From Gloeomargarita sp. SRBZ-1_bins_9 (GTDB taxonomy: Bacteria > Cyanobacteriota > Cyanobacteriia > Gloeomargaritales > Gloeomargaritaceae): a stretch of DNA of 64,000 nt. Numbering within the stretch: position 1 is the first letter of the stretch; each line of letters begins with the position of its first letter. Positions 1-64,000 of the stretch are shown here, in pieces. The stretch is taken from positions 124,001 to 188,000 of the forward strand of contig JAUQVX010000002.1 in the NCBI GenBank assembly GCA_039794565.1, in the 5' to 3' direction. The position numbers and the translations under genes are program-made. Under the pieces are notes generated by a model. It searched no databases and was not told the DNA's origin. It saw only the letters and a list, made by a program, of their open reading frames with translations.

Positions 1-1055
1 GCCGGATGCACCAACCGTCCCGCCCGGGTATTGACCCCCCGTCCCAAGGGCGTATCGGGCGCCAGGGCGTCATAGCCGTGTTCCGCCAGGGTCAGCAGAT
101 AGGGCAACAGACTCTGGTTCAGGGCCTGGGTAGCCGTCCAGGGCACCGCCCCCGGCATATTCGGCACCCCGTAGTGCAGCACCCCGTAGCGCGTGTACAC
201 TGGCTGGGTATGGGTCGTCGGTCGGGATGTTGCCACGCACCCCCCCTGGTCCACCGCCACATCCACAATCACACTCCCCGGGCGCATCTGCTGCACCAGC
301 TCCTCCGAAACCAGCCTCGGCGTCCGTTTCCCCGGCACCAGCACCGCCCCAATCAGCAAATCCGCCGTGGGCACCATTTCCGCAATGTGGGTGCTGTTAC
401 TGTGCAAAAGCAGGACGCGAAACCCAAACAAATCCCCCAGGGCGTGCAACCGGTCCAGATTCCGTTCGATGATGGTCACCTGCGCCCCCAAACCTACCGC
501 CATGCGGGCCGCCTCCGTCCCCACCACGCCCCCCCCTAGAATCACCACGTGGGCCGGTTTAACGCCTGGCACCCCCCCCAACAGCACCCCCCGTCCCCCA
601 GCCGGACGTTGGAGAAAGTGACTACCGACCTGCACCGCCAACCGCCCGGCGATCACACTCATCGGGTGCAACAGGGGCAGGCGACCGTCCTCCAACTCCA
701 CCATCTCGTAGGCAATGGCCGTCGTTCCCGCCCGCAGCAAAGCCTTCACCAGCCCCGGTTGCGCCGCCAGATGCAGGTAAGTAAACAACAGCAAGTCCGG
801 GCGCAGATAGTCGTACTCCACCGGCAATGGTTCCTTCACCTTGACCACCAACTCCTGGGCCCAGGCCGTCGCCGCATCCGGCACCAACAGCGCCCCCGCC
901 TGCCGGTAGTCCTCATCGCTAAAGCCCGCCCCTTGGCCCGCCTGGGTTTCCACCACCACCGTATGGCCGTGGGCCACCAGCGTTGCCACACTTGCTGGAC
1001 TCAACCCCACCCGGAACTCCTGGTCCTTGATTTCTTTAGGCACCCCGATGCGCAT
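1..1055 (-). CDS. ald: Alanine dehydrogenase (3' end cut by window edge)
   Basis: NAD-dependent alanine dehydrogenase, which interconverts L-alanine with pyruvate and ammonia in the cytoplasm. The minus-strand frame opens at an ATG with the family N-terminus MRIGVPKEI...RVGLSP. It continues open for 351 codons to the window edge and carries the nucleotide-binding glycine-rich motif [12 protein letters not shown] near residue 173. Family members are about 360-370 residues, so only a short C-terminal piece is missing. The gene follows cysW on the same strand after 12 bp and may be the last gene of an rnz-cysW-ald unit. Identity rests on colinear similarity through the whole frame. Confidence 0.93.
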
Positions 1056-1067
1056 GGCGTAACCCCC

Positions 1068-1886
1068 TTACCGCCGTTCTGCCTGACCCAATAGCGCCTG
1101 TCCCGCCACCGTCACCAAAGCGATCACCGTCAGCAGCGACGCCCCCGCAAAGGCCGCCACCGTCTCGTACTCCATATACATCCGCTCGATGTGCAGCGTC
1201 AGGGTATTGGTCAAATTAATCACCTTGCCGGAGATCACCGCCGCCGCCCCATATTCTCCCAATCCCCGCGCCGTCGTCAGGATCACCCCGTACAGCAGCG
1301 CCCAGCGAATCTGGGGCAACGTCACCCGCCAGAAAATCTGCCACCCCCCGGCCCCCAAGGTCTGGGCTGCTTCCTCCTCCTCCCGACCCATACTCTCCAA
1401 AACCGGCAGCACCTCGCGCACCACAAACGGCAAGGTCACAAACAGGGTCGTCAGCACCAGCCCCGGCGGCGCAAAGACAATTGGCAGCCCCCAGGCCTCC
1501 ACCCAATGGCCAAACACCCCCACCGTCGGGCTGTAGAGCAAAACAAACATCAAGCCCACGATCACCGGCGAAATGGCCAAGGGCGCATCCAACAAAGCCA
1601 AAATCAACCCCTTACCCGGCAGGGGATACCGCGCCAGCACCCAAGCCGCCACCAGGCCAAACACCGTATTCACCGGCACCGCAATGGCCACCACCAGCAG
1701 CGTCAACCCCAGGGCATGCAGGGCCTCCGGCGTCATCAACCCCCGCAGGTAAGCCGACCACCCCTCCCGCAACGCCTGATAAAACACATTGACCAGGGGC
1801 AGGGCCACCATCAACCCCAGATACAGCGTTGCCACCCCAATCAACCCCCACGCCACCCCACCTTTAGGACGCACCGGCTGACGCAT
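1068..1886 (-). CDS. cysW: Sulfate ABC transporter permease CysW
   Basis: Inner-membrane permease subunit of the sulfate/thiosulfate ABC importer, which normally works with CysT, CysA and a binding protein. The 272-residue product has about six hydrophobic segments. The EAA-type loop (AAQTLGAGGWQIFWRVTLPQ) and the motif LGEYGAAAVISGK...TNTLTLHIERMYMEYE favour CysW over molybdate ModB. The ATG begins 3 bp after the rnz stop, so the two are probably cotranscribed. No cysA, cysT or sbpA lies in the window, so the rest of the transporter must be elsewhere. Confidence 0.85.
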   Translation of the reverse strand: MRQPVRPKGGVAWGLIGVATLYLGLMVALPLVNVFYQALREGWSAYLRGLMTPEALHALGLTLLVVAIAVPVNTVFGLVAAWVLARYPLPGKGLILALLDAPLAISPVIVGLMFVLLYSPTVGVFGHWVEAWGLPIVFAPPGLVLTTLFVTLPFVVREVLPVLESMGREEEEAAQTLGAGGWQIFWRVTLPQIRWALLYGVILTTARGLGEYGAAAVISGKVINLTNTLTLHIERMYMEYETVAAFAGASLLTVIALVTVAGQALLGQAERR

Positions 1887-1889
1887 AGT

Positions 1890-2852
1890 TTAAGCTCCCC
1901 CCGAAGCCGTCGTGGCCGGTATGCGCGTGCGGGGAATGCTGTAGGTCCAAAAATCCTGGGCCAGCACCGTGTTCGGGAAAATGGCCTGGGCCTCCGCCAG
2001 CAAATCCGCCAGTTGAATGGGATTGCCCGGGGCGTAACGGGGACTGAAATGGGTCAGGATCAACTGCTTCACCCCTGCCGCCAGAGCCACCTGGGCCGCC
2101 ATCGTAGACGTAGAGTGCAACCGCTCAAAAGCCAGAGCCGCATCCAGATGGGAAAAGGTGGCCTCATGCACCAACACATCCGCCCCCTGGGCCAGCGCCA
2201 CCGCCTCATCGCAATAAATCGTATCAGTGCAATAAACAAAGTGGCGACCTGGTTGGGGCGGCCCGCAGAACTCCCGGCCATCGAACACCCGCCCATCCGG
2301 GAGCGTCACCGTTTCTCCCCGCTTGAGTTGCCCATAGACCGGTCCCGGCGGAATCCCCAACTGCTGCGCCTTGGCCACATTGAACTCCCCCGGTCGGTCC
2401 CGCTCAGACACCCGATAGCCAAAAGCCGGCACCCGGTGCTTCAGGGGCGCGCAGGTCACCTGAAACTCCTCATCCTCATAGACCAACCCCGGCGCCACCG
2501 GATGGACCCGCACCGGAAACCCAAAGCGCATTTGGCTATAGCGCAAACAGGCCCGAATATACCCCTGCAACTCCGCCGGGCCATAGACATCCACCGCGTG
2601 GTTATCCCCCGACAGGCCGCAACTGGCCAGCAGCCCCATCAGCCCAAAAATATGGTCCCCGTGCATGTGGGTAATAAAAATCCGGCGGATTTGACTGATG
2701 CGCAAATCGCTGCGCAGGAACTGGTGCTGCGTCCCCTCGCCGCAATCAAACAGCCAGACCTCCGCCCGCTGGGGTAACTTCAAGGCCACACTGGAGACAT
2801 TGCGGCTGCGGGTGGGCACCCCCGAACTCGTTCCCAGAAACGTGATCTCCAC
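1890..2852 (-). CDS. rnz: Ribonuclease Z
   Basis: Zinc-dependent tRNA 3' endonuclease of the metallo-beta-lactamase fold. It trims 3' trailers, which fits this genome because its tRNA genes lack an encoded CCA. Motifs: [14 protein letters not shown] at the start, the metal site [10 protein letters not shown], and later HEATF and LTHFSPRY. A longer frame opens upstream at 2948, but family proteins begin at (M/V)[11 protein letters not shown] therefore chose the GTG at 2852, preceded by an AAAGG Shine-Dalgarno stretch, which gives 320 residues. The stop is 3 bp before cysW. Confidence 0.92.
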
Positions 2853-3012
2853 CTCGCCTTTGGCTATCCACTCCCTGATCAGTGTAGCGAACCCCAGCGC
2901 CCCCGCCATTTGACGACCCCGCCCCCACCCCCTAAAATGAGAAAGCAAGTTACGGAATGTAAATTTTGTAACTCTTGTGTGACATTAGGGCTTTTGGAAG
3001 ACGGGGTGTGCT

Positions 3013-3810
3013 ATGGGACGACGCTGGTACTGGGTTTGGGGTCTGTTGGCGGTGGTGTTTTTGAGCTGGGGTTTGGCAGCGGCGCCGGCCCTGGCCTATG
3101 ACAATCCCGATTTGTTGCCTGACCATCCCACGCCCATCATTGACCTGAACCATTCCTTAACCGATTTGCAGCGGGAAGCCCTGGCCCAGGAGTTGGAGCA
3201 ATTCGAGCGGGAGCATGGCTGGAAGTTGCGGGTGGTGACCCAGTATGACCGGACACCGGGGCGGGCCGTCAAGGAGTTTTGGGGGTTAGACGACCGGAGC
3301 GTGTTGCTGGTGGCCGACCCGCGCGGGGGCAATCTCTTGAGCTTCAATGTGGGGGATGCGGTCTATGCCAAAATGCCCCGGCTGTTTTGGATCGAATTAC
3401 AGGCCCGTTTCGGGAATATGTTTTATGTGCGGGACCACGGGGAAGACCAGGCCATCCTCCAGTCCCTGCGGGTGATCGAAGCCTGTCTGGTCAAGGACGA
3501 TGGTTGCCGGGTCGTACCTGGTTTACCCCGGGAGCAGTGGCTGTTGACCCTGATTACTTCTTTAGTGGGGGGCATCATTTGTGGGTTTGCCGCCCAACCA
3601 CGCCGCCCCGGTCAGGTGATTGCTTGGCAGTGGGTACTCATTTTCTCGCCCCTGTGGGGGATGTTGTTTATCTCCTTTGGCATTGGACCGGTGGTGAGCC
3701 GCACCAGCGATTGGTTACCCGTGTTTCGCAACGTGGCCGGTTTTGCCATTGGCCTGTTGGTGGCCTACCTGAGTCCCATTTTTGGCGAGCCGTCTCCTTC
3801 TAAAACCTGA
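3013..3810 (+). CDS. TPM-domain protein, Psb32-like
   Basis: Cyanobacterial TPM-domain protein resembling Psb32, which is linked to photosystem II protection and repair at the thylakoid membrane. It has a signal peptide (residues 1-28, probable cleavage after APALA), then the mature start YDNPDLLP typical of the family. A TPM domain spans roughly residues 35-180 and is followed by three hydrophobic segments (about 184-200, 205-225, 240-257). Total length is 265 residues. The gene is divergent from rnz. Its last 46 bp overlap the 3' end of the convergent carbonic-anhydrase-like gene. The PSII role is taken from the family. Confidence 0.78.
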
Positions 3811-4310
3811 CGGGCGTGCTGGCGGGCCAGGGTGACGTAATGCTGGGCGTGGGCGATTAACTCGGCTGCCTCCTCGGGGGTGACGTGACGGATGACCTTG
3901 GCCGGCACACCCACCGCCAGGGAGTAGTCGGGAACCGCTTGAGTGACCACCGCCCCGGCCCCCACAATGCACCCCTGGCCGATGCGCACCCCGTTGAGCA
4001 CAATGGCCCCCATGCCAATCAGCGTGCCATTGCCGATTTCAGCGCTGTGGATGATGGCCCGATGGCCCACCGTCACCCATTCCCCCAACACCGTCGGTTG
4101 CCCCGGGTCCCCGTGCAGCACGCACCCATCCTGGATATTCGTCCCCCGACCCAAAATGATGGGGCTACAGTCGCCGCGCACCACCGCCTGATACCAGATA
4201 TTCACATCCACCCCAATCCGGACATCGCCGATGACGGTGGCGTTGGGGGCAATAAAACTGGCCAGGTGGGTATCCGGCAGGGAACAATCGGCCTGGTCAA
4301 AGTCCTTCAT
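3765..4310 (-). CDS. Gamma-carbonic-anhydrase-like hexapeptide-repeat protein
   Basis: Left-handed beta-helix protein of the gamma carbonic anhydrase/YrdA/PaaY group, 181 residues. Hexapeptide repeats run from about residue 17 to 150. The metal-ligand-like histidines occur in [21 protein letters not shown]. The C-terminal segment [14 protein letters not shown]...[13 protein letters not shown] is the usual helix. Whether it hydrates CO2 or acts as an acyltransferase cannot be told from sequence. It starts inside the stop of the upstream small gene (ATGA overlap at 4307-4310), so the two are translationally coupled. Its 3' end overlaps the Psb32-like gene by 46 bp. Confidence 0.85.
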
Positions 4311-4630
4311 GACTGGGCAGCCCGTCCCCGCAGCGCCAGCACCGGACGATGGGTGTCAATGTCCGTCTGGGTGATGACCGTTTCTTCCCCCGGCGCGCAG
4401 GGGTACACCCCAGAGGGCCGGCCTGCTTCCCCGCTCTCTGCTTCGTAGAACGTCACCGGGCCATCCTCGGGACACTCGCGGTAGGCCGAGTACAAGTCTT
4501 CCCACGTGATGTCCTCCCCGTCGCGCACCTCTCGGATTTCGGCTAGCAAACCCACCAGGGGGTCGGGTTGGGTTTCCACCTGTACCAGCCGTTCCCCTTC
4601 CCAACAAAAGTGATGCCATTCCAGGCCCAT
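4307..4630 (-). CDS. Hypothetical protein coupled to gamma-CA-like gene
   Basis: A 107-residue acidic protein that I do not recognise. It starts with [15 protein letters not shown] and has no signal peptide, membrane segment or clear motif. The middle is rich in Asp and Glu (GDITWEDLY-type region near residues 38-50). It is supported as a gene by the ATGA overlap with the following carbonic-anhydrase-like gene and by the absence of any competing frame. It is divergent from pstS. Confidence 0.6.
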
Positions 4631-4722
4631 GGTTCACTCCGCCCATGTGGTTGCCACTATTATAGGGTCACAACAGCTTGGCCTTGGGTTATTATCAAAG
4701 GCGAAGCGTCCTTAGCCTAGCT

Positions 4723-5784
4723 ATGCGGCGGCGGCAGTATTTGTATTTAACCTTGGCGACCGGTTTAGGGGCAATTGCCTGTCAGTCCCAGCCCGTTCCC
4801 CCACCCAAGACCGAACCCAGTCCTGGCTCACCCGTCTATCTCAATGGCGCCGGTGCCACCTTTCCCTCCTTCCTCTACCTGAAATGGTTTAGCGAGTACC
4901 AAAAAATCTATCCCGAAGTGCAGATTTCCTATCAACCCATCGGCAGTGCCGCAGGCATCCAACAATTTCTCACGGAAACGGTGGATTTTGCCGGCAGTGA
5001 TGTGGCCATGACCGATGAGGAAGCCGCCCAGGTGAAACGGGGTGCCCTGTTTGTGCCGATGACCGCCGGGAGCGTGGCCGTGGTGTACAACGTGCCGGGG
5101 GTGCCCACCGGACTCAAACTGTCGCGTCAGGTTTTACCGGCCATTTTCCTAGGAAAAATCACCCGCTGGAACGATGCGGAAATCGCCGCCTTGAACCCGG
5201 AAATCACCCTGCCCGATTTACCCATTACCGTCGTTTATCGTTCCGACGGCAGTGGTACGACCGCCATCTTTACCCGGCATTTGAGCGCCATTGACCCCCT
5301 GTGGCGAAACCAGGTGGGCACTGGTTTGACAGTTAAATGGCCAGTGGGGACGGGAATCAAAGACAACGCCGGCATCAGCGCCCAAATCCAGCAAGGCGAA
5401 GGGGTGATTGGCTACGTGGAATACGCCTACGCCAAGCAGTTGCAACTGGCGACTGCCGCTTTAGAAAACAAGGCGGGTAAATACCTGCTGCCGACGCCCA
5501 ATGCGGTGGAAAAAGGGGTGGCCGACGTGGTGCTCGACAAGCGTCTGCGGGGATTTGTAGATGACCCCAGCAGCCCCGAAGCCTATCCCATCGTCAGCTA
5601 CTCCTGGCTGCTGATTTATCAGAAGTACGACGATAAAAAAAAGGGGGAAACCCTACGTAGGTTTATCCAGTGGGCCTTGGTGGAGGGGCAAAAGTTTGCC
5701 ACAGAGTTGGGGTATGTGCCCCTGCCGGGTCCGGTGGTTACGCAGGCCCAAACCTTGATGCAAAATCACACCCTGGTTGCATGA
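4723..5784 (+). CDS. pstS: Phosphate ABC transporter substrate-binding protein PstS
   Basis: Periplasmic phosphate-binding lipoprotein of the Pst high-affinity importer. From the ATG at 4723 the product is 353 residues, with a lipoprotein-type signal (MRRRQYLYLTLATG..GAIAC, cysteine about residue 20). The mature part starts with the family motif LNGAGATFPSFLYLKW. Phosphate-site motifs GSAAGIQQF, VDFAGSDVAM and YRSDGSGTTAIF follow. A longer frame opens at 4678, but the lipobox fixes the later start. No pstC, pstA or pstB lies nearby. A methyltransferase gene begins inside its stop codon. Confidence 0.93.
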   Translation: MRRRQYLYLTLATGLGAIACQSQPVPPPKTEPSPGSPVYLNGAGATFPSFLYLKWFSEYQKIYPEVQISYQPIGSAAGIQQFLTETVDFAGSDVAMTDEEAAQVKRGALFVPMTAGSVAVVYNVPGVPTGLKLSRQVLPAIFLGKITRWNDAEIAALNPEITLPDLPITVVYRSDGSGTTAIFTRHLSAIDPLWRNQVGTGLTVKWPVGTGIKDNAGISAQIQQGEGVIGYVEYAYAKQLQLATAALENKAGKYLLPTPNAVEKGVADVVLDKRLRGFVDDPSSPEAYPIVSYSWLLIYQKYDDKKKGETLRRFIQWALVEGQKFATELGYVPLPGPVVTQAQTLMQNHTLVA

Positions 5785-6305
5785 CCCTACGACTGCACAT
5801 TGGCGGTAAACATCCCCACCCGGACTGGAAGATCGTGGATATTGAACCCCGGCCGGAGGTGGACTACGTGACGGATGCCGCTAACCTCAGCCTGTTTGCT
5901 GACCAATCGGTGGACATGGTCTATGCCAGTCATGTGCTGGAGCATTTCCATTACGGTTTGCAGGATGAGGTGCTGCGGGTGTTGCGGGAGTGGCATTGGG
6001 TCCTCAAACCGGGGGGCCAGCTCCTGATCAGCGTGCCGGATTTGCGGGTGCTGTGCTGGCTGTACTGCCATCCCAACCTGCTGCCGGAGGAGCGATTCCA
6101 TTTGATGCGGATCATGTTTGGGGGCCAGGTGAACCAGTATGATGTGCATAAGGTGGGTTTTGACATCGATATTTTGGGGATGTATTTAGCCGAGGCGGGG
6201 TTCAGTCGCTACGAGCAGGTGAGTGAATTTCATCTATTCCCCGATTGCAGTTCCCTGCGGATTTTGGACACCTTGATCAGCCTGAATGTGATTGCCACCC
6301 GTTAG
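5781..6305 (+). CDS. SAM-dependent methyltransferase (class I)
   Basis: A 174-residue class I methyltransferase domain protein. The N-terminus LRLHIGGKHPHPDWKIVDI is the 'hydrogenosome-like GGK' variant seen in methyltransferases of glycan and cell-surface loci. MVYASHVLEHF is the motif after the acidic strand, and LKPGGQLLISVPD is motif III-like. The substrate is unknown. The ATG at 5781 overlaps the pstS stop by 4 bp. The 3' end overlaps the convergent rimI gene by 72 bp. Confidence 0.8.
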   Translation: MTLRLHIGGKHPHPDWKIVDIEPRPEVDYVTDAANLSLFADQSVDMVYASHVLEHFHYGLQDEVLRVLREWHWVLKPGGQLLISVPDLRVLCWLYCHPNLLPEERFHLMRIMFGGQVNQYDVHKVGFDIDILGMYLAEAGFSRYEQVSEFHLFPDCSSLRILDTLISLNVIATR

Positions 6306-6734
6306 GCAGCGTCGCCAGAGAATCAGGGCATCGTCATCGGGGTTTTGGTAATAGCCGGGGCGGCGCCCAAGTACCTCAAATCCACAGGATTGATAGAGGT
6401 GCAGGGCAATGGTATTTTGGCTGCGCACCTCAAGGGTGGCGTGCATAACAGTTGGGGGCAAGGTCTGCAACAGATGGTTCAAGGTGGCCCGTCCCAAACC
6501 TTGACGCCGGTGCTCGGGATGTACCGCCAGCAAAACAATATGGGCTTCATCGAGGATGACCCAGGCGGCGGCCATACTTCGCAGTCCGTCGGGAGCGACA
6601 TAACCCACAAATAAGGTGCCGAGTTTTTGCAATTCCTCGGCGTACTGGCGGGGCGACCACCATCCCCCCAAGGCCACTTGGTCGAGAGCCACCACCGCAT
6701 CTAGGTCCTGTACTGTCAGATGACGCAATGGCAT
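6234..6734 (-). CDS. rimI: GNAT acetyltransferase, RimI-like
   Basis: GNAT-fold N-acetyltransferase resembling RimI, which acetylates the N-terminal alanine of ribosomal protein S18. Acetyl-CoA binding is indicated by LLAVHPEHRRQGLGRATL, and the C-terminal part of the fold by EVRSQNTIALHLYQSCGFEVLGRRPGYY. The ATG at 6734 (MPLRHLTVQDLDAVVAL) is chosen because the open frame further upstream does not resemble the family. The last 20-odd residues go beyond the usual GNAT end and lie antisense to the convergent methyltransferase gene (72-bp overlap). Confidence 0.8.
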   Translation of the reverse strand: MPLRHLTVQDLDAVVALDQVALGGWWSPRQYAEELQKLGTLFVGYVAPDGLRSMAAAWVILDEAHIVLLAVHPEHRRQGLGRATLNHLLQTLPPTVMHATLEVRSQNTIALHLYQSCGFEVLGRRPGYYQNPDDDALILWRRCLTGGNHIQADQGVQNPQGTAIGE

Positions 6735-6915
6735 AGGATGTTGGTTTTGCCTTAAACCTAGCTGCAAACCGGCCTTGACTGGCTGGGAGCACCCCAGGAC
6801 CGGGCAAACCCCGGGAGCCGGACGGTTGTTTGGACTACACACTCAGGCAGCCCTTTGCCTAACGTAGTAAGTATCCTATCCTGGTCATCAACCCCTTGTC
6901 TTCAAGCCCTGGCCT

Positions 6916-9534
6916 ATGCCCCGTTTTCGACCGCCAACGACTGCTGCAGCCGATGGTCAACCGACATTGGTGATTGTGGAGTCACCCACCAAGGCGCGTA
7001 CCATTCGGCAGTACTTACCGGACAACTACCGGGTGGAGGCCTCGATGGGCCATATCCGGGATTTGCCTCAGTCGGCCAGCGAAATCCCCCCGGAGTACAA
7101 GGGCCAGGACTGGGCCACCCTGGGCGTGAACATTCACAACAACTTTGAACCCCTGTACATCATTCCGCCAGATAAGAAAAAGGTGGTTAACCATCTCAAG
7201 GCTGCCCTCAAGGACGCCAAGGAATTAATCCTGGCCACCGACGAGGACCGGGAAGGGGAAAGCATCAGTTGGCATTTGACCCAGGTGCTCCAGCCCCAGG
7301 TGCCCACCAAACGGATGGTTTTCCATGAGATCACCCGCGAGGCCATCCAGGAGGCCCTGCAAAACTGTCGCCAGTTGGACGAAGGGTTGGTGCGGGCCCA
7401 GGAAACCCGCCGGATTCTCGACCGGTTGGTGGGGTACACCCTCTCCCCCCTGTTGTGGCAAAAGGTGGGGCCGGGGCTGTCAGCAGGGCGGGTGCAATCG
7501 GTGGCAGTGCGGCTATTGGTAGAACGGGAGCGCCAGCGCCGGGCCTTTCGCTCCGCCGTCTATTGGGATGTGAAAGCCCGCCTGATGGCCCATGGCCTAC
7601 CCTTTGAAGCTCGTCTGGTAACCCTCAACGGCGAAAAGCTGGCGACCGGCCAGGACTTTGACCCCAAAACCGGCCAGTTGTTGCCGGGGCGATCGGTGCG
7701 TTGGTTGTCAGAGGCCGAGGCCCAGGAACTGTGCCAGCGCTTATCAGGAGAAACCTGGCGGGTGCAGGCCGTTGATTCCCGGCAGGTCCAGCGCAAGCCC
7801 GCTCCCCCCTTTACCACCTCCACCCTACAGCAAGAGGCCAACCGGAAATTACGCCTTTCGGCCCAGGAGACCATGCGCATTGCCCAGAGCCTGTACGAGC
7901 AGGGCTACATTACCTATATGCGTACCGATTCCGTGCATTTATCCCAACAGGCCATCAACGCCGCCCGCGCCTGCGTGGAGCATATGTACGGCAAAGAATA
8001 CCTCAGCCCCCAACCCCGGCAGTACGCCACCCAAAGCAAAGGCGCCCAGGAGGCCCATGAAGCCATCCGTCCGGCGGGCAGCACCTTTCGTACCCCCCAG
8101 GAGACCGGTCTCACCGGACGAGAACTAGCCCTGTACGAGTTGATCTGGAAACGCACCTTAGCCACCCAGATGGCGGAGGCCCAAATTACCCACCTGACGG
8201 TAATCATCCAGGCAGGGGATGCGGAATTTCGCACCACCGGCAAGCGCATTGATTTCCCCGGCTTTTTCCGCGCCTATGTGGAAGGTTCCGACGACCCCCA
8301 AGCCGCCTTAGAGGACCAGGAAATCCATCTGCCGCCCTTGGCCGTGGGGGACACGCCAACCTGTACCCAAGTGGAACCGGTGCGCCACGAAACCCAACCC
8401 CCCGACCGCTACACGGAGGCTTCCCTGGTGAAAACCCTGGAGAGTGAAGGAATTGGCCGACCTAGCACCTACGCCACCATCATCAGTACCATCCAGGACC
8501 GGGGCTATGTGCAAACCGAAGGCAACGCCCTGGTGCCCACCTTTACCGCCTTTGCCGTGACTGCTTTGCTAGAGCGTTACTTCCCCCACCTGGTGGACAC
8601 GGGTTTCACGGCCCGGATGGAACAAACCCTGGACGAAATCGCTGCCGGTCACGTCAACTGGCTGCCCTACTTACAGGAGTTTTATCTGGGGGAGCAGGGG
8701 TTGGCCAACCAGGTGAAACAGCAGGCCGAAAGTATTAATCCGGCCACCGCCCGCACCCTGGAACTGGAGGGATTAGGCGACGCCAAAGTGCATTTGAGTA
8801 CCCGCTACGGCCCCTACGTGGAAATCCCCCAAAACGGTCAAACCGTGACGGTTTCCCTGCCCAAGGACCTAACCCCTGGCGAGTTAACCCCGGCGGTTCT
8901 GGAGGAACTGCTGCGCCAGAAAACCGCAGGGCCCACCAAACTGGGTCTCCATCCTGAAACCGGCGAACCCATTTACGTTCTCATTGGCAGTTACGGCCCT
9001 TACGTCCAACTGGGAGACGTCAGCGAGACCAACAAAAAACCCAAGCGCGTGTCCCTCCCCAAGGGCATGACCCCGGAACAGGTCACCCTAGAAACGGCGG
9101 TGGGGTTACTGTCCTTGCCCCGCACCCTAGGTCCCCATCCCCAAGGAGGGGTGGTCAAAGCCGGTATAGGGCGCTTTGGCCCCTACATCGTCCACGACCG
9201 GGGCAAAGAGGGCCAAGAATTTCGCTCCCTCAAACCGGAGGATGACGTACTCACCATCACGCTAGAACGGGCTTTGGAATTGCTGGCCCAACCCAAGGCC
9301 GGCCGTGGCCGCAGCGCCCCCCTGCGCGACCTTGGTCCCCATCCCGACGACCACCAACCCGTGCAACTCTATCAAGGCCCCTACGGCTACTACGTCAAGC
9401 ACGGCAAGGTGAACGTCGGTCTTCCCGAAGGGACCTCCCCCGACAGCCTGACGCTCGAGCAGGCCGTGCAACTGCTGGCGCAACGACAACCCACCACCCG
9501 CAAGCGTGCTACCACCCGCCGCAAAAAGACCTAG
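6916..9534 (+). CDS. topA: DNA topoisomerase I
   Basis: Type IA topoisomerase, 872 residues, which relaxes negative supercoils. The TOPRIM domain starts at about residue 16 ([13 protein letters not shown]) with the acidic motif DEDREGESI. The active-site tyrosine is Y334 in [11 protein letters not shown]. The C-terminal third holds repeated domains of the 'YGPYVE.../YGPYVQ.../FGPYIV.../YGYYVKHG' type in place of the cysteine zinc fingers of enterobacterial TopA, as usual in cyanobacteria. The protein ends in a basic Thr/Arg/Lys tail. The stop lies 6 bp from the convergent ftsQ stop. Confidence 0.97.
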
Positions 9535-9540
9535 TTAGAC

Positions 9541-10335
9541 TTAGTTCACTACCGGTTGTCGCGGAGGTTCGGGGCGCAGTTCGATCAAGGGGGCCTGGGG
9601 GTCGCTCAGGTCAATGGCGGCAATGCGGGGCAGGGGGACCTGGCGGGGCAAATGGCGCAAACGGTCCAAGGCCAGCAATTGGGCCGGCAACTGCTGTACA
9701 TCGCTCCCTAACCGAACCCAACCCAACTCCGTTTGCAAACCCAAGTCCCCGGGCTGCTGCCAGTCAATGGCCGTGACCCGCACCGGACTGATGGTGATGG
9801 CACGGTACACCTGGGGCCACAGGGAGGTGTAGCCGGGATGCCAGCCCCGCACTTGCAGGGTGGGATAGCGCTGGAGACGGCGTAAAACTGGACCGTACTC
9901 CGGCCCCAGGCGATGCCCTTGTGCATCGAGAAAACCTTGGTTTTCGGGGGGACAGGGCGGAGGACAAACCAACACCGCTACCGGTTGGCGCTCCTGCACC
10001 CAGACCTCTACCCGCGTGGGAAAGGCCTGCCGCCGGACGCGCACCTGGGCCACCACCGGTTCTTGTTGCAAACGCTGGGTTAGTGCCGAGGGGGACACCT
10101 GCCACAGGGGCTGGGGGTAGTCAAACGGCAACCAATGTCGCACCTGCGCTTCGGTCAGCAACCCCTGGGTATGAATGACAATTTGCTCCGGTTGCACCAC
10201 CCACCAACTGGGATGTTGCCCCAGCCAGAACAGGCCTGCTGTTGTTCCCAGGGTCGCCAGGGTTTGCCAGATCTCTAGCAAAAGTTGCCGTCGCTTTTGC
10301 CGCCGGATTTGCTGCCGCCGTTGGCGAAAGTCCAT
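9541..10335 (-). CDS. ftsQ: Cell division protein FtsQ/DivIB-like
   Basis: Single-pass membrane protein of the divisome. From the ATG at 10335 it has 264 residues: a very basic cytoplasmic N-terminus (residues 1-20, rich in Arg and Gln), one membrane segment (about 22-42) and a POTRA-type region beginning near VVQPEQIVIHTQGLLTEAQVRHWL. The later part matches FtsQ in EVWVQERQPVAVL and in the segment that refers back to the whole reading frame. An in-frame ATG at 10374 would add 13 residues (Gly/Arg-rich). Cyanobacterial FtsQ is poorly conserved, so the call is by domain layout. Confidence 0.78.
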   Translation of the reverse strand: MDFRQRRQQIRRQKRRQLLLEIWQTLATLGTTAGLFWLGQHPSWWVVQPEQIVIHTQGLLTEAQVRHWLPFDYPQPLWQVSPSALTQRLQQEPVVAQVRVRRQAFPTRVEVWVQERQPVAVLVCPPPCPPENQGFLDAQGHRLGPEYGPVLRRLQRYPTLQVRGWHPGYTSLWPQVYRAITISPVRVTAIDWQQPGDLGLQTELGWVRLGSDVQQLPAQLLALDRLRHLPRQVPLPRIAAIDLSDPQAPLIELRPEPPRQPVVN

Positions 10336-10491
10336 CCTGCCCCCAAAACGCCCTCTCCCCCTTAATCCTGACACGGGCGGCCGAGAACCACAACCCGACT
10401 ACTACCCAGGCGTCAAAGTTTCTTAAAACTCTTTCTCATGTTTTTTTCGCCCAGATGGGTTAAGAATAGGGAGGGATACCTAAGGTGACGG

Positions 10492-11382
10492 ATGCACAGG
10501 TGGCTAGCGGGCGCGTTGCGGGTGGAGCGGGTGACTGTTGCCATTCATGACCTGCCCCAGAGCCTAGCAGACGTGCGCGTGGTGCAACTTTCCGATTTCC
10601 ACTTCGACGGTTTGCGCTTAAGTCCCGCTTTGCTACAGGCAGCTCTGGCAGCAACCCAGGCGGCCCAACCCGATTTGATTGTGCTCACCGGGGATTACAT
10701 CACCGATGACCCCCAGCCGATTTGGGAACTGGCGGGGTATTTGGGGCAACTGCGAGCCACCTACGGCGTTTGTGCGGTGCTGGGCAACCACGACATCGAA
10801 TGGCCCCAGGCGCGGACCATCGTCACCCAGGCCCTGACCAGTGCGGGGATTGAGGTGTTGTGGAACCAGGTGAGTTACCCCCTAGGGCCAGGTATGGCGG
10901 TGGTGGGTTTGGCCGATTTTTGGTCCAAAGAGTTCCGGCCAGCGCCCCTATTGCAGGCCTTACCCCCCCATTTGCCCCGACTGGTGCTCTCCCACAACCC
11001 GGATAGTGCGGACGTACTCCGGCGGTGGCGCGTGGACTTGCAACTTTCTGGCCATACCCACGGTGGGCAAATTGTCATCCCCGGTTGGGGACCCCTGCCG
11101 GCCTATACAGATGCCTGGAAACGCCGCTTGCCCCGCTGGTTGTGCCGTCGGATTCCGTCCCCCCTGTTCAACCAGAACTGGGACCGCACCATTGTGCACT
11201 GGGAATGGAGCCAGGGATTGCACCGCATTGGCCACAACCAACTCTACGTCAACCGGGGACTGGGCACCTATCTACCCGGCCGATTCGGTTGCCCACCTGA
11301 AGTGACTGTCATTACCCTGGTCCCCCACCCCCAACCCTACCCAGTCCATAACTGCCAAGCGGCGTTGGCGGGAATGACTTGA
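10492..11382 (+). CDS. Metallophosphoesterase, YkuE-like
   Basis: Calcineurin-type metallophosphoesterase of the YkuE group, 296 residues. Metal and catalytic motifs appear in order: QLSDFHFD, LTGDYITDD, LGNHDIEW, LSHNPD and SGHTHGGQIVIPG, and it ends in YVNRGLGTYLPGRFGCPPEVTVI as in YkuE homologues. No signal peptide is evident, so location is uncertain. The natural substrate is unknown. The stop directly abuts the convergent tRNA-Arg gene. Confidence 0.88.
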   Translation: MHRWLAGALRVERVTVAIHDLPQSLADVRVVQLSDFHFDGLRLSPALLQAALAATQAAQPDLIVLTGDYITDDPQPIWELAGYLGQLRATYGVCAVLGNHDIEWPQARTIVTQALTSAGIEVLWNQVSYPLGPGMAVVGLADFWSKEFRPAPLLQALPPHLPRLVLSHNPDSADVLRRWRVDLQLSGHTHGGQIVIPGWGPLPAYTDAWKRRLPRWLCRRIPSPLFNQNWDRTIVHWEWSQGLHRIGHNQLYVNRGLGTYLPGRFGCPPEVTVITLVPHPQPYPVHNCQAALAGMT

Positions 11383-11456
11383 CGGGCTTGGAGGGATTCG
11401 AACCCCCGACACCTTGATCCGTAGTCAAGTGCTCTGATCCACTGAGCTACAAGCCC
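11383..11456 (-). tRNA. tRNA-Arg(ACG)
   Basis: Complete cloverleaf on the minus strand. The acceptor GGGCTTG pairs with CAAGCCC, the D stem is GCTC/GAGC, and the anticodon stem CTTGA/TCAAG encloses loop CTACGGA, giving anticodon ACG (inosine-modified, reads CGN). The T arm contains GGTTCGAATCC. The discriminator is G. CCA is not encoded. Confidence 0.97.
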
Positions 11457-11473
11457 TGGCACCGCAGACACCT

Positions 11474-11479
11474 ATTATA
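11474..11479 (-). promoter_or_regulatory. -10 box of tRNA-Arg
   Basis: A perfect TATAAT on the minus strand, 17 bp upstream of the mature 5' end of tRNA-Arg. No good -35 hexamer is visible at 17 bp. Confidence 0.6.
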
Positions 11480-11568
11480 GCAAGACCAACCCCCACCCCT
11501 TCACAATCTGTAACCTAATTAATGAACAAAATTCCCAATAACTGTGCTATCGTTAGCCGTAGGGTTGC

Positions 11569-11589
11569 TATTGAGAGTTAATCTCAATA
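11569..11589. promoter_or_regulatory. Fur-box-like palindrome upstream of isiA
   Basis: A perfect inverted repeat, arms TATTGAGA and TCTCAATA separated by GTTAA. It lies 63-83 bp before the isiA start. Size, AT-rich character and position fit a Fur operator, and isiA is a classic Fur/iron target in cyanobacteria. Fur binding is an inference. Confidence 0.6.
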
Positions 11590-11590
11590 A

Positions 11591-11616
11591 CGGGTTATCC
11601 GACTGGGGGTAACCCG
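11591..11616 (+). promoter_or_regulatory. Strong hairpin in isiA leader
   Basis: Stem of 10 bp (CGGGTTATCC with GGGTAACCCG, including one T-G wobble) and a 6-nt loop, directly after the Fur-like palindrome and 35 bp before the isiA ATG. It is followed by CTTTTCCC, not a clean T-run, so it is more likely a leader or stability element than a full terminator. Confidence 0.5.
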
Positions 11617-11651
11617 CTTTTCCCAAGTGCGTGGATTGAGGAGGTAAGGCG

Positions 11652-12680
11652 ATGCAAACCTACGGAGAGACGGATGTGACCTATGGTTGGTGGGCGGGGA
11701 ATGCCCGTTTTGCCAACTTGTCGGGGTTATTTATTGCCGCCCATGTGGCCCAAGCAGCGTTAATGACCTTTTGGGCGGGGGCGTTTACGTTATTTGAAAT
11801 TTCTCGCTTTAATCCCGACCAACCGATGGGGGAACAGGGTCTGATTTTGCTGCCCCATTTGGCGACGTTGGGATGGGGTGTGGGGGAAGGTGGTCAGGTG
11901 GTGGATACCTATCCCTATTTCGTGGTGGGGGCGGTGCATCTGATCGCGTCGGCGGTTTTGGCAGCGGGTGCGTTGTTCCACACGTTCAAGGCGCCGGAGG
12001 ATTTACAAACGGCCACGGGTTGGGCTAAGCGTTTTCATTTCGCCTGGGATGACCCCAAACAATTGGGCATCATTTTGGGGCATCATTTGTTGTTTTTGGG
12101 GGCGGGGGCGTTGTTGCTGGTGGCCAAGGCCTGTTGGTGGGGTGGTTTGTACGATGCATCCATCCATAGCGTCCGTTTGGTGACCCAACCAACGCTCAAT
12201 CCCCTAGTGATTTACGGGTATCAAACCCACTTTGCCCAGTTGGACAATTTGGAGGATTTAGTGGGGGGGCATATTTATGTGGGGCTGATGCTCATTGGCG
12301 GCGGCATTTGGCATATTTTGGTTCCCCCCTTAAATTGGGCGCGGCGGGTGCTGTTGTTTTCCGGGGAAGCTCTGTTGTCCTATGCCCTGGGGGGGATTGC
12401 TCTGGCGGGGTTTGTGGCGGCCTATTTCTGTGCGGTGAACACCTTTGCCTACCCGCCGGAATTTTACGGCCCGCCCCTGGAGGTGAAGCTGGGTATCACG
12501 CCCTACTTTGCCGACACGGTAAAGCTTCCCTACGGTACGTACACGTCCCGGGCCTGGCTGGCCAATGCCCACTTTTTCCTAGCCTTTTTCTGCCTGCAAG
12601 GTCACCTGTGGCATGCTCTACGGGCGCTGGGGTTTGATTTCCGACGGGTGGAACGGGCTTTGAGTTCGTTGCAGATTTAG
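11652..12680 (+). CDS. isiA: Iron-stress chlorophyll-binding protein IsiA (CP43')
   Basis: Six-helix chlorophyll a antenna protein that forms rings around photosystem I during iron limitation. The 342-residue product begins [20 protein letters not shown] and carries family segments [44 protein letters not shown] and [16 protein letters not shown]. It lacks the large lumenal loop of CP43, as expected for IsiA/Pcb. A strong Shine-Dalgarno (GAGGAGGT) precedes the ATG. The flavodoxin gene follows after 69 bp, the classical isiAB order, and the region upstream carries a Fur-like palindrome. Confidence 0.96.
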
Positions 12681-12749
12681 CACGCTGACGCTCCGACACG
12701 GCAAGGGGAGAGAGGAGAACTTTTTTTCTAATGTTGTGGAGGTGGGTTC

Positions 12750-13268
12750 ATGGCCAAGGTTGGTTTGTTTTACGGTACGCAAACGGGCAATACCCAAAAT
12801 GCCGCAAAGCAGATTCAAAAGGCGCTAGGGGGCCCCCAAGTCGTGGACGTGATTGACATCGCCAACGCGGATATTGAGGATTTCGCCCGATATGACTACA
12901 TCATCATCGGCTGCCCAACCTGGAACATTGGTGAGTTGCAGAGCGATTGGCAGGGTTTTTATAACGAGCAATTGGGGTCCATTGATTTCAGTGGCAAAAA
13001 AGTGGCCTATTTTGGCTGTGGCGACCAGGTGGGCTATGCCGATAACTTTCAGGATGCCATGGGCATTTTGGAGGAGATGATTACGTCGTTGGGGGGGCAA
13101 ACGGTGGGGTATTGGCCGACGGAGGGTTATACGTTTAATGGGTCGAAGGCGCTGCGGGGGGATCAGTTTGTGGGCCTGGCCCTGGATGAGGATAACCAGC
13201 CGGAGTTGACGACTAAACGGATTCAAGCCTGGGCTGCCCAGTTGCAGCGGGAATTTGGTCTGGATTGA
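12750..13268 (+). CDS. isiB: Flavodoxin IsiB
   Basis: Long-chain flavodoxin (172 residues) that replaces ferredoxin in electron transfer when iron is scarce. The FMN phosphate loop is GLFYGTQTGNT (residues 5-15). The isoalloxazine-contact regions are CPTWNIGELQSDW and YFGCGDQVGYADNFQDA. It starts at an ATG with a GGAGGTGGG ribosome site and lies downstream of isiA, so it is presumably in the iron-stress operon. Confidence 0.96.
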   Translation: MAKVGLFYGTQTGNTQNAAKQIQKALGGPQVVDVIDIANADIEDFARYDYIIIGCPTWNIGELQSDWQGFYNEQLGSIDFSGKKVAYFGCGDQVGYADNFQDAMGILEEMITSLGGQTVGYWPTEGYTFNGSKALRGDQFVGLALDEDNQPELTTKRIQAWAAQLQREFGLD

Positions 13269-13378
13269 TCCCAGGGGAAGGGGGGGGCAAAAGTGTCTAT
13301 AACTTCTCCCCCTATGGTTCAGGTACTGCAAAGGGTTGAGAAAAATGACTCGCAACTTATCTGCCTTCCCTTTTACCT

Positions 13379-13636
13379 ATGATGTCCCTGCTATGCCCTT
13401 TAATCATTTGGTTGTTCTTAGTGGGCTTTTTTACGGCGGTTTGTTTGGCGTTGGTGGATGGGGTGGAGGTCCTGCAACGACTGCATCGGGTTCCCTGTGA
13501 CCGCTGCTATTACTTTTCGGGGGACCATCGCCTGCAGTGTGCGGTCCACCCCGGTCGGGCCATGACTCCCCTGGCTGTGGATTGCCCGGACTTTATCGCC
13601 GCCAGGCCGCGCCGCTTCTGGTCGGGCAAGGACTAG
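13379..13636 (+). CDS. Small membrane-anchored cysteine-rich protein
   Basis: An 85-residue protein with one N-terminal hydrophobic segment (about residues 3-26) followed by a cysteine pattern [22 protein letters not shown]...VDCPDF. Small cyanobacterial proteins with this CxxC..C.VHP...DCxDF layout exist without known function; the four cysteines could bind metal. ATGs at 13379 and 13382 are both possible starts. It lies between isiB and fabZ on the same strand. The cyanobacterial family assignment is from memory of the pattern. Confidence 0.7.
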
Positions 13637-13692
13637 TCTCCGCCGGGGACCGGGTTGGTGTAGGATCAAGGGGCAAACGCGAAGAGTCGGGC

Positions 13693-14130
13693 ATGGCAGA
13701 GGTTTTGACGGTTGAGGGGATTCAAAAGTTGCTGCCCCATCGTTACCCGTTTTTGTTGGTGGACCGGATCGTGGAGTATGTGCCGGGGGAACGGGCGGTG
13801 GGCATCAAAAATGTGACGTTCAACGAGCCGTTTTTCCAGGGGCATTTTCCGGGCCGACCGCTGATGCCGGGGGTGCTGATCGTTGAGGCGATGGCCCAGG
13901 TGGGGGGGGTGATCGTGATGCAGTTGCCGGAGGCCCAGGGGCGTTTGTCGGTGTTTGCCGGGATGGATAAGGTGCGCTTTCGTCGCCAGGTGACGCCGGG
14001 GGATCAGTTGGTGATCGAGGCGCAGTTGGTGCGGGTGCGGCTGGGGCGGTTTGGGCAAATCCAAGGGCGGGCGAGGGTGGAGGGGGAACTGGTTGCCGAG
14101 GGGGATTTCCTGTTTTCCCTGGTGGATTGA
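13693..14130 (+). CDS. fabZ: 3-hydroxyacyl-ACP dehydratase FabZ
   Basis: Hot-dog fold dehydratase of type II fatty acid synthesis, removing water from 3-hydroxyacyl-ACP. From the ATG at 13693 it is 145 residues ([20 protein letters not shown]). The catalytic His lies in [12 protein letters not shown] and the catalytic Glu in LIVEAMAQ. A longer open frame upstream is not family-like. The stop overlaps the photolyase start by one base (TGATG), indicating coupling. Confidence 0.95.
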
Positions 14131-15554
14131 TGCCCGATTTGATTCTCTTTTGGCACCGGCGCGATTTACGCATCGAGGACAGTGTGGGGTTGTATCAGGC
14201 GCGCCAACGTACCCCCAAAGTGGTGGGTGTGTTCTGTTGGGACCCCCATATCTTGCGACGGGAGGATATAGCGCCGATACGGGTGTGTTACCTGCGGGAG
14301 TGTCTAGCGGATTTACAGCGCCAATACCAGCGGGTAGGCAGTGAATTGTTGATGCTGTGGGCGGACCCGGCGGAGGCGATTCCCCGGTTGGCCCAGGCGC
14401 TCCGAGCGGCGGCGGTGTATTGGCATGGGGATGTGGAACCCTATAGCCGTCAACGGGACCAGCGGGTGAGGCAAGCGCTCGACCAACAGGGCATCGCCCA
14501 CCGCCAGTTCTGGGACCAGTTACTACATGCCCCTGAGGACATCCTGACCCAGGCCGGGCAGCCCTACACGGTCTTTACGCCCTTTTGGAAACGGTGGTCC
14601 CAGCAGGCGAAAGCCCAGCCCTATCCCCCTTTGCAGGACTGTGTGGGGCTAACGGAACCGGAGCGACAGGTGGCCCAGCAGGCGGGCGCCATTCCCCTAC
14701 CAACACTCGAGCAGTTGGGGTTTTCCTGGTCCGGTGGGTTGGACTATCCCATCGGCACGGCGGGCGCCAAGGCCCTGTTGCAGGAATTCGGCCACTCGGC
14801 GATTTACAGCTATCACCAGCAGCGTAATTTTCCGGCTGTCAACGGCACGTCCCGGTTAAGTGCGGCCTTGAAGTTTGGGGTCATCGGCATTCGCACGGTT
14901 TGGCAATTTACCCAGGAATGTCTGGCGCATTTTCCGGGCAATGAATCGGTGGTCACCTGGCAGCAGGAGTTGGCCTGGCGGGAGTTTTATCAACACGGTC
15001 TGTATCATTTCCCCCATCTGGAAACCCACTGTCACCGGGCCAAATTTGACGCTTTTCCCTGGGAGAACAATGAACGCTATTTCCAAGCCTGGTGTGCGGG
15101 AGAAACGGGCTATCCCATCGTGGATGCGGCGATGCGTCAGTTGAACCAAACCGGTTGGATGCACAACCGTTGCCGGATGATTGTGGCCAGTTTTCTCACC
15201 AAGGATTTGCTGATTGATTGGCGCTGGGGGGAACGCTATTTCATGCAGAAGCTTATAGATGGGGATTTGAGTGCCAATAACGGGGGTTGGCAGTGGAGTG
15301 CGTCGGTGGGGATGGACCCGCGGCCTTTGCGCATGTTCAACCCCAATACCCAGGCGGCCAAATTTGACCCCGACGCGGAATACATCTATACCTGGGTGCC
15401 GGAGTTGCGTCGGGTGGAGGTGGCGCAGGTGTTGACCAACCAGATGACCCCTTTGGAGCGACGGGCACTGGGATATCCGCCGCCGATTGTGGACCACGCC
15501 AAGCAACAGCAACGGTTCAAACGCAAGTACCAGGCCCTAGCTGGAGCGGTATAA
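14130..15554 (+). CDS. phr: Deoxyribodipyrimidine photolyase
   Basis: Class I CPD photolyase, 474 residues, which repairs UV-induced pyrimidine dimers with light. The N-terminal Rossmann part begins LILFWHRRDLRIEDSVGL. FAD-binding and DNA-binding motifs are WQQELAWREFYQH, YPIVDAAMRQLNQTGWMHNRCRM and NNGGWQWSASVGMDP...FNP. The antenna is probably 8-HDF, as in other cyanobacterial class I enzymes (inferred). The ATG overlaps the fabZ stop by one base. The stop codon sits inside the -10 box of tRNA-Ser. Confidence 0.95.
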   Translation: MPDLILFWHRRDLRIEDSVGLYQARQRTPKVVGVFCWDPHILRREDIAPIRVCYLRECLADLQRQYQRVGSELLMLWADPAEAIPRLAQALRAAAVYWHGDVEPYSRQRDQRVRQALDQQGIAHRQFWDQLLHAPEDILTQAGQPYTVFTPFWKRWSQQAKAQPYPPLQDCVGLTEPERQVAQQAGAIPLPTLEQLGFSWSGGLDYPIGTAGAKALLQEFGHSAIYSYHQQRNFPAVNGTSRLSAALKFGVIGIRTVWQFTQECLAHFPGNESVVTWQQELAWREFYQHGLYHFPHLETHCHRAKFDAFPWENNERYFQAWCAGETGYPIVDAAMRQLNQTGWMHNRCRMIVASFLTKDLLIDWRWGERYFMQKLIDGDLSANNGGWQWSASVGMDPRPLRMFNPNTQAAKFDPDAEYIYTWVPELRRVEVAQVLTNQMTPLERRALGYPPPIVDHAKQQQRFKRKYQALAGAV

Positions 15555-15555
15555 T
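15550..15555 (+). promoter_or_regulatory. -10 box of tRNA-Ser inside phr stop
   Basis: A perfect TATAAT whose internal TAA is the photolyase stop codon. It lies 12 bp before the mature tRNA-Ser 5' end. The -35 region is not recognisable. Confidence 0.55.
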
Positions 15556-15567
15556 GGGGATTTACTG

Positions 15568-15652
15568 GGAGAGATGGCCGAGTGGTCGAAGGCGCAGCAC
15601 TGGAAATGCTGTGTGGGGCAACTCACCGTGGGTTCGAATCCCACTCTCTCCG
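15568..15652 (+). tRNA. tRNA-Ser(GGA)
   Basis: Class II tRNA with a long variable arm, 85 nt. The acceptor GGAGAGA pairs with TCTCTCC, and the anticodon stem CAGCA/TGCTG holds loop CTGGAAA, anticodon GGA. The T arm contains GGGTTCGAATCCC. Discriminator G. No CCA encoded. Confidence 0.97.
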
Positions 15653-15676
15653 TTTTCAACCTGCACCGCCGTTGGA

Positions 15677-15750
15677 TGGACACAACTGGACTCGAACCAG
15701 TGACCTCCACGATGTCAACGTGGCGCTCTAACCAACTGAGCTATGCGTCC
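15677..15750 (-). tRNA. tRNA-Val(GAC)
   Basis: Minus-strand cloverleaf, 74 nt, convergent with tRNA-Ser 24 bp away. The acceptor GGACGCA pairs with TGTGTCC (one G-T), and the anticodon stem CCACG/CGTGG holds loop TTGACAT, anticodon GAC. The T arm is ACTGGTTCGAGTCCAGT. Discriminator A. CCA is not encoded. A TACTAT -10-like box lies 12 bp upstream. Confidence 0.97.
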
Positions 15751-15796
15751 CTGTAGTCTCCTATAGTACCATTGGCCTGAGACCTTGACCAGAGGC

Positions 15797-16423
15797 ATGG
15801 GTGTTCGGGTTCGGCAGCACGTCAATCCCCTAAGTCGGCATTTTTGGGAACCAGTACCGCTTCCTGATTGGCAGTCAATTTATGCCCAACTCCACCAGCC
15901 GTTACACATTGATATTGGCTCAGCTAGGGGGGTGTTTTTGCTCAAAATGGCCCAGCAACAACCCCAGTGGAATTTTTTAGGCTTGGAAATTCGTCGCTCC
16001 CTGGTGGACTATGCCAATCAGCAAAAAACAGCCTATGGTTTAACCAACCTGCACTTTCTGTTTGCCCAAGTGAACGCGCATCTGCCAGCCATCCTGGAGA
16101 GTCTGCCGACAGGGGTTTTGCAGCGGGTGACGATTCAGTTTCCCGACCCTTGGTTCAAACGCAAACAACGCAAACGCCGCATCGTCAAACCGGAATTGGT
16201 GGCGGTCATTGCCCAGTATTTGCAACCAGGGGGTGAGGTGTTCCTACAGTCGGATGTGCAGGAGGTGGCCCTGGAAATGGTGGAGTTTTTTCGCCAGCAG
16301 CCGGCGTTTGTCCTGGTGGGGGAACACCTGCCGGACAATCCCCTGGGTATTCCCACGGAACGGGAACTGTCGGTGCTGCGGCGGGGATTGCCGGTGTATC
16401 GGTTTTTGTTCCAACGGCGATGA
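15797..16423 (+). CDS. trmB: tRNA (guanine-N7-)-methyltransferase
   Basis: SAM-dependent enzyme that makes m7G46 in tRNA. From the ATG at 15797 it is 208 residues; a TTG at 15785 would add four. Motifs: HIDIGSARGVFLLKMA (SAM binding), NFLGLEIRRSLVDYA, IQFPDPWFKRKQRKRRIV (substrate loop) and FLQSDVQEVA. It sits next to two tRNA genes and overlaps the ketoacyl synthase gene by 4 bp (ATGA). Confidence 0.95.
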   Translation: MGVRVRQHVNPLSRHFWEPVPLPDWQSIYAQLHQPLHIDIGSARGVFLLKMAQQQPQWNFLGLEIRRSLVDYANQQKTAYGLTNLHFLFAQVNAHLPAILESLPTGVLQRVTIQFPDPWFKRKQRKRRIVKPELVAVIAQYLQPGGEVFLQSDVQEVALEMVEFFRQQPAFVLVGEHLPDNPLGIPTERELSVLRRGLPVYRFLFQRR

Positions 16424-17526
16424 CGGCTGTGGTAGGGATGGGGCTGGTGTCGGCCCTAGGACCGGATAAGTACCGTAGCTGGCAGCGTTTACTAGACGGT
16501 GATACCCCCATCCGGGTACGGCAACCCTTTGCCCACATTCCCCCGGCCCCGTTGGCTATGGTGGCCGATGCCCCGGCAGACCCCCGTCGGCTCTTGCTCA
16601 TGGCACTAACGGAAGCCCTGCAGGATGCGGGGTGGACATTGCCCTTGCCGGATTGTGGGGTGGTGATTGCCTCCAGCCGGTGTGAGCAGGCGGTGTGGGA
16701 GCAATGGCTCGCAGGACAACGCCAGGACTTGGACCGCTGGCTGGACCACCTGCCTGGACGTTGGGCTGGTTGGGTGGCGGCTAAGGTGGGGGCCAAAAGT
16801 TGGGTGGCAGCACCAATGGCGGCCTGCGCTTCTGGCATCTGGGCGGTGGCAACGGCGATGGAATGGCTGCGCCGGGGGGATTGCTCACGGGTGATCGTAG
16901 GTGCGGTGGATGCGGCCATTACGCCCTTAACGCTGGCGGGATTCCGGCAAATGGGGGTGCTGGCGACGGAAGGCTGCTTTCCTTTTGACCAGAAACGCCA
17001 GGGCCTGGTGCTGGGGGAGGCGGCAGGGGTGTTGTTGCTGGCGGCTGAAGCTCTGCCCAAATACGGCTGGATTCGAGGCTGGGGATGCACCTGTGATGCC
17101 GATAGTCCGGTAGCCCCTAGTGCCGATACCGCTGCTGCCCAACAGGCCATCCAAACCTGTTTGGCCCTGGCCGGTCTTGCGCCAGCAAGCTGTGACGCTA
17201 TTCACACCCACGGCACCGGCACGCCCCACAATGACCGGCGGGAGATGCAACTCATTCAGCAGCTTTTTCCTGAGTCTGTGGCGCTGCTGGCCACTAAAGG
17301 GGCAACGGGGCACACGTTGGGGGCGGCGGGCTTGGTCAATGTCATCTTCTCGCTGCTGGCGCTGCACACCCAGATGTTGCCCCCTTGTGTGGGGTTGACC
17401 CAGCCGGCGTTTCCGGGCCGGTTTGTCCGCCGCGCCCAACCGGCAACGTTCCAATTCATCCTGAATTTGAGTTTTGGGTTTGGGGGCCAGAATGGGGCGG
17501 TGTTGGTGGCTCGCGCCGGGGCGTAA
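16420..17526 (+). CDS. Beta-ketoacyl-ACP synthase, FabF-like (short)
   Basis: Thiolase-fold condensing enzyme of the KAS II type. The full C-H-H triad is present: C136 in AACASG, H264 in HTHGTGT and H298 in KGATGHTLGAAG. At 368 residues it is shorter than FabF (about 410), with a compressed N-terminal region. It is probably a second, specialised KAS and not the housekeeping FabF, which is not in this window. Its start overlaps the trmB stop (ATGA), and its 3' end overlaps cbiG-cobJ by 71 bp. Confidence 0.85.
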   Translation: MTAVVGMGLVSALGPDKYRSWQRLLDGDTPIRVRQPFAHIPPAPLAMVADAPADPRRLLLMALTEALQDAGWTLPLPDCGVVIASSRCEQAVWEQWLAGQRQDLDRWLDHLPGRWAGWVAAKVGAKSWVAAPMAACASGIWAVATAMEWLRRGDCSRVIVGAVDAAITPLTLAGFRQMGVLATEGCFPFDQKRQGLVLGEAAGVLLLAAEALPKYGWIRGWGCTCDADSPVAPSADTAAAQQAIQTCLALAGLAPASCDAIHTHGTGTPHNDRREMQLIQQLFPESVALLATKGATGHTLGAAGLVNVIFSLLALHTQMLPPCVGLTQPAFPGRFVRRAQPATFQFILNLSFGFGGQNGAVLVARAGA

Positions 17527-19303
17527 TCAGGCCGTAGTCGCTCCAGTAGCTGTGGCGGTTGCCAATAATGACGGTGCAGAACATGTCCACGGGTAATTGG
17601 GTGAAATGGGCCAGGTCTGACCGCCAAATTTGTTCGTCCGGGCGATAAGCCTGGCGTACGATAGCAACAGGCGTTTGAGGAGCGCGGTACTGCAAAAAAA
17701 TGGCCTGGGCGGCTCCGAGTTGCCAGGTGCGTTTGGCCGAGCAGGGGTTGTAAATTACGGTTACAAAATCCCCCTGGGCGGCATGGGTCAGGCGCTGGGC
17801 AATCACCTCCCAGGGCACGTGTAAATCACTCAGACTAAGGGCGCAAAAATCCTGCATCAAGGGTGCTCCCACCCGGCTGGCTACAGCCTGTAGCGCCGAA
17901 ATCCCCGGTACTATCTGCACCCGGTCCCGCAAGGGAGCATCAGGTTGGGCCTGCAACCACTCCAGCACCACCCCCGCCATGCCATAAATGCCGCAGTCGC
18001 CGGAGGAAACCACCGCCACCGTTAATCCCCAACTGGCCAGTTCAATGGCCCGTTGCGCCCGCTGGGTTTCTTGACCAATGGCGTACGGCTCCCAAATCTG
18101 CCCCGGTCGTCGTAAGGGGGCCAGCAATTCCAGGTACAGCCGGTAGCCGATCACCACATCCGCCTGGGTCAGGGCAGTGCGGGCCGCTGGGGTCAGTTGG
18201 CTCAAGTCGCCAGGCCCCATCCCCACCAAATACAAGTAGCCTTGACGGTCGGTCCACTCCCGGGGCGCTAAAGCTACGGCAACGGTGACATTGGGAAAGG
18301 TGTGCTTGGGCACCAACAGGGGACCTTGGGCCGCTTGGATGGCCGCCGCTTCCGCCACACTGGGGGTGCCGACGGCCTGGGCGACAACCGCCGATGGATG
18401 GGGGACCGGCGTTGCCCGCAATTGCTCCGCGCTGAAGGTACGTAGCGGCCACCTTTGGCTTTGCGCCAGGGCCACCAGCCCCTCTTCGTCCCTTTTGCGG
18501 TCAATCGTTGCAAGGCCGGCGACGGCTGCCAGGGCAAGTTGGTGCTGGACAAAAACCTGCTCAATGGCCTGGTAGATGACGGGGGCAGGGGTTCCCCGGG
18601 CGCAACCCACCCCCACCCACAACACTCGGGGATGCCAGACCCCATAGGTCACAGGGGGCTGTACCTGTCGGTGGGTGACCCAGAGCTGGGGATGGCGGGC
18701 GTTGGGGTGGTCGGTCCAAAGGACGGGTAGGTCCGGGGGGAGAGCCTGTCGCCATAGGGTCTGGCCGGCTTCCTGGATCACTTGCACCGGTTCACCCCGC
18801 AGGAACGCGCTGGCTAAGGCCGTCCAGTCTCCGGCTCCCCGACGCCATCCCCAGGGATGTCCCCAGGTATCCACCGCCGGTAGGTCCTGGGCGCTGGCGG
18901 CATCGGTGACAATAGCTTGGGCATCCAACCAGGCAGCAATGGCTCGACAGAGGACATCCCCCCGCCCCTGGTGGCCCCCACACACCGTAATGACGTACTG
19001 GCTGGATTCGGGGATACACAGCACCAGGGGGTCTTGGTGTTTGTCTCGCAGCAAAGGGGCAATCAGGCGCACCACCGCCCCCAGCGTCAACCCCAACACC
19101 AGTGTTCGGTGCCCATCCCAAAGTCGGCGCAGGTGTTCCCCCAGAGATGGGCCGTAAGCCAAGCCGCCGGTTGCCTGGGCCACAGACGGCGCACACCACA
19201 CCGTTCCCCCAAAGTGCCGAGCGACATCGGTCAAGCGCCGGTAACTGGTCGGGGTTGTGGCGATCCAGGCCAGGGGGTGCCATTCGCTCCAGGGGTGGCT
19301 CAT
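17456..19303 (-). CDS. cobJ: CbiG-CobJ fusion, cobalamin biosynthesis
   Basis: Fusion of cobalt-precorrin-5A hydrolase (CbiG) and precorrin-3B C17-methyltransferase (CobJ/CbiH), two ring-contraction-stage steps of cobalamin synthesis. From the ATG at 19303 it has 615 residues. CbiG parts: [18 protein letters not shown] and [10 protein letters not shown] in the N-terminal half, [11 protein letters not shown] before residue 270. The TP-methylase domain begins near residue 350 with [18 protein letters not shown], and continues with [12 protein letters not shown] and [12 protein letters not shown]. The Pro-rich tail overlaps the convergent KAS gene (71 bp). The ATG overlaps the deoC stop by 4 bp. 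Confidence 0.92.
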
Positions 19304-19992
19304 GGTGGTGAGGGCAGGGCCTCCTGTTGCTGCACCAGTTCGACCCCCCAGGACGTCCCCAGGCGGGTGGCACCGGCGCGCAGTAGAGCGTGGGCCTGCT
19401 CTAAGGTACGAATGCCCCCCGCTGCTTTGATCCCCACCCGTTGCTGGGTCAATTCCCGCAAAGCCGTCACCTGCTCCACCGTCACTCCACCAAACCAACC
19501 ACTGCCCGTTTTCAGATACTGCACCCCCGCATCTAGACAAATCTCCACCGCCAGCTTTTGTTCGTCCGGGGTGAGCTGGCCCATTTCCACAATGGCTTTC
19601 ACCGTTTGCCCGGTGTCTTGCACAATCTGGGCGATTTCTTCGTAAACGGCCTGGGTTTGGCCCCCTTTGAGCCAGCCCCAATGCAGCACCACGTCCAGTT
19701 CTTGGGCACCGTTGTCCACTGCCTCCATGGCCTCATAGAGCTTGACGGCGCTGGTGGTGGCCCCCAGGGGAAACCCAATCACGGCACAGACCCGGCACCG
19801 ACGGTGAGGCAAACGTTCCACGCACTGGCGCACGGCGCTGGGATAGACACACACCACCGGAAACCCATACCGATCGGCAATGTCGCAGCCCTCGGCCACC
19901 TCCTGGGGGGTGATGCCTGGACGCAACAGGGCGTGTTCGATCACCGAGGCAATGTCCGGTAAATCGGTCAACGGCGGTTCTCCGGCCAACAC
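19300..19992 (-). CDS. deoC: Deoxyribose-phosphate aldolase
   Basis: Class I aldolase of deoxynucleoside catabolism that cleaves 2-deoxyribose-5-phosphate. The 230-residue product has the Schiff-base lysine in [11 protein letters not shown] and the second conserved lysine in [21 protein letters not shown] and [17 protein letters not shown] are typical. The start is a GTG at 19992. It shares an ATGA overlap with cbiG-cobJ downstream and is divergent from hslO with 29 bp between. Confidence 0.93.
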
Positions 19993-20021
19993 GATACGAT
20001 CATAAAGACAAAGTTCGGGAC

Positions 20022-20942
20022 ATGGCGATGGTGGATCAATTGATGCGGGCCACAGCGGCTGGGGGGGCCATCCGGGCCGTGGGGGTGATTACCACCCGGT
20101 TGGTGGGGGAAGCGCGACAACGGCACGGCTTGTCCTACGTGGCCACGGCGGCCTTGGGACGGACCATGAGCGCGGGATTGCTGCTGGCGTCGAGTATGAA
20201 ACGGATGGCGGCCCGGGTCAACATTCGCTTCCGGGGGAACGGACCGCTGGGGACCGTGTTTGTGGATGCGGGGCGGGATGGCACGGTGCGGGGCTACGTG
20301 GACCAACCCCAGGTAGAACTGCCCCCCAATCCCCAAGGGAAATTGGATGTAGGCAGAGCGGTCGGTGCCGAGGGCTATCTTTACGTGCTGCGGGACAACG
20401 GCTACGGCTATCCCTATGCCAGTACGGTGGAGCTCGTCTCCGGGGAAGTGGGCGACGACATTGCCTACTACCTGACAACCTCGGAACAGACCCCCTCGGC
20501 CCTGGCGTTGGGAGTGTATCTAGAGGGGGGTCAAGTGCGCGCCGCCGGGGGATTACTCCTGCAAATCCTGCCCAAGGCGGCCCAGGAGGAAGGACTCATC
20601 GAGGTACTGGAATCCCGGGTGGCGGCCCTATCGGGATTTACGCCCCTGTTGTTAGCCGGACGCCAGTTGAGCGACATGTTCCAGGAATTGCTGGGGGACA
20701 TGGACCTGGTGATTTTCCCCGAAGTCCAACTGGTACGCTTCCACTGCGGCTGTAACTTCGACCGGGTGCTGGGGGCGCTGAAAATGCTGGGCATCCAGGA
20801 ACTCAAAAGCATGATCCACCAGGACGACGGTGCAGAAGTTACCTGCCATTTTTGCAGCTCCGTGTTCCACGCCCAGCGCAACCACCTGGAACAACTGGTG
20901 GAGGAACTGGAGCGGGAAGCCGCCGCCAAGCCACTGCGCTAG
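20022..20942 (+). CDS. hslO: Hsp33 redox chaperone
   Basis: Redox-regulated holdase that protects unfolding proteins during oxidative stress. The 306-residue protein has the family core ([33 protein letters not shown]). The C-terminal zinc switch is formed by C-G-C near residue 243 and C-H-F-C near residue 275. ATGs at 20022 and 20028 are both possible. It ends 10 bp from the convergent thrS stop. Confidence 0.95.
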
Positions 20943-20952
20943 GGACAGTCCA

Positions 20953-22719
20953 TTAAAAATCTCGCCGTTGCTGTACCGCCTGCATCAGACGCTCCTGCAC
21001 CTCGGCGATCGACAAGGCCCCCAGGTCCCCACCGTGGCGGGTGCGGATACTCAGGGTGCTGCTTTGCTGCTCCTTGGCCCCCACGATGGCCATCACCGGA
21101 ATTTTCGCCGTCTCCGCATTGCGGATGAGTTTCCCCAATCGTTCCCCCGACCTATCCACCTCCACCCGGAGGCCCAATTTCTGCCAGTCGGTGGCAAGGT
21201 TTTGGGCGTAGGCCACGTATTGTTCGGCCACCGGCAAAAACCGCAATTGCACCGGCGCCAACCACAGGGGAAAGTCACCGGCGTAGTGCTCGATGAGAAT
21301 CCCAAAGAAACGTTCCAAGGAACCAAAAATGGCCCGGTGGATCATAATCGGTGTCTGGCGAGAACCATCCGCCGCCACATATTCCAAACCGAAACGCTGG
21401 GGCAAGTTGAAGTCTACCTGCACCGTTGAACATTGCCATAGCCGCCCGATGGCATCCCGAATTTTAATATCAATCTTCGGTCCGTAAAAGGCGCCCCCCC
21501 CCACATCCTCTTTGTAGGTCCAACCCTTGGTATCCAGGGCATTCCGCAGGGCCTTGGTCGCCAGTTCCCACACCTCATCGGACCCCACCGACTTCTCCGG
21601 GCGGGTGGATAAATTCACCTCATAATCCCGAAACCCAAAATCCGACAGGATTTGTTCGGTCAGGTTCAACACCCCCAGGATTTCCTCCGCCACCTGTTCC
21701 GGCAAACAGAAGATGTGGGCGTCGTCCTGGGTAAATCCCCGTACCCGCATAAGGCCATGCAAGGTTCCTGACCGTTCATAGCGATAGACCGTCCCCAACT
21801 CCGCATAGCGAATGGGCAACTCCCGATAGGAATGGAGATGGGTTTTATAGGTCAAAACATGAAAGGGACAATTCATGGGTTTGAGTTGATAGGCCTGGGC
21901 TTCGACGGGGATGGCCTCAAACATACTCTCCCGATAAAAATCCCAGTGCCCCGATGTTTTCCACAGGTCCAGGTGGGCCAAATGGGGTGTATAGAGCAGT
22001 TCATAACCAGCCCGCAGATGGGCGTCCCGCCAATAGTTTTCGATCAACAACCGCATCCGGGCACCCTTGGGATGCCAAAAGACCAACCCACCCCCCGCCT
22101 CCTCCTGGATGCTGAATAAATCCAACTCCTGCCCCAAGCGCCGATGGTCCCGCCGGAGGGCCTCCTGCTTGCGCTGTAAATAGGCCTGCAATTGCTCGGG
22201 CGTTTCCCAAGCCGTCCCATAGATGCGTTGGAGCATGGGGTTGCGTTCATCCCCTCGCCAGTAGGCCCCCGCCACGCTTTCCAGTTCGATGGCATCGGGA
22301 TTGAGTTCCCCCACGTTATCCAAGTGTGGCCCAGCGCACAGGTCCCACCACTCGTCCCCCAGGTGATAAATCGTAATCGGTTCTTCCTTAATGTCAGCCA
22401 AAATTTCCAGTTTGTAGGGTTCATTTAAGGCCTGAATGCGGCGCAGGGCTTCCTCCCGGGTGACCTCCTCGCGAATAACCGGCAGTTTCTTCTTAATGAT
22501 TTTCACCATCTCTTTTTTGATGGCCTTGAGGTCCTTTTCGGTAAAGGGTTCCGGGTGGTCGAAATCGTAATAAAAGCCATCTTCAATCCAGGGACCAATC
22601 GTCACTTTGGCCTTGGGAAATAGCCGTTGCACCGCCATGGCCATGACGTGGGAGGCCGTGTGGCGAATGCGTTTGAGCCGCTCCGATTCGCTCGTTTTGG
22701 GCAAATGAATAGGGTCCAT
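20953..22719 (-). CDS. thrS: Threonyl-tRNA synthetase (no TGS domain)
   Basis: Class II synthetase charging tRNA-Thr, 588 residues. It starts directly at the editing region (LKRIRHTASHVMAMAVQ) and lacks the N-terminal TGS domain of the E. coli enzyme, as in other cyanobacteria. The editing-site Cys-His motif is WWDLCAGPHL. Class II motif 2 is RYAELGTVYRYERSG, and catalytic metal ligands are KPMNCPFH and the later H in MIHRAIFGSLERF. The C-terminal anticodon-binding domain follows. Confidence 0.97.
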   Translation of the reverse strand: MDPIHLPKTSESERLKRIRHTASHVMAMAVQRLFPKAKVTIGPWIEDGFYYDFDHPEPFTEKDLKAIKKEMVKIIKKKLPVIREEVTREEALRRIQALNEPYKLEILADIKEEPITIYHLGDEWWDLCAGPHLDNVGELNPDAIELESVAGAYWRGDERNPMLQRIYGTAWETPEQLQAYLQRKQEALRRDHRRLGQELDLFSIQEEAGGGLVFWHPKGARMRLLIENYWRDAHLRAGYELLYTPHLAHLDLWKTSGHWDFYRESMFEAIPVEAQAYQLKPMNCPFHVLTYKTHLHSYRELPIRYAELGTVYRYERSGTLHGLMRVRGFTQDDAHIFCLPEQVAEEILGVLNLTEQILSDFGFRDYEVNLSTRPEKSVGSDEVWELATKALRNALDTKGWTYKEDVGGGAFYGPKIDIKIRDAIGRLWQCSTVQVDFNLPQRFGLEYVAADGSRQTPIMIHRAIFGSLERFFGILIEHYAGDFPLWLAPVQLRFLPVAEQYVAYAQNLATDWQKLGLRVEVDRSGERLGKLIRNAETAKIPVMAIVGAKEQQSSTLSIRTRHGGDLGALSIAEVQERLMQAVQQRRDF

Positions 22720-22723
22720 GGTC

Positions 22724-23158
22724 CTATGATAACGCAGGGGCGGGGTGGCACAGGGCGGCCAGGCGCTGGCTGTCGAGCAAAAACACCGTTAGCGGTTCCT
22801 CAGACCGGCGGATCACATGGCTGGCCAGGCCCAAGGTATCGGCTTGCCGGTAAGTCGGGGGCAGCGGTTGTATTTCTGGTGGCGCCACCTCCATCAGGGC
22901 GGGGATGCCACTACAGGGAACGCCGTAGAGTTCACCGCCGCTGCGGACGACCGTGAGATGGGTAGGGGGACTGGCATTGGGTTGACCGAATAAATACTGG
23001 TGCAGGTCAAGGACGATGACTTCCTGCTGCTCAAAATGGGCAAGGCCGATGGGGCGCTGGCCGCTGCTGTAAACAGTGGGGTAGGGAATCACTTTTTGCA
23101 CCTGGGTCAAGGGCCACCCCACCTGGAGGGAACCCACGGGAAAATACAAAACCTTCAT
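22724..23158 (-). CDS. CheW-domain protein
   Basis: A single CheW-like SH3-fold domain of 144 residues. CheW proteins couple chemoreceptors to CheA-type kinases. Recognisable parts are LYFPVGSLQVGWPLTQVQKVI, IGLAHFEQQEVIVLDLHQYLFG and HLTVVRSGGELYGVPC. In unicellular cyanobacteria such proteins serve phototaxis or pili systems. No che or pil genes are adjacent, so its pathway is open. It lies 5 bp from thrS on the same strand. Confidence 0.8.
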   Translation of the reverse strand: MKVLYFPVGSLQVGWPLTQVQKVIPYPTVYSSGQRPIGLAHFEQQEVIVLDLHQYLFGQPNASPPTHLTVVRSGGELYGVPCSGIPALMEVAPPEIQPLPPTYRQADTLGLASHVIRRSEEPLTVFLLDSQRLAALCHPAPALS

Positions 23159-23254
23159 GGCCTGATCCCTTGGGCTGGTTGTTCGTTGTCTATCCCTATT
23201 ATGGAACTAAAAAAAACCAGCATTGGGTTGCTATTTGCAAAGCCAACGGGAAGA

Positions 23255-24265
23255 CTAATCTTGGCGCGGTTGCCCGGCACTCCCCCCTGAGGAGGCCAAG
23301 GTCTGGCTGAGTTCTTGCAGTTTTTGCTCGTATTCTGCTTGGGTGATTTCCCCCCTTTGCAATTGCTGGTTGAGTTGTTGAATCCGGTCAGCATGGGCCT
23401 GCTGTTGGGCTTGGATCAAGGCGCGGTTTTTTTGATATTCCTGTTCCCCTTCCCGGCGGGCTTGTCTGAAGGCTTCCTGCAGGGTTTGCCGGTCCAATTT
23501 ACCCCCCGAGGCGTAGTACTGGTTGGCCACTTTGCCGATGGCCCAGGTGGACGCATAGGAAAGGGATGCACCGACCACACTGCCCCAGCCGGGCACCAGC
23601 TTGGCCGCATTGCTCACCGCAATCCGAAACAGGGAAATGCCCACCCCCCCCACCATGCCATCCCGCAGTAACTCCGCTTCCCGCCGCTGCACCTGGTAAC
23701 CCCAGTACTGCCCAATCTCTTCGATCATTTTCAACTGAAAGGTCAACACGGCAATGTCCGTGACCAACGCCAACCCCGGCACAGGAAAGGCCCCCAGCAC
23801 GGCGGTAAAAATCGCGTAGTTTCGGATGATTTGGTCAATGCGCCGTTCCCGTTCCACCGGGTCCCTAATAGGGGCAATGGGGGTCGGTAGCAAGGTGCTG
23901 CGGGTATCCTCCAACAGACGCTGAATAAAATCCGCCTGCTCCTGGGGGATGCGAAAGGCCTGTTTGATCCGGGCCAGGACCTCCCGCTCCTCCACCGAGC
24001 GATTCCGGTCGGCGCAGGCCATGGCCAAGGCAGCCGCATAGACCTGTTCCCGGGCGGCGGGGGAGGTAATTTGCGCCAGCTCGGCCTCCAGGTCAATGTC
24101 CTGACGCACCAAATCCAGCAGGGATACGTCAGGGGGTAGGTCTAAATTCCGGCAGGTCTCTAGCAGGATTTCTTCTTCCTCGGCCCGGAAAATACCATCC
24201 GCCCGCGCCATGAAAATCAAGACCTTAATGCAAGCCAAGGCTTCCTGGGGCGACAAATTGGACAT
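23255..24265 (-). CDS. TerB-DUF697 protein with C-terminal coiled coil
   Basis: A 336-residue protein with an N-terminal TerB-like helical domain (about residues 5-115; ACIKVLIFMARADGIFRAEEEE). A DUF697-type hydrophobic region follows (about 135-250), with glycine-rich membrane-prone helices AVLGAFPVPGLALVTDIAVL and AKLVPGWGSVVGASLSY. The Gln/Glu-rich coiled-coil tail ends in a short-hairpin motif (LQRGEITQAEYEQKLQEL). No GTPase domain is present, although DUF697 is often fused to one (see the protein at 36753). Function unknown, probably membrane-associated. The ATG at 24265 is preferred to the TTG before it. Confidence 0.75.
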   Translation of the reverse strand: MSNLSPQEALACIKVLIFMARADGIFRAEEEEILLETCRNLDLPPDVSLLDLVRQDIDLEAELAQITSPAAREQVYAAALAMACADRNRSVEEREVLARIKQAFRIPQEQADFIQRLLEDTRSTLLPTPIAPIRDPVERERRIDQIIRNYAIFTAVLGAFPVPGLALVTDIAVLTFQLKMIEEIGQYWGYQVQRREAELLRDGMVGGVGISLFRIAVSNAAKLVPGWGSVVGASLSYASTWAIGKVANQYYASGGKLDRQTLQEAFRQARREGEQEYQKNRALIQAQQQAHADRIQQLNQQLQRGEITQAEYEQKLQELSQTLASSGGSAGQPRQD

Positions 24266-24356
24266 CAACCGACCTACTACAGCCTTGCCTCCATTCTAGG
24301 GGTGGATCCGGTTCGGGCGACACTTTCTTTACAATTAGATTAAATTTGCGGTCTGG

Positions 24357-24758
24357 GTGGAAGCTGTGGAAACAACTGCCCCTGCGTTGCCCTTGCCCTA
24401 TACCCTGAACCCGGATTACCGTCTGGCTGCGAGTTTGGCAGTGGTAGGTTTGGTGGTAACGCCCTGGTCCTGGCCGGTCGGGGTTGGCTGTACGGCTCTG
24501 GCGGCCTTTCTGGCTTGGCAAACCGCTACCCTGCGCTGGACGTTTACGGCAACGGCGGTGGTTCTCACCCGCAACGGGCAGCCGATCCGCACGTTTCCCT
24601 ATGCCGAATGGCAGGATTGGTACCTGTTCTGGCCGAGGTTACCGGTGGTGCTGTTTTTCCGGGAGGTGCGGAGCATTCACTTTGTGCCGGTCCTGTTTGA
24701 CCCCGTGGCCTTGACCCAATATCTCAACCGTTACTGTCCCTCTAGGGGAGCGCATTGA
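24357..24758 (+). CDS. DUF3119 family protein
   Basis: Cyanobacterial and plastid-lineage membrane protein, 133 residues. It has two adjacent hydrophobic segments (about 22-55) and then the family signature PIRTFPYAEWQDWYLFWPRLPVVLFFREVRSIHF split over residues 77-110. Function unknown. It begins at a GTG (24357; another GTG at 24366). Its stop overlaps the start of the DUF3086 gene by one base (TGATG), a pairing that suggests shared function. Confidence 0.78.
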   Translation: MEAVETTAPALPLPYTLNPDYRLAASLAVVGLVVTPWSWPVGVGCTALAAFLAWQTATLRWTFTATAVVLTRNGQPIRTFPYAEWQDWYLFWPRLPVVLFFREVRSIHFVPVLFDPVALTQYLNRYCPSRGAH

Positions 24759-25747
24759 TGGAAACTCCAGAGACGGCGGCGTTGGCAGCCCAAATCGAAC
24801 AACTGCGGGCGGACATTGCCCAACTGCAAGCGGAGAAGGCCCGGTGGCAAGCGGAAGTGCAGCAGGCCCAGGCCCAGTTTCAGCAACTGTTGCCCCAGGT
24901 GCTGCGGGAATTGGAGGAACGGCGTCAGAAATTGCAATTGAGTATTGAACAACTGGAACGCCGCCAGGAACGCATCCAGAAGGAAATGCGCTCGACCTTT
25001 GCCGGCAGCTCCCAGGAGATTGCGGTGCGGGTGCAGGGCTTCAAGGATTATTTGCGGGGGGCGCTCCAGGAACTGGTAGCCAGCGTGGAGGAATTGCCCC
25101 TGGTGCCCCCATCGCCGGCCCCGGACACTGAACCACCGCCTCCGGCCCGGAAAAAACCAATGCCTTTGCAAATCGCCGCCCAAACCTACGCGGACCAGGT
25201 GGAGGTGATTGAGGAGTGCCTGGAGCAGTACCGCACCCGACCGGATTACTACGGCCCGGCTTGGCAGTTACGGCGCACTTTTGAACCGGTGCACGAAGAA
25301 CGGGTGCGACGCTGGTTTCTGGAACAGGGGGGCCGGGGGGCGCTCCGCAGTATGGGTAGTCGCCTGCAAAATATCCTGGTGACCTCGGCGATTATCTCCA
25401 TCCTGCGCCAGCTCTACGATACGGATTTGCGGGTGTTGGTGCTCACCAGCGGCCCGGAACGCCTGGGGGAATGGCGACGGGGGTTACAGGACTGTTTGGG
25501 GGTCAGCCGGTCAGATTTCGGGGCCGAGGGGGGCATTTTGCTGTTTGAAGCCCCGGAACCCCTGGCCCACAAGGCGGACCGCTTTGAGCGGGATGACCTG
25601 GTGCCCTTTATTGTGATGGATGAAGGAGACGGGACGGTGCCGGTGGTGTTGCTGCAATTTCCCCTCTGGCTGACTTTTGCCCCCGACCCGAAGAAGGTGC
25701 GCCAACGGCAATTGGAAACGGACGAATTCGATTTCAAACTCTTCTAG
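24758..25747 (+). CDS. DUF3086 family protein
   Basis: A 329-residue cyanobacterial protein. A long coiled coil (about residues 6-90, Gln/Glu/Arg-rich) is followed by a Pro-rich linker and a globular DUF3086 domain with WQLRRTFEPVHEERVRRWF, RLQNILVTSAIISILR and FIVMDEGDGTVPVVLLQFPLW. Function unknown. The ATG overlaps the DUF3119 stop. Its own stop overlaps the convergent ribF stop (4 bp). Confidence 0.8.
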   Translation: METPETAALAAQIEQLRADIAQLQAEKARWQAEVQQAQAQFQQLLPQVLRELEERRQKLQLSIEQLERRQERIQKEMRSTFAGSSQEIAVRVQGFKDYLRGALQELVASVEELPLVPPSPAPDTEPPPPARKKPMPLQIAAQTYADQVEVIEECLEQYRTRPDYYGPAWQLRRTFEPVHEERVRRWFLEQGGRGALRSMGSRLQNILVTSAIISILRQLYDTDLRVLVLTSGPERLGEWRRGLQDCLGVSRSDFGAEGGILLFEAPEPLAHKADRFERDDLVPFIVMDEGDGTVPVVLLQFPLWLTFAPDPKKVRQRQLETDEFDFKLF

Positions 25748-26679
25748 GTCGGTTCCAGTTGTCCCTGGGAGAGCTGGAAATAGGCGGCGGCGGCCTGGCA
25801 ATCCTGCTGGATTTGGGCTTGCAAGGCGGTGATACTGGGGAATTTCTGCTCAGGACGCAAAAAGTGGCGCAACTGCACCTGCAACTCCTGGCCGTACAAA
25901 TCCCCGCGCCAGCGCAACAGATGGACCTCCGCCGTCAGGGTTTGCCCGTCTACGGTAGGCCGGTAGCCTAGGTTCATCACTCCTGGTTTGGGCTGGGGCC
26001 AACCCGCCGCCTGCACCTCCACACAATAGACCCCCTGGCGCGGCAAAAATTTGCGGGCGGGCAGTTGCAAATTGGCGGTGGGAAATCCCATTTCCTTTCC
26101 CATAGACCGTCCGGGCACCACTTGGCCAATCAAGGTATAGGGCCGTCCCAGTAGGCGTTCGACTGCCGCCACCTGGCCCTGCAACAACAGTTCTCGGATA
26201 CGGGAGCTGCTGATGCGTTCCCCGTCTAACTGCTGCTCCGGGACGATGGTCACCCCAATACCCAAGGATTCCCCCAATCGCTGAAGCAACTGGGCATTGC
26301 CCCGCCGTCCCTGGCCAAAGCAGAAGTCCGCCCCTATGCTCACCTGACGCGCCTGCAACTGCCGGTGGAGAACCTCGAGGACAAAGGCTTCCGGTGTCAT
26401 CTGGGCCAACTCCCGGTCAAAGGTCAACAGCACCAGTTGTCGGACACCCCAACTCTCCAGGATGGCCCGTTTCTCCGGCAAGGGCGTCAAGAGGGCGCGG
26501 GGCTGGCCGCTGAAATACTCCACCGGATGGGGTTGGAACGTGACCACCGTCGGCCACAGGTCGGGATGGGATAAAATCGGCGCAATGACTACACGATGAC
26601 CCCGGTGCAGGCCATCAAAATTCCCCAGGGCAACGGCCGTTGGGGTCAGGACTTGGTCAGGGGTCGCCGGTATCCACAC
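25744..26679 (-). CDS. ribF: Bifunctional riboflavin kinase/FAD synthetase
   Basis: Converts riboflavin to FMN and then FAD. The N-terminal nucleotidyltransferase has ALGNFDGLHRGHR and ADFCFGQGRRGN, with ISSSRIRELL. The C-terminal flavokinase has GRSMGKEMGFPTANL, GVMNLGYRPTVDG and the acidic EVHLLRW segment. 311 residues from a GTG at 26679. It shares four bases with the convergent DUF3086 stop. Confidence 0.95.
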   Translation of the reverse strand: MWIPATPDQVLTPTAVALGNFDGLHRGHRVVIAPILSHPDLWPTVVTFQPHPVEYFSGQPRALLTPLPEKRAILESWGVRQLVLLTFDRELAQMTPEAFVLEVLHRQLQARQVSIGADFCFGQGRRGNAQLLQRLGESLGIGVTIVPEQQLDGERISSSRIRELLLQGQVAAVERLLGRPYTLIGQVVPGRSMGKEMGFPTANLQLPARKFLPRQGVYCVEVQAAGWPQPKPGVMNLGYRPTVDGQTLTAEVHLLRWRGDLYGQELQVQLRHFLRPEQKFPSITALQAQIQQDCQAAAAYFQLSQGQLEPT

Positions 26680-26765
26680 ACTTTACATTTTGACATAATT
26701 CGCCCCCGCAAATGCTCGTCCCCTGCCTATGCTGGTAAGTAAACGGTTGTTGGGAGGATTGGGCA

Positions 26766-27149
26766 ATGGCCGGTGTACAGTCGTGGGTGCCCCTGGTGGC
26801 GCGGGTATTTTTATCGGCGGTGTTTATTCGCGCCGGCATCACCAAAATTCTCAACCCGGAGGGCACCCAAGCCTACATGGCCAAGTTTGGCGTGCCAGGG
26901 TGGTTGTTGATCCCCACGATTATCGTGTTGCTGGCGGGGGGATTATCGGTGCTCCTAGGATACAAGGCCCGCTGGGGAGCGGCGTTGCTGATCGGTTTTC
27001 TCATTCCTGCTACCCTCATCTTCCACACCGATTTCAGTCAGAATATCGAGGTGATCCAATTTTTTAAGAATCTGGCGCTGATGGGGGGTCTGCTGCTGGT
27101 GGTGAGCTACGGCGCTGGCCCCTTGAGTGTGGACCACCCGCAACCCTAG
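26766..27149 (+). CDS. DoxX family membrane protein
   Basis: Small four-helix membrane protein of the DoxX family, 127 residues. The first helix motif is RVFLSAVFIRAGITKILNP, then LAGGLSVLLGYKARWGAALLIGF and the late KNLALMGGLLLVV. DoxX proteins are linked to redox and quinone functions, but this member's role is unknown. It has a GGAGG ribosome site. Its stop overlaps the convergent ftsY stop by four bases. Confidence 0.88.
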   Translation: MAGVQSWVPLVARVFLSAVFIRAGITKILNPEGTQAYMAKFGVPGWLLIPTIIVLLAGGLSVLLGYKARWGAALLIGFLIPATLIFHTDFSQNIEVIQFFKNLALMGGLLLVVSYGAGPLSVDHPQP

Positions 27150-28456
27150 AGACCGATCAGGGCCTCCACAAATTCGTAGCTGGAAAAGGGCCGCAAATCC
27201 GTTAACCCCTCGCCGGCGCCAATAAAGCGAATCGGCAACCCCAATTCCTGGGCAATGGCTAGGGCGATTCCCCCCCGGGCGGTACTGTCCAGTTTGGTGA
27301 TGATGACCCCTGTTAGGCGCACCGCTTCGGTAAAGACCTGGGCCTGGCGCAGCCCGTTTTGCCCGAGGGTGGCATCGAGCACCAGCAGGGATTCGACATG
27401 GGCCTCGGGGGCTTTTTTGTCGATCACCCGCCGGATTTTGGCCAGTTCCGCCATCAGGTTTTGTTTGTTTTGCAAACGACCGGCGGTATCCACCAGCAGG
27501 AGTTCCACCCCCCGAGCTTGGGCTGCTCCAATGGCATCGAAGACCACCGCTGCCGGGTCCGCGTTGGGGGTAGGGTTGCTGATGACGTCAACGCCGGCCC
27601 GTTCGCCCCAGATTTGCAGTTGTTCCACGGCTGCCGCCCGAAACGTGTCCGCCGCCGCAATCAGGCAACGATAACCGGATTTCTGGGCCAGGTGCGCCAG
27701 TTTGCCGATGGTGGTGGTTTTACCAACGCCGTTGACCCCGGTGATCAACCAGATATTTAACCGGCCCCGCGCTGGCGTCAAGTTGGGGGCATAACCCCGT
27801 CGGTAGGGTTGTTCTAGCACCTCCCGCAACAGGCTGGCCATCAGCTTCAGGGCCATTTCCGGGGGGAGGGCCTCCTGGCGCAGGCGGTTTTGGATTTGTT
27901 GGATGACCCAATCGGTAACCGTCACCCCCACATCGGCTTGCAGCAGTAAGGTTTCCAGTTCGCCAACCGCCCGTTCATCCAGGGGTCCTTGCCCCACGAT
28001 GGCCTTGAGCTGGTTGAGGATTTGGCGGCGAGTTTTGGCCAGGCCCCGGCGCAGTTTTTGTAACCAGTTGATTTCTTCGACGGTGACCTCTTCAGGTCGT
28101 CGCCCCTGGGCCGCCAGGACTTCGGCAGACCACAAAAAGCCTTCGTCTAGCTGCGGTAGGGGTTCGGCGGCAGGCGTCGTAGGGGCAGGTTCCGTTGATG
28201 ACGACGGGGCGGCTAAGGATTCCTTGAGGGCGGCCAACCGGCTTTGGCGTAACGCCGCTGCTCGGGCCAGGAAGGAGGTGGGGGATGCTAAAGTTTCCGG
28301 TTCAGGTTCGGGTTCGGGGGAAACCTCGGGTGCGGCTGCCCCTTGCTGCTGTTGCCGGATATGTTCATAGGCCCGTTTAGCCCATTCCACATAATCTATC
28401 GCCGGGGTTGTCCCATCGGTGGGGGTTGGGTTCCGCTCGAACCAATTGAACGTCAT
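27146..28456 (-). CDS. ftsY: Signal recognition particle receptor FtsY
   Basis: SRP receptor GTPase for cotranslational membrane targeting. 436 residues: an acidic, Pro/Glu-rich N-terminal A region (about 1-120), then the N domain (LRRGLAKTRRQILNQL..) and the G domain with GVNGVGKTTTIGKLA, AADTFRAAAVEQL, DTAGR and TKLDSTARGG. It ends in GEGLTDLRPF as usual. Confidence 0.97.
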   Translation of the reverse strand: MTFNWFERNPTPTDGTTPAIDYVEWAKRAYEHIRQQQQGAAAPEVSPEPEPEPETLASPTSFLARAAALRQSRLAALKESLAAPSSSTEPAPTTPAAEPLPQLDEGFLWSAEVLAAQGRRPEEVTVEEINWLQKLRRGLAKTRRQILNQLKAIVGQGPLDERAVGELETLLLQADVGVTVTDWVIQQIQNRLRQEALPPEMALKLMASLLREVLEQPYRRGYAPNLTPARGRLNIWLITGVNGVGKTTTIGKLAHLAQKSGYRCLIAAADTFRAAAVEQLQIWGERAGVDVISNPTPNADPAAVVFDAIGAAQARGVELLLVDTAGRLQNKQNLMAELAKIRRVIDKKAPEAHVESLLVLDATLGQNGLRQAQVFTEAVRLTGVIITKLDSTARGGIALAIAQELGLPIRFIGAGEGLTDLRPFSSYEFVEALIGL

Positions 28457-28611
28457 GGGCAGTCATCCGTGAACCTGTGCATCCAGTATAGTGACATCTC
28501 CTATCAACCCAGGGAGGCCCGATCATAAAAAAGTTAAATGATTCCGTGATTCTGCCAGCGGCCTTTGACCATTTTTTTACGATAAAAGCAAGGGAAGCAA
28601 GGGGCGAAGCC

Positions 28612-28956
28612 ATGCAAGGGCAACTGGAAGCGCAATTGCAACAGTTAAGTCGCAAGGTGGAGGACTTGGAACGGTTGATCGAACGCCTCCGGTTGGAGCT
28701 TTTGCAGTCGTTGGATTTGATGCAACAGGGTTTATCACCCCACCCGGCGCCGGGTAGTAATTACCTGGGTAGCCTAGCGGAACACCGCGATATTCTCCAG
28801 GAATCCCCCCCTGCATCCCACACCCTATCCGACCACCAGGACCTGCCCCCGGAAATGCAAATCCAACGCCTGATGGCCCAACTGACGGCAGCCTATAGCC
28901 GCATCGCCACTCTGGAAGAGCAATTGGTGGCCTGCCGCCTGCAACACCAGAAGTAA
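28612..28956 (+). CDS. Small coiled-coil protein, unknown function
   Basis: A 114-residue protein with two predicted coiled-coil stretches, one near the start (LEAQLQQLSRKVEDLERLIE) and one near the end (IQRLMAQLTAAYSRIATLEEQ), joined by a Pro/Ser-rich linker. No known motif. The ATG at 28612, with a GGGG-rich site just upstream, is preferred over a GTG at 28546, whose product would begin with unrelated sequence. Confidence 0.6.
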   Translation: MQGQLEAQLQQLSRKVEDLERLIERLRLELLQSLDLMQQGLSPHPAPGSNYLGSLAEHRDILQESPPASHTLSDHQDLPPEMQIQRLMAQLTAAYSRIATLEEQLVACRLQHQK

Positions 28957-29033
28957 CGTTCCCAAGGGCCATCCCCACTTGCCATAATGGATAGATGAAA
29001 ACCTAGTAAAACTTTTTAATATTTGCTTAAAAA

Positions 29034-30254
29034 ATGAGTCGTGGGGGTTGGCGGTCAGACAGGTGGGATTATGATGTGCTGATTGTGGGGGGGTCCCTGG
29101 TGGGGTTAACCCTGGCAGCGTGGCTGGGACCCCAGGGATTGCGGGTGTTGGTGGCGGAAGCGCAAAAGGGTTTGGCCGGGACACCTGAACGAGTCTATGC
29201 CCTCATGCCGTTGACCGAGGAGATTTGGCAGGCGGTGGGGGTCTGGCCGCAGTTGCAGCAGGTGGTGCAGGCGTACGCCCAAATTGACCTGACCGACCAG
29301 GGGCAACATCCGATTGTCTTTACCTCTAGGGATTTGGGGGGCAGGCCACAGTTGGGGTCGGTGGGGGAGCAGCAGCGTCTTTGGCCGGTGTTTCGGGAAT
29401 TCATTGCCCAAACCCCCAATGTGACCTACTGGGAGGGGACACAGTTGCTGGATTGGGTGGTGACCCCCGGCGAAGTCAAGGTCAAACTGGAACAGGAGGG
29501 AGCTATCCTATACCGGTCGGTGGGATTAGTGGTGGGGGCGGATGGAGCGCGGTCACGGGTGCGGCAGCAGGCGGGTATCGGTGCTTGGTCGTGGCCCTAC
29601 TGGCAGTCCTGTTTGACCACGGTGCTGTACGCGCAGGAACCACCGGTGGCCTATGAGCGGTTTTGGCCGGCAGGACCCCTGGCTTTGTTGCCTTTACCTG
29701 AGCAGCGCTGGGGAATTGTCTGGACGTTACCCCATGCCGAGGCGCAGCGGTTACTCCAGGCCCCTGTTGCCGAATTTTTGGGGGAATTACAGCCATTTTT
29801 ACCCTTTACCCAGGTGATGGAGGTGGGACCGCGCCGTTGTTTTCCGGTGGAGTGGCGGCAGGCGCGGCGCTATGTGCAACCCCGGTTGGCGTTGATTGGG
29901 GATGCGGCCCATCGCTGCCATCCGGTCGGTGGTCAGGGGATGAATTTGGGGATTCGGGATGCGGCCACCCTGGGGGCTATTCTGGTGCAGGCCCATCACC
30001 GGGGAGAGGACATCGGCCAGTTGTCGGTTTTGCGACGCTATGAACGTTGGCGGTGGTCGCAGGTCCTGTTGTCGCTGCTGTTTACCGACCTGTTGAACCG
30101 GGTATTTTCCCAGGGGTGGGAACCATTGGTGACCCTGCGGGCATGGGTGCTAGAAACCATGCGGCGAGTGGGCCTGTTGCGCCGTGTGTCGCTCCATTTT
30201 ATGACCGGTCTGTGGGGTCGCTTGCCCCAGGGAGTACTTGGACATGATTTCTGA
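29034..30254 (+). CDS. UbiH/Coq6-type FAD-dependent hydroxylase
   Basis: Flavoprotein monooxygenase of the aromatic-ring hydroxylase family, 406 residues. It carries the FAD Rossmann motif VLIVGGSLVGLTLAAWL, the mid-protein DG motif GADGARSRVRQQAG, and the second FAD motif ALIGDAAHRCHPVGGQGMNLGIRDA. Closest by pattern to UbiH/UbiF/Coq6 enzymes. In a cyanobacterium it could act on a quinone or prenylated-ring precursor, but the substrate is unproven. A chorismate lyase gene for the same general pathway is at 57981. Confidence 0.85.
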   Translation: MSRGGWRSDRWDYDVLIVGGSLVGLTLAAWLGPQGLRVLVAEAQKGLAGTPERVYALMPLTEEIWQAVGVWPQLQQVVQAYAQIDLTDQGQHPIVFTSRDLGGRPQLGSVGEQQRLWPVFREFIAQTPNVTYWEGTQLLDWVVTPGEVKVKLEQEGAILYRSVGLVVGADGARSRVRQQAGIGAWSWPYWQSCLTTVLYAQEPPVAYERFWPAGPLALLPLPEQRWGIVWTLPHAEAQRLLQAPVAEFLGELQPFLPFTQVMEVGPRRCFPVEWRQARRYVQPRLALIGDAAHRCHPVGGQGMNLGIRDAATLGAILVQAHHRGEDIGQLSVLRRYERWRWSQVLLSLLFTDLLNRVFSQGWEPLVTLRAWVLETMRRVGLLRRVSLHFMTGLWGRLPQGVLGHDF

Positions 30255-30260
30255 AAAGTC

Positions 30261-30362
30261 ATGGACTGCAATGACCCCGAAAACCAACTGTTAAAGCTGA
30301 ACTGGGAGTACGGCCTCACAGGCTCCATGGCTGGGGAGGACATGGCCGACTTCCTGAAATGA
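30261..30362 (+). CDS. Possible small ORF (33 aa), coupled to next ORF
   Basis: ATG at 30261, six bases after the hydroxylase stop, with a 33-codon product starting MDCNDPENQLLKLNWEYG and ending in GEDMADFLK. It ends in an ATGA overlap with the next ORF. Base composition is less GC-rich and codon use (TTA, CTA, AGT) differs from neighbours, which hints at a foreign or decayed piece. No homologue recognised. It could be a gene fragment. Confidence 0.3.
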   Translation: MDCNDPENQLLKLNWEYGLTGSMAGEDMADFLK

Positions 30363-30598
30363 CCTGCTACGAACAAAGTATCTACACCTACAAACTAAAC
30401 CTGGGCACCCCTACCGACCAGTTAGCTGCTATGGCCAAGGTATGGAGCTCTAAACAGGAATGTATCCCTTGGTGGGACTGCGCATTTAGGGAGCATTTTT
30501 CCCCTTCGTCCCACAATCGTACCGCCCCGCCAGGACAGCCATACCGCTTACCCCAATCCCTTGACCCGCTTGAGGAGGGCGAAGTTGCTACGGCATAA
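30359..30598 (+). CDS. Possible ORF (79 aa), unrecognised
   Basis: Starts MTCYEQSIYTYKLNLG and contains Trp/Cys-rich WSSKQECIPWWDCAFREHF. The last third is Pro-rich and less convincing. It begins inside the stop of the preceding small ORF. Not recognised. It may be a real small gene, or part of a truncated larger one, in a locally AT-richer patch between two core genes. Confidence 0.3.
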   Translation: MTCYEQSIYTYKLNLGTPTDQLAAMAKVWSSKQECIPWWDCAFREHFSPSSHNRTAPPGQPYRLPQSLDPLEEGEVATA

Positions 30599-30662
30599 CC
30601 GGGGTGACCCTGTGCCCGACTGGGCCGCAAGACTCCTGCGCCTGAGGTGAGTGGAAAAACGG

Positions 30663-30890
30663 TTACCGCTGCCGCAGACCGCAGGTGGGCATGGGTGCCG
30701 CACTGAAACCGCTAGACAGTTCGATGAGAGCGTAACCACCGGCCATCAACGCCCCAGTCACCACAGCACCGATGAGAAAGCGTTTCACTGCTGCTGTTTT
30801 GGGAGCCGGAGATTCGGTAGCCGACGGGGTCGGTTGATCAACCTGTTGGACTGGTGTCACGTTGGGCTTGCGGGGCATCAAGAAAAACAT
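30663..30890 (-). CDS. Small single-pass membrane protein
   Basis: A 75-residue protein with a polar, Pro/Thr-rich N-terminus (MPRKPNVTPVQQVDQPTPS), a basic patch and one membrane helix (VKRFLIGAVVTGALMAGGYAL, near residues 41-60). The ATG at 30890 has a GGAG site eight bases upstream; an ATG at 30878 is also possible. Function unknown. It is divergent from the NERD-helicase gene. Confidence 0.5.
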   Translation of the reverse strand: MFFLMPRKPNVTPVQQVDQPTPSATESPAPKTAAVKRFLIGAVVTGALMAGGYALIELSSGFSAAPMPTCGLRQR

Positions 30891-31004
30891 GGCCAAGACT
30901 CCCTACGAACTTGGCTCCCATTGTAGGGGGGGAATGGGCAAACGGCTAGTTTGGCTCCTCTGCTTTGTATTAATAATGTTAGGAGGGGTCCCCTCATCCA
31001 GGCG

Positions 31005-33161
31005 ATGGCTGCTTTTCAGAGTTTTGCCGTTTTAGCGCTCAATTCCGCGGAACGGGAGTTGTGGGAACGGCTCAAGGAGGCTTGCAAGGCGGAACCCTGC
31101 GTGGCCTATTGCCGCTATCCCATTTTCACCGGGGCCGGTAACCTGCGCAAGGAACCGGATGTGGTGCTGCTGCACCGGGAATGGGGGCTGTGGGTTTTAG
31201 AGTGCAAAGGGTGCCGCAGCGAAAACATCGCCCAGGTCCGGGGCCATGAGTGGCAGATGCTCAATTGGTACCGGGAAACGGAAACGCCGGCTTGGCAGGC
31301 CGAAGATGGCATGTATGCCCTGGAGGCCAAATTCCGGGAGCGCCGGGAAACCCGCAGTTGTCCCTTAAGTTTTCACTTCCGGGTGGTGCTGCCCTGGGTG
31401 AAGCGAGAGGAGTGGCGCCAGCGGGGTTTGCCAGAAGTACCCTATGTCTGGTTCCAGGAGGACTTGCGGCGGGTGGCGCTGCGGGAGAAGTTGCAACTCG
31501 GTGCCCAAGAACGTCCCCAACCTCCCCTGACGGATGAACAGTGGCAGGCATTGCTGGGGGTGCTAGGAGGAACGTTGCCCCAAACGGAAGCCCGACCTAT
31601 CGCGGCGGGTACTTCGGCTGACAATCCCGTGCGGGTGGTCCATTACATCGAGGCGCAACTGCGGCATCTGGACGAAAACCAGCAAAAAGTGGCGTTTGAG
31701 ATTCCCGATGGCCCCCAACGGATCCGGGGCTTAGCCGGTACCGGCAAAACGGTGCTGCTTGCCAAACGGGCGGCTAAAATCCACGCGGCGCACCCGGACT
31801 GGCAGGTGGGATTCGTGTTTTTTACCCGTTCTTTGTATGAACCGATTCGCGCCCTGATTGCCACCTACTACCGAGAAATGACCCGCGCAGACCAGGACCC
31901 CAACTGGGAGCGGTTGCAGGTGCTGCACGCCTGGGGTGGCCGGCAACGGCGCGGGTTTTACTTCAATCTGGCTCGGCAGGTAGGAGTTAGACCGCTGACA
32001 GTTGGCGAGGTTTGCACCCATCTCAACCGCACTTGCTCGCCGCCGGAGGCCTTTACTTACGTCTGTGAACGGCTGGAGAAGGAGGCGCCGGCTATTCCTG
32101 TGCTCTACGAGGCCCTGCTGCTGGATGAAGGACAGGATTTGCCCCTGGCCTTTTACCGACTGGCCTACCAAACCCTGGCCGAACCCCGGCGGTTGTACTG
32201 GGCCTACGACGAGGCGCAGGGGATTGGCAATTTGACGGTGCCCCGGCCGGTGGACATCTTTGGCCGTCATGCGGACGGTCGTCCGGTGGTGGATTTGACG
32301 GGGAGTTACCCGGGAGGCATCCTCAAGTCCCACAATCTCAACCGCTGTTACCGCACGCCCCGGTTGCTGCTGATGGCAGCTCATACAGTGAATATGGGGC
32401 TTTTGCGTCCAGAGGGACCCCTGCAGGGGGTGACTACGAAGGCGGACTGGGAGGCCCTGGGGTATCGCGTCGTGGCGGGGGATTTTTCTGAAGCCAGTGT
32501 CAAGACGGGCCAAACGGTAACCATCACCCGCGATGCCACCCACCCTGTTGACCGGGAGGATTTCCCCTACCGCCAAGCTTTGGGGTCGGTCCTGCGCATC
32601 GAGATGTTTGGGAGTGAAGCGGCGGAGCAGGAGTGGATCGCGACTCAGATTGCCCAGGACCTCCAGCAGGGGTTGCGCCCCACCGACCTTTTGGTGACTG
32701 GGCCACGGGGGTCAGCAGAGCTGGATTACTTCCGCCAGTTGCAGGCCCGCTTGCGGCAGCAGGGGGTCAAGGCCATCATTGCCGGTGAAGATACGCCCCC
32801 TGATGTGTTTTGGCAACCGGAGCAGGTGACGCTGGCGAGTATTGGGCGTGCTAAAGGACACGAAGCCTGGAAGGTTTACGCCTGCCGGTTTCACTGGGCA
32901 ACGCAACCGTTTTGGCAGGGAGAAACGGAACTCCACAAGCGCAACGAAGGATTTGTGGCCCTGACGCGGGCGCGGGTCTGGTGCGTGGTCACGGGGTTAC
33001 AGGGGAAAAGTCCGGTTTTGGACGAACTGGCGGCGGTGGTGCAACAGGCCCCCCAACTGACCTTCCGGGCCTTTAACCAGGCGTCCCTGCAACGGGATAT
33101 GACGGACCCAGACACCCATCCTCCCCTGGCGGAGGCGCTGGCGGGTGTGGAGTGGGATTAG
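31005..33161 (+). CDS. NERD nuclease-SF1 helicase fusion
   Basis: A 718-residue protein with an N-terminal NERD domain (about residues 10-150). Its PD-(D/E)xK-like core is EPDVVLLHREWGLWVLECKG, with an Asp and an E-C-K triad. A UvrD/Rep-like SF1 helicase follows, with Walker A GLAGTGKTVLLAKRA, Walker B LLLDEGQDLP and motif VI EGFVALTRARVWCVV. Such proteins process DNA, and some belong to phage-defence loci, though this one stands alone. The ATG at 31005 is chosen; an AGGAGGGG lies 16 bases upstream. The last 89 bp overlap radA. Confidence 0.82.
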   Translation: MAAFQSFAVLALNSAERELWERLKEACKAEPCVAYCRYPIFTGAGNLRKEPDVVLLHREWGLWVLECKGCRSENIAQVRGHEWQMLNWYRETETPAWQAEDGMYALEAKFRERRETRSCPLSFHFRVVLPWVKREEWRQRGLPEVPYVWFQEDLRRVALREKLQLGAQERPQPPLTDEQWQALLGVLGGTLPQTEARPIAAGTSADNPVRVVHYIEAQLRHLDENQQKVAFEIPDGPQRIRGLAGTGKTVLLAKRAAKIHAAHPDWQVGFVFFTRSLYEPIRALIATYYREMTRADQDPNWERLQVLHAWGGRQRRGFYFNLARQVGVRPLTVGEVCTHLNRTCSPPEAFTYVCERLEKEAPAIPVLYEALLLDEGQDLPLAFYRLAYQTLAEPRRLYWAYDEAQGIGNLTVPRPVDIFGRHADGRPVVDLTGSYPGGILKSHNLNRCYRTPRLLLMAAHTVNMGLLRPEGPLQGVTTKADWEALGYRVVAGDFSEASVKTGQTVTITRDATHPVDREDFPYRQALGSVLRIEMFGSEAAEQEWIATQIAQDLQQGLRPTDLLVTGPRGSAELDYFRQLQARLRQQGVKAIIAGEDTPPDVFWQPEQVTLASIGRAKGHEAWKVYACRFHWATQPFWQGETELHKRNEGFVALTRARVWCVVTGLQGKSPVLDELAAVVQQAPQLTFRAFNQASLQRDMTDPDTHPPLAEALAGVEWD

Positions 33162-34524
33162 GGGACGTCTCGCCGGGTAGGGCGGCCAAGACCGCTGGGA
33201 GTAAACGATTCACAGGCACCAGTTGTAGACCGGCGACCGGCTCCAGCTCCATCGGCGGCACAATCGCCCGCTGAAACCCCAACTTCACGGCCTCCTTGAG
33301 CCGGGTTTCCATTTGTTGCACCGGGCGAATCTGGCCGCTGAGTCCCACTTCACCAATCAGGACCGTCTGGGGCTGGATAACGCAGTGGCGCAAACTGGCT
33401 AACACCGCCAGGGCAATCCCCAAATCCGCCGCCGGTTCGGAGACGGTCAATCCGCCGGCTGAGGCCACGTACACGTCGTGTTTCGCCAGGGGCACCCCCA
33501 GGTGCTTTTCCAAAACCGCCAGGATTTGCACTAAGCGGTTGTAGTCAATGCCGGTGGTGCTCCGGCGGGGGGTGCCATAACCGGTGGAGGTCACCAGGGC
33601 TTGGATTTCCACCACCAGGGGGCGGGTGGCCTCACAGGCGACGATGGTGGCAACGCCAGGGGCAGGAGATTCCCGGTGGTGCAAGAACAATTCCGAGGGG
33701 TTACTCACTTCCTGCAACCCTTGGGCAGTCATGGCAAAGATGCCCAGCTCGTAACTGGGGCCGAAACGGTTTTTCCCCGCCCGCAACAACCGGTGGTGGG
33801 CCAGGGCATCCCCTTCAAAATACAGCACCGTGTCCACCAAATGCTCCAGAACCTTGGGTCCGGCGATGGCTCCCTCCTTGGTGATGTGCCCGACAATCAA
33901 CAGGGCGATATGGTGCTGTTTGGCTAACCGCATCAGGGCCGCCGTGCACTCCCGCACCTGGGAAACAGAACCGGGGGCCGAGGTTAAAGCGGCATTCATG
34001 AGGGCCTGGATACTGTCAATGACCGCCACCCGGGGGCGTAGGCGCTCCAGTTCCCCTAAGATGGTCTCCAAATCCGTTTCCGCCAGCACGTACAAGTCAG
34101 GGAGAGCATTAGGGGGAAACAGCCGCTCGGCCCGCAATTTCACCTGCTGGGCGGACTCCTCGGCACAGACATACAACACCGGCAGGGTTGGGGACAGATG
34201 GGCCAGGGTTTGCAACAGCAGGGTAGATTTGCCTATGCCCGCATCGCCGGCAATGAGCACCAGCGACCCCGGCACAATCCCACCCCCTAGTACCCGGTCA
34301 AATTCCGCCGAACCAGTAGACCAGCGTTGCCAATGCTCAGAGGCGACGGCACTTAAAGGCAGAGCGTGCTGGGAGATGGCCCCAGACCGCAAGGAAGGTT
34401 CCTTGGGGGCAACCACCACCTCATCCAAACTGTTCCAGGCCCCGCACTGGCGACACTGGCCGAAGTACTGGGCATATTCTGCGCCGCATTCCCGGCAGAC
34501 AAACCGGCTACGGGCCTTGGCCAT
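33073..34524 (-). CDS. radA: DNA repair protein RadA
   Basis: RecA-like ATPase that promotes branch migration in recombination. 483 residues from the ATG at 34524 (MAKARSRFVCRECGAEYAQ). It has the N-terminal zinc finger C-x2-C...C-x2-C (residues 10-29), Walker A GDAGIGKSTLL, the RadA signature KNRFG, and a C-terminal Lon-like domain (DVYVASAGGLTVSEPAADL). The final 35 or so residues are Pro/Gly-rich, extend beyond the normal end and lie antisense to the NERD-helicase. Its start overlaps wecB by 17 bp. Confidence 0.95.
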   Translation of the reverse strand: MAKARSRFVCRECGAEYAQYFGQCRQCGAWNSLDEVVVAPKEPSLRSGAISQHALPLSAVASEHWQRWSTGSAEFDRVLGGGIVPGSLVLIAGDAGIGKSTLLLQTLAHLSPTLPVLYVCAEESAQQVKLRAERLFPPNALPDLYVLAETDLETILGELERLRPRVAVIDSIQALMNAALTSAPGSVSQVRECTAALMRLAKQHHIALLIVGHITKEGAIAGPKVLEHLVDTVLYFEGDALAHHRLLRAGKNRFGPSYELGIFAMTAQGLQEVSNPSELFLHHRESPAPGVATIVACEATRPLVVEIQALVTSTGYGTPRRSTTGIDYNRLVQILAVLEKHLGVPLAKHDVYVASAGGLTVSEPAADLGIALAVLASLRHCVIQPQTVLIGEVGLSGQIRPVQQMETRLKEAVKLGFQRAIVPPMELEPVAGLQLVPVNRLLPAVLAALPGETSPNPTPHPPAPPPGEDGCLGPSYPVAGTPG

Positions 34525-35629
34525 GACCGACGAAGTAGCGCTGGAGAATCTGCTCAATGCGCCGGGCCGCCTGTCCGTCTCCAAAGGGATTCACCGCCTG
34601 GGCCATGCGCCGATAGGCTGCTTCATCCTGCAACAGTTCCAGGGCCTTGGTCACGATCCGGTCGGTGTCGGTGCCCACCAGCACAGCCGTACCGGCGGCA
34701 ATCGCTTCCGGGCGCTCTGTGGTCTCCCGCAGCACCAGCACTGGTTTGCCTAGGGCCGGCGCCTCCTCCTGGATCCCCCCCGAATCCGTCAACACCAAAT
34801 AACAGCGCTGCAAGGCCCCCACCAACTGAGGATAGTCCAGCGGCGGCGGCAAAAACACCCGGGGATGGCCCGCCAGCAGCGGCCGTAAACCCTGCTGCAC
34901 CTGGGGATTGGGATGTAACGGCAGCACCAAGGCCGTATCCGGTACCTGGGCCAAGATGCGCACCAACGCCTGGGCAATGCGGGTTAGGGGTTCTCCCCAG
35001 TTTTCCCGCCGGTGGACGGTCGCCAGGAGCACCCGCTGCCGTTGCCAGTCCAACCCGGGGATGGGGCAATCGGGCTGCTGCCGGGCCACCTGCTGCAGGG
35101 CGTCAATCACCGTATTGCCCGTGTGGTGAATTTCACCGGTTACCCGTGATTCCCGGAGATACTGGACTGCCAGAGTAGTGGGGGCAAAATGCCACTGGGC
35201 CAACTGGGAAATCAACCGGCGGTTGGCCTCCTCCGGGTAGGGGTGGAACAAGTCATCGGTCCGTAACCCGGCTTCCACATGGCCGATGGGGATGCGCTGG
35301 TAGAAGCTACTTAAGGCAGCGGCAAAGGCGGTGGTGGTATCCCCCTGCACCAACACCAGTCGAGGTTGGAGCTTTTGCAACAGGGGCGACAGGCGCTCGA
35401 GGGTGCGACAGGTGATTTGCTCCAGGGTCTGGCCAGGCTCCATGATGGCTAGGTCGTAGTCCCACTGCACCCCAAACCACCTCAACACCTGGGCCACCAT
35501 CTCCCGGTGCTGCCCTGTATTGATCACACGCACCTGCCAGTGGGGATTGGCCCGCAGGGTTTGAATGACCGGCGCCAATTTGATCGCTTCGGGGCGCGTC
35601 CCCAGGACGACAGCTACAGGAATCGGCAT
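34508..35629 (-). CDS. wecB: UDP-N-acetylglucosamine 2-epimerase
   Basis: Non-hydrolysing epimerase producing UDP-ManNAc for surface polysaccharides. 373 residues, with VVLGTRPEAIKLAPVI, INTGQHREMV, VQGDTTTAFAAAL, HVEAGLRT, HRRENWGEPL and LTDSGGIQEEAPALGKPVLVLRETTERPEA. The ATG at 35629 follows a GTG in frame. It lies nine bases downstream of the TPR gene, on the same strand. Confidence 0.95.
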   Translation of the reverse strand: MPIPVAVVLGTRPEAIKLAPVIQTLRANPHWQVRVINTGQHREMVAQVLRWFGVQWDYDLAIMEPGQTLEQITCRTLERLSPLLQKLQPRLVLVQGDTTTAFAAALSSFYQRIPIGHVEAGLRTDDLFHPYPEEANRRLISQLAQWHFAPTTLAVQYLRESRVTGEIHHTGNTVIDALQQVARQQPDCPIPGLDWQRQRVLLATVHRRENWGEPLTRIAQALVRILAQVPDTALVLPLHPNPQVQQGLRPLLAGHPRVFLPPPLDYPQLVGALQRCYLVLTDSGGIQEEAPALGKPVLVLRETTERPEAIAAGTAVLVGTDTDRIVTKALELLQDEAAYRRMAQAVNPFGDGQAARRIEQILQRYFVGHGQGP

Positions 35630-35638
35630 CACGCCCGC

Positions 35639-36640
35639 CTATTCTACATCGCGGAAGCGCCGTTGTTGGAGCACGGCCATCACCTGCTCGCAGCGTTCAA
35701 CATCCCCCATTTCCAAAAACAGATCGGCAGCTTTACGTAAATCATCCACCGCTCCCACCTCATCCCCTAAGGCCAGGCGCACCTTAGCCCGGTCGAAGTA
35801 ACAGGGGGCCAAATCCGTATCCATGCGCAGGGCTTGGTTAAGTTCCTCCAGCGCCCCCTGGTAGTCCCCCTTTTCCATCTTCACCAGACCCCGCTCATAA
35901 AAATCATCGGCCCCCATCTGCCGCTTGTGGGTGGTGACCTCCCTATGGATATAGCGGTAGTTGGGGTTCAGGTCGAGGGCTTTTTTGTAATCTGCTGCCG
36001 CTCCCTCGTAGTCCCCCAATTTGCGCCGGGCCAGGCTGCGGTTGTGATAAAATTCAGCGGCTTGGGGGTCGAGTTCAATGGCCCTGGTGTAGTCAGTGAC
36101 CGCCCGCTGGTAGTCCTTGACCTTAAACCGAATCAGCCCCCGGTTGTAATAGGCCGCCGCCATGCGGGGGTTAAAGGTGATGGCCTGCTGTAGGTCTGCC
36201 AGGGCTTGGGCGTAGTTGTGCAAACGCCGGTAGGCCACCCCCCGTTCGTAATAGGCCTCGGCGTTGTGGGGTTCCAGGGCCAGGGCTTGCGTAAAGTCAT
36301 GAATCGCTGCTTCGTAGTCCCCTTTTTCCGCTTTTTGGCGTCCCCGATTGATAAAAAGGGCTACCGGACTAGGGGAGACGGGCCGGGGGGGTGGAGGCGG
36401 TGGACTGGCGGCTACGGTGGATTGGGCCACAGAAGATGAAGATGATGACGCAGAGGTAGTCTCCCGCCGGGATAACCACCAACCGATGCCCACTCCCAGG
36501 GTGATGCCCCCACCAGCAACCATCAGCACCAAAGGCCAGGGATTGGTTGACCGGGGTGGGGTGGTAGCCGTCTGACCCTGGACAGCCGTAGTCCCCAACG
36601 CTATGGCCATCCCCCAGACCCACCAGGTTGCCTTGTTCAT
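35639..36640 (-). CDS. TPR-repeat protein, membrane-anchored or exported
   Basis: A 333-residue protein with a signal-like N-terminus (MNKATWWVWGMAIALGTTAVQG), a second hydrophobic segment (about 36-56), a Ser/Pro-rich linker and six TPR units from about residue 90 (AEKGDYEAAIHDFTQALALEP and following, spaced 34 residues). It is probably a protein-protein interaction scaffold on the membrane. The ATG at 36640 gives a clean signal; the open frame further upstream does not look coding. It is divergent from the GTPase gene. Confidence 0.82.
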   Translation of the reverse strand: MNKATWWVWGMAIALGTTAVQGQTATTPPRSTNPWPLVLMVAGGGITLGVGIGWWLSRRETTSASSSSSSVAQSTVAASPPPPPPRPVSPSPVALFINRGRQKAEKGDYEAAIHDFTQALALEPHNAEAYYERGVAYRRLHNYAQALADLQQAITFNPRMAAAYYNRGLIRFKVKDYQRAVTDYTRAIELDPQAAEFYHNRSLARRKLGDYEGAAADYKKALDLNPNYRYIHREVTTHKRQMGADDFYERGLVKMEKGDYQGALEELNQALRMDTDLAPCYFDRAKVRLALGDEVGAVDDLRKAADLFLEMGDVERCEQVMAVLQQRRFRDVE

Positions 36641-36752
36641 GGATTTGGCACAGTACCGGCTGCGGCCAAACGTACCTTTTATGCTAGCCGTTTGGCGCAG
36701 TTTTGCCAATGACGGGGTTGTTCATAATGGAAAAGGTCGATCGAAGACGTGT

Positions 36753-38249
36753 ATGTTGCGACGCTGGCGCGGTCTGGGATTGGGGCTAGCACTCTTTTTA
36801 ACCCTGTTGTTGCTGCTGGGCCTGAGCCAAAATTTGCTCCAACTTTACACTCAAATCCTGACGGTAGCGGGGGCGACGGCGGCTAATGTGCTGCTGGGCT
36901 TAGTGCTGCTGGTGATGTTAGGGCTACTGATCACCCTGGGTCGAATTGTCTGGTTGGCTGGTCGTCCGCCCCGCCGGCGGGTCAAACCTTCCACGGCTTT
37001 TTCCTCGCCCGACCTGCAACAGCGCCTGGAAACGATTGCCCAGCAACTGGCCCAAATCGAGGACCGCATTGCCCGCCAGGCCCTCGAGACCCAATATCAG
37101 GAACTCCTGGCCCAACAAAACCGCCAGCCCCTGCGTCTAGTGATCCTGGGGACCGCGTCCACCGGCAAAACCTCGCTGGTGAATGCCCTGTTGGGCCGTA
37201 TGGCCGGGGATGTGGCGCCGACTTTGGGCACAACCCAAACGGTACAGGTTTACGGGCTGCGTCTCCAGGGGGTGCCGCGCCGGATCGAACTGGTGGATAC
37301 GCCGGGGTTGCAGGAGGGGTCGGCAGCGGGCGCCAGCCGGGAACTGGAAGCCAAAGCATGGGCGCAGCGGGCGGATTTGGTGGTCTGGGTGGCGGATAAT
37401 GACCTGCGCCAGTCGGAAATGACGGTGCTGGTGCAACTGCGGCAACTGGGCAAACGGGTGGTGCTGGCCCTCAACAAAACCGACCTCTACCTACCCGAAG
37501 ACGAACAGGTGCTGCTGGAGAAAATCCGCCAGCGGCTCCAGGGGTGGATCGCACCGGAGGATGTGGTGCCCATTGCCGCTGCCCCTCCACCCGTTAAGTT
37601 GGATACGGGGGAACCCTACCAGCCGCCGGTGTACCTGGACCCCTTGCTGCAACGCGTCGCCGCTATCCTGCAAACCGAAGGGGAACAGTTGCTGGCGGAA
37701 AACCTGCTGTTGCAGTGCCAACAGTTGGGGGCAGAAGCGCAAACGATTCTGGAACGACAACGGCGGCGGCAGGCCGAGGCCATCGTGGAACGGTTCCAGT
37801 GGATTGGCGCAGGGGTGGTGTGGTTGACGCCTTTGCCGGGGGTGGATTTGTTGGCCCAGGCGGCGGTACATGCCCAGATGGTGGTGGAACTGGGGCAGGT
37901 CTATGGCTGTCACCTGAGTCTGGATCAGGGGCGCGAATTGGCACTGTCGCTGGCTAAGACCTTGACGGCCCTAGGGGTGGCCCGGGGAATTGCTAGCCTG
38001 GTTGGCCGCACCCTGAAAACCACCGTCGCAGGCTATGTGTTGACTTCAGCTGTACAAAGCATCAGCGCCGCCTATCTGACGCGGGTGGCCGGTTTGAGCT
38101 TCATCACCTACTTTCGCCAAAACCAAAGCTGGGGAGACCAGGGCATGGCCGCAGTGGTGCGTCAGTACTGGGAACAGGAAAAGTCCCAACTCCCCCGCTG
38201 GATTCACCAGGCTTGGCAACGCCTGCGCTCCCTCGACCCTCAATCTTAG
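36753..38249 (+). CDS. Membrane-anchored Era-like GTPase with DUF697
   Basis: A 498-residue protein. Two N-terminal membrane segments (about residues 7-28 and 38-65) are followed by a coiled coil and a GTPase domain with G1 GTASTGKTSLVNALLG, G3 VDTPGLQ and G4 LNKTDLY. The C-terminal DUF697-like hydrophobic domain has VVWLTPLPGVDLLAQAAVHAQMV and later glycine-rich helices. Membrane remodelling or stress roles are suggested for related proteins, but none is proven here. The ATG at 36753 is chosen because earlier ATGs lie in the divergent promoter region. Confidence 0.82.
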   Translation: MLRRWRGLGLGLALFLTLLLLLGLSQNLLQLYTQILTVAGATAANVLLGLVLLVMLGLLITLGRIVWLAGRPPRRRVKPSTAFSSPDLQQRLETIAQQLAQIEDRIARQALETQYQELLAQQNRQPLRLVILGTASTGKTSLVNALLGRMAGDVAPTLGTTQTVQVYGLRLQGVPRRIELVDTPGLQEGSAAGASRELEAKAWAQRADLVVWVADNDLRQSEMTVLVQLRQLGKRVVLALNKTDLYLPEDEQVLLEKIRQRLQGWIAPEDVVPIAAAPPPVKLDTGEPYQPPVYLDPLLQRVAAILQTEGEQLLAENLLLQCQQLGAEAQTILERQRRRQAEAIVERFQWIGAGVVWLTPLPGVDLLAQAAVHAQMVVELGQVYGCHLSLDQGRELALSLAKTLTALGVARGIASLVGRTLKTTVAGYVLTSAVQSISAAYLTRVAGLSFITYFRQNQSWGDQGMAAVVRQYWEQEKSQLPRWIHQAWQRLRSLDPQS

Positions 38250-38265
38250 GCTAGGCATCACCCCC

Positions 38266-38284
38266 TTTTAATGTTTTCTTAATT
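38266..38284 (+). promoter_or_regulatory. Pho-box-like direct repeat upstream of phoX
   Basis: Two 8-bp units, TTTTAATG and TCTTAATT, separated by three bases, so the TTAAT cores are exactly 11 bp apart. This spacing and core are what cyanobacterial SphR/PhoB-type sites look like. It lies about 45-60 bp before the phoX ATG. Binding is inferred; SphR and SphS homologues are encoded at 60.3-62.2 kb. Confidence 0.5.
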
Positions 38285-38327
38285 TGAGTGGCGGTTTCCC
38301 TGACTAAGATGGGCGTGGGGAGTATCC

Positions 38328-40466
38328 ATGGTGGTTATGAACATTACCCGACGGGAAGCTCTGTGGTTTTTAGCCGGTGGGATCGGTGCAGTGGTGTTGG
38401 GGTATCGGGGTGGTCAAGCAGTACCGCCGGCGCTCAAGTTTCGTCCGATTCGGGGGGTGATGCCGGTGCCCACAGACAACCTGACGCCGGCCCAGCAACG
38501 CCAGGCTTACGCCCGGGTGGTGGTTCAGGATGACCTGGTACTGCCGGAGGGCTATACCTACGAGGTGGTGGCGGCCTGGGGAGACCCGTTGGGGGATGGT
38601 CGCTTTGGCTATAACAATGACTACTTGTCGTTTGTGGCGGCGGGCCAAGACCGGGCCTATTTGACAGTAAATTTTGAGTACATCAGCGCCCGGACCTGGC
38701 TGGAGAGCTACCGGCAGGTAATCGGTCAGGAGCTGCCGATTGCCGAGGTAGAAAAGGCGCTGGCGGCCGGACCAGTGGATGTGACGCGCCTGGCGGCTGA
38801 CAGTCCCCTGCGCCGGGCCATTGAACAGATTACGGTGGCAGCAATGACGGATTTAGGGATTGGGGTGATGACTATCCGGCGGGAGGGCCAGCGCTGGGTC
38901 AAAAGCCCTAGTCCAGCGGACCGGCGGGTCACGGGTATTTCGGGTTGGCGGGATGGCCGCTATCTCCGGGCGACGGGACCGGCGACCCTGATTTTTGCCA
39001 AGACCCAGGGGCAGGGCTATCTGGATGGGCTGGGGGAGAAAATTATCGGCACGTTTGGCAATTGCGCGGGTGGCACGACGCCCTGGGGGACGGTACTCAG
39101 TTGCGAAGAGAATTTTCAGGACTTGGTGGCGGAACCGGTGTATCCCGACGGTACGTCTTTTGCCCCCGGTACGCGACCGTTTACCATTGCGGCAGACGGA
39201 GATTTGGCGGGCCACGGCAGCGCCCTGGGACTGGCGGGGAACAAATACGGCTGGGTGGTGGAGGTGGACCCGGCCAACCCCAGCGACTACGGCACCAAAC
39301 ATACCTGGCTGGGGCGGTTCCGGCATGAGGCGGTGGGGATTCGGGTGGTCCCGGGCAAACCCCTGGCCTTCTATTCGGGCTGCGACCGGCGGGGGGGACA
39401 CCTGTACAAGTTCGTCAGCCGGGAGGTAGTACGCGACCCCCGGGACAAGGCCAATTCCCGCCTGCTGACCGATGGCATGCTCTACGCGGCCAAATTTAAC
39501 CCTGATGGCACGGGGCGATGGATTCCCTTGACGCCGGAGACACCGGTGGACCCGGACCCCCCGGAAGTCCATGCCGGTGGTTTCATTAACTTGCCCCAGC
39601 GGCCAGAGGGGGGCTTTGCGCCCTTTACGACGACGGCCCAGGTGGAGCAGTACAAGCAGCGGTTTAAGACGCTGGGCGATCTCTACGTGGGTACGCGGGC
39701 GGAAAAGCAGGGGGCGATTTTGATTGATACCCACTATGCCGCCAGTGCCGCTGGGGCCACCTGCACAGCGCGACCGGAAGATACGGTGATTGCTCCCGAT
39801 GGAACGTTGTATATCGCTTTTACATCCGGGAGTCCCAGCTCGGTTGACGGGGGGCCAGATGAGCGGGTGTTCGTGGGGCCGGGTAACCAACGCTCCTACG
39901 AGCCAGGCTGGATCATGGCGCTGCGGGAAAAAGATGGGGAGCCGGCGGCGTTGACTTTTACCTGGGAGATGGTGGCTGTAGGGGGTGAACCGGCCCTGGG
40001 GGGGGCAGGCTTTTGCAACCCCGATAACCTGATGGTGGACCCGGTAGGGCATTTGTGGATGGTGACGGACATTGGCACGTCCCGCTTAAATAGTCCGGCC
40101 CACATTCCCGGCAGCGGACGCTATGGCAATAACTCCATGTGGTTTATCCCTACCCATGGTCCGCAGGCGGGACAGGCGTTTTTGTTCGGCATTGGGCCGA
40201 TGGAGTGTGAGTTGACGGGGCCGTGTCTGAGCGACGATGGCCGCACGCTGTTTTTGGCGGTACAGCATCCGGGGGAACGGCATGGTAGCCGCAGGGATGG
40301 GGCCCAGCGGGTGCTTCAGGTGCGCATGTGGGATACGGAGGGCAACCGGTTTATGCAGGAGCGGGTGGTGCCGTTGGGGTCGAACTGGCCGAGCAAAACG
40401 CCCAATGCGCCCCCCAAACCGGCGGTGGTGGCCATTCGCCGTCTAGACGGTCAACCCCTGGTCTAA
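38328..40466 (+). CDS. phoX: PhoX-type alkaline phosphatase
   Basis: Calcium/iron-dependent alkaline phosphatase-like protein (DUF839 family), 712 residues, which releases phosphate from organic esters outside the cytoplasm. The N-terminus has a twin-arginine motif (ITRREALWFLAGG), suggesting Tat export of a folded metalloprotein. Typical parts are FGNCAGGTTPWGTVLSCEEN, GWVVEVDP, FYSGCDRRGGHLYKFVS, and near the end DNLMVDPVGHLWMVTDIG and GPCLSDDGRTLFLAVQHPGE. ATGs at 38328 and 38337 are both possible. Confidence 0.88.
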   Translation: MVVMNITRREALWFLAGGIGAVVLGYRGGQAVPPALKFRPIRGVMPVPTDNLTPAQQRQAYARVVVQDDLVLPEGYTYEVVAAWGDPLGDGRFGYNNDYLSFVAAGQDRAYLTVNFEYISARTWLESYRQVIGQELPIAEVEKALAAGPVDVTRLAADSPLRRAIEQITVAAMTDLGIGVMTIRREGQRWVKSPSPADRRVTGISGWRDGRYLRATGPATLIFAKTQGQGYLDGLGEKIIGTFGNCAGGTTPWGTVLSCEENFQDLVAEPVYPDGTSFAPGTRPFTIAADGDLAGHGSALGLAGNKYGWVVEVDPANPSDYGTKHTWLGRFRHEAVGIRVVPGKPLAFYSGCDRRGGHLYKFVSREVVRDPRDKANSRLLTDGMLYAAKFNPDGTGRWIPLTPETPVDPDPPEVHAGGFINLPQRPEGGFAPFTTTAQVEQYKQRFKTLGDLYVGTRAEKQGAILIDTHYAASAAGATCTARPEDTVIAPDGTLYIAFTSGSPSSVDGGPDERVFVGPGNQRSYEPGWIMALREKDGEPAALTFTWEMVAVGGEPALGGAGFCNPDNLMVDPVGHLWMVTDIGTSRLNSPAHIPGSGRYGNNSMWFIPTHGPQAGQAFLFGIGPMECELTGPCLSDDGRTLFLAVQHPGERHGSRRDGAQRVLQVRMWDTEGNRFMQERVVPLGSNWPSKTPNAPPKPAVVAIRRLDGQPLV

Positions 40467-40489
40467 CCCGTTAGGATGGGTGTGAAGGG

Positions 40490-41014
40490 TTGGATGCTCT
40501 CACGGTGGTCCTAGAGCCGATTGCCATTCCCAGTCTGCTGCGTTTGCCCGAAAAGCGATTGACCCTGACGGTGCGGCAGAAGTTTATTGATTTGCCCCTG
40601 CTGACGCCAGTGCAAGGGGAGGTTGTGGTCACGCACCAGGGGACCTGTCTGCATGTCGAGGCCCAGGTGAATGCCATTGTCACGTTGACCTGTCGGCGGT
40701 GTCTTTGCCAGTTCAACCAGCGGTTGCCCCTGGCGGTGGAGGAAATCATCTGGCTGGATGCGGTTAAGAGTGACCCTAACGCCTGGCCTTTAGAGCAGGA
40801 GGTGCCCCTGACGGACCTGATGGAATACCTGCCGCCGGATGGGTGGTTTGACGCGGGACAGTGGCTGTATGAGCAAATCTCCCTGGCGCTGCCGACGAAC
40901 CCCCTGTGTCGCCCCGATTGCCAGGTGGATTGGCCGGGGGGCGAAATCGAGCAGGAGGGGGAAACGATTGACCCGCGCTGGGCGGCTTTGGCGGCGCTGA
41001 ATTGGCCGGAATAG
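40490..41014 (+). CDS. YceD/DUF177 family protein
   Basis: A 174-residue DUF177 protein, the family of E. coli YceD and plant homologues linked to 23S rRNA accumulation. Cysteine pairs are TCRRCLCQF and later NPLCRPDCQVDW, with the acidic middle LEQEVPLTDLMEY. The TTG start at 40490 gives the family N-terminus (MDAL...IPSLLRLPEK), so I keep it although it is a weak codon. It is three bases from ycf46. Confidence 0.82.
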   Translation: MDALTVVLEPIAIPSLLRLPEKRLTLTVRQKFIDLPLLTPVQGEVVVTHQGTCLHVEAQVNAIVTLTCRRCLCQFNQRLPLAVEEIIWLDAVKSDPNAWPLEQEVPLTDLMEYLPPDGWFDAGQWLYEQISLALPTNPLCRPDCQVDWPGGEIEQEGETIDPRWAALAALNWPE

Positions 41015-41017
41015 CCT

Positions 41018-42559
41018 ATGGATTTTGCCCAGGAGCTGGGGTTGCTGGTGCGGGCGCGCTATCCGTTTATTTATGTGCCCACCGCCGAGGAGGAGCGCTT
41101 GGAGCAGGTCATCCACCAGGTGGCGCGGGGGTTGGGCCAGTGGGGGGTCTATTGCTGGGATTTTGTGGAGGGCATCCAGGGGAATCCCAACGACCAGGGC
41201 TTTGCCCGGCGCAATCCCCTGCAGGCGTTGGAGTTTGTGGAAAAATTGCCCCCCCAGGCGCCGGCCCTGCTGGTCCTGCGGGACTTTAGCCGCTTTCTGG
41301 AAGACGTTGCCATTGCCCGCAAGTGCCGCAATCTCAACCGGGTGTTAAAAGCTCAACCCAAAAGTGTCATTTTTGTGGCGCCGGAGATGCGTTTGCCCCT
41401 GGAGCTGCAAGAGATTGTCACGGTCTTGCCCTTTGGGTTGCCGACGGCCCAGGAGCTACGTCAAGCACTGTTGGACATGGTGCAAGGCCTACCGGAACCG
41501 CCGCCGCCGGCGCTGCTGGAAGCGTTAGTGCGGGCCTGTCAAGGGTTGTCCCTGGAGCGGATGCAGCGGGTGATCGGTCGGGCTTTGGCCCAGCGGGGCA
41601 AACTCACGGAAGCGGATGTGGAGACCGTACTGCTGGAAAAACGGCAGATCATCCAACAGACGCAAATCCTGGAGTTTTGTACCCCGACAGTCACGTTGGC
41701 GGATGTAGGGGGGCTGGATAATCTGAAGCTCTGGTTGCAGCGGCGCCAACAGGCCTTTAGTCCGGCGGCACGGGAATACGGCCTGCCCTATCCCCGGGGT
41801 TTACTGCTGGCGGGGTTACAGGGCACCGGTAAATCCTTGACGGCTAAGGCGATTGCCCACCACTGGCAGTTGCCCCTGCTGCGGTTGGATGTGGGGCGCC
41901 TGTTCGCCGGCTTGGTGGGGGAATCGGAAAGTCGCACCCGGCAGATGATCCAAATTGCCGAAGCCCTGGCCCCCTGCGTGCTGTGGATTGATGAGATTGA
42001 TAAGGCCTTTAACACCGCCGACAGTCGCTCCGACGGGGGCACCACCAACCGGGTCTTTGGCACGATTCTGACGTGGCTGGCGGAAAAGGAATCCCCGGTG
42101 TTTGTGGTGGCGACGGCCAATCAAATCCAGTTGTTGCCACCAGAGCTGTTGCGTAAGGGCCGCTTTGACGAGATTTTCTTTGTCGGGTTGCCCACGTTGG
42201 AGGAGCGCCAGAGCATTCTCCAGGTGCATTTGTCGCGCCTGCGTCCCCACACCTGGTCCAGCTACGACATCAAGCGCCTAGCCTGGGAAACGCCGGATTT
42301 TTCCGGGGCGGAGCTGGAGCAGGCCATTATCGAAGCCATGCACACGGGCTTTAGCCAGGGCCGAGAATTCACCACCGACGATATATTGGAAGCAGCCAGC
42401 CAAATTGTTCCCCTGGCCCGCACCGCCCAAGAACAGGTGCAGTTACTGCAACAGTGGGCCAGCGCAGGGAAAATCCGGTCCGCTTCTCGCCACAGTACCC
42501 TTAGCCGCCGGTTAGAACAAGTGGAGGATGTAGATGACGATAGGGAGTCGCCGGCGTGA
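41018..42559 (+). CDS. ycf46: Ycf46-type AAA ATPase
   Basis: AAA ATPase of the Ycf46 family, known from red-algal plastids and cyanobacteria and linked to inorganic-carbon and electron-flow regulation. 513 residues. The N-terminal domain starts MDFAQELGLLVRARYPFIYV. The AAA core has Walker A LAGLQGTGKSLTAKAIA, Walker B CVLWIDEIDKAF, and the arginine-finger region LLRKGRFDEIFFV. It overlaps the SH3-domain gene by 26 bp. Confidence 0.9.
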   Translation: MDFAQELGLLVRARYPFIYVPTAEEERLEQVIHQVARGLGQWGVYCWDFVEGIQGNPNDQGFARRNPLQALEFVEKLPPQAPALLVLRDFSRFLEDVAIARKCRNLNRVLKAQPKSVIFVAPEMRLPLELQEIVTVLPFGLPTAQELRQALLDMVQGLPEPPPPALLEALVRACQGLSLERMQRVIGRALAQRGKLTEADVETVLLEKRQIIQQTQILEFCTPTVTLADVGGLDNLKLWLQRRQQAFSPAAREYGLPYPRGLLLAGLQGTGKSLTAKAIAHHWQLPLLRLDVGRLFAGLVGESESRTRQMIQIAEALAPCVLWIDEIDKAFNTADSRSDGGTTNRVFGTILTWLAEKESPVFVVATANQIQLLPPELLRKGRFDEIFFVGLPTLEERQSILQVHLSRLRPHTWSSYDIKRLAWETPDFSGAELEQAIIEAMHTGFSQGREFTTDDILEAASQIVPLARTAQEQVQLLQQWASAGKIRSASRHSTLSRRLEQVEDVDDDRESPA

Positions 42560-43343
42560 AGTCCCGTCCGTTGGGGCCTGGATGTGCGGTTTGGTCCTGG
42601 CCACTACCCTGCCCATGGCCGCCGGTTTTATGCTGGTGCGCTGGGGGTTGCGATACGGGTTTGCCCCACAGACGGTCTCCATTCAACCCAACCCGCCCCA
42701 GGGGGATAGGGTTTCCGCCGGACAATGGATGCGGGTTGTACAACCCCAAGGATTGTGGGTGCGGGCGCAACCGGAGGCCGATAGCCCCGTGGTGGCAACG
42801 GCAGCCCATCAACAGGTGGTGGAGCGCTTAGCCGTGAGTCCCGACCGGCAATGGGAACAGGTGCGCCTGCCAGACCAGCAAGTGATCGGGTGGGTGCGCG
42901 CCGGCAATTTACAACCCTTAATCCCCCCGCCCAACCTCTGGGTCACGGCCAGGGACGGTTTGATGCTGCGCCAGGACCCTAGCACCTCAGCGCCGGTGGT
43001 GACCGGTTTGGCCTATGGTCAGGAACTCCGCCTGCTGACCTATAACGCTGACCGAACCTGGGCGCAGGTGCAGGTGCCCGCCACCGGGACCGTTGGTTGG
43101 GTCAAGGCCGAGTACACCAATCCCACCCCTCCCACCGAACGGGAAGGCCGGCAAGTTCAAGTCCATGCGTCCACCGGTCTACTCCTGCGGGACAGCCCCG
43201 ACGGCACACCGCTGACAACCTTACCAAACCGGGAAATCCTCCTTGTGCTGGATGCTAGCGCCGATCAGCAATGGTTGAAGGTCCTGGTGGTGCGCACGCG
43301 ACAGAAAGGCTGGGTCAAGAGGGACTACACCCAACCGCTGTAG
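42534..43343 (+). CDS. Exported triple SH3b-domain protein
   Basis: A 269-residue protein with an N-terminal hydrophobic segment (about residues 14-36) and three bacterial SH3 domains (about 66-127, 132-195, 205-268). Each has the LWVRAQPEADSPVV / LMLRQDPSTSAPVV / LLLRDSPDGTPL pattern and a closing GWVRAGNL / GWVKAEYT / GWVKRDYT. Such domains bind cell-wall components, so it probably acts in the periplasm. Its start lies inside ycf46. Confidence 0.82.
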   Translation: MTIGSRRREVPSVGAWMCGLVLATTLPMAAGFMLVRWGLRYGFAPQTVSIQPNPPQGDRVSAGQWMRVVQPQGLWVRAQPEADSPVVATAAHQQVVERLAVSPDRQWEQVRLPDQQVIGWVRAGNLQPLIPPPNLWVTARDGLMLRQDPSTSAPVVTGLAYGQELRLLTYNADRTWAQVQVPATGTVGWVKAEYTNPTPPTEREGRQVQVHASTGLLLRDSPDGTPLTTLPNREILLVLDASADQQWLKVLVVRTRQKGWVKRDYTQPL

Positions 43344-43344
43344 C

Positions 43345-43548
43345 TCAGTTCCCCGCATCTAAGGTGTCTAACCAAGCAAACACCCGGTCTAACTCATCCA
43401 AACTGATCAACCCGTAGCGCCACAAAACGATGGGCAACGGCCCCTGACCGGAATCCTCCCGGCGTAAAGCCATCTCAATCGAGGCCGCCGATACCGCCAA
43501 CTCCTCCTGCAAAAAACGAATCAACCGCTCATCCCGTCCCGATAGCAT
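43345..43548 (-). CDS. DUF2949 family protein
   Basis: A 67-residue cyanobacterial protein. The family pattern is visible in LIRFLQEELAVSAASIEMALR and GPLPIVLWRYGLISLDELDRVFAWLD. Function unknown, probably a small helical regulator. It ends one base from the stop of the convergent SH3 gene. Confidence 0.75.
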   Translation of the reverse strand: MLSGRDERLIRFLQEELAVSAASIEMALRREDSGQGPLPIVLWRYGLISLDELDRVFAWLDTLDAGN

Positions 43549-43847
43549 CCCTCTTCCCCTGCCGCAGCGACCCAGTTCTGAGAACCTTAGCGCAAGACGC
43601 CCACAATCGTATCCACAGCTTAACGTAATTTTACAGAGGGATCAATAATTTTTGTAAAGATTATGAGAACAGCCCCTGTTGCTGGTTCAGCCGCGGGGTT
43701 AGGGTCAGTGCGCCGGCCAAGTTGCCGGAATGGCCTGGGATGGGGGTGTTGCCCCCGGGAGAATTACGCAGAGACGTTGGCCCTATTGTCCCCAGACAAC
43801 AGTAAATTTACGGATATAACTATAAAAATTTCTCATAAAACGTCCCC
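43549..43847. other. Gene-free interval with two GC hairpins
   Basis: About 300 bp with no convincing protein gene. It contains an AT-rich stretch (43620-43665), then a GC-rich segment with two perfect hairpins: CCGGC/GCCGG (43713-43728, 6-nt loop) and GGGGG/CCCCC (43742-43756, 5-nt loop). A second AT-rich stretch follows (43800-43845). A 62-codon open frame from 43663 crosses the hairpins and resembles no family. A small RNA is possible but unproven. Confidence 0.35.
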
Positions 43848-43853
43848 TTGACA
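43848..43853 (+). promoter_or_regulatory. -35-like box of the small-ORF unit
   Basis: A perfect TTGACA. The region 17-18 bp downstream is occupied by the palindrome at 43864-43876 and has only a poor -10 match, so the promoter is tentative. Confidence 0.35.
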
Positions 43854-43863
43854 TTACACAGAA

Positions 43864-43876
43864 GTAGAAATTCTAC
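43864..43876. promoter_or_regulatory. 13-bp palindrome, candidate operator
   Basis: GTAGAA, one central A, TTCTAC: a perfect inverted repeat placed where the -10 region of the TTGACA promoter would lie. It is consistent with a repressor site for the two small ORFs downstream. No known regulator consensus is recognised. Confidence 0.4.
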
Positions 43877-43921
43877 GGTGAATATACCTTAAGCCTTATT
43901 TCCGCTGAGGAGGGATATGGA

Positions 43922-43987
43922 ATGCAGGACCTCTGTGCTTTGGTTGAGGTCTTACCTGTTGGGAACCGTCTTCGAGCAAAGTTATGA
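43922..43987 (+). CDS. Very small ORF (21 aa), leader-like
   Basis: ATG at 43922, seven bases after a very strong ribosome site GAGGAGGG (43907-43914). The product starts MQDLCALVEVLPVGN and has 21 residues. Its stop overlaps the start of the next ORF as ATGA. An ATG at 43917 in another frame is too close to the ribosome site. Either a leader peptide for coupled translation or a micro-protein. Not recognised. Confidence 0.4.
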   Translation: MQDLCALVEVLPVGNRLRAKL

Positions 43988-44145
43988 CCCAGCCGCCGCC
44001 ATCGGTTAACCGGGAAGCTATTATTCAGCAAATTATCCAAATTTGTCAAGTTTTGCCATCGGAATCCCTGCTGGAGGTGCTCAATTTTGCTATCCATGAA
44101 CTGGCGCGGGTTTTGCAGGCCCAACAGGGGGAAACGGGTCGGTAA
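43984..44145 (+). CDS. Small helical protein (53 aa)
   Basis: ATG at 43984, coupled (ATGA) to the 21-codon ORF. The product is polar at both ends, with an amphipathic helical middle (REAIIQQIIQICQVLPSES and LLEVLNFAIHELARVLQAQ). The heptad-like hydrophobic spacing looks like a genuine folded or dimerising peptide. No family recognised; the size resembles small antitoxin-like or adaptor proteins, but that is only a guess. murF begins 32 bp downstream. Confidence 0.55.
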   Translation: MTQPPPSVNREAIIQQIIQICQVLPSESLLEVLNFAIHELARVLQAQQGETGR

Positions 44146-44177
44146 AATGCAAAAAAACTGGGCTTGGGGTGTAATGG

Positions 44178-45545
44178 GTGTTACGATTGGAACAACTGAT
44201 TTCTATTTTGGGAGCCACACCCAGCGGAATCCTGCGGGGGACGGTCCACCGTATTAGCACTGATAGCCGGCGGGTGCAACCGGGGGATGTGTTTGTGGCC
44301 CTGGTGGGGGAGCGTTTTGATGGGCATGATTTTGTGGCGGCGGCGTTGGCCCAGGGCGCTGTAGCGGCGATTATCCACCGGCGGGATTTACTGACCCCTG
44401 ATCAGCCCCTGCTGTGGGTGCCGGATACGTTACAGGCCTATCAAACCCTGGCGGCTTGGTGGCGACAGCGGTTTGCCATACCGGTGATTGCGGTGACGGG
44501 TTCGGCGGGCAAGACTACCACCAAGGAATTGATCGCGGCGGTGCTGTCCCAGTATGGTCGGGTGCTCAAAAGTGCGGCCAACGAAAATAACGACATCGGC
44601 GTGGCCAAGACTCTGTTGCAATTGCGACCGGATTACGATTATGCGGTGGTGGAAATGGGGATGCGGGGGCGGGGACAAATTGCCCGTTTGGCGCGCATGG
44701 CCCAGCCCCAGGTGGGTGTCATTACCACTGTGGGCACGGCGCACATCGGTCAGTTGGGGTCGCGGGAGGCCATTGCCCAGGCGAAATGTGAGTTGTTGGC
44801 GCACCTGCCCCCTCGGACGGGTACGGCGGTCTATTGGCGGGAAAATGCGCTGCTACACCAAACGGCCCAGGCAGTGTGGGACGGGGCGACCTATACCTAT
44901 GGGTTAACCCAGGGGGATTTGCAGGGGCGGGTCGAGGGCCATGAACTGGTCATTGGCGATTGGCGTTATCCGTTACCTTTGCCGGGGGAACACAATGCCT
45001 GTAATTTTCTGGCAGCGCTGGCGGTGGCCCAGGTATTGGGTTTGCCCTGGCGCACGTTGTCCCAGCCTTTGGCCGTGGATTTACCGACCGGTCGCAGTAC
45101 CTGGCAACCATTGGCGCCGGATATTCTCCTGCTGGATGAAAGCTACAACGCCAGCCCGGAAGCGGTGTGTGCGGCTCTGCAAACCCTGAAACAACAACCG
45201 GGGAGGCGTTATATCGCGGTGCTGGGGGCGATGCGGGAGTTGGGGGAGCAATCGGCGGCGCTGCATCGGGAGGTTGGGCAATGGGTGCGGGCGTTGGGTT
45301 ATGACTGCCTGATCCTGTTAGATGACCCGGAAGTAGCGCCTCTGGCAGAAGCGGCCCAGCCGGTTACCACTGAATCCTACGCCACGACCGACCAGATCAC
45401 GGCGCGATTGCTCAGTCTGCTGCAACCGGGGGACCGGGTGCTGGTCAAGGCCTCCCGCAGTGTGGGGCTAGACCGGGTGGTGCAGGCCCTGACCCAGCAT
45501 GACCAAGGCATCTCGCAGGGCCATCGTCAGGGCTTGGGTGGCTGA
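44178..45545 (+). CDS. murF: UDP-MurNAc-tripeptide-D-alanyl-D-alanine ligase
   Basis: ATP-dependent ligase adding D-Ala-D-Ala to the peptidoglycan precursor. 455 residues from a GTG at 44178. Motifs: STDSRRVQPGDVFVAL, the P-loop AVTGSAGKTTTKE, NENNDIGVAKTLL, VVEMGMRGRGQI, GEHNACNFLAALAVA and LDESYNASPEAV. An overlapping ATG at 44174 is in another frame. Its 3' end overlaps plsC by 78 bp, and the last residues (after QALTQHD) look like read-through tail. Confidence 0.95.
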   Translation: MLRLEQLISILGATPSGILRGTVHRISTDSRRVQPGDVFVALVGERFDGHDFVAAALAQGAVAAIIHRRDLLTPDQPLLWVPDTLQAYQTLAAWWRQRFAIPVIAVTGSAGKTTTKELIAAVLSQYGRVLKSAANENNDIGVAKTLLQLRPDYDYAVVEMGMRGRGQIARLARMAQPQVGVITTVGTAHIGQLGSREAIAQAKCELLAHLPPRTGTAVYWRENALLHQTAQAVWDGATYTYGLTQGDLQGRVEGHELVIGDWRYPLPLPGEHNACNFLAALAVAQVLGLPWRTLSQPLAVDLPTGRSTWQPLAPDILLLDESYNASPEAVCAALQTLKQQPGRRYIAVLGAMRELGEQSAALHREVGQWVRALGYDCLILLDDPEVAPLAEAAQPVTTESYATTDQITARLLSLLQPGDRVLVKASRSVGLDRVVQALTQHDQGISQGHRQGLGG

Positions 45546-46133
45546 ACGCAGGGCGCCGTTGGCCGGAGGTCGGACCCGTAAACCTGGGCCGATGCGAATC
45601 TTGACGTCGGTGCGCCAGGGTTGATAGGGATGGCTGTACCAGAGATAGACGGGCAGAAGGTGCAACACCAGGTCCGGGTTTTGTTGCACCGCTTGCAGGG
45701 CCAGATGGACAGGACCCGGTTTGAGGGGCAACAGGGTGCCGTCGCGGGAAATTTTCCCCTCAGGAAACATGACCAGACTCTCCCCTCGCCGCAGTAACTC
45801 GATAGCCGTTTGCAGGGCAGCCCGTTCTGGTTTTTCCCGTCGCACCGGAAACCCCCCCAACCGGCGAATCCACCAACCCTGGAAACCCCGTACCTCCTCC
45901 GCCGCCACCATGAAGTACAAATGCCGTCCCGAGGCTAGCCACCCGACCCCATAGGGCACCATCAGGGCATCCCAGCGGGAGCGGTGCGTGGGTGTCACCA
46001 GCAACGACCCGGTTTTGGGGATATGCTCTTGCCCGGTTACCTCAATCCGGCGGAAGTACAGGGAAAACAGGATTCGGCCCAGGTAGTAAGCTGCCCCCGT
46101 CAACCAGGGCGATAGACGCGGCAGGTTAGCCAT
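45468..46133 (-). CDS. plsC: 1-acyl-glycerol-3-phosphate acyltransferase
   Basis: Membrane acyltransferase for phospholipid and glycolipid synthesis, 221 residues. The catalytic HxxxxD box is THRSRWDALMVP. The acceptor-binding motif is VMFPEGKISRDG. There is an N-terminal hydrophobic segment around AAYYLGRILFSLYF. It is convergent with murF (78-bp overlap). Its start overlaps the remnant flavoprotein gene by eight bases. Confidence 0.9.
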   Translation of the reverse strand: MANLPRLSPWLTGAAYYLGRILFSLYFRRIEVTGQEHIPKTGSLLVTPTHRSRWDALMVPYGVGWLASGRHLYFMVAAEEVRGFQGWWIRRLGGFPVRREKPERAALQTAIELLRRGESLVMFPEGKISRDGTLLPLKPGPVHLALQAVQQNPDLVLHLLPVYLWYSHPYQPWRTDVKIRIGPGLRVRPPANGALRSATQALTMALRDALVMLGQGLHHPV

Positions 46134-47003
46134 CGCCTGTCCTCCCCAAGGCCCATCCGGCTACCCATCCCATCGTCCAAGGCGCCTGCAAATCCAATCC
46201 ACCCGTCAGGCCATCCCCATCCAAAACCTTACCTGCCAAGTACAGCCCCGGACACAGCCGACTCTGTAGTGTGCGACGGTCCCCTTCCCCCCAGGGCACC
46301 CCGCCATCGGTGACGAATTCCTCCTTACCGCCAGCACCCGGACCTGTCAGCAGCATAAGCAATTGTTGGAGGTCTGGCTGCGACAACTCCGCCCAACGTC
46401 GATATACCCCCCCCCCAATAGATGATGCCATAACTGCTGAGCCAAGGATTTACGCACCACCTGTTACCAGAGCGTTTCGCCGGTAGAGCGCCTCACACAG
46501 CCAATCGGCTAACCAGTTCACCTGCACCCGGTCCTGGAAGTGACACCTGGGCAGCGACTGCGCCAGCCAAGGGGATAGCCCGAGGACGACCAGTCCACAA
46601 CAGGTCCGGCAGCGGTTCAAGCACCTTGCCCTAATGGCTGGGTGATGGCATCCACCCCCCGGCCAGGCAACCACGAACTCCTCCCCTTGGCGCTACACCG
46701 TTTATACCGGGCCTCGGGTTTGCACCTGGACGCTGCCTGTTGGGCAAATGGCCTCGCTGTGGTCACTCGTGGGGAACACCCGCCCGTCCGCTACCGTTGT
46801 CAGGGTCACCCCTTCGGCCACAAACCAGGCCAGGACATCCCGGGGTTGGAAGCGTTGGCCCAGTGACTGCAAGGGCCCATCCCCCCAGGATAAGGTTGGC
46901 TGGGCACCAGGGGGTCCCAACCGTGATGGATGGCATGACAACGACCCCCACCTGAAGAAATAACGACCGCAATGCCCATGCCGCCGTCTAAGGCTAAGGT
47001 GCA
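46126..47003 (-). pseudogene. Decayed HI0933/YhiN-like flavoprotein gene
   Basis: Remnant of an NAD(P)/FAD-dependent oxidoreductase of the HI0933 family, spread over several frames. N- to C-terminal on the minus strand: VVISSGGGRCHAIHH (from about 46955), a frameshift, then RFQPRDVLAWFVAEGVTLTTVADGRVFPTSD, a stop, then QVNWLADWLCEALYRR (46450-46674), a stop, then RKSLAQQLWHHLL, a frame change at a run of ten G (46407-46416), and the intact C-terminus EEFVTDGGVPWGEGD...GLYLAGKVLDGDGLTGGLDLQ. The N-terminal GxGxxG nucleotide-binding part is missing. At least three frame breaks make it a pseudogene. Confidence 0.82.
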
Positions 47004-47006
47004 AGC

Positions 47007-47273
47007 CTAGTGGCCAATCATCCAGGGGCGACCACAGGTGGAGGCACGCCAGCGCGGTTTGGTCGGTTCGGTTTGCCGCTGCACCAGCCGGGGTTCCGGT
47101 TGCTCCCGCCGTTCCAAGCGCAAGGGACCGTTAAGGGCAACTGCCGGGGGGGTGTAGACCCGCTGCGCCGTTTGACCACAGGTTGGGCAGGTCACCGGCA
47201 GATGCACCTCCGCTAGGGAACGCCACACCTCAAACTCGCCACAGGCCCGGCACCGAAAGTCGTAGGCCGGCAT
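47007..47273 (-). CDS. fmdB: FmdB-type zinc-ribbon protein
   Basis: Small protein (88 residues) of the FmdB regulatory family. Its zinc ribbon has CRACGEFEV and CPTCGQTAQRVY, giving the CxxC...CxxC motif (residues 8-32), after the family start MPAYDFRC. It follows the formamidase gene by nine bases, the classical fmdA-fmdB neighbourhood, and probably affects expression or maturation of the amidase. Confidence 0.88.
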   Translation of the reverse strand: MPAYDFRCRACGEFEVWRSLAEVHLPVTCPTCGQTAQRVYTPPAVALNGPLRLERREQPEPRLVQRQTEPTKPRWRASTCGRPWMIGH

Positions 47274-47282
47274 TGCCCCCTC

Positions 47283-48470
47283 CTAAACCGGCAGAATGTT
47301 GCGGTCGAAAATAGCCGTCGGAATCGCCAGAGTGCAGCAGGCGTTGGGAATGTCCACAATGCCACTGATGCGGCCCTCAATCGGCGCACAACTCAGCAAC
47401 AGATAGGCCTGTTCCCCCGTGTAGCCAAACTTCTGGAGGTATTCAATGGCGTTCAAACAAGCGCGGCGGTAGGCTACATGGGCATCCAGGTAATACTGCT
47501 CGCCCGTAAATTCATCCACGGAGATGCCCTCAAACACCAGATATTCCGAGTAGCGGGGTTCCACAGGTCCGGGTTTGAAAATAGGATTAGTCAGACCGTA
47601 CTTTTCCACACCCCCTTTAATTACATCCACGTGCAGGTCAATATAACCTGCCATTTCAATGGCGCCACAAAAGGAAATTTCCCCATCCCCCTGGGAAAAA
47701 TGAATGTCTCCCATAGATAACTTCGCCCCCTCCACGTAAACCGGGAAGTAAATGCGCGAGCCTTTGGATAAGTTTTTGATGTCGCAGTTCCCCCCGTGCT
47801 CTCGGGGCGGTACCGTCCGGGCGGCTTCGGCGGCTACCCGCTCCCATTCGGACTGGGGTAGGGTACCCAGGATAGCGTTTTGGGGGTTAGGGAGCGCCGC
47901 CAAGGGGGGAATTTGGGGTTTCCAGGGCGGCCCCCCTTTTTCCACCAGCGCCTTTTCCCGGGCATTCCACTTAGCCAACAACTCATGGGATGGGGCGCAG
48001 CCAATCAACCCCGGATGGGGAATACCGGCAAACCGCACACCGGGAATATGCCGCGACGATGTATAAATGCCCTCAATATCCCAAATGGCCTTGGCGGCGT
48101 TCGGAAAATGGTCCGTGAGAAACCCACCCCCATTGTTGCGGTCGAAAATCCCCGTGAATCCCCACTCATCCCCCGGCAACGGGCCAATATCCAGCAAATC
48201 CACCACCAAAATATCCCCAGGTTGGGCGCCGTTGACCCAGATAGGACCGCTCAGCACATGCACCACCGTTAGGTCCACATCCCGCACGTCGCTGGGGTCG
48301 TCATTGTTGGCAATCTGGCCGTCGGTCCAATCCTTGCACTCAATGCGAAAGGTATCCCCCGGGTTGACCGACACCACCGCCGGAATATCAGGATGCCAAC
48401 GGTTGTGGCCTGGCACCTCCTGCTCTGTCATAGGCTTAGTCAAATCCACCTTGAATAGGGTCTGGGGCAT
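47283..48470 (-). CDS. fmdA: Formamidase (acetamidase/formamidase family)
   Basis: Zinc-dependent amidase hydrolysing formamide (or acetamide) to the acid and ammonia. From the ATG at 48470 (MPQTLFKVDLTKPMTEQEVPGHNRWHP) it has 395 residues. Family features: GHNRWHPDIP, DLLDIGPLPGDEWGFTG, HPGLIGCAPS, EHGGNCDIKNLSKGSRIYFPV, GDIHFSQGDGEISFCGAIEM. The start is family-typical; upstream codons are not. It forms a unit with fmdB. In a cyanobacterium it may be part of nitrogen scavenging. Confidence 0.93.
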   Translation of the reverse strand: MPQTLFKVDLTKPMTEQEVPGHNRWHPDIPAVVSVNPGDTFRIECKDWTDGQIANNDDPSDVRDVDLTVVHVLSGPIWVNGAQPGDILVVDLLDIGPLPGDEWGFTGIFDRNNGGGFLTDHFPNAAKAIWDIEGIYTSSRHIPGVRFAGIPHPGLIGCAPSHELLAKWNAREKALVEKGGPPWKPQIPPLAALPNPQNAILGTLPQSEWERVAAEAARTVPPREHGGNCDIKNLSKGSRIYFPVYVEGAKLSMGDIHFSQGDGEISFCGAIEMAGYIDLHVDVIKGGVEKYGLTNPIFKPGPVEPRYSEYLVFEGISVDEFTGEQYYLDAHVAYRRACLNAIEYLQKFGYTGEQAYLLLSCAPIEGRISGIVDIPNACCTLAIPTAIFDRNILPV

Positions 48471-48560
48471 GAGCCGTCTCCTCCGGTTGAATATGCGTTC
48501 ATACGTTAGCGGGATGACCGGCCACGGGGCTGTTGTTTTTGTTACCAATGCCCAAGGGGT

Positions 48561-49874
48561 CTAGGCTGGCAACAGCGCCCGTTTGGGGCCGTGAATCGGG
48601 TCTTCCACAATAATCGTTTGCTCCCGGGCCGCCCCCAGAGAGACAATGGCGATGGGCACCTCCATTTCGCTGGCAAGAAACTGCAGGTAGTCCAAGGCGG
48701 CCTTGGGGAGTTCCTCCAGGGAACGGCAGTGACTTGTAGGGGTTTGCCAGCCCGGGAGCGTGGCGTAAATGGGGCGACAACGGGCAAATTGACGGCTGCT
48801 GTTGGGGAAATTGCGGGTGCGCTGCCCATCCAGCTCATAGGCCACACACACCTTGATTTCCGGCAGTTCGTCCAACACATCCAGCTTGGTGATGGCCATG
48901 CAGTCCATGCCGTTAATCCGCACCGCATAGCGTCCAATCACCGCATCGAACCAGCCACAACGCCGTCGCCGTCCCGTCGTCGTGCCGAATTCCGCCCCCT
49001 TGTCACACAGGTGGTCGCCCTCGTCCCCGTGCAGTTCCGTCGGAAAGGGACCCTCCCCCACCCGCGTGGTATAGGCCTTGGCCACCCCGATCACCCGGTC
49101 AATCATCGTCGGCCCGATGCCGGCCCCCACGCAGGCCCCCCCCGCCACCGGATTGGAGGAGGTGACGTAGGGATAGGTGCCATGGTCCAGGTCCAACAAC
49201 GTCCCCTGCGCTCCCTCAAACAAAATATTGCGTTTTTGCTGCACCGCCTCCCACAGCACCAACGTACTGTCCACCACGTGGGGGCGCAACCGTTCCCCAT
49301 AGGCCAGATACTGGGTGATCACTGCCTCGGCATCCAAAGGAGGCCGGTTGTAGAGCTTCTCCAGCAGGATGTTTTTTTGGGCAATGGTCCAGGTCAGTTG
49401 CTCCCGCAAGCCCTCCGGGTCGAGGAGGTCCTGGACGCGAATCCCCGTGCGGTCGGACTTGTCGGCGTAAGTGGGGCCAATCCCCCGTCCTGTGGTACCG
49501 ATGCGGTAGCGACCCCGGGACTCCTCCTCCGCCTGGTCAATCAAGCGGTGGTAGGGCATGGTCACGTGGGCCGTCTGGGAAATCCATAGCCGTCGGGTGG
49601 AGACGCCCAATTGTTCTAGTTGGTCCATCTCGGCAATCAGGGCCTCCGGGTCAATCACTGTACCGCTGCCGATAATGCAGTCCGTATCGGGATAGAGAAT
49701 CCCCGCAGGAATCAAATGCAACTTGAAGGTGCGACCATTGACCACCACCGTGTGTCCGGCGTTGACGCCCCCCTGGTAGCGCACCACCACATCCGCCGAC
49801 GCACTCAGCAGGTCCGTAATTTTTCCTTTGCCCTCATCGCCCCACTGGGCACCCACAATAATGACGTTTGCCAA
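48561..49874 (-). CDS. purA: Adenylosuccinate synthetase
   Basis: GTP-dependent enzyme of AMP synthesis. 437 residues starting at a TTG (49874) that gives the family N-terminus (M)[17 protein letters not shown]. Longer in-frame TTG at 49934 adds unrelated sequence. Motifs: [43 protein letters not shown] and [14 protein letters not shown]. The ribosome site is weak. The intergenic distance to the prohibitin gene upstream is 56 bp. Confidence 0.95.
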
Positions 49875-49930
49875 GGTCGCCAACCGCTCAAACCACAAGC
49901 GATTAAATATATCACAGGGGTTGACCCCGA

Positions 49931-50773
49931 TCAAGAATTGCCCCTGCTGGTCAGGTCTTTGAGGTTGAACAGGAAGGGTACACCGGGGCTATTACCGGTG
50001 AGCACCAGCACCTGGGGCATTTGGGCGCCGCCAGACTTCCAGGCCTCAATCGCCTCCTTTTGCAAGACCAGTTCCCCCCCTTGTGCCTTCAGGGTTTCCG
50101 CCAACAACCGTTGGGCTTCCGCTTTCCCCTTGGCGCGGTTGATTTCCGCTTGAGCCTCCTGCTCGGCTGCCTGGGCGATGTAGACGGCGCGTTGGGCTTG
50201 CTGTTCGGCGATTTGTTTCTCCTCCACCGCCTTGGCAAATTCCGGCGTGAAATTCAAGTCCACCACGCTGGTGTCCAGCACAATAATCCCGTACTTTTCC
50301 AGGCGACTCTGTAGGGAATTGTCAAAGTCTTTTTTCAGTTCTTCCCGCTGGGTGATGGACTCTTCGGCTGTGCGCCGGGCCGCCGCCACCTTAAAGGACT
50401 CCTGGGTTTGGGGGGCAATGATTTTAGCCACGATATTGGCTAAGGACCCCTGGGTGCGGCGGATTTCCACCACCCGGTTGGGGTCAAGGCGGAAGTTAAT
50501 GGCAAAACGGGCCGTCAGGTCCTGCAAATCCTTAGTAGCGCTCTGGGCCGGTACTTCAAATTTCTGCACCGTTACGTCGTAAACATCCACCCGGGAGATA
50601 AAAGGCGGTTTGAGATGCAGGCCCTCCAGCAGGGGCTGGTCTTGGGATTTCCCCAGAATACTGAGCACCCCCGCCTCCCCCGGGTTGATGATCACTACCG
50701 AATTCAGCGCCAACAACAGGAATAAGACTGCGAGGATACTGCCCAGCAAATTACTGACATTGGCGCTTTTCAC
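49931..50773 (-). CDS. Prohibitin/SPFH-domain membrane protein
   Basis: A 280-residue SPFH (band 7) protein of the prohibitin type. It has one N-terminal membrane helix (about 9-30), the SPFH domain to about residue 200, and a charged coiled coil ([24 protein letters not shown]...). The middle contains [21 protein letters not shown] and [22 protein letters not shown]. Prohibitins form ring scaffolds controlling membrane proteases such as FtsH. It probably shares a transcript with purA. Confidence 0.9.
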
Positions 50774-50821
50774 CGTTGCTTGCCTCCCAACCGACCCCCT
50801 TTATTATTCCCCAGGGGTGGC

Positions 50822-51076
50822 TCAATGGCAATAACAGCTCACATCTTGCCCGGCCTGTTCCGCCAGGAAGCACAAGGCTCGCCAGCGCAGGGCCATCAAC
50901 TCCGGGTACAGGGGATTTAACTGACACAAAGCGGGAATCTTAAAAAGCAGCCGTCCCCGGAAACGAATTTCCCGCTCAAAAGGGCAGCGCGCAGGAATCC
51001 ACCAGCAAATTTGCTGAGCCATGCGCACATCCCGAATTTCCAGGTGATTGAGCCAATTTTTCAACAGCGACCACAT
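50822..51076 (-). CDS. Mo-dependent nitrogenase C-terminal domain-like protein
   Basis: An 84-residue protein matching the small family named after a C-terminal domain of Mo-nitrogenase. Pattern: LKNWLNHLEIRDVRMAQQICWWIPARCPFERE, LFKIPALCQLNPLYPELMALRWRALCFLAE, ending with a Cys-containing tail. Such stand-alone proteins are common in cyanobacteria that do not fix nitrogen; function unknown. Conserved cysteines (residues 24, 31, 51) might bind metal. Three TTAAC repeats lie about 185 bp upstream. Confidence 0.75.
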   Translation of the reverse strand: MWSLLKNWLNHLEIRDVRMAQQICWWIPARCPFEREIRFRGRLLFKIPALCQLNPLYPELMALRWRALCFLAEQAGQDVSCYCH

Positions 51077-51260
51077 ACCTCACCCCTAAAACACAGCCTG
51101 ACTTATCTGGCGGACGCGACCATTTCCTTCACGTCTCACACCCCACTCCCCATGCTAGGAAATGCCTTTGCTGACTGGCTAGGAGGGTGTCAGGGCATTC
51201 TCAGAAAACTGGCCCGTCCCCATGCTTTTCCCAGCACAGCTATACACTTCATTTCTCATC

Positions 51261-51290
51261 TTAACAAAATTTAACTTTATTTAACTTTAG
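51261..51290. repeat. Three TTAAC repeats with 10-bp period
   Basis: Three consecutive 10-bp units, each starting with TTAAC (51261, 51271, 51281); the last two differ in only one base (TTAACTTTAT, TTAACTTTAG). The core is the cyanobacterial Pho-box core, but the period is 10, not 11. Located between larE and the Mo-nitrogenase-like gene, upstream of the latter. Candidate regulator site with one protein per helical turn. Confidence 0.5.
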
Positions 51291-51301
51291 TTTTTGGTGG
51301 G

Positions 51302-52117
51302 TTACCTGGGGGGGTTGAGTTTACCGCTGCGGAAGCCTTCCAAATCGAGGGTCACGTAGCGAAAGCCCAAGGTTTGAAAGTGCTGCACCAAAGCCCCTAA
51401 GTCGGTGGTCTGGACAAAGGCGGGAATCTGGTCAGCAGGGATTTCAATCCGAGCGGTATCGCCGATGGAGCGCACCCGCAGGACGGACCAGCCTTGTTGT
51501 CGGAGATAGCGTTCGGCCTGGGCCACCCGCTGGAGTTTGGCCGCATCCAGGGGTTCACCGGCAGGAAAACGAGAACTCAGGCAGGGTTGGGCCGGTTTGT
51601 CCCACCAAGGGAGTCCCAAATGGCGGGAGATGGCCCGCACCATACGCTTGTCAATCCCCAGTTCACTCAGGGGCGACCGTACCCCCCGTTCCCGGGCTGC
51701 CTGTATCCCTGGGCGGTAATCCTGCTCATCGTCGGCATTGACCCCATCGACCACTTGGGCGCCACCGTCTTGTTGGGCCAGGGCCTGTAGCCGGTCATGG
51801 AGTTCGCTTTTGCAGAAATAGCAGCGGTTGACGGGGTTCCGGGCGTAATTGGGGTTGGCCAGCTCCTGGGTGAGGATGCACTGGTGGCGAATGCCGATGA
51901 ATTGGGCCTGGGCTTGGGCCTCCTGTAGGGCTTCCGGCGCCAGGGACGGGGAAACGGCGGTAACTGCCAGGGCACGCTCTCCCAACACGTCATGGGCCAC
52001 TTTGGCCACCAAGCTACTATCTACCCCGCCGGAGTAGGCCACAATGACGCGCTCCCACGGTGCAAACCAGCGATACAGGGCGTCAAGGTAATCCTGAATC
52101 CCCAGGGCAGTGGTCAT
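51302..52117 (-). CDS. larE: ATP-dependent sacrificial sulfur transferase LarE
   Basis: Enzyme of nickel-pincer nucleotide synthesis that donates sulfur from its own cysteine to the pyridinium precursor. 271 residues. PP-loop SGGVDSS at residues 29-35. NRCYFCKSELHDRL is family-typical. The sacrificial-type cysteine lies in QPCLSSRFPAGE (C179). larB is at the right end of the window, 11 kb away, and larC was not seen. The 5' leader carries two competing hairpins. Confidence 0.92.
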   Translation of the reverse strand: MTTALGIQDYLDALYRWFAPWERVIVAYSGGVDSSLVAKVAHDVLGERALAVTAVSPSLAPEALQEAQAQAQFIGIRHQCILTQELANPNYARNPVNRCYFCKSELHDRLQALAQQDGGAQVVDGVNADDEQDYRPGIQAARERGVRSPLSELGIDKRMVRAISRHLGLPWWDKPAQPCLSSRFPAGEPLDAAKLQRVAQAERYLRQQGWSVLRVRSIGDTARIEIPADQIPAFVQTTDLGALVQHFQTLGFRYVTLDLEGFRSGKLNPPR

Positions 52118-52385
52118 TACACTTGCTGCCGTGCGCTCCCCTCAATTTTATGGCGGGGGAAGGGGCAACGGATCAATGCCATCCGTTGAGGGGCTAGAAA
52201 AGTCGCAGGGCTATGGCAGTAGCAGGGGGTTCCGCTTGCTCTAGCTCCCCGAAAAGGCAAGGCGGTGATGGGCTTGCGCATCCTGACCCCCATAGCCTGC
52301 AAAGCTGGGCCAGGATAGACGCCAACGGCAAGTGGGTCTCCCACTTCCCCACGGGCTAAACCTCTGGCGCAGGCGGGCACATCCC
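52118..52385 (-). promoter_or_regulatory. Structured interval between gun4 and larE
   Basis: About 268 bp, read on the minus strand as the larE leader. Two overlapping inverted repeats compete: CAACGGAT/ATCCGTTG (52166-52173 with 52181-52188) and CCCCTCAA/TTGAGGGG (52138-52145 with 52186-52193), sharing three bases. A third small hairpin (AAGTGGG/CCCACTT, 52330-52346) lies nearer gun4. The rest resembles no gene. It might be a regulatory RNA or the relic of an IS605-type 3' end. Confidence 0.4.
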
Positions 52386-53057
52386 CTAATCCCAAGCCGG
52401 ATGCAGCAGCAGCGCCTCCAAGGCCCGCACCCCCCGTTTCTGGTCCCATAGGGGCAGGTGGCCCGCCGGTGCGTTCACGCTCCAGATGAATTCCTCGGGA
52501 TAGCGGGGCCAGGTATCCCCTTTGTACCAGCCGATGGCCTGCCAGAACTTTTCCCAATTACGGCCACAGCCCAACCAAATCTGCCGCTGCACCCGAAAGC
52601 CAAACCTCCCCAGGGAATACAACCGCCACAGGGCGTCCAGGGTTTGCAAATCCACCACCGGCAAGCGGCGCACCTCCGTAAAATAGAGCCAAACCCGCCC
52701 CTCGACCCCCGCTAATTGACACAACTGCTGGCGCGTCCAGGTATCGGCGGCCTGCCACTGCTCGGCCAAAAGCAACTCCAGCAGTGGCTGGTAGTTCACC
52801 CCCTGGCTGGAGCACAAGGGCACCACCCCCTGGGGAAATTTCTCCCTCACCGCCGGCAGGTCCGACCGCCACAGCAGTTGATAGATGCAACCATCCAGCA
52901 CCTGGGGAAAGTCTGGTCCCTGGGCGCGCTGTTGCAAATACCCCAACAGGGCCAAACCTGCCTCCGGGCCGCCTGATAGCCATTCGGTCAACCAGGTGCG
53001 TTGCTGGGCCGGAGAAAGGGACTCCAGCTTGTCGGCGAAATCCGCCACCGCATTCAT
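52386..53057 (-). CDS. gun4: Mg-chelatase regulator GUN4
   Basis: Porphyrin-binding activator of magnesium chelatase in chlorophyll synthesis. From the ATG at 53057 it has 223 residues: an N-terminal helical bundle (to about 75) and the GUN4 core with DLQTLDALWRLYSLGRFGFRVQRQIWLG, WEKFWQAIGWYKGDTWPRYPEEFIWSV, and APAGHLP. The start overlaps the pterin synthase stop by four bases. Confidence 0.93.
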   Translation of the reverse strand: MNAVADFADKLESLSPAQQRTWLTEWLSGGPEAGLALLGYLQQRAQGPDFPQVLDGCIYQLLWRSDLPAVREKFPQGVVPLCSSQGVNYQPLLELLLAEQWQAADTWTRQQLCQLAGVEGRVWLYFTEVRRLPVVDLQTLDALWRLYSLGRFGFRVQRQIWLGCGRNWEKFWQAIGWYKGDTWPRYPEEFIWSVNAPAGHLPLWDQKRGVRALEALLLHPAWD

Positions 53058-53920
53058 TGCCCCACTGCCGTCGCCAGGGAGGGTGCGCCGGTGTCCCCCA
53101 GCACGTCCGCTGCGTAAATTTCGCAAGCGTTGTTGGGGCTTTCAACCAACTTCACCTTGTACAATTCTGCCCCCAGCTGCCGGATGGGTTCCCGCAACTG
53201 CTGGGTGATGTACAGGGCGATGTGCTCCGCCGTGGGCACCACTTCCCAGAAATAGGGGATGTCTTGGTTGAGGAAGGTGTGGTCTAGGGGTTCGACGATC
53301 TCCCGCTCGATTACCTCCTGCAGCGCCACCAGGTCCACCACCATCCCCGTAACCGGGTCAATCTCGCCGCGTACGGTGACCTCCAGGTGGTAGTTGTGGC
53401 CATGGCCGTGGGGACGGGCGCATTTGCCGTAGGTGGCGTAGTTTTGCGCCTCGGAAAAATCAGCCCGCGCCAGCCGGTGGGCCGCGCTAAAGTGGGTGCC
53501 AACGGTCAAATAGGCATTCATAGCCTCTCCTCGGTATTCAGCCCAAAGCTCGGGATGTTCGTACAACTGGATGGATGCCAGGGGCAAGTGGGTCCACAGC
53601 CGCTGCCAGATGGCATAGGCGATAAATTCCGTTGCGGGCAGGGTTTGGGCAAATTCCGGCCAGGCTTGGTTCAAAAACGTCTGGTCTAGGGGTTCTACCA
53701 CCTCCCGCTGGATCACCTGTTTGACCTCCGATAGGTTCAGCACCATGCCGCAATCGTCCATTTCTCCCGCCATGGCCACGTAGAGGGTGTAGTTGTGCCC
53801 ATGGCCCGGAAACAAGCTGCTTTTGCCAAAGCGCCGCCAATTCTCCGCCTCGGACCATTGGGGGACGTAGTAACGGTGACTGGCCGAAAACTGTGCTCGC
53901 CGCCGGATGATACAGCGCAT
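53054..53920 (-). CDS. Double-domain 6-pyruvoyltetrahydropterin synthase/QueD-like
   Basis: Two PTPS-type domains in one 288-residue chain (about 1-130 and 135-278). Zinc ligands: H15 and GHGHN (39-43) in the first, H148 and HGHGHN (171-176) in the second. The catalytic cysteine typical of QueD is present only in the second (C167); the first has Ser in its place. PLDQTFLNQ and PLDHTFLNQ repeat in both, and E260 follows. Could serve pterin, queuosine or cyanopterin synthesis. ATGA overlap with gun4. Confidence 0.88.
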   Translation of the reverse strand: MRCIIRRRAQFSASHRYYVPQWSEAENWRRFGKSSLFPGHGHNYTLYVAMAGEMDDCGMVLNLSEVKQVIQREVVEPLDQTFLNQAWPEFAQTLPATEFIAYAIWQRLWTHLPLASIQLYEHPELWAEYRGEAMNAYLTVGTHFSAAHRLARADFSEAQNYATYGKCARPHGHGHNYHLEVTVRGEIDPVTGMVVDLVALQEVIEREIVEPLDHTFLNQDIPYFWEVVPTAEHIALYITQQLREPIRQLGAELYKVKLVESPNNACEIYAADVLGDTGAPSLATAVGQ

Positions 53921-54021
53921 GACCCTCGCCCAAAGTCCCTTTTGATTGTACCGGCCCAGAAGAAGACTTGCCAGCGGGACCCCGGGGTAGAATGACCTAG
54001 AGGAAAACGGTTTGGCGGGGG

Positions 54022-55203
54022 ATGCCTGTGGATGGGCTGATACTGGCAGGGACAGGACTGGCGGCAGTGCTGCTGGTGGAAATCATCCGGGATAGCTATC
54101 ACGCCCTGTGTCATGTCATCCCGGGTTTGGGGCGTTGGCACAACCGGCACCACGCGGCCTACCGCCGGGATTTGTCCATCGTTTCCTTGGAGGCGTTTCG
54201 TCAGTCCCAGCTTTACCACGACCTCACGGAGTCCGTGCTGCTGGTGAGCGTCAGCTTGGCGGTGGCCCTGTTAACGGGTCAACCGGGGATGTGGGTGGGG
54301 GTGGTTTACGCAGCCAGTTTTTTACTGGGGGCCACGCGGCGTTATCTGTGGGCCACGGGCGATACGGACTACAACCACCGGCCCGGACCCCTCCTGGAAC
54401 CGCCGAGTCGCTGGTGGGTCAATCGCACCTATCACTGGCGCCACCACTTTGACAATGTCCATGCCTACTACAGCGGCGTGTTTCCCCTGGTGGATAAGGT
54501 GTTAGGGACGGCCCTTTCCCTAAAGGGGAAAAAGGTGGGGATTACCGGGGCGTCGGGGGCTTTGGGGCAAGCCCTGTGCCGGGAATTGGTGAAAGCGGGG
54601 GCCAAGGTCACGGCTATCACTACCCATCCTGACGGTTTCCCTCGGCAACCCGAGATAACGGTGGTGGGCTGGCAGTTGCACCAGGAGCAGGCTCTGTTGC
54701 CGGTGCTGGAGAAGCTGGATATTCTCATCATCAATCACGGGCTGAATGTGTACCGGCGGCGGGATTTTGCGGCGATAGAAACCTCATTGCAGGTGAATGC
54801 TCTGTCGGTGCTGCGGCTGATGGAGTTGTTTTTCCAGACGGTCACCGGCCCCGAAGCCAAGGCCACGAAAGAACTTTGGGTGAATACCTCCGAGGCGGAA
54901 GTATCCCCGGCCCTCAGTCCCCTGTATGAATTGAGCAAACGCTTGATCGGCCACCTGGTGACCCTGAAACGGCTGGATAATGTCTGTGTCATTCGCAAGA
55001 TCGTGTTGGGGCCGTTTCAGAGCCGGTTGAATCCCTTTGGGGTCATGTCGCCGGGGTTTGTGGCCAAAGCGATTGTGTTTTTGGCGAAACGGGATGTGCG
55101 GGACATGGTGGTGACGGTCAATCCCCTGACCTATCTGCTGTACCCGCTGAAGGAGGCTGTCACCCTCTTGTACTACCGCCTGTTTAGTCGCCCTTCATGC
55201 TGA
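54022..55203 (+). CDS. Sterol desaturase-like/short-chain dehydrogenase fusion
   Basis: A 393-residue fusion. The N-terminal part has membrane helices and histidine clusters of the fatty acid hydroxylase type (HALCHVIPGLGRWHNRHHAAY, YNHRPG, YHWRHHFDNVHAYY). From about residue 165 an SDR domain follows with GITGASGALGQALCRELVKAG and the catalytic-type Tyr-Lys in YELSKRL. Known in cyanobacteria as a bifunctional desaturase/dehydrogenase; the substrate is unproven. Start by ATG at 54022; the next gene overlaps by seven bases. Confidence 0.85.
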   Translation: MPVDGLILAGTGLAAVLLVEIIRDSYHALCHVIPGLGRWHNRHHAAYRRDLSIVSLEAFRQSQLYHDLTESVLLVSVSLAVALLTGQPGMWVGVVYAASFLLGATRRYLWATGDTDYNHRPGPLLEPPSRWWVNRTYHWRHHFDNVHAYYSGVFPLVDKVLGTALSLKGKKVGITGASGALGQALCRELVKAGAKVTAITTHPDGFPRQPEITVVGWQLHQEQALLPVLEKLDILIINHGLNVYRRRDFAAIETSLQVNALSVLRLMELFFQTVTGPEAKATKELWVNTSEAEVSPALSPLYELSKRLIGHLVTLKRLDNVCVIRKIVLGPFQSRLNPFGVMSPGFVAKAIVFLAKRDVRDMVVTVNPLTYLLYPLKEAVTLLYYRLFSRPSC

Positions 55204-55508
55204 CCTTGCATTTGCCGGATGGAACCCTGCGGGTGGCGTTGGCGGATCAGGCGGCGAGTGACCTGCTGTCTCGCTTGCAGGCTTTGCACCGGTCCTGGCA
55301 ACAGGCGGTTCCCCCACCCCGTCCCCAACTGGATGTGGTTTATGCCGATCCGGTGCGGATAGAGTTTTTCTGTAACCCGAATCTCTGGCCCCATCCCTCG
55401 GCGGCCCAGGTGCTGGTGACAGTGCGGCATCCCCAGGTGCAGCTCAGCGCCCAAATGCCGTTGCCCCAGTTGTTAGCGGACCTGGAGGCGTGGTTGGCCG
55501 GAGCTTAA
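55197..55508 (+). CDS. Conserved-looking hypothetical protein
   Basis: A 103-residue soluble protein overlapping the preceding fusion gene by seven bases. It starts MLTLHLPDGTLRVALADQAA; the middle has VVYADPVRIEFFCNPNLWPHPSAAQVLVTVRHP. No known domain. Coupled position and lack of any competing frame support it. Confidence 0.6.
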   Translation: MLTLHLPDGTLRVALADQAASDLLSRLQALHRSWQQAVPPPRPQLDVVYADPVRIEFFCNPNLWPHPSAAQVLVTVRHPQVQLSAQMPLPQLLADLEAWLAGA

Positions 55509-55536
55509 GCTAATCCCGTGGGTGTGAGGTGAATGG

Positions 55537-57561
55537 ATGCTAGGGCGATACGGGCGATGGCTACTGGGCAGCGGACTGGGGTTGATGGTGCTGGCGACGG
55601 GGGGCTGGTGGTGGCGCAGTACCCAGGTGGCCCCTATCGCCAAAGCTAAACCCTCGGTCAGTTCAGTCGGGCCGTCCCCTCCTGTTCCCCCAACGCCGGC
55701 CGCCCCCTGGGCGTGGTCGGTTCAGCGGGTGATGGATAGAACCTTTTTGCCCACCTGGTTTCGGCAGCGGGGGGTGCACTGGCCCAGGGGTACCGCCATC
55801 TACGCCGCCCGCATCACACCGGGGGTGGGGGGACCGGCCTACGCCTTTTACGAGGCGGGATTGGGGGCCTTTAGCCAAAACTTTTGGCCGGCATCCACGG
55901 TAAAAGTCCTACCGGCGATTGCGGCGCTGGAGTGGGTCCATGCCCAGGGATTCACCGGGGAGGTGACGGTGACCTTTCCCCAAGGGCAAGACACCCTGGC
56001 CCGGATCATTGACCGTTCAATTCGGGAAAGTTCGAATTGGGACTACGACTTGACGGTGCAGTTGGTGGGGCTGGATTGGTTGAACCAGCGTTTTTTAACG
56101 CCGGAGCGGGGGTTTCCCACCACGACCCTGCAACGGGGCTACAGCGGCCTCAATGTCTACGCCAGTCCCCCGCTGATCCTCCGGGAAGGGGACCGCCAGA
56201 AAATCATACCGCGCCGCTGGTTTCAGGGGGTAGGCCGCTGCCCGCGCCGGGGCAATTGCGCCAACCTGTTTGAACTGACGGAAGCCATCCGACGGGTGGT
56301 GCTCCACCAGGAATTGCCCCCGGGGGAGCAATTTCGTATCCCGACTGCTGATATAGCCCAGTTAACTACCTCCCTGTGCCAGGCGGAACCGTCGTTTTTT
56401 GCCGCCGGCGCTCGGGTGGCCCTAGGACAAACACTCCAGATTTGCCACAAACCGGGTTGGGTCTTGCACCGCCACTGTGTGGATAGTGGGGTGATTACCG
56501 CCGGCCAGGAACGGTATTTATTGGCGGTGGCCATGCCGGCCTGGGCAGCAGGAGACAACTGCCAGGGGTTATCGCGCGTAGCTCACCAGGTGTTGACGGC
56601 CCTGCGTCAGGCGCCTCCGACCCTTGGGCACCAACCCAGCCAAGGTGAACCCATCCAGGCCCAGTTGATTCCCCGGCCTGGTGGGCACGAGATTCGGGTG
56701 CAGGTGCTGGGGGCCGACCGGGTGGCGGTGTGGATCGACCGGCAATCTCTAGGCGAACAGACAGGCCCCGGACCGGCATATCGCTGGGTAAAACGTCTTC
56801 ATCAACCGGGGGAACGGCTGCTACGTATCCAGGCCTGGCGAGACGGGCAACCCATCGCCTACCACAGTCAACGGGTGACGGTGTCGCCGGTGGAACCGGA
56901 AACACCCCCGCCAAGGGCTTGTGAAGCGCCCCTGCCCCCGGTTCCGGCCCAGGTGGTGTATCGCGGCAGTAGTCGCCAAGCCCAGGTGGCCCTGTCCTTT
57001 GACGATGGCCCCCACGGTCGTTACACCCCCCGCATTCTGGACATTCTGCGGCAGGAGGGGGTACGGGCCACTTTTTTTGTCCAGGGCCGGATGGTGCGGC
57101 AAAATCCCGCCCTTGTGCGGCGTATCCAGGCAGAAGGTCACGAAATCGGCAACCACACCACCCATCATGTGAACCTCACCAGCCTGGGTGCCGGGGAGTT
57201 TCGGCAAGAGGTCCGCACCACCCAGGACCTGGTATGTCAGCTTACCGGCAGTCAACCCCGCTATCTGCGTCCCCCCTACGGCAGTTATGACCGCAGGACC
57301 GTCAGTTGGACTGGGGAATTGGGCCTCATCCTGCTGATGTGGGACGTGGACACCCGCGACTGGCAACACCGGAACCCCCAGCGCATCGTCCAGATTGTCC
57401 AACAACAGGCGCGACCGGGTTCCATTATCCTGATGCACGACATTTTGGCTACAACGGCGGACGCTCTGGCGGCTGTCATTGCCACCCTGCGGGCGAAGAA
57501 CCTAGAATTGGTGACCGTCGGCCAGTTGTTGGCCCCAGGGGAACCCACCACCCGCCGATGA
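55537..57561 (+). CDS. Serine hydrolase (beta-lactamase-like)-polysaccharide deacetylase fusion
   Basis: A 674-residue protein with an N-terminal membrane helix (about 8-26) and Pro-rich linker. A penicillin-binding/class A-beta-lactamase-like domain follows (about 80-355): SxxK motif S120-T-V-K123, an S-S-N motif (S165-N167), and SGVITAGQ where a KTG triad would lie. A spacer is followed by a NodB polysaccharide deacetylase (about 480-665) with LSFDDGPHGRYTPRIL, GHEIGNHTTHH (H540, H544) and RPPYGSYDRRT. Predicted to act on peptidoglycan or exopolysaccharide in the periplasm. TerB-like gene coupled by ATGA. Confidence 0.82.
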   Translation: MLGRYGRWLLGSGLGLMVLATGGWWWRSTQVAPIAKAKPSVSSVGPSPPVPPTPAAPWAWSVQRVMDRTFLPTWFRQRGVHWPRGTAIYAARITPGVGGPAYAFYEAGLGAFSQNFWPASTVKVLPAIAALEWVHAQGFTGEVTVTFPQGQDTLARIIDRSIRESSNWDYDLTVQLVGLDWLNQRFLTPERGFPTTTLQRGYSGLNVYASPPLILREGDRQKIIPRRWFQGVGRCPRRGNCANLFELTEAIRRVVLHQELPPGEQFRIPTADIAQLTTSLCQAEPSFFAAGARVALGQTLQICHKPGWVLHRHCVDSGVITAGQERYLLAVAMPAWAAGDNCQGLSRVAHQVLTALRQAPPTLGHQPSQGEPIQAQLIPRPGGHEIRVQVLGADRVAVWIDRQSLGEQTGPGPAYRWVKRLHQPGERLLRIQAWRDGQPIAYHSQRVTVSPVEPETPPPRACEAPLPPVPAQVVYRGSSRQAQVALSFDDGPHGRYTPRILDILRQEGVRATFFVQGRMVRQNPALVRRIQAEGHEIGNHTTHHVNLTSLGAGEFRQEVRTTQDLVCQLTGSQPRYLRPPYGSYDRRTVSWTGELGLILLMWDVDTRDWQHRNPQRIVQIVQQQARPGSIILMHDILATTADALAAVIATLRAKNLELVTVGQLLAPGEPTTRR

Positions 57562-58019
57562 ATCTTACCCCTGACCAGGAACTGGTGTTTCAGGTGCTGG
57601 CAGCGGTCGCCTGGGCGGATGAACGTTTGAACCCCGAAGAAATCCGCCTCCTGCTGGACCAACTGGTGACCGATTTCGCCCCCCCCAAGGAACAGGAACA
57701 ACTCTGGAGCGAGCTGTACGACCGACTGTTTGCCTACTACGACCTGGAGACCCTGGTGCAACAGCCGCCGCCGCTCCACCACCGGGAATGGCTATTGCGC
57801 CTGAGTTATCTGCTCATTCAAGCCGGGCAAACCCCTGAGGAAACCGCCATCGTGCCCGCCGAAAAACAGGCCTACCGCCGTCTGGTGGGATGGTTGGATT
57901 TACCCCCGGAAACCGTCACCCAGATTGAGCAAGCTGCCCAGGGCGATGTGGCCTTGTACCAAGGGAACCCCCTAGCCGCCCTACGCGCCCATCTCCAGCA
58001 ATGGTTCGGTTGGGGTTGA
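57558..58019 (+). CDS. TerB-like helical protein
   Basis: A 153-residue, mostly helical protein with a TerB-like acidic loop (AAVAWADERLNPEEIRLLLDQL) near the start. Function unknown. It begins inside the deacetylase stop (ATGA). Its last 39 bp overlap the convergent chorismate lyase gene. Confidence 0.7.
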   Translation: MNLTPDQELVFQVLAAVAWADERLNPEEIRLLLDQLVTDFAPPKEQEQLWSELYDRLFAYYDLETLVQQPPPLHHREWLLRLSYLLIQAGQTPEETAIVPAEKQAYRRLVGWLDLPPETVTQIEQAAQGDVALYQGNPLAALRAHLQQWFGWG

Positions 58020-58586
58020 CGGCCCTAAATAACGCTCCAAGCCCGACGACAGGACCTCGTAAATCAGGGTTAAGGGCCGCCCCTGGTGCCAGAACAAATA
58101 ATGCCGCCCCCAAAAGGGCCCCGGACTGGCAAAGGCCTGGGCTAGGGCCGGGCAATCCCCGTAGTACAGGCGGCGAATATCCCGATATAGTTCCAGGCGC
58201 AAGGCCCGCAGACTAGTCCAAATCGGCCAATCCCGGTTGTGCAAATAGCGGTCCACCACCGCCGCCGGCCACCAGGACGTGGCATAGACCAAACGCTCCC
58301 CCGTTGCGGTTTGCAACCAGACCTGTCGCCGCACCCATGGCCCCTCCACCTGCTGGACTTCCGGCGGCGCTCCATCCAACCTCCACCCCACCGGCGCCAT
58401 ATCAATCACCTGCACCGCAATCTCCTGCCCCGTCAAAAACTGCAAATGGCGCGTCAGGGAACCATCGCTCAACAACAGCAACCGCCACCAGGGGGCCAAC
58501 ATCCCCGGCAACAACTGCGCTTCCTCCCCCTGCCAGCGACAATCCAACCGCCACCAGGGCAACACCGACGCCAACTGCATGGCCAT
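57981..58586 (-). CDS. Chorismate lyase (cyanobacterial UbiC-like)
   Basis: Chorismate pyruvate-lyase of the DUF98 type, making 4-hydroxybenzoate for plastoquinone. 201 residues: LLPGMLAPWWRLLLLSDGSLTRHLQFLTGQEI, RQVWLQTATGERLVYATSWWP, and the C-terminal Pro/Ser tail. The assignment is by pattern; catalytic residues were not individually verified. ATG at 58586. Confidence 0.72.
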   Translation of the reverse strand: MAMQLASVLPWWRLDCRWQGEEAQLLPGMLAPWWRLLLLSDGSLTRHLQFLTGQEIAVQVIDMAPVGWRLDGAPPEVQQVEGPWVRRQVWLQTATGERLVYATSWWPAAVVDRYLHNRDWPIWTSLRALRLELYRDIRRLYYGDCPALAQAFASPGPFWGRHYLFWHQGRPLTLIYEVLSSGLERYLGPSTPTEPLLEMGA

Positions 58587-58617
58587 ATTTTATTAAAGAT
58601 TGTTAACGCTTTTTTTA

Positions 58618-59391
58618 CTATACCGGATCGCCACTGACCCGGCGGCGGTAGTCCTGGACGGCTTGGGTAATGGCGGTGCGCAGGTCGGCCAGACGGGGGG
58701 CAAAGGGGGGCGGGTGGGTTGTCAGCCCCAGCAGGTCGGCGGTAACCACGATTTGCCCATCGCAGTCCGGGCCGGCACCGATACCAATGGTGGGAATGCC
58801 CAACTTGCGGGTGATGGCCGCCGCCAGGGCAGCAGGGATGTGTTCTAGCAGCAGGGCAAAAACACCCGCCGCCTCCAGGGCCAGGGCTTGGGCCATCAAT
58901 TGGTCCGCCTCTTGGGGAGTTTGGCCCTGTTGTCGGTAGCCCCCGAGGCGATGTACCGACTGGGGTAACAGTCCCAGGTGTCCCATTACCGGAATCCCCG
59001 CCCGCACCAGACGCCGCACCGTCATCACCATTTGGGGGTCACCCCCTTCGAGCTTCACCGCCTGCACTCCCGTTTGTTTCAACACCTGTCCGGCGTGATA
59101 CACCGCCAGGGCGGGGCTGACCTGATAGCTCAAAAAGGGCAGGTCACAGACCAAAAAGGCCTCCTTGACCCCCCGGCGCACTGCTTTGGCGTGGTGGATC
59201 ATCTCCCCAAGGGTCACAGGCAGGGTAGTGTCGTACCCCAGGGCCACCATTCCCAAGGAATCCCCCACCAAAATCACATCCACACCGGCCTGGTCCAGGA
59301 TTTGTGCCAGGAGATAGTCCCAGGCGGTGACGGCCACAATTTTGCGCCCCTGGTGCTTGTACTGCTGGAGGGTGTGGACGGTACGAGCCAT
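58618..59391 (-). CDS. panB: Ketopantoate hydroxymethyltransferase
   Basis: First committed enzyme of pantothenate synthesis, transferring hydroxymethyl to 2-oxoisovalerate. 257 residues from the ATG at 59391 ([18 protein letters not shown]). Motifs: [67 protein letters not shown] and [15 protein letters not shown] longer open frame upstream covers the divergent promoter and is not used. Confidence 0.95.
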
Positions 59392-59472
59392 GATGGTTGC
59401 GGTTTTTTTCCAGTCTAGGGTGCTGCCGGTGACAAATTCGCTATTGTGAAGGGGAGATAGGAAACCAGAGCC

Positions 59473-60318
59473 ATGGGGGATTGGACGTTGGCGCTGCCGA
59501 GTTTTTTGGTCACCCTGCGGGAAGGGGTGGAGGCGGCGTTGATTGTGGGCATTGTATTGGCTGTTCTGGGGCAAACCCAGCGGCGTGACCTGTACGGCTG
59601 GGTGGGCTTAGGGGTCGGTGCGGGTGTGGGTTTGAGTGTATTGGGGGGCTGGGGGTTGGTGACCTTGCTCCAGGGAGTGACCCGAGGGCATCCGCGCTGG
59701 CAACTGGGGCTGGAGGCGCTTATGGAGCTGGTGGCGGCGGGGTTGCTTACCTGGATGCTGCTGTGGATGACCCGGCAGGGGGGACAGGTGGCCCAGACGG
59801 TGCGGCAGCAGTTGAACGACCAGTCCCAAGGGTGGCAGGTGGCTTTGCTGGTACTGGCGGCGGTGCTGCGGGAAGGGCTGGAAACGGTGGTGTTTGTCGG
59901 CGCTCAGTTCACCCAGGGTTGGCCGGCGCTGCTGGGGGCTATTGGCGGCCTGGCCGGGGCGGTGACCATCGGTTACTTGCTGTTTGGCCTGGGGATGCGC
60001 TTGCCCCTGCGCACCTTTTTCCGGGTGATGGGGGGGGGGCTGCTGTTGATTGTGGGGGGATTGATGGTGAGCACCCTTTGGCATGGCAGTCAAGCCCTGG
60101 GGAACGTCAGGTTACTCGGGCCGCTGGTTTGGGATACGTCGGCTTGGTTACCGGATCGCCAATGGCCGGGTCTCCTGCTCAAGGTGCTACTGGGCTATCG
60201 AGATCACCTCTACCTGCTGCAACTACTGGCCTACGGGGCGTTGATGGCGCTGGTGGGGGTGGGGTACTACCGAGCATTGGCCCTGGCCGGCAAAACGTCG
60301 GCGCTCCAGGGCAATTGA
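59473..60318 (+). CDS. FTR1-family iron permease-like membrane protein
   Basis: A 281-residue membrane protein with seven or so helices and both REGxE motifs of FTR1/EfeU permeases: [13 protein letters not shown] near residue 15 and [13 protein letters not shown] near residue 138. Probably an iron or lead-type oxidised cation importer. A run of ten G (60030-60039) encodes Met-Gly-Gly-Gly in the membrane region. Its stop overlaps the convergent histidine kinase gene by 52 bp. The divergent start region shares 81 bp with panB. Confidence 0.85.
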
Positions 60319-61403
60319 ATCCGTATCCAGGCTCCACCGGTATCGGGATGGTTGGCGGCTTGCACATCTCCCCCATGGGCGAGGGCAATCTGTCGAACGA
60401 TGGCCAGCCCCAGTCCGGTGCCGGGGGGGTAGCCCTGGGGATGACGGTGGCCCTGGTAAAAGCGTTCAAACAGGTGGGGCAGGTCGTCGGGCGCAAAACC
60501 GGGGCCTTGGTCAATGATGTCAATGGTTACCTGCTGGGCGTCCGCTTGGGGAGTGGCGGCGATACGAATCACTCCACTGGGGGGGCTGTACTTGATGCTG
60601 TTGTCCAGGATATTGCCCAGCATTTGGTGCAGGCGCAGTTCGTCCCCCAACAGCCACAACTCGGACGGTCCTTGGTAGTCCAACTGCAACTGTTTCTGCT
60701 GCGCCAGGGGTTCCAGGCTCTGCCAAACGTTTTGGATCAGCAGTGAGAGATTGACGGGTGTGGGGTTGCGCACGGGACGGCGGCCCTGGGCCATCTCCAA
60801 CCAGTTGTGCACCAGGCGGCTCAGGCGCTGCAATTCCCCCAGCAAGCGGTTTACCCAGGTTTGGAGGGCTGGGTCCACCCGTGCCTGGAGGGCTTCCGCC
60901 ACCAGTTGCATGGCCGTCAGGGGGGTTTTCAGCTCGTGGGTTAGGTCGGTAACCCACCGGTCCCGGGCCTGGGTGAGTTCCACCAGCGCCTGCCGATTTT
61001 CCACAAACACCACCACATCCCCCGTGGAGAGGCGTTGCGCTACAGCTTGCACCGGAACCGGCGGCTGGGTTAATTCGGCGGAGGCATAAAAGTCCCACTC
61101 GGCCACCTGTTTCCCCCCTTGGATGCGCGCCCGCTCAATCAGCTGGTCCAGTTCCCAGGAGCGCACCAGTTCCAGGAGCAGGCGGGGTTGACCGGGACGC
61201 CAGCGCCGCAAGCCCAATAATTCCCGCGCCGCCGGGTTACACCAGAGTAATTGGTTGTCCCCATCCACCAGCAGGCAGCCCCAGGGCAGGTGGTGGAGCA
61301 TTTCCAGCCAGGGGGGAGACCGTCGCCGCCGCGGGGCACGCCCCACCCACCAGCCCCCCCAAAAACCCAGGGCCAGGCCCAGCACCAACAGCAGCGCGGC
61401 CAT
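60267..61403 (-). CDS. sphS: Phosphate-sensor-type histidine kinase (SphS-like)
   Basis: Sensor kinase of 378 residues: an N-terminal hydrophobic segment (residues 3-20), a PAS-like domain (about 32-130), the HisKA motif WVTDLTHELKTPLTAMQLVAEALQ and an ATPase domain with N-box LGNILDNSIKYSPP, G1 DQGPGFAPDD and GTGLGLAI. Layout and motif match cyanobacterial SphS, the phosphate-starvation sensor. It overlaps the regulator gene by one base (TGATG) and FTR1 by 52 bp. Confidence 0.78.
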   Translation of the reverse strand: MAALLLVLGLALGFWGGWWVGRAPRRRRSPPWLEMLHHLPWGCLLVDGDNQLLWCNPAARELLGLRRWRPGQPRLLLELVRSWELDQLIERARIQGGKQVAEWDFYASAELTQPPVPVQAVAQRLSTGDVVVFVENRQALVELTQARDRWVTDLTHELKTPLTAMQLVAEALQARVDPALQTWVNRLLGELQRLSRLVHNWLEMAQGRRPVRNPTPVNLSLLIQNVWQSLEPLAQQKQLQLDYQGPSELWLLGDELRLHQMLGNILDNSIKYSPPSGVIRIAATPQADAQQVTIDIIDQGPGFAPDDLPHLFERFYQGHRHPQGYPPGTGLGLAIVRQIALAHGGDVQAANHPDTGGAWIRIQLPWSADVLPARANAR

Positions 61404-62155
61404 CAACCAAAGCGGTAGCCGAAGCCCCGCACGGTCAAGATGTATTCGGGCCGGCTGGGGTCTTTTTCCAACTTCTGGCGCAACCAGCGAATGTGCACAT
61501 CCACCGTTTTGCTATCCCCCACAAAATCCGGCCCCCAGACCCGATCTAGCAGGCTTTCCCGGGACCAAACCCGCCGGGGGTAGGTCATAAACAGCTCCAG
61601 TAGGCGAAATTCCTTGGGTGACAGGTTAACCGGTTCCCCCCGCACCACCACCCGGCATTGCTGGGGATAGAGGTAGATGTCCTTGTAGTGCAAAACGCTG
61701 GGTTGGGGCAGGTAGCTCTGGCGTTGCCGGCGCAACAGGGCGCGACAGCGGGCAATGAGTTCCCGGGTGCTGAAGGGCTTGGTCAGGTAATCATCCGCCC
61801 CCACCTCCAGGCCCAACACCCGGTCGGTTTCGCTGCTGCGGGCGCTCAGTACCAGGATGGGGGTGGGATTGCCCTGGCGACGCAGCAACCGGCACAGGTC
61901 CAAACCGTTCACCTGGGGCAGCATCAAATCCAGCACCACCAAATCGAAGGTGGAGGCCCCCGCCGTCGGTTCATCCCCCAACAACAACTGCAACGCCGTC
62001 CGGCCATCCGCCACCGCCGTTACCTCGTATCCTTCTTCCCGCAGGGACAGTTCCAGCATTTCCCGGATTAAATCCTCGTCCTCCACCACCAGGATGCGAC
62101 TGGGTTTCTCCAAATCCGCCGTAACGGGCAGGTCCAGGGGTTCCAGGGATGGCAT
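61403..62155 (-). CDS. sphR: OmpR/PhoB-type response regulator (SphR-like)
   Basis: A 250-residue two-component regulator: receiver domain (RILVVEDEDL at about residue 19; phospho-acceptor Asp in VVLDLMLPQVNG; switch Lys in DDYLTKPFSTRELIARCRALLRR) and a winged-helix DNA-binding domain (VNLSPKEFRLLELFMTYPRRVWSRESLL...GDSKTVDVHIRWLRQKLE...TVRGFGYRFG). The ATG at 62155 (MPSLEPLDLP) is the family-like start. The kinase partner follows. Likely controller of pstS and phoX. Confidence 0.8.
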   Translation of the reverse strand: MPSLEPLDLPVTADLEKPSRILVVEDEDLIREMLELSLREEGYEVTAVADGRTALQLLLGDEPTAGASTFDLVVLDLMLPQVNGLDLCRLLRRQGNPTPILVLSARSSETDRVLGLEVGADDYLTKPFSTRELIARCRALLRRQRQSYLPQPSVLHYKDIYLYPQQCRVVVRGEPVNLSPKEFRLLELFMTYPRRVWSRESLLDRVWGPDFVGDSKTVDVHIRWLRQKLEKDPSRPEYILTVRGFGYRFG

Positions 62156-62206
62156 AGGGGCCAGACAACACACCGCAATGGTCCTACCTGTCATCTTACG
62201 CCAATC

Positions 62207-62854
62207 TCAATCCCGGCGCTCCGGCAACAGAGGCAACAGCACTGCCCCGGTCATAAACCCCGCCACATGGGCCAAATAGGCAATCCCCGGCATTCCCGGA
62301 TGTACTGCCGCCGCCCGTAGGGTTTCCAGCACAATCCACACCCCCAGAAACACCGCCGCCGGAATCCGCACCAGGGTGACATAAATCACCAGCACCAGCA
62401 GGGTGTAAATGCGCGCCTGGGGAAACCGGACAATATAGCCCCCCATCACGCCGGCAATGGCGCCACTGGCTCCAATCAGGGGAAGGGTGGAGGTGGGAAT
62501 GACCACCGCATGGGCCAAAGCCGCCGCCGCCCCGCAAAACAAATAAAACCCCAAAAACCGCCAGCGCCCCAGCACATCCTCCACATTGTTGCCAAACAGC
62601 CAGAGAAACCACATGTTGCCAAACAGATGGAGAAAACTCCCGTGCAGAAACTGGGAACTCAGCAGGGTAATCGCCCGGTGATCAAACTGGGTAAACAACG
62701 CCTTGGGGATGACGGCCCAGGTGTTCACAAACGCCAGCAATTGATCCCGGTCCAGGCTGACCTGGTAAAGAAATACCACCACGCAGGCGGCAATTAGCCC
62801 GTAGGTCACCACCGGTGTACGGCGGGTTGGGTTATCGTCGTAAAGGGGAAACAC
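62207..62854 (-). CDS. Rhomboid-family intramembrane serine protease
   Basis: A 215-residue six-helix membrane protease. The catalytic serine lies in LIGASGAIAGVMGGY and the histidine in YLAHVAGFMTGAVL. The early HGSFLHLFGNMWFLWLFGNNVED segment is the typical rhomboid L1/H2 region. It is divergent from the methyltransferase gene. Confidence 0.92.
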   Translation of the reverse strand: MFPLYDDNPTRRTPVVTYGLIAACVVVFLYQVSLDRDQLLAFVNTWAVIPKALFTQFDHRAITLLSSQFLHGSFLHLFGNMWFLWLFGNNVEDVLGRWRFLGFYLFCGAAAALAHAVVIPTSTLPLIGASGAIAGVMGGYIVRFPQARIYTLLVLVIYVTLVRIPAAVFLGVWIVLETLRAAAVHPGMPGIAYLAHVAGFMTGAVLLPLLPERRD

Positions 62855-62871
62855 TATGTTAGCCTCAGCCG

Positions 62872-63567
62872 ATGACTGCCACCATTCGCCCCGGTGAAGT
62901 GTTTGCCTCCGCCCAGGACTTTGATCAAGGGATTCGCGCCCTTGTCCCCCATTATGACGAGATGTTGACCGCCTTGAGTTTGTGCGTCCCGCCGACGGCG
63001 CAGCGCCTTTTGGACCTGGGGGGCGGCACGGGCAATGTCAGTGGACGGCTGTTACAGCGTTTGCCCCAAGCCCAGGTCGTGCTGATGGATTACTCCCCCG
63101 CCATGCTGGCCCAGGCCCAAGCCAAACTTCCCCCCAGCCAAGTTACCTTGATCCTGGGGGATTTTGGGGAATGGGCCTTGCACCCGGAGCGCTTTCCCCC
63201 CATCGAGCCGGTAGACGCCTGCGTGTCCGCCCTGGCGATTCATCACCTGAGCGATCCCATGAAGGGGCACCTGTTTCGCCAGGTTTTTAGCCATCTGCGG
63301 CCCGGCGGTTGCTTTTGGAATGCCGACCCCGTGGTGGCTCCCCATCCCTACAGTGCCGCCTTGTACCAGCGGGTTCGCCAAGAGCTGCTGCCCCCAGAGG
63401 CTGTACCTGAGCGGGGTCAGGTCGTCCCTTGTGGCCATTCCGCCCCCGACCAACTGACCACCGTCGCCAAGCAACTGGAACTACTGCAAGCAGCCGGCTT
63501 TGTGGGGGTGGATGTGGTGTGGCAGTGGTTTGGTCTAGCCATCGTTGGCGGCTATGTTCCCGCATGA
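62872..63567 (+). CDS. SAM-dependent methyltransferase (class I)
   Basis: A 231-residue class I methyltransferase: LLDLGGGTGNVSGRLLQ (motif I), VVLMDYSPAMLAQA, CVSALAIHHLSDPMKG, LRPGGCFWNADPV. Substrate unknown. larB begins 14 bp before its stop and is probably cotranscribed with it. Confidence 0.85.
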   Translation: MTATIRPGEVFASAQDFDQGIRALVPHYDEMLTALSLCVPPTAQRLLDLGGGTGNVSGRLLQRLPQAQVVLMDYSPAMLAQAQAKLPPSQVTLILGDFGEWALHPERFPPIEPVDACVSALAIHHLSDPMKGHLFRQVFSHLRPGGCFWNADPVVAPHPYSAALYQRVRQELLPPEAVPERGQVVPCGHSAPDQLTTVAKQLELLQAAGFVGVDVVWQWFGLAIVGGYVPA

Positions 63568-64000
63568 CGGTCCAACCTTTGCCCACCTAGACTGGGAGCG
63601 GGAGCAGCGCACGGGCATTCCCGAGGTGGTGTGGGGCTTGGGGAAAACGCCCGAGCAAATCGCTGCCATCTTGCAGGCCATCTATCGGCGCACCGGTTTG
63701 GCGATGGCCACCCGCGTCAGTCCTGCCGTAGCCCAGGCCATCCAACCCCAATTACCCGCCAGCACCTATGACCCCCTAGCGGAAGTGCTGCTTTTAGGCA
63801 CACCCCAGGTGAAATATCCCGGCCTGGTGGGGGTGATCACGGCGGGCACGGCGGACCAAAAAGTGGCCCGGGAGGCCTGGTTAACCTTGCAGTACCTGGG
63901 TGTGCAGGGGCAGATGTTTCCAGATATAGGGGTGGCGGGACTGCACCGGCTGTTGAACCGCTGGCCGGAGATAGCCCCCTGTGATGTGTTGATTGTGGTG
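63554..64000 (+). CDS. larB: LarB, nickel-pincer cofactor synthesis (3' end cut)
   Basis: Pyridinium-3,5-biscarboxylic acid mononucleotide synthase, first step of the nickel-pincer nucleotide pathway (from NaAD by carboxylation/hydrolysis). 149 codons visible: LDWEREQRTGIPEVVWGLGKTPEQIAAILQ is the typical N-terminus, and VGVITAGTADQKVAREAWLTLQYLG begins the AIR-carboxylase-like domain. It runs off the right edge. larE is at 51302. Confidence 0.9.
   Translation, partial: MFPHDGPTFAHLDWEREQRTGIPEVVWGLGKTPEQIAAILQAIYRRTGLAMATRVSPAVAQAIQPQLPASTYDPLAEVLLLGTPQVKYPGLVGVITAGTADQKVAREAWLTLQYLGVQGQMFPDIGVAGLHRLLNRWPEIAPCDVLIVV

Follow-up and report, generated by a model that had tools for sequence, protein, structure and literature searches.

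Introduction

MerR-type promoters, whose regulators (COG0789) include CueR, ZntR, CadR and PbrR, are familiar chiefly from metal and drug resistance. In such promoters a palindrome lies within a spacer of 19 or 20 bp, and the MerR-family proteins shorten the effective spacing (PMC1526738). The promoter upstream of ORF2 and murF in the Gloeomargarita genome studied here (G000) resembles them in its -35 box TTGAC(C), 20-bp spacer, -10 box TANNNT and, less clearly, a partial dyad centred in the spacer, and sequence models match its promoter element to promoters of cyanobacterial merR genes. It differs from them in that the genes predicted to be controlled are a small ORF (ORF2) and murF, a core cell-wall gene, rather than a metal or drug resistance gene, in that the dyad is degenerate and in that the candidate regulator gene lies elsewhere.

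Parts of the locus also recall other described systems. The antitoxins of the DUF2281 family (PF10047, COG5559) share with ORF2 a helix-LPPE-helix hairpin and an E(V/I)L(N/D)FA motif, but ORF2 lacks a toxin and the C-terminal tail, falls below the Pfam cut-off and has an invariant FAIHEL end of its own. A listing for Synechocystis pairs DUF2281 proteins, as antitoxins, with PIN toxins (PMC4963859). Like coupled upstream ORFs and leader peptides, ORF1, which precedes ORF2, is short, is led by a Shine-Dalgarno (SD) site and closes at the ATGA of the next start; unlike them it has neither a conserved peptide nor an attenuator, and the architecture is present in a minority of relatives. Finally, ORF2 resembles the lineage-specific small proteins that head housekeeping operons in being short, confined to a single genus, without a family and in fixed synteny with a core gene. 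It departs from them in having a recognisable, predicted regulated promoter that is common to an ABC exporter and to ybeY.

Gloeomargarita is the reported sister lineage of plastids. The window, a stretch of 64,000 nucleotides from one genome of this genus, contains a locus that, judged by its sequence, is best interpreted as a murF operon under a promoter of the MerR type, headed by a small protein that is new and specific to the genus, and not as an artefact. If this is true, the essential peptidoglycan gene murF would be under a MerR-type switch in the lineage reported closest to plastids. This reading also points to a single candidate regulator, unusual in combining MerR with pentapeptide repeats, and to a few candidate targets. 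ORF2 itself represents a conserved small-protein family that is new to domain libraries.

ORF2 is a conserved gene adjacent to murF

The genes and sites at this end of the locus are as follows.

43345..43548, minus strand: DUF2949 gene, a divergent and conserved neighbour (Pfam PF11165, E 2e-24; position kept in 7/7 genomes)
43984..44145, plus strand: ORF2, encoding a 53-aa predicted helical-hairpin protein, a genus-conserved gene (kept in 7/7 Gloeomargarita genomes)
44143..44148, plus strand: TAAAAT overlapping the ORF2 stop codon (invariant in 7/7 genomes)
44178..45545, plus strand: murF, UDP-MurNAc-tripeptide D-Ala-D-Ala ligase (Pfam Mur ligase M, C and N domains)

The sample comprised seven Gloeomargarita genomes (that of the window and six relatives) and one genome of a sister genus (G007); close relatives included Gloeomargarita sp. 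SKYG116 (L066) and Gloeomargaritales cyanobacterium VI4D9 (L067). ORF2 was recovered from all six relatives (E 1.2e-22 to 8.6e-15, 62-80% identity) with internal stops absent, and 20 positions are invariant across the seven genomes, mostly within IC..LP.ESL.E.LNFAIHEL..V. The pN/pS ratio was 0.17-0.43, with synonymous sites at or near saturation for most genome pairs, and the variable columns numbered 25, 17 and 46 of 51 at codon positions 1, 2 and 3, respectively. Because the protein is conserved in seven genomes, ORF2 is far beyond chance; it is a genuine Gloeomargarita-specific small-protein gene under purifying selection. The first-pass annotation had regarded the 53-residue product as real and helical, and both its conservation and the two helices predicted for it (see below) bear this out. 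Non-conservation or broken frames in relatives, which that annotation had named as grounds for discarding the pair of ORFs, were found for ORF1 but not for ORF2.

The order DUF2949(-)/ORF2/murF/plsC(-) is the same in all seven Gloeomargarita genomes, which upholds the proposed synteny with murF; beyond this block, gene order differs in most of them. In every one murF adjoins ORF2, and in the window it begins with a GTG at 44178, 32 nt past ORF2, with no terminator-like site found between the two genes. The TAAAAT at the ORF2 stop, for which no -35 box was recognised, is possibly the -10 box of a second, separate promoter closer to murF.

ORF2 is absent from 23 other cyanobacterial murF loci, including that of the sister genus, and a profile search of 390 genomes gave no convincing homologue outside Gloeomargarita (the sister genus and 382 other cyanobacteria). 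Nor was it found in the plasmids, phages and viral contigs searched. Weak class-wide matches (the best outside the genus at 9e-6, in G343) were set aside, since they proved to be either proteins of the DUF2281 kind or ORFs in surroundings unrelated to those of ORF2.

The promoter has a conserved 20-bp spacer

Upstream of ORF2 the following elements are present.

43821..43837, plus strand: A/T-rich upstream element TATAAAAATTTCTCATA, a possible UP-like element (from the alignment of promoters)
43848..43853, plus strand: -35 box TTGACA (TTGAC invariant in 7/7 genomes)
43851..43872, plus strand: predicted MerR-type operator region within the 20-bp spacer (imperfect dyad whose centre lies 14.5 bp from where the -35 box begins)
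43864..43876, plus strand: 13-bp palindrome GTAGAAATTCTAC, perfect 6+1+6 (judged coincidental, not conserved)
43874..43879, plus strand: -10 box TACGGT (TANNGT), 20 bp downstream of the -35 box

The TTGACA box, the perfect 13-bp palindrome, the SD site with 7-nt spacing and the ORF1-ATGA-ORF2 junction of the first-pass annotation are all present as it described them. Its placement of the -10 region on the palindrome had to be revised. When the divergent intergenic regions were aligned, they were found to keep the A/T-rich element, CTTGAC(C), 20 bases, TANNGT and then TAC; the conserved -10 box is therefore TACGGT at 43874-43879 and not the palindrome, which straddles the spacer and this box. 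All seven murF promoters have the 20-bp spacer, as do the promoters of an ABC exporter (see below). Across the 12 aligned promoters the T, A, G and T positions of the TANNGT box are invariant, and the A/T-rich element stands at a constant distance from the -35 box in the seven murF and five exporter promoters. The arrangement TTGAC-x-N20-TAxxGT occurs only once in the window.

The best dyad centre was 14.5 in each of four promoter groups (murF, abc, ybeY and merR). The window copy matches at 5 of 11 dyad pairs, murF promoters as a group at 3-7 of 11 (weak) and exporter promoters at 7-8 of 11 (clear), compared to a random mean of 2.76. Since the dyad of the murF promoters is weaker than that of the exporter promoters, MerR binding at murF could be weak or lost.

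Related sites lie before an exporter and merR genes

Two sequence models of the promoter were used, R1 built from the seven murF promoters alone and R2 from the murF and ABC-exporter sites. In the window's own genome R1 found a second strong site (8e-8) before an ABC exporter. Four relatives carry orthologues of this exporter site; G005 and G006 yielded none.

G000, contig C6, 109741-109804 (L126): ABC-exporter promoter site TTGACC-ttgcagttgggtgcaatgtt-TAAGGT (orthologous sites L127-L130; TTGACC-N20-TANNNT with a clear dyad)

Weaker R1 sites lie before operons of a small ORF and ybeY; others, in G002 and G007, immediately precede genes of the merR family. The small ORF that precedes ybeY (50-68 aa) is a second one, unlike ORF2, with a related promoter of approximately 21-bp spacing (L131, L132, L165, L171), and Pfam gave no family for it. 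A weak match (E 0.24) at G000:C7:44943-44983 (L167) reads TTGACC-N20-TAAGAT and lies 63 bp before a response regulator-kinase-like fusion.

R2 was run over 145 cyanobacterial genomes, and 23 loci outside the family were examined together with 69 control loci. A MerR-family ORF lay beside the site at 19 of the 23 loci compared to none of the 69 controls. R1 also scored 19 of the 23 loci found by R2 and none of 46 control loci, but this is a consistency check and not an independent search because the 23 loci had first been picked with R2. Matches of R2 that fell within coding sequence (L166, L169, L170, L172) were dropped as regulatory sites.

A MerR-pentapeptide fusion is the candidate regulator

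The window's own genome contains exactly one MerR-family gene above the cut-off of two Pfam models, and it encodes a fusion to pentapeptide repeats (PF00805, E 8e-35).

G000, contig C2, about 15927-16946 (L173, L135), same contig as the window and outside it: MerR-pentapeptide-repeat fusion gene

The fusion is kept in 7/7 Gloeomargarita genomes, and a similar one is present in the distant cyanobacterium G056 (L180). Among the MerR proteins found with the models, those of L196/L201 are closest to it (41% over the HTH region); their genes lie behind TTGACC-ttgaagttgggtataaggtt-TAGGCT, close to the exporter site of the window's own genome. No site of the TTGAC-N20-TANNGT type was found as the fusion gene's own promoter, and the part of the literature that was covered contained no paper on a MerR-pentapeptide fusion in cyanobacteria. 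Whether or not the fusion is the regulator of the ORF2-murF promoter seems to us evenly balanced.

That the ORF2-murF promoter is of the MerR type is, on the evidence of the spacing and of its kin sites, likely. ORF2 would then open a transcription unit that continues into murF, both genes presumably being cotranscribed. In the ground state the overlong 20-bp spacer between TTGACA and TACGGT would make the promoter weak; a MerR-family dimer that occupies the spacer and has its signal bound would twist the DNA, realign the boxes and raise transcription of ORF2 and murF. The MerR-pentapeptide fusion, if it is the regulator, would control the ABC exporter too. The explanation as a whole, with genus-specific ORF2 leading an ORF2-murF unit, a MerR-type promoter and the fusion as likely regulator, is the one that we favour, with somewhat less assurance than the MerR reading of the promoter itself. 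A wider scheme, in which a MerR-pentapeptide regulon joins ORF2-murF, the ABC exporter and, in some species, the small ORF and ybeY, and in which ORF2, with its antitoxin-like hairpin, tunes MurF, is speculative and rather unlikely to hold in full.

The same promoter might be an ordinary constitutive housekeeping one whose 20-bp spacer arose by chance, with ORF2 a plain small protein in a murF operon under no MerR control. A core gene such as murF needs steady expression, the dyad at the murF site is degenerate and the gene of the MerR fusion is itself without a site, all of which would suit such a promoter. Chance does not readily account for the 20-bp spacing and the half-site letters, which are kept in seven genomes despite synonymous sites at or near saturation, nor for models of the element that reach merR-linked promoters across cyanobacteria (19/23 vs 0/69). 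We consider a constitutive promoter improbable, though it is the strongest competitor of the MerR reading. In line with the first-pass annotation, a regulated-looking promoter precedes ORF2; ORF1 and the palindrome are unconserved.

ORF1 and the palindrome are not conserved

ORF1 and its ribosome-binding site lie between the promoter and ORF2.

43907..43914, plus strand: Shine-Dalgarno-like GAGGAGGG (7 nt to the ORF1 ATG at 43922)
43922..43987, plus strand: ORF1, 21 codons, a species-specific upstream ORF, possibly translated (peptide not conserved)

Palindromes of the class seen here number 17 in the 64-kb window (P=0.03 per 141-bp stretch of this composition), and there are 32 ATGA-coupled ORF pairs (at least 15 and at least 50 codons); an SD-like site accompanies 11 of these. 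The palindrome and the ATGA coupling are therefore unremarkable alone, and conservation had to decide. When the palindrome was sought upstream of the orthologues, 2 of its 6 arm pairs were found broken in the nearest relative and it was lost from the others; being unconserved and frequent by chance, it was ruled out as an operator. NtcA-type palindromes read GTA-N8-TAC, and an NtcA-type site was likewise rejected because the palindrome in the window is GTA-N7-TAC, of the wrong spacing and unconserved. A palindrome that catches the eye can thus mislead; the conserved signal at this locus is the unusual distance separating two plain boxes.

A leader-peptide system, in which translation of ORF1 would govern ORF2-murF through coupling or attenuation, had also been suggested. 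The predicted anti-SD pairing is strong before ORF1 (-12.4 kcal/mol) and negligible before ORF2 (-2.2 kcal/mol), and a GGAG-type site occupies a similar position in 6/7 Gloeomargarita genomes, as such a system would have it. The ORFs behind these sites tell otherwise. An SD-led upstream ORF with an ATG start is present in four of the seven genomes, and the peptides (21 aa in the window, 8 in G004, 25 in G002 and 24 in G003) are unrelated, with neither a conserved peptide nor conserved regulatory codons found. G001, G005 and G006 have no SD-led ATG ORF of useful length that ends at ORF2, and that of G004 stops 52 nt short. The exact ATGA junction into ORF2 exists only in the window's genome and G003. 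In G002 (L004, L102) and G004 (L006, L099) a second SD-led ATG is instead in frame with ORF2 and would extend it to 81 and 83 aa, respectively, suggesting that the N-terminus of ORF2 may differ between species. Cys codons are abundant in the short upstream ORFs there. No terminator was found, the leader RNA folded no better than shuffled sequences (z 0.29) and Rfam gave no family at the ORF1-ORF2 locus. Because the ORF1 peptide is unconserved and the ATGA junction is found in only 2/7 genomes, the leader-peptide proposal is unsupported, and we consider it very unlikely. At most, ORF1 may be translated in this species and deliver ribosomes to the start of ORF2, which has no SD of its own; as a leader it is not conserved.

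ORF2 is predicted to form a helical hairpin

AlphaFold modelled ORF2 as two helices (residues 10-23 and 26-51; pLDDT 84.6). On helix 2 the hydrophobic and polar faces are both invariant (E27, E31, N34, F35, H38, E39), so the product, as modelled, probably binds a partner. MurF or another envelope protein is the simplest guess for that partner. That ORF2 acts on MurF is doubtful, and its role as a MurF-linked adaptor is a guess held with low confidence.

As the first-pass annotation had reported from the sequence, the 53-residue product belongs to no recognised family: Pfam, NCBIfam, PADLOC and PHROGs gave no match above cut-off, and a search of the PDB by sequence gave nothing significant. Foldseek of the ORF2 model against the PDB also gave no match, as is expected of a two-helix protein. 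Weak matches to PPP2R1A-like HEAT and BlhA (best E 0.0018 and 0.0082) were far below the family cut-offs and were rejected; they fit a generic amphipathic hairpin.

The annotation had further considered an antitoxin-like unit. ORF2 carries the N-terminal LPPE..EVLDFA hairpin of the DUF2281 type, and against profiles of same-genus DUF2281 proteins, which were picked with the Pfam model independently of ORF2, hhalign gave a score of 30.3 over 23-24 columns; 300 column shuffles reached no more than 19.3. This likeness, taken with the DUF2281-PIN toxin pairing in Synechocystis (PMC4963859), would allow ORF2 to be a DUF2281-type antitoxin, or the remnant of one, from a toxin-antitoxin pair. The Pfam model itself (PF10047, gathering score 26.5 bits) matched only one of the seven ORF2 members, at E 0.39 and short of that gathering score, and gave no DUF2281 hit in the window's own genome. 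True DUF2281 genes of G002-G004 (L106, L107, L108, L110, L113) directly precede PIN-like ORFs, whereas ORF2 is flanked by murF and DUF2949 in 7/7 genomes. An active toxin-antitoxin pair is refuted by the absence of a toxin beside ORF2, and because ORF2 also lacks the C-terminal part that true members have, it was not assigned to DUF2281. Only the resemblance of the hairpin is left of the antitoxin proposal, and that ORF2 is such an antitoxin or the remnant of one appears highly improbable. That ORF1 and ORF2 are both chance reading frames, which is effectively true of unconserved ORF1, has a negligible probability given the conservation of ORF2 in 7/7 genomes, its pN/pS well below 1 and its excess of variable third codon positions (46/51).

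Several minor features were noted around these genes. A strongly conserved stretch at 43632-43679, AGCTTAAC..TAATTTTACA..GATCAATAATTTTTGTAAAG, lies upstream of the divergent DUF2949 gene and is probably its promoter. On the minus strand within ORF2 (44020-44049) a near-consensus promoter-like sequence, TTGACA-N18-AATAAT (11/12), lies antisense to the gene, and its -35 letters are lost in relatives. Elsewhere in the window, Rfam identified IsrR, the antisense RNA of isiA, on the minus strand at 12045-12222 (106 bits).
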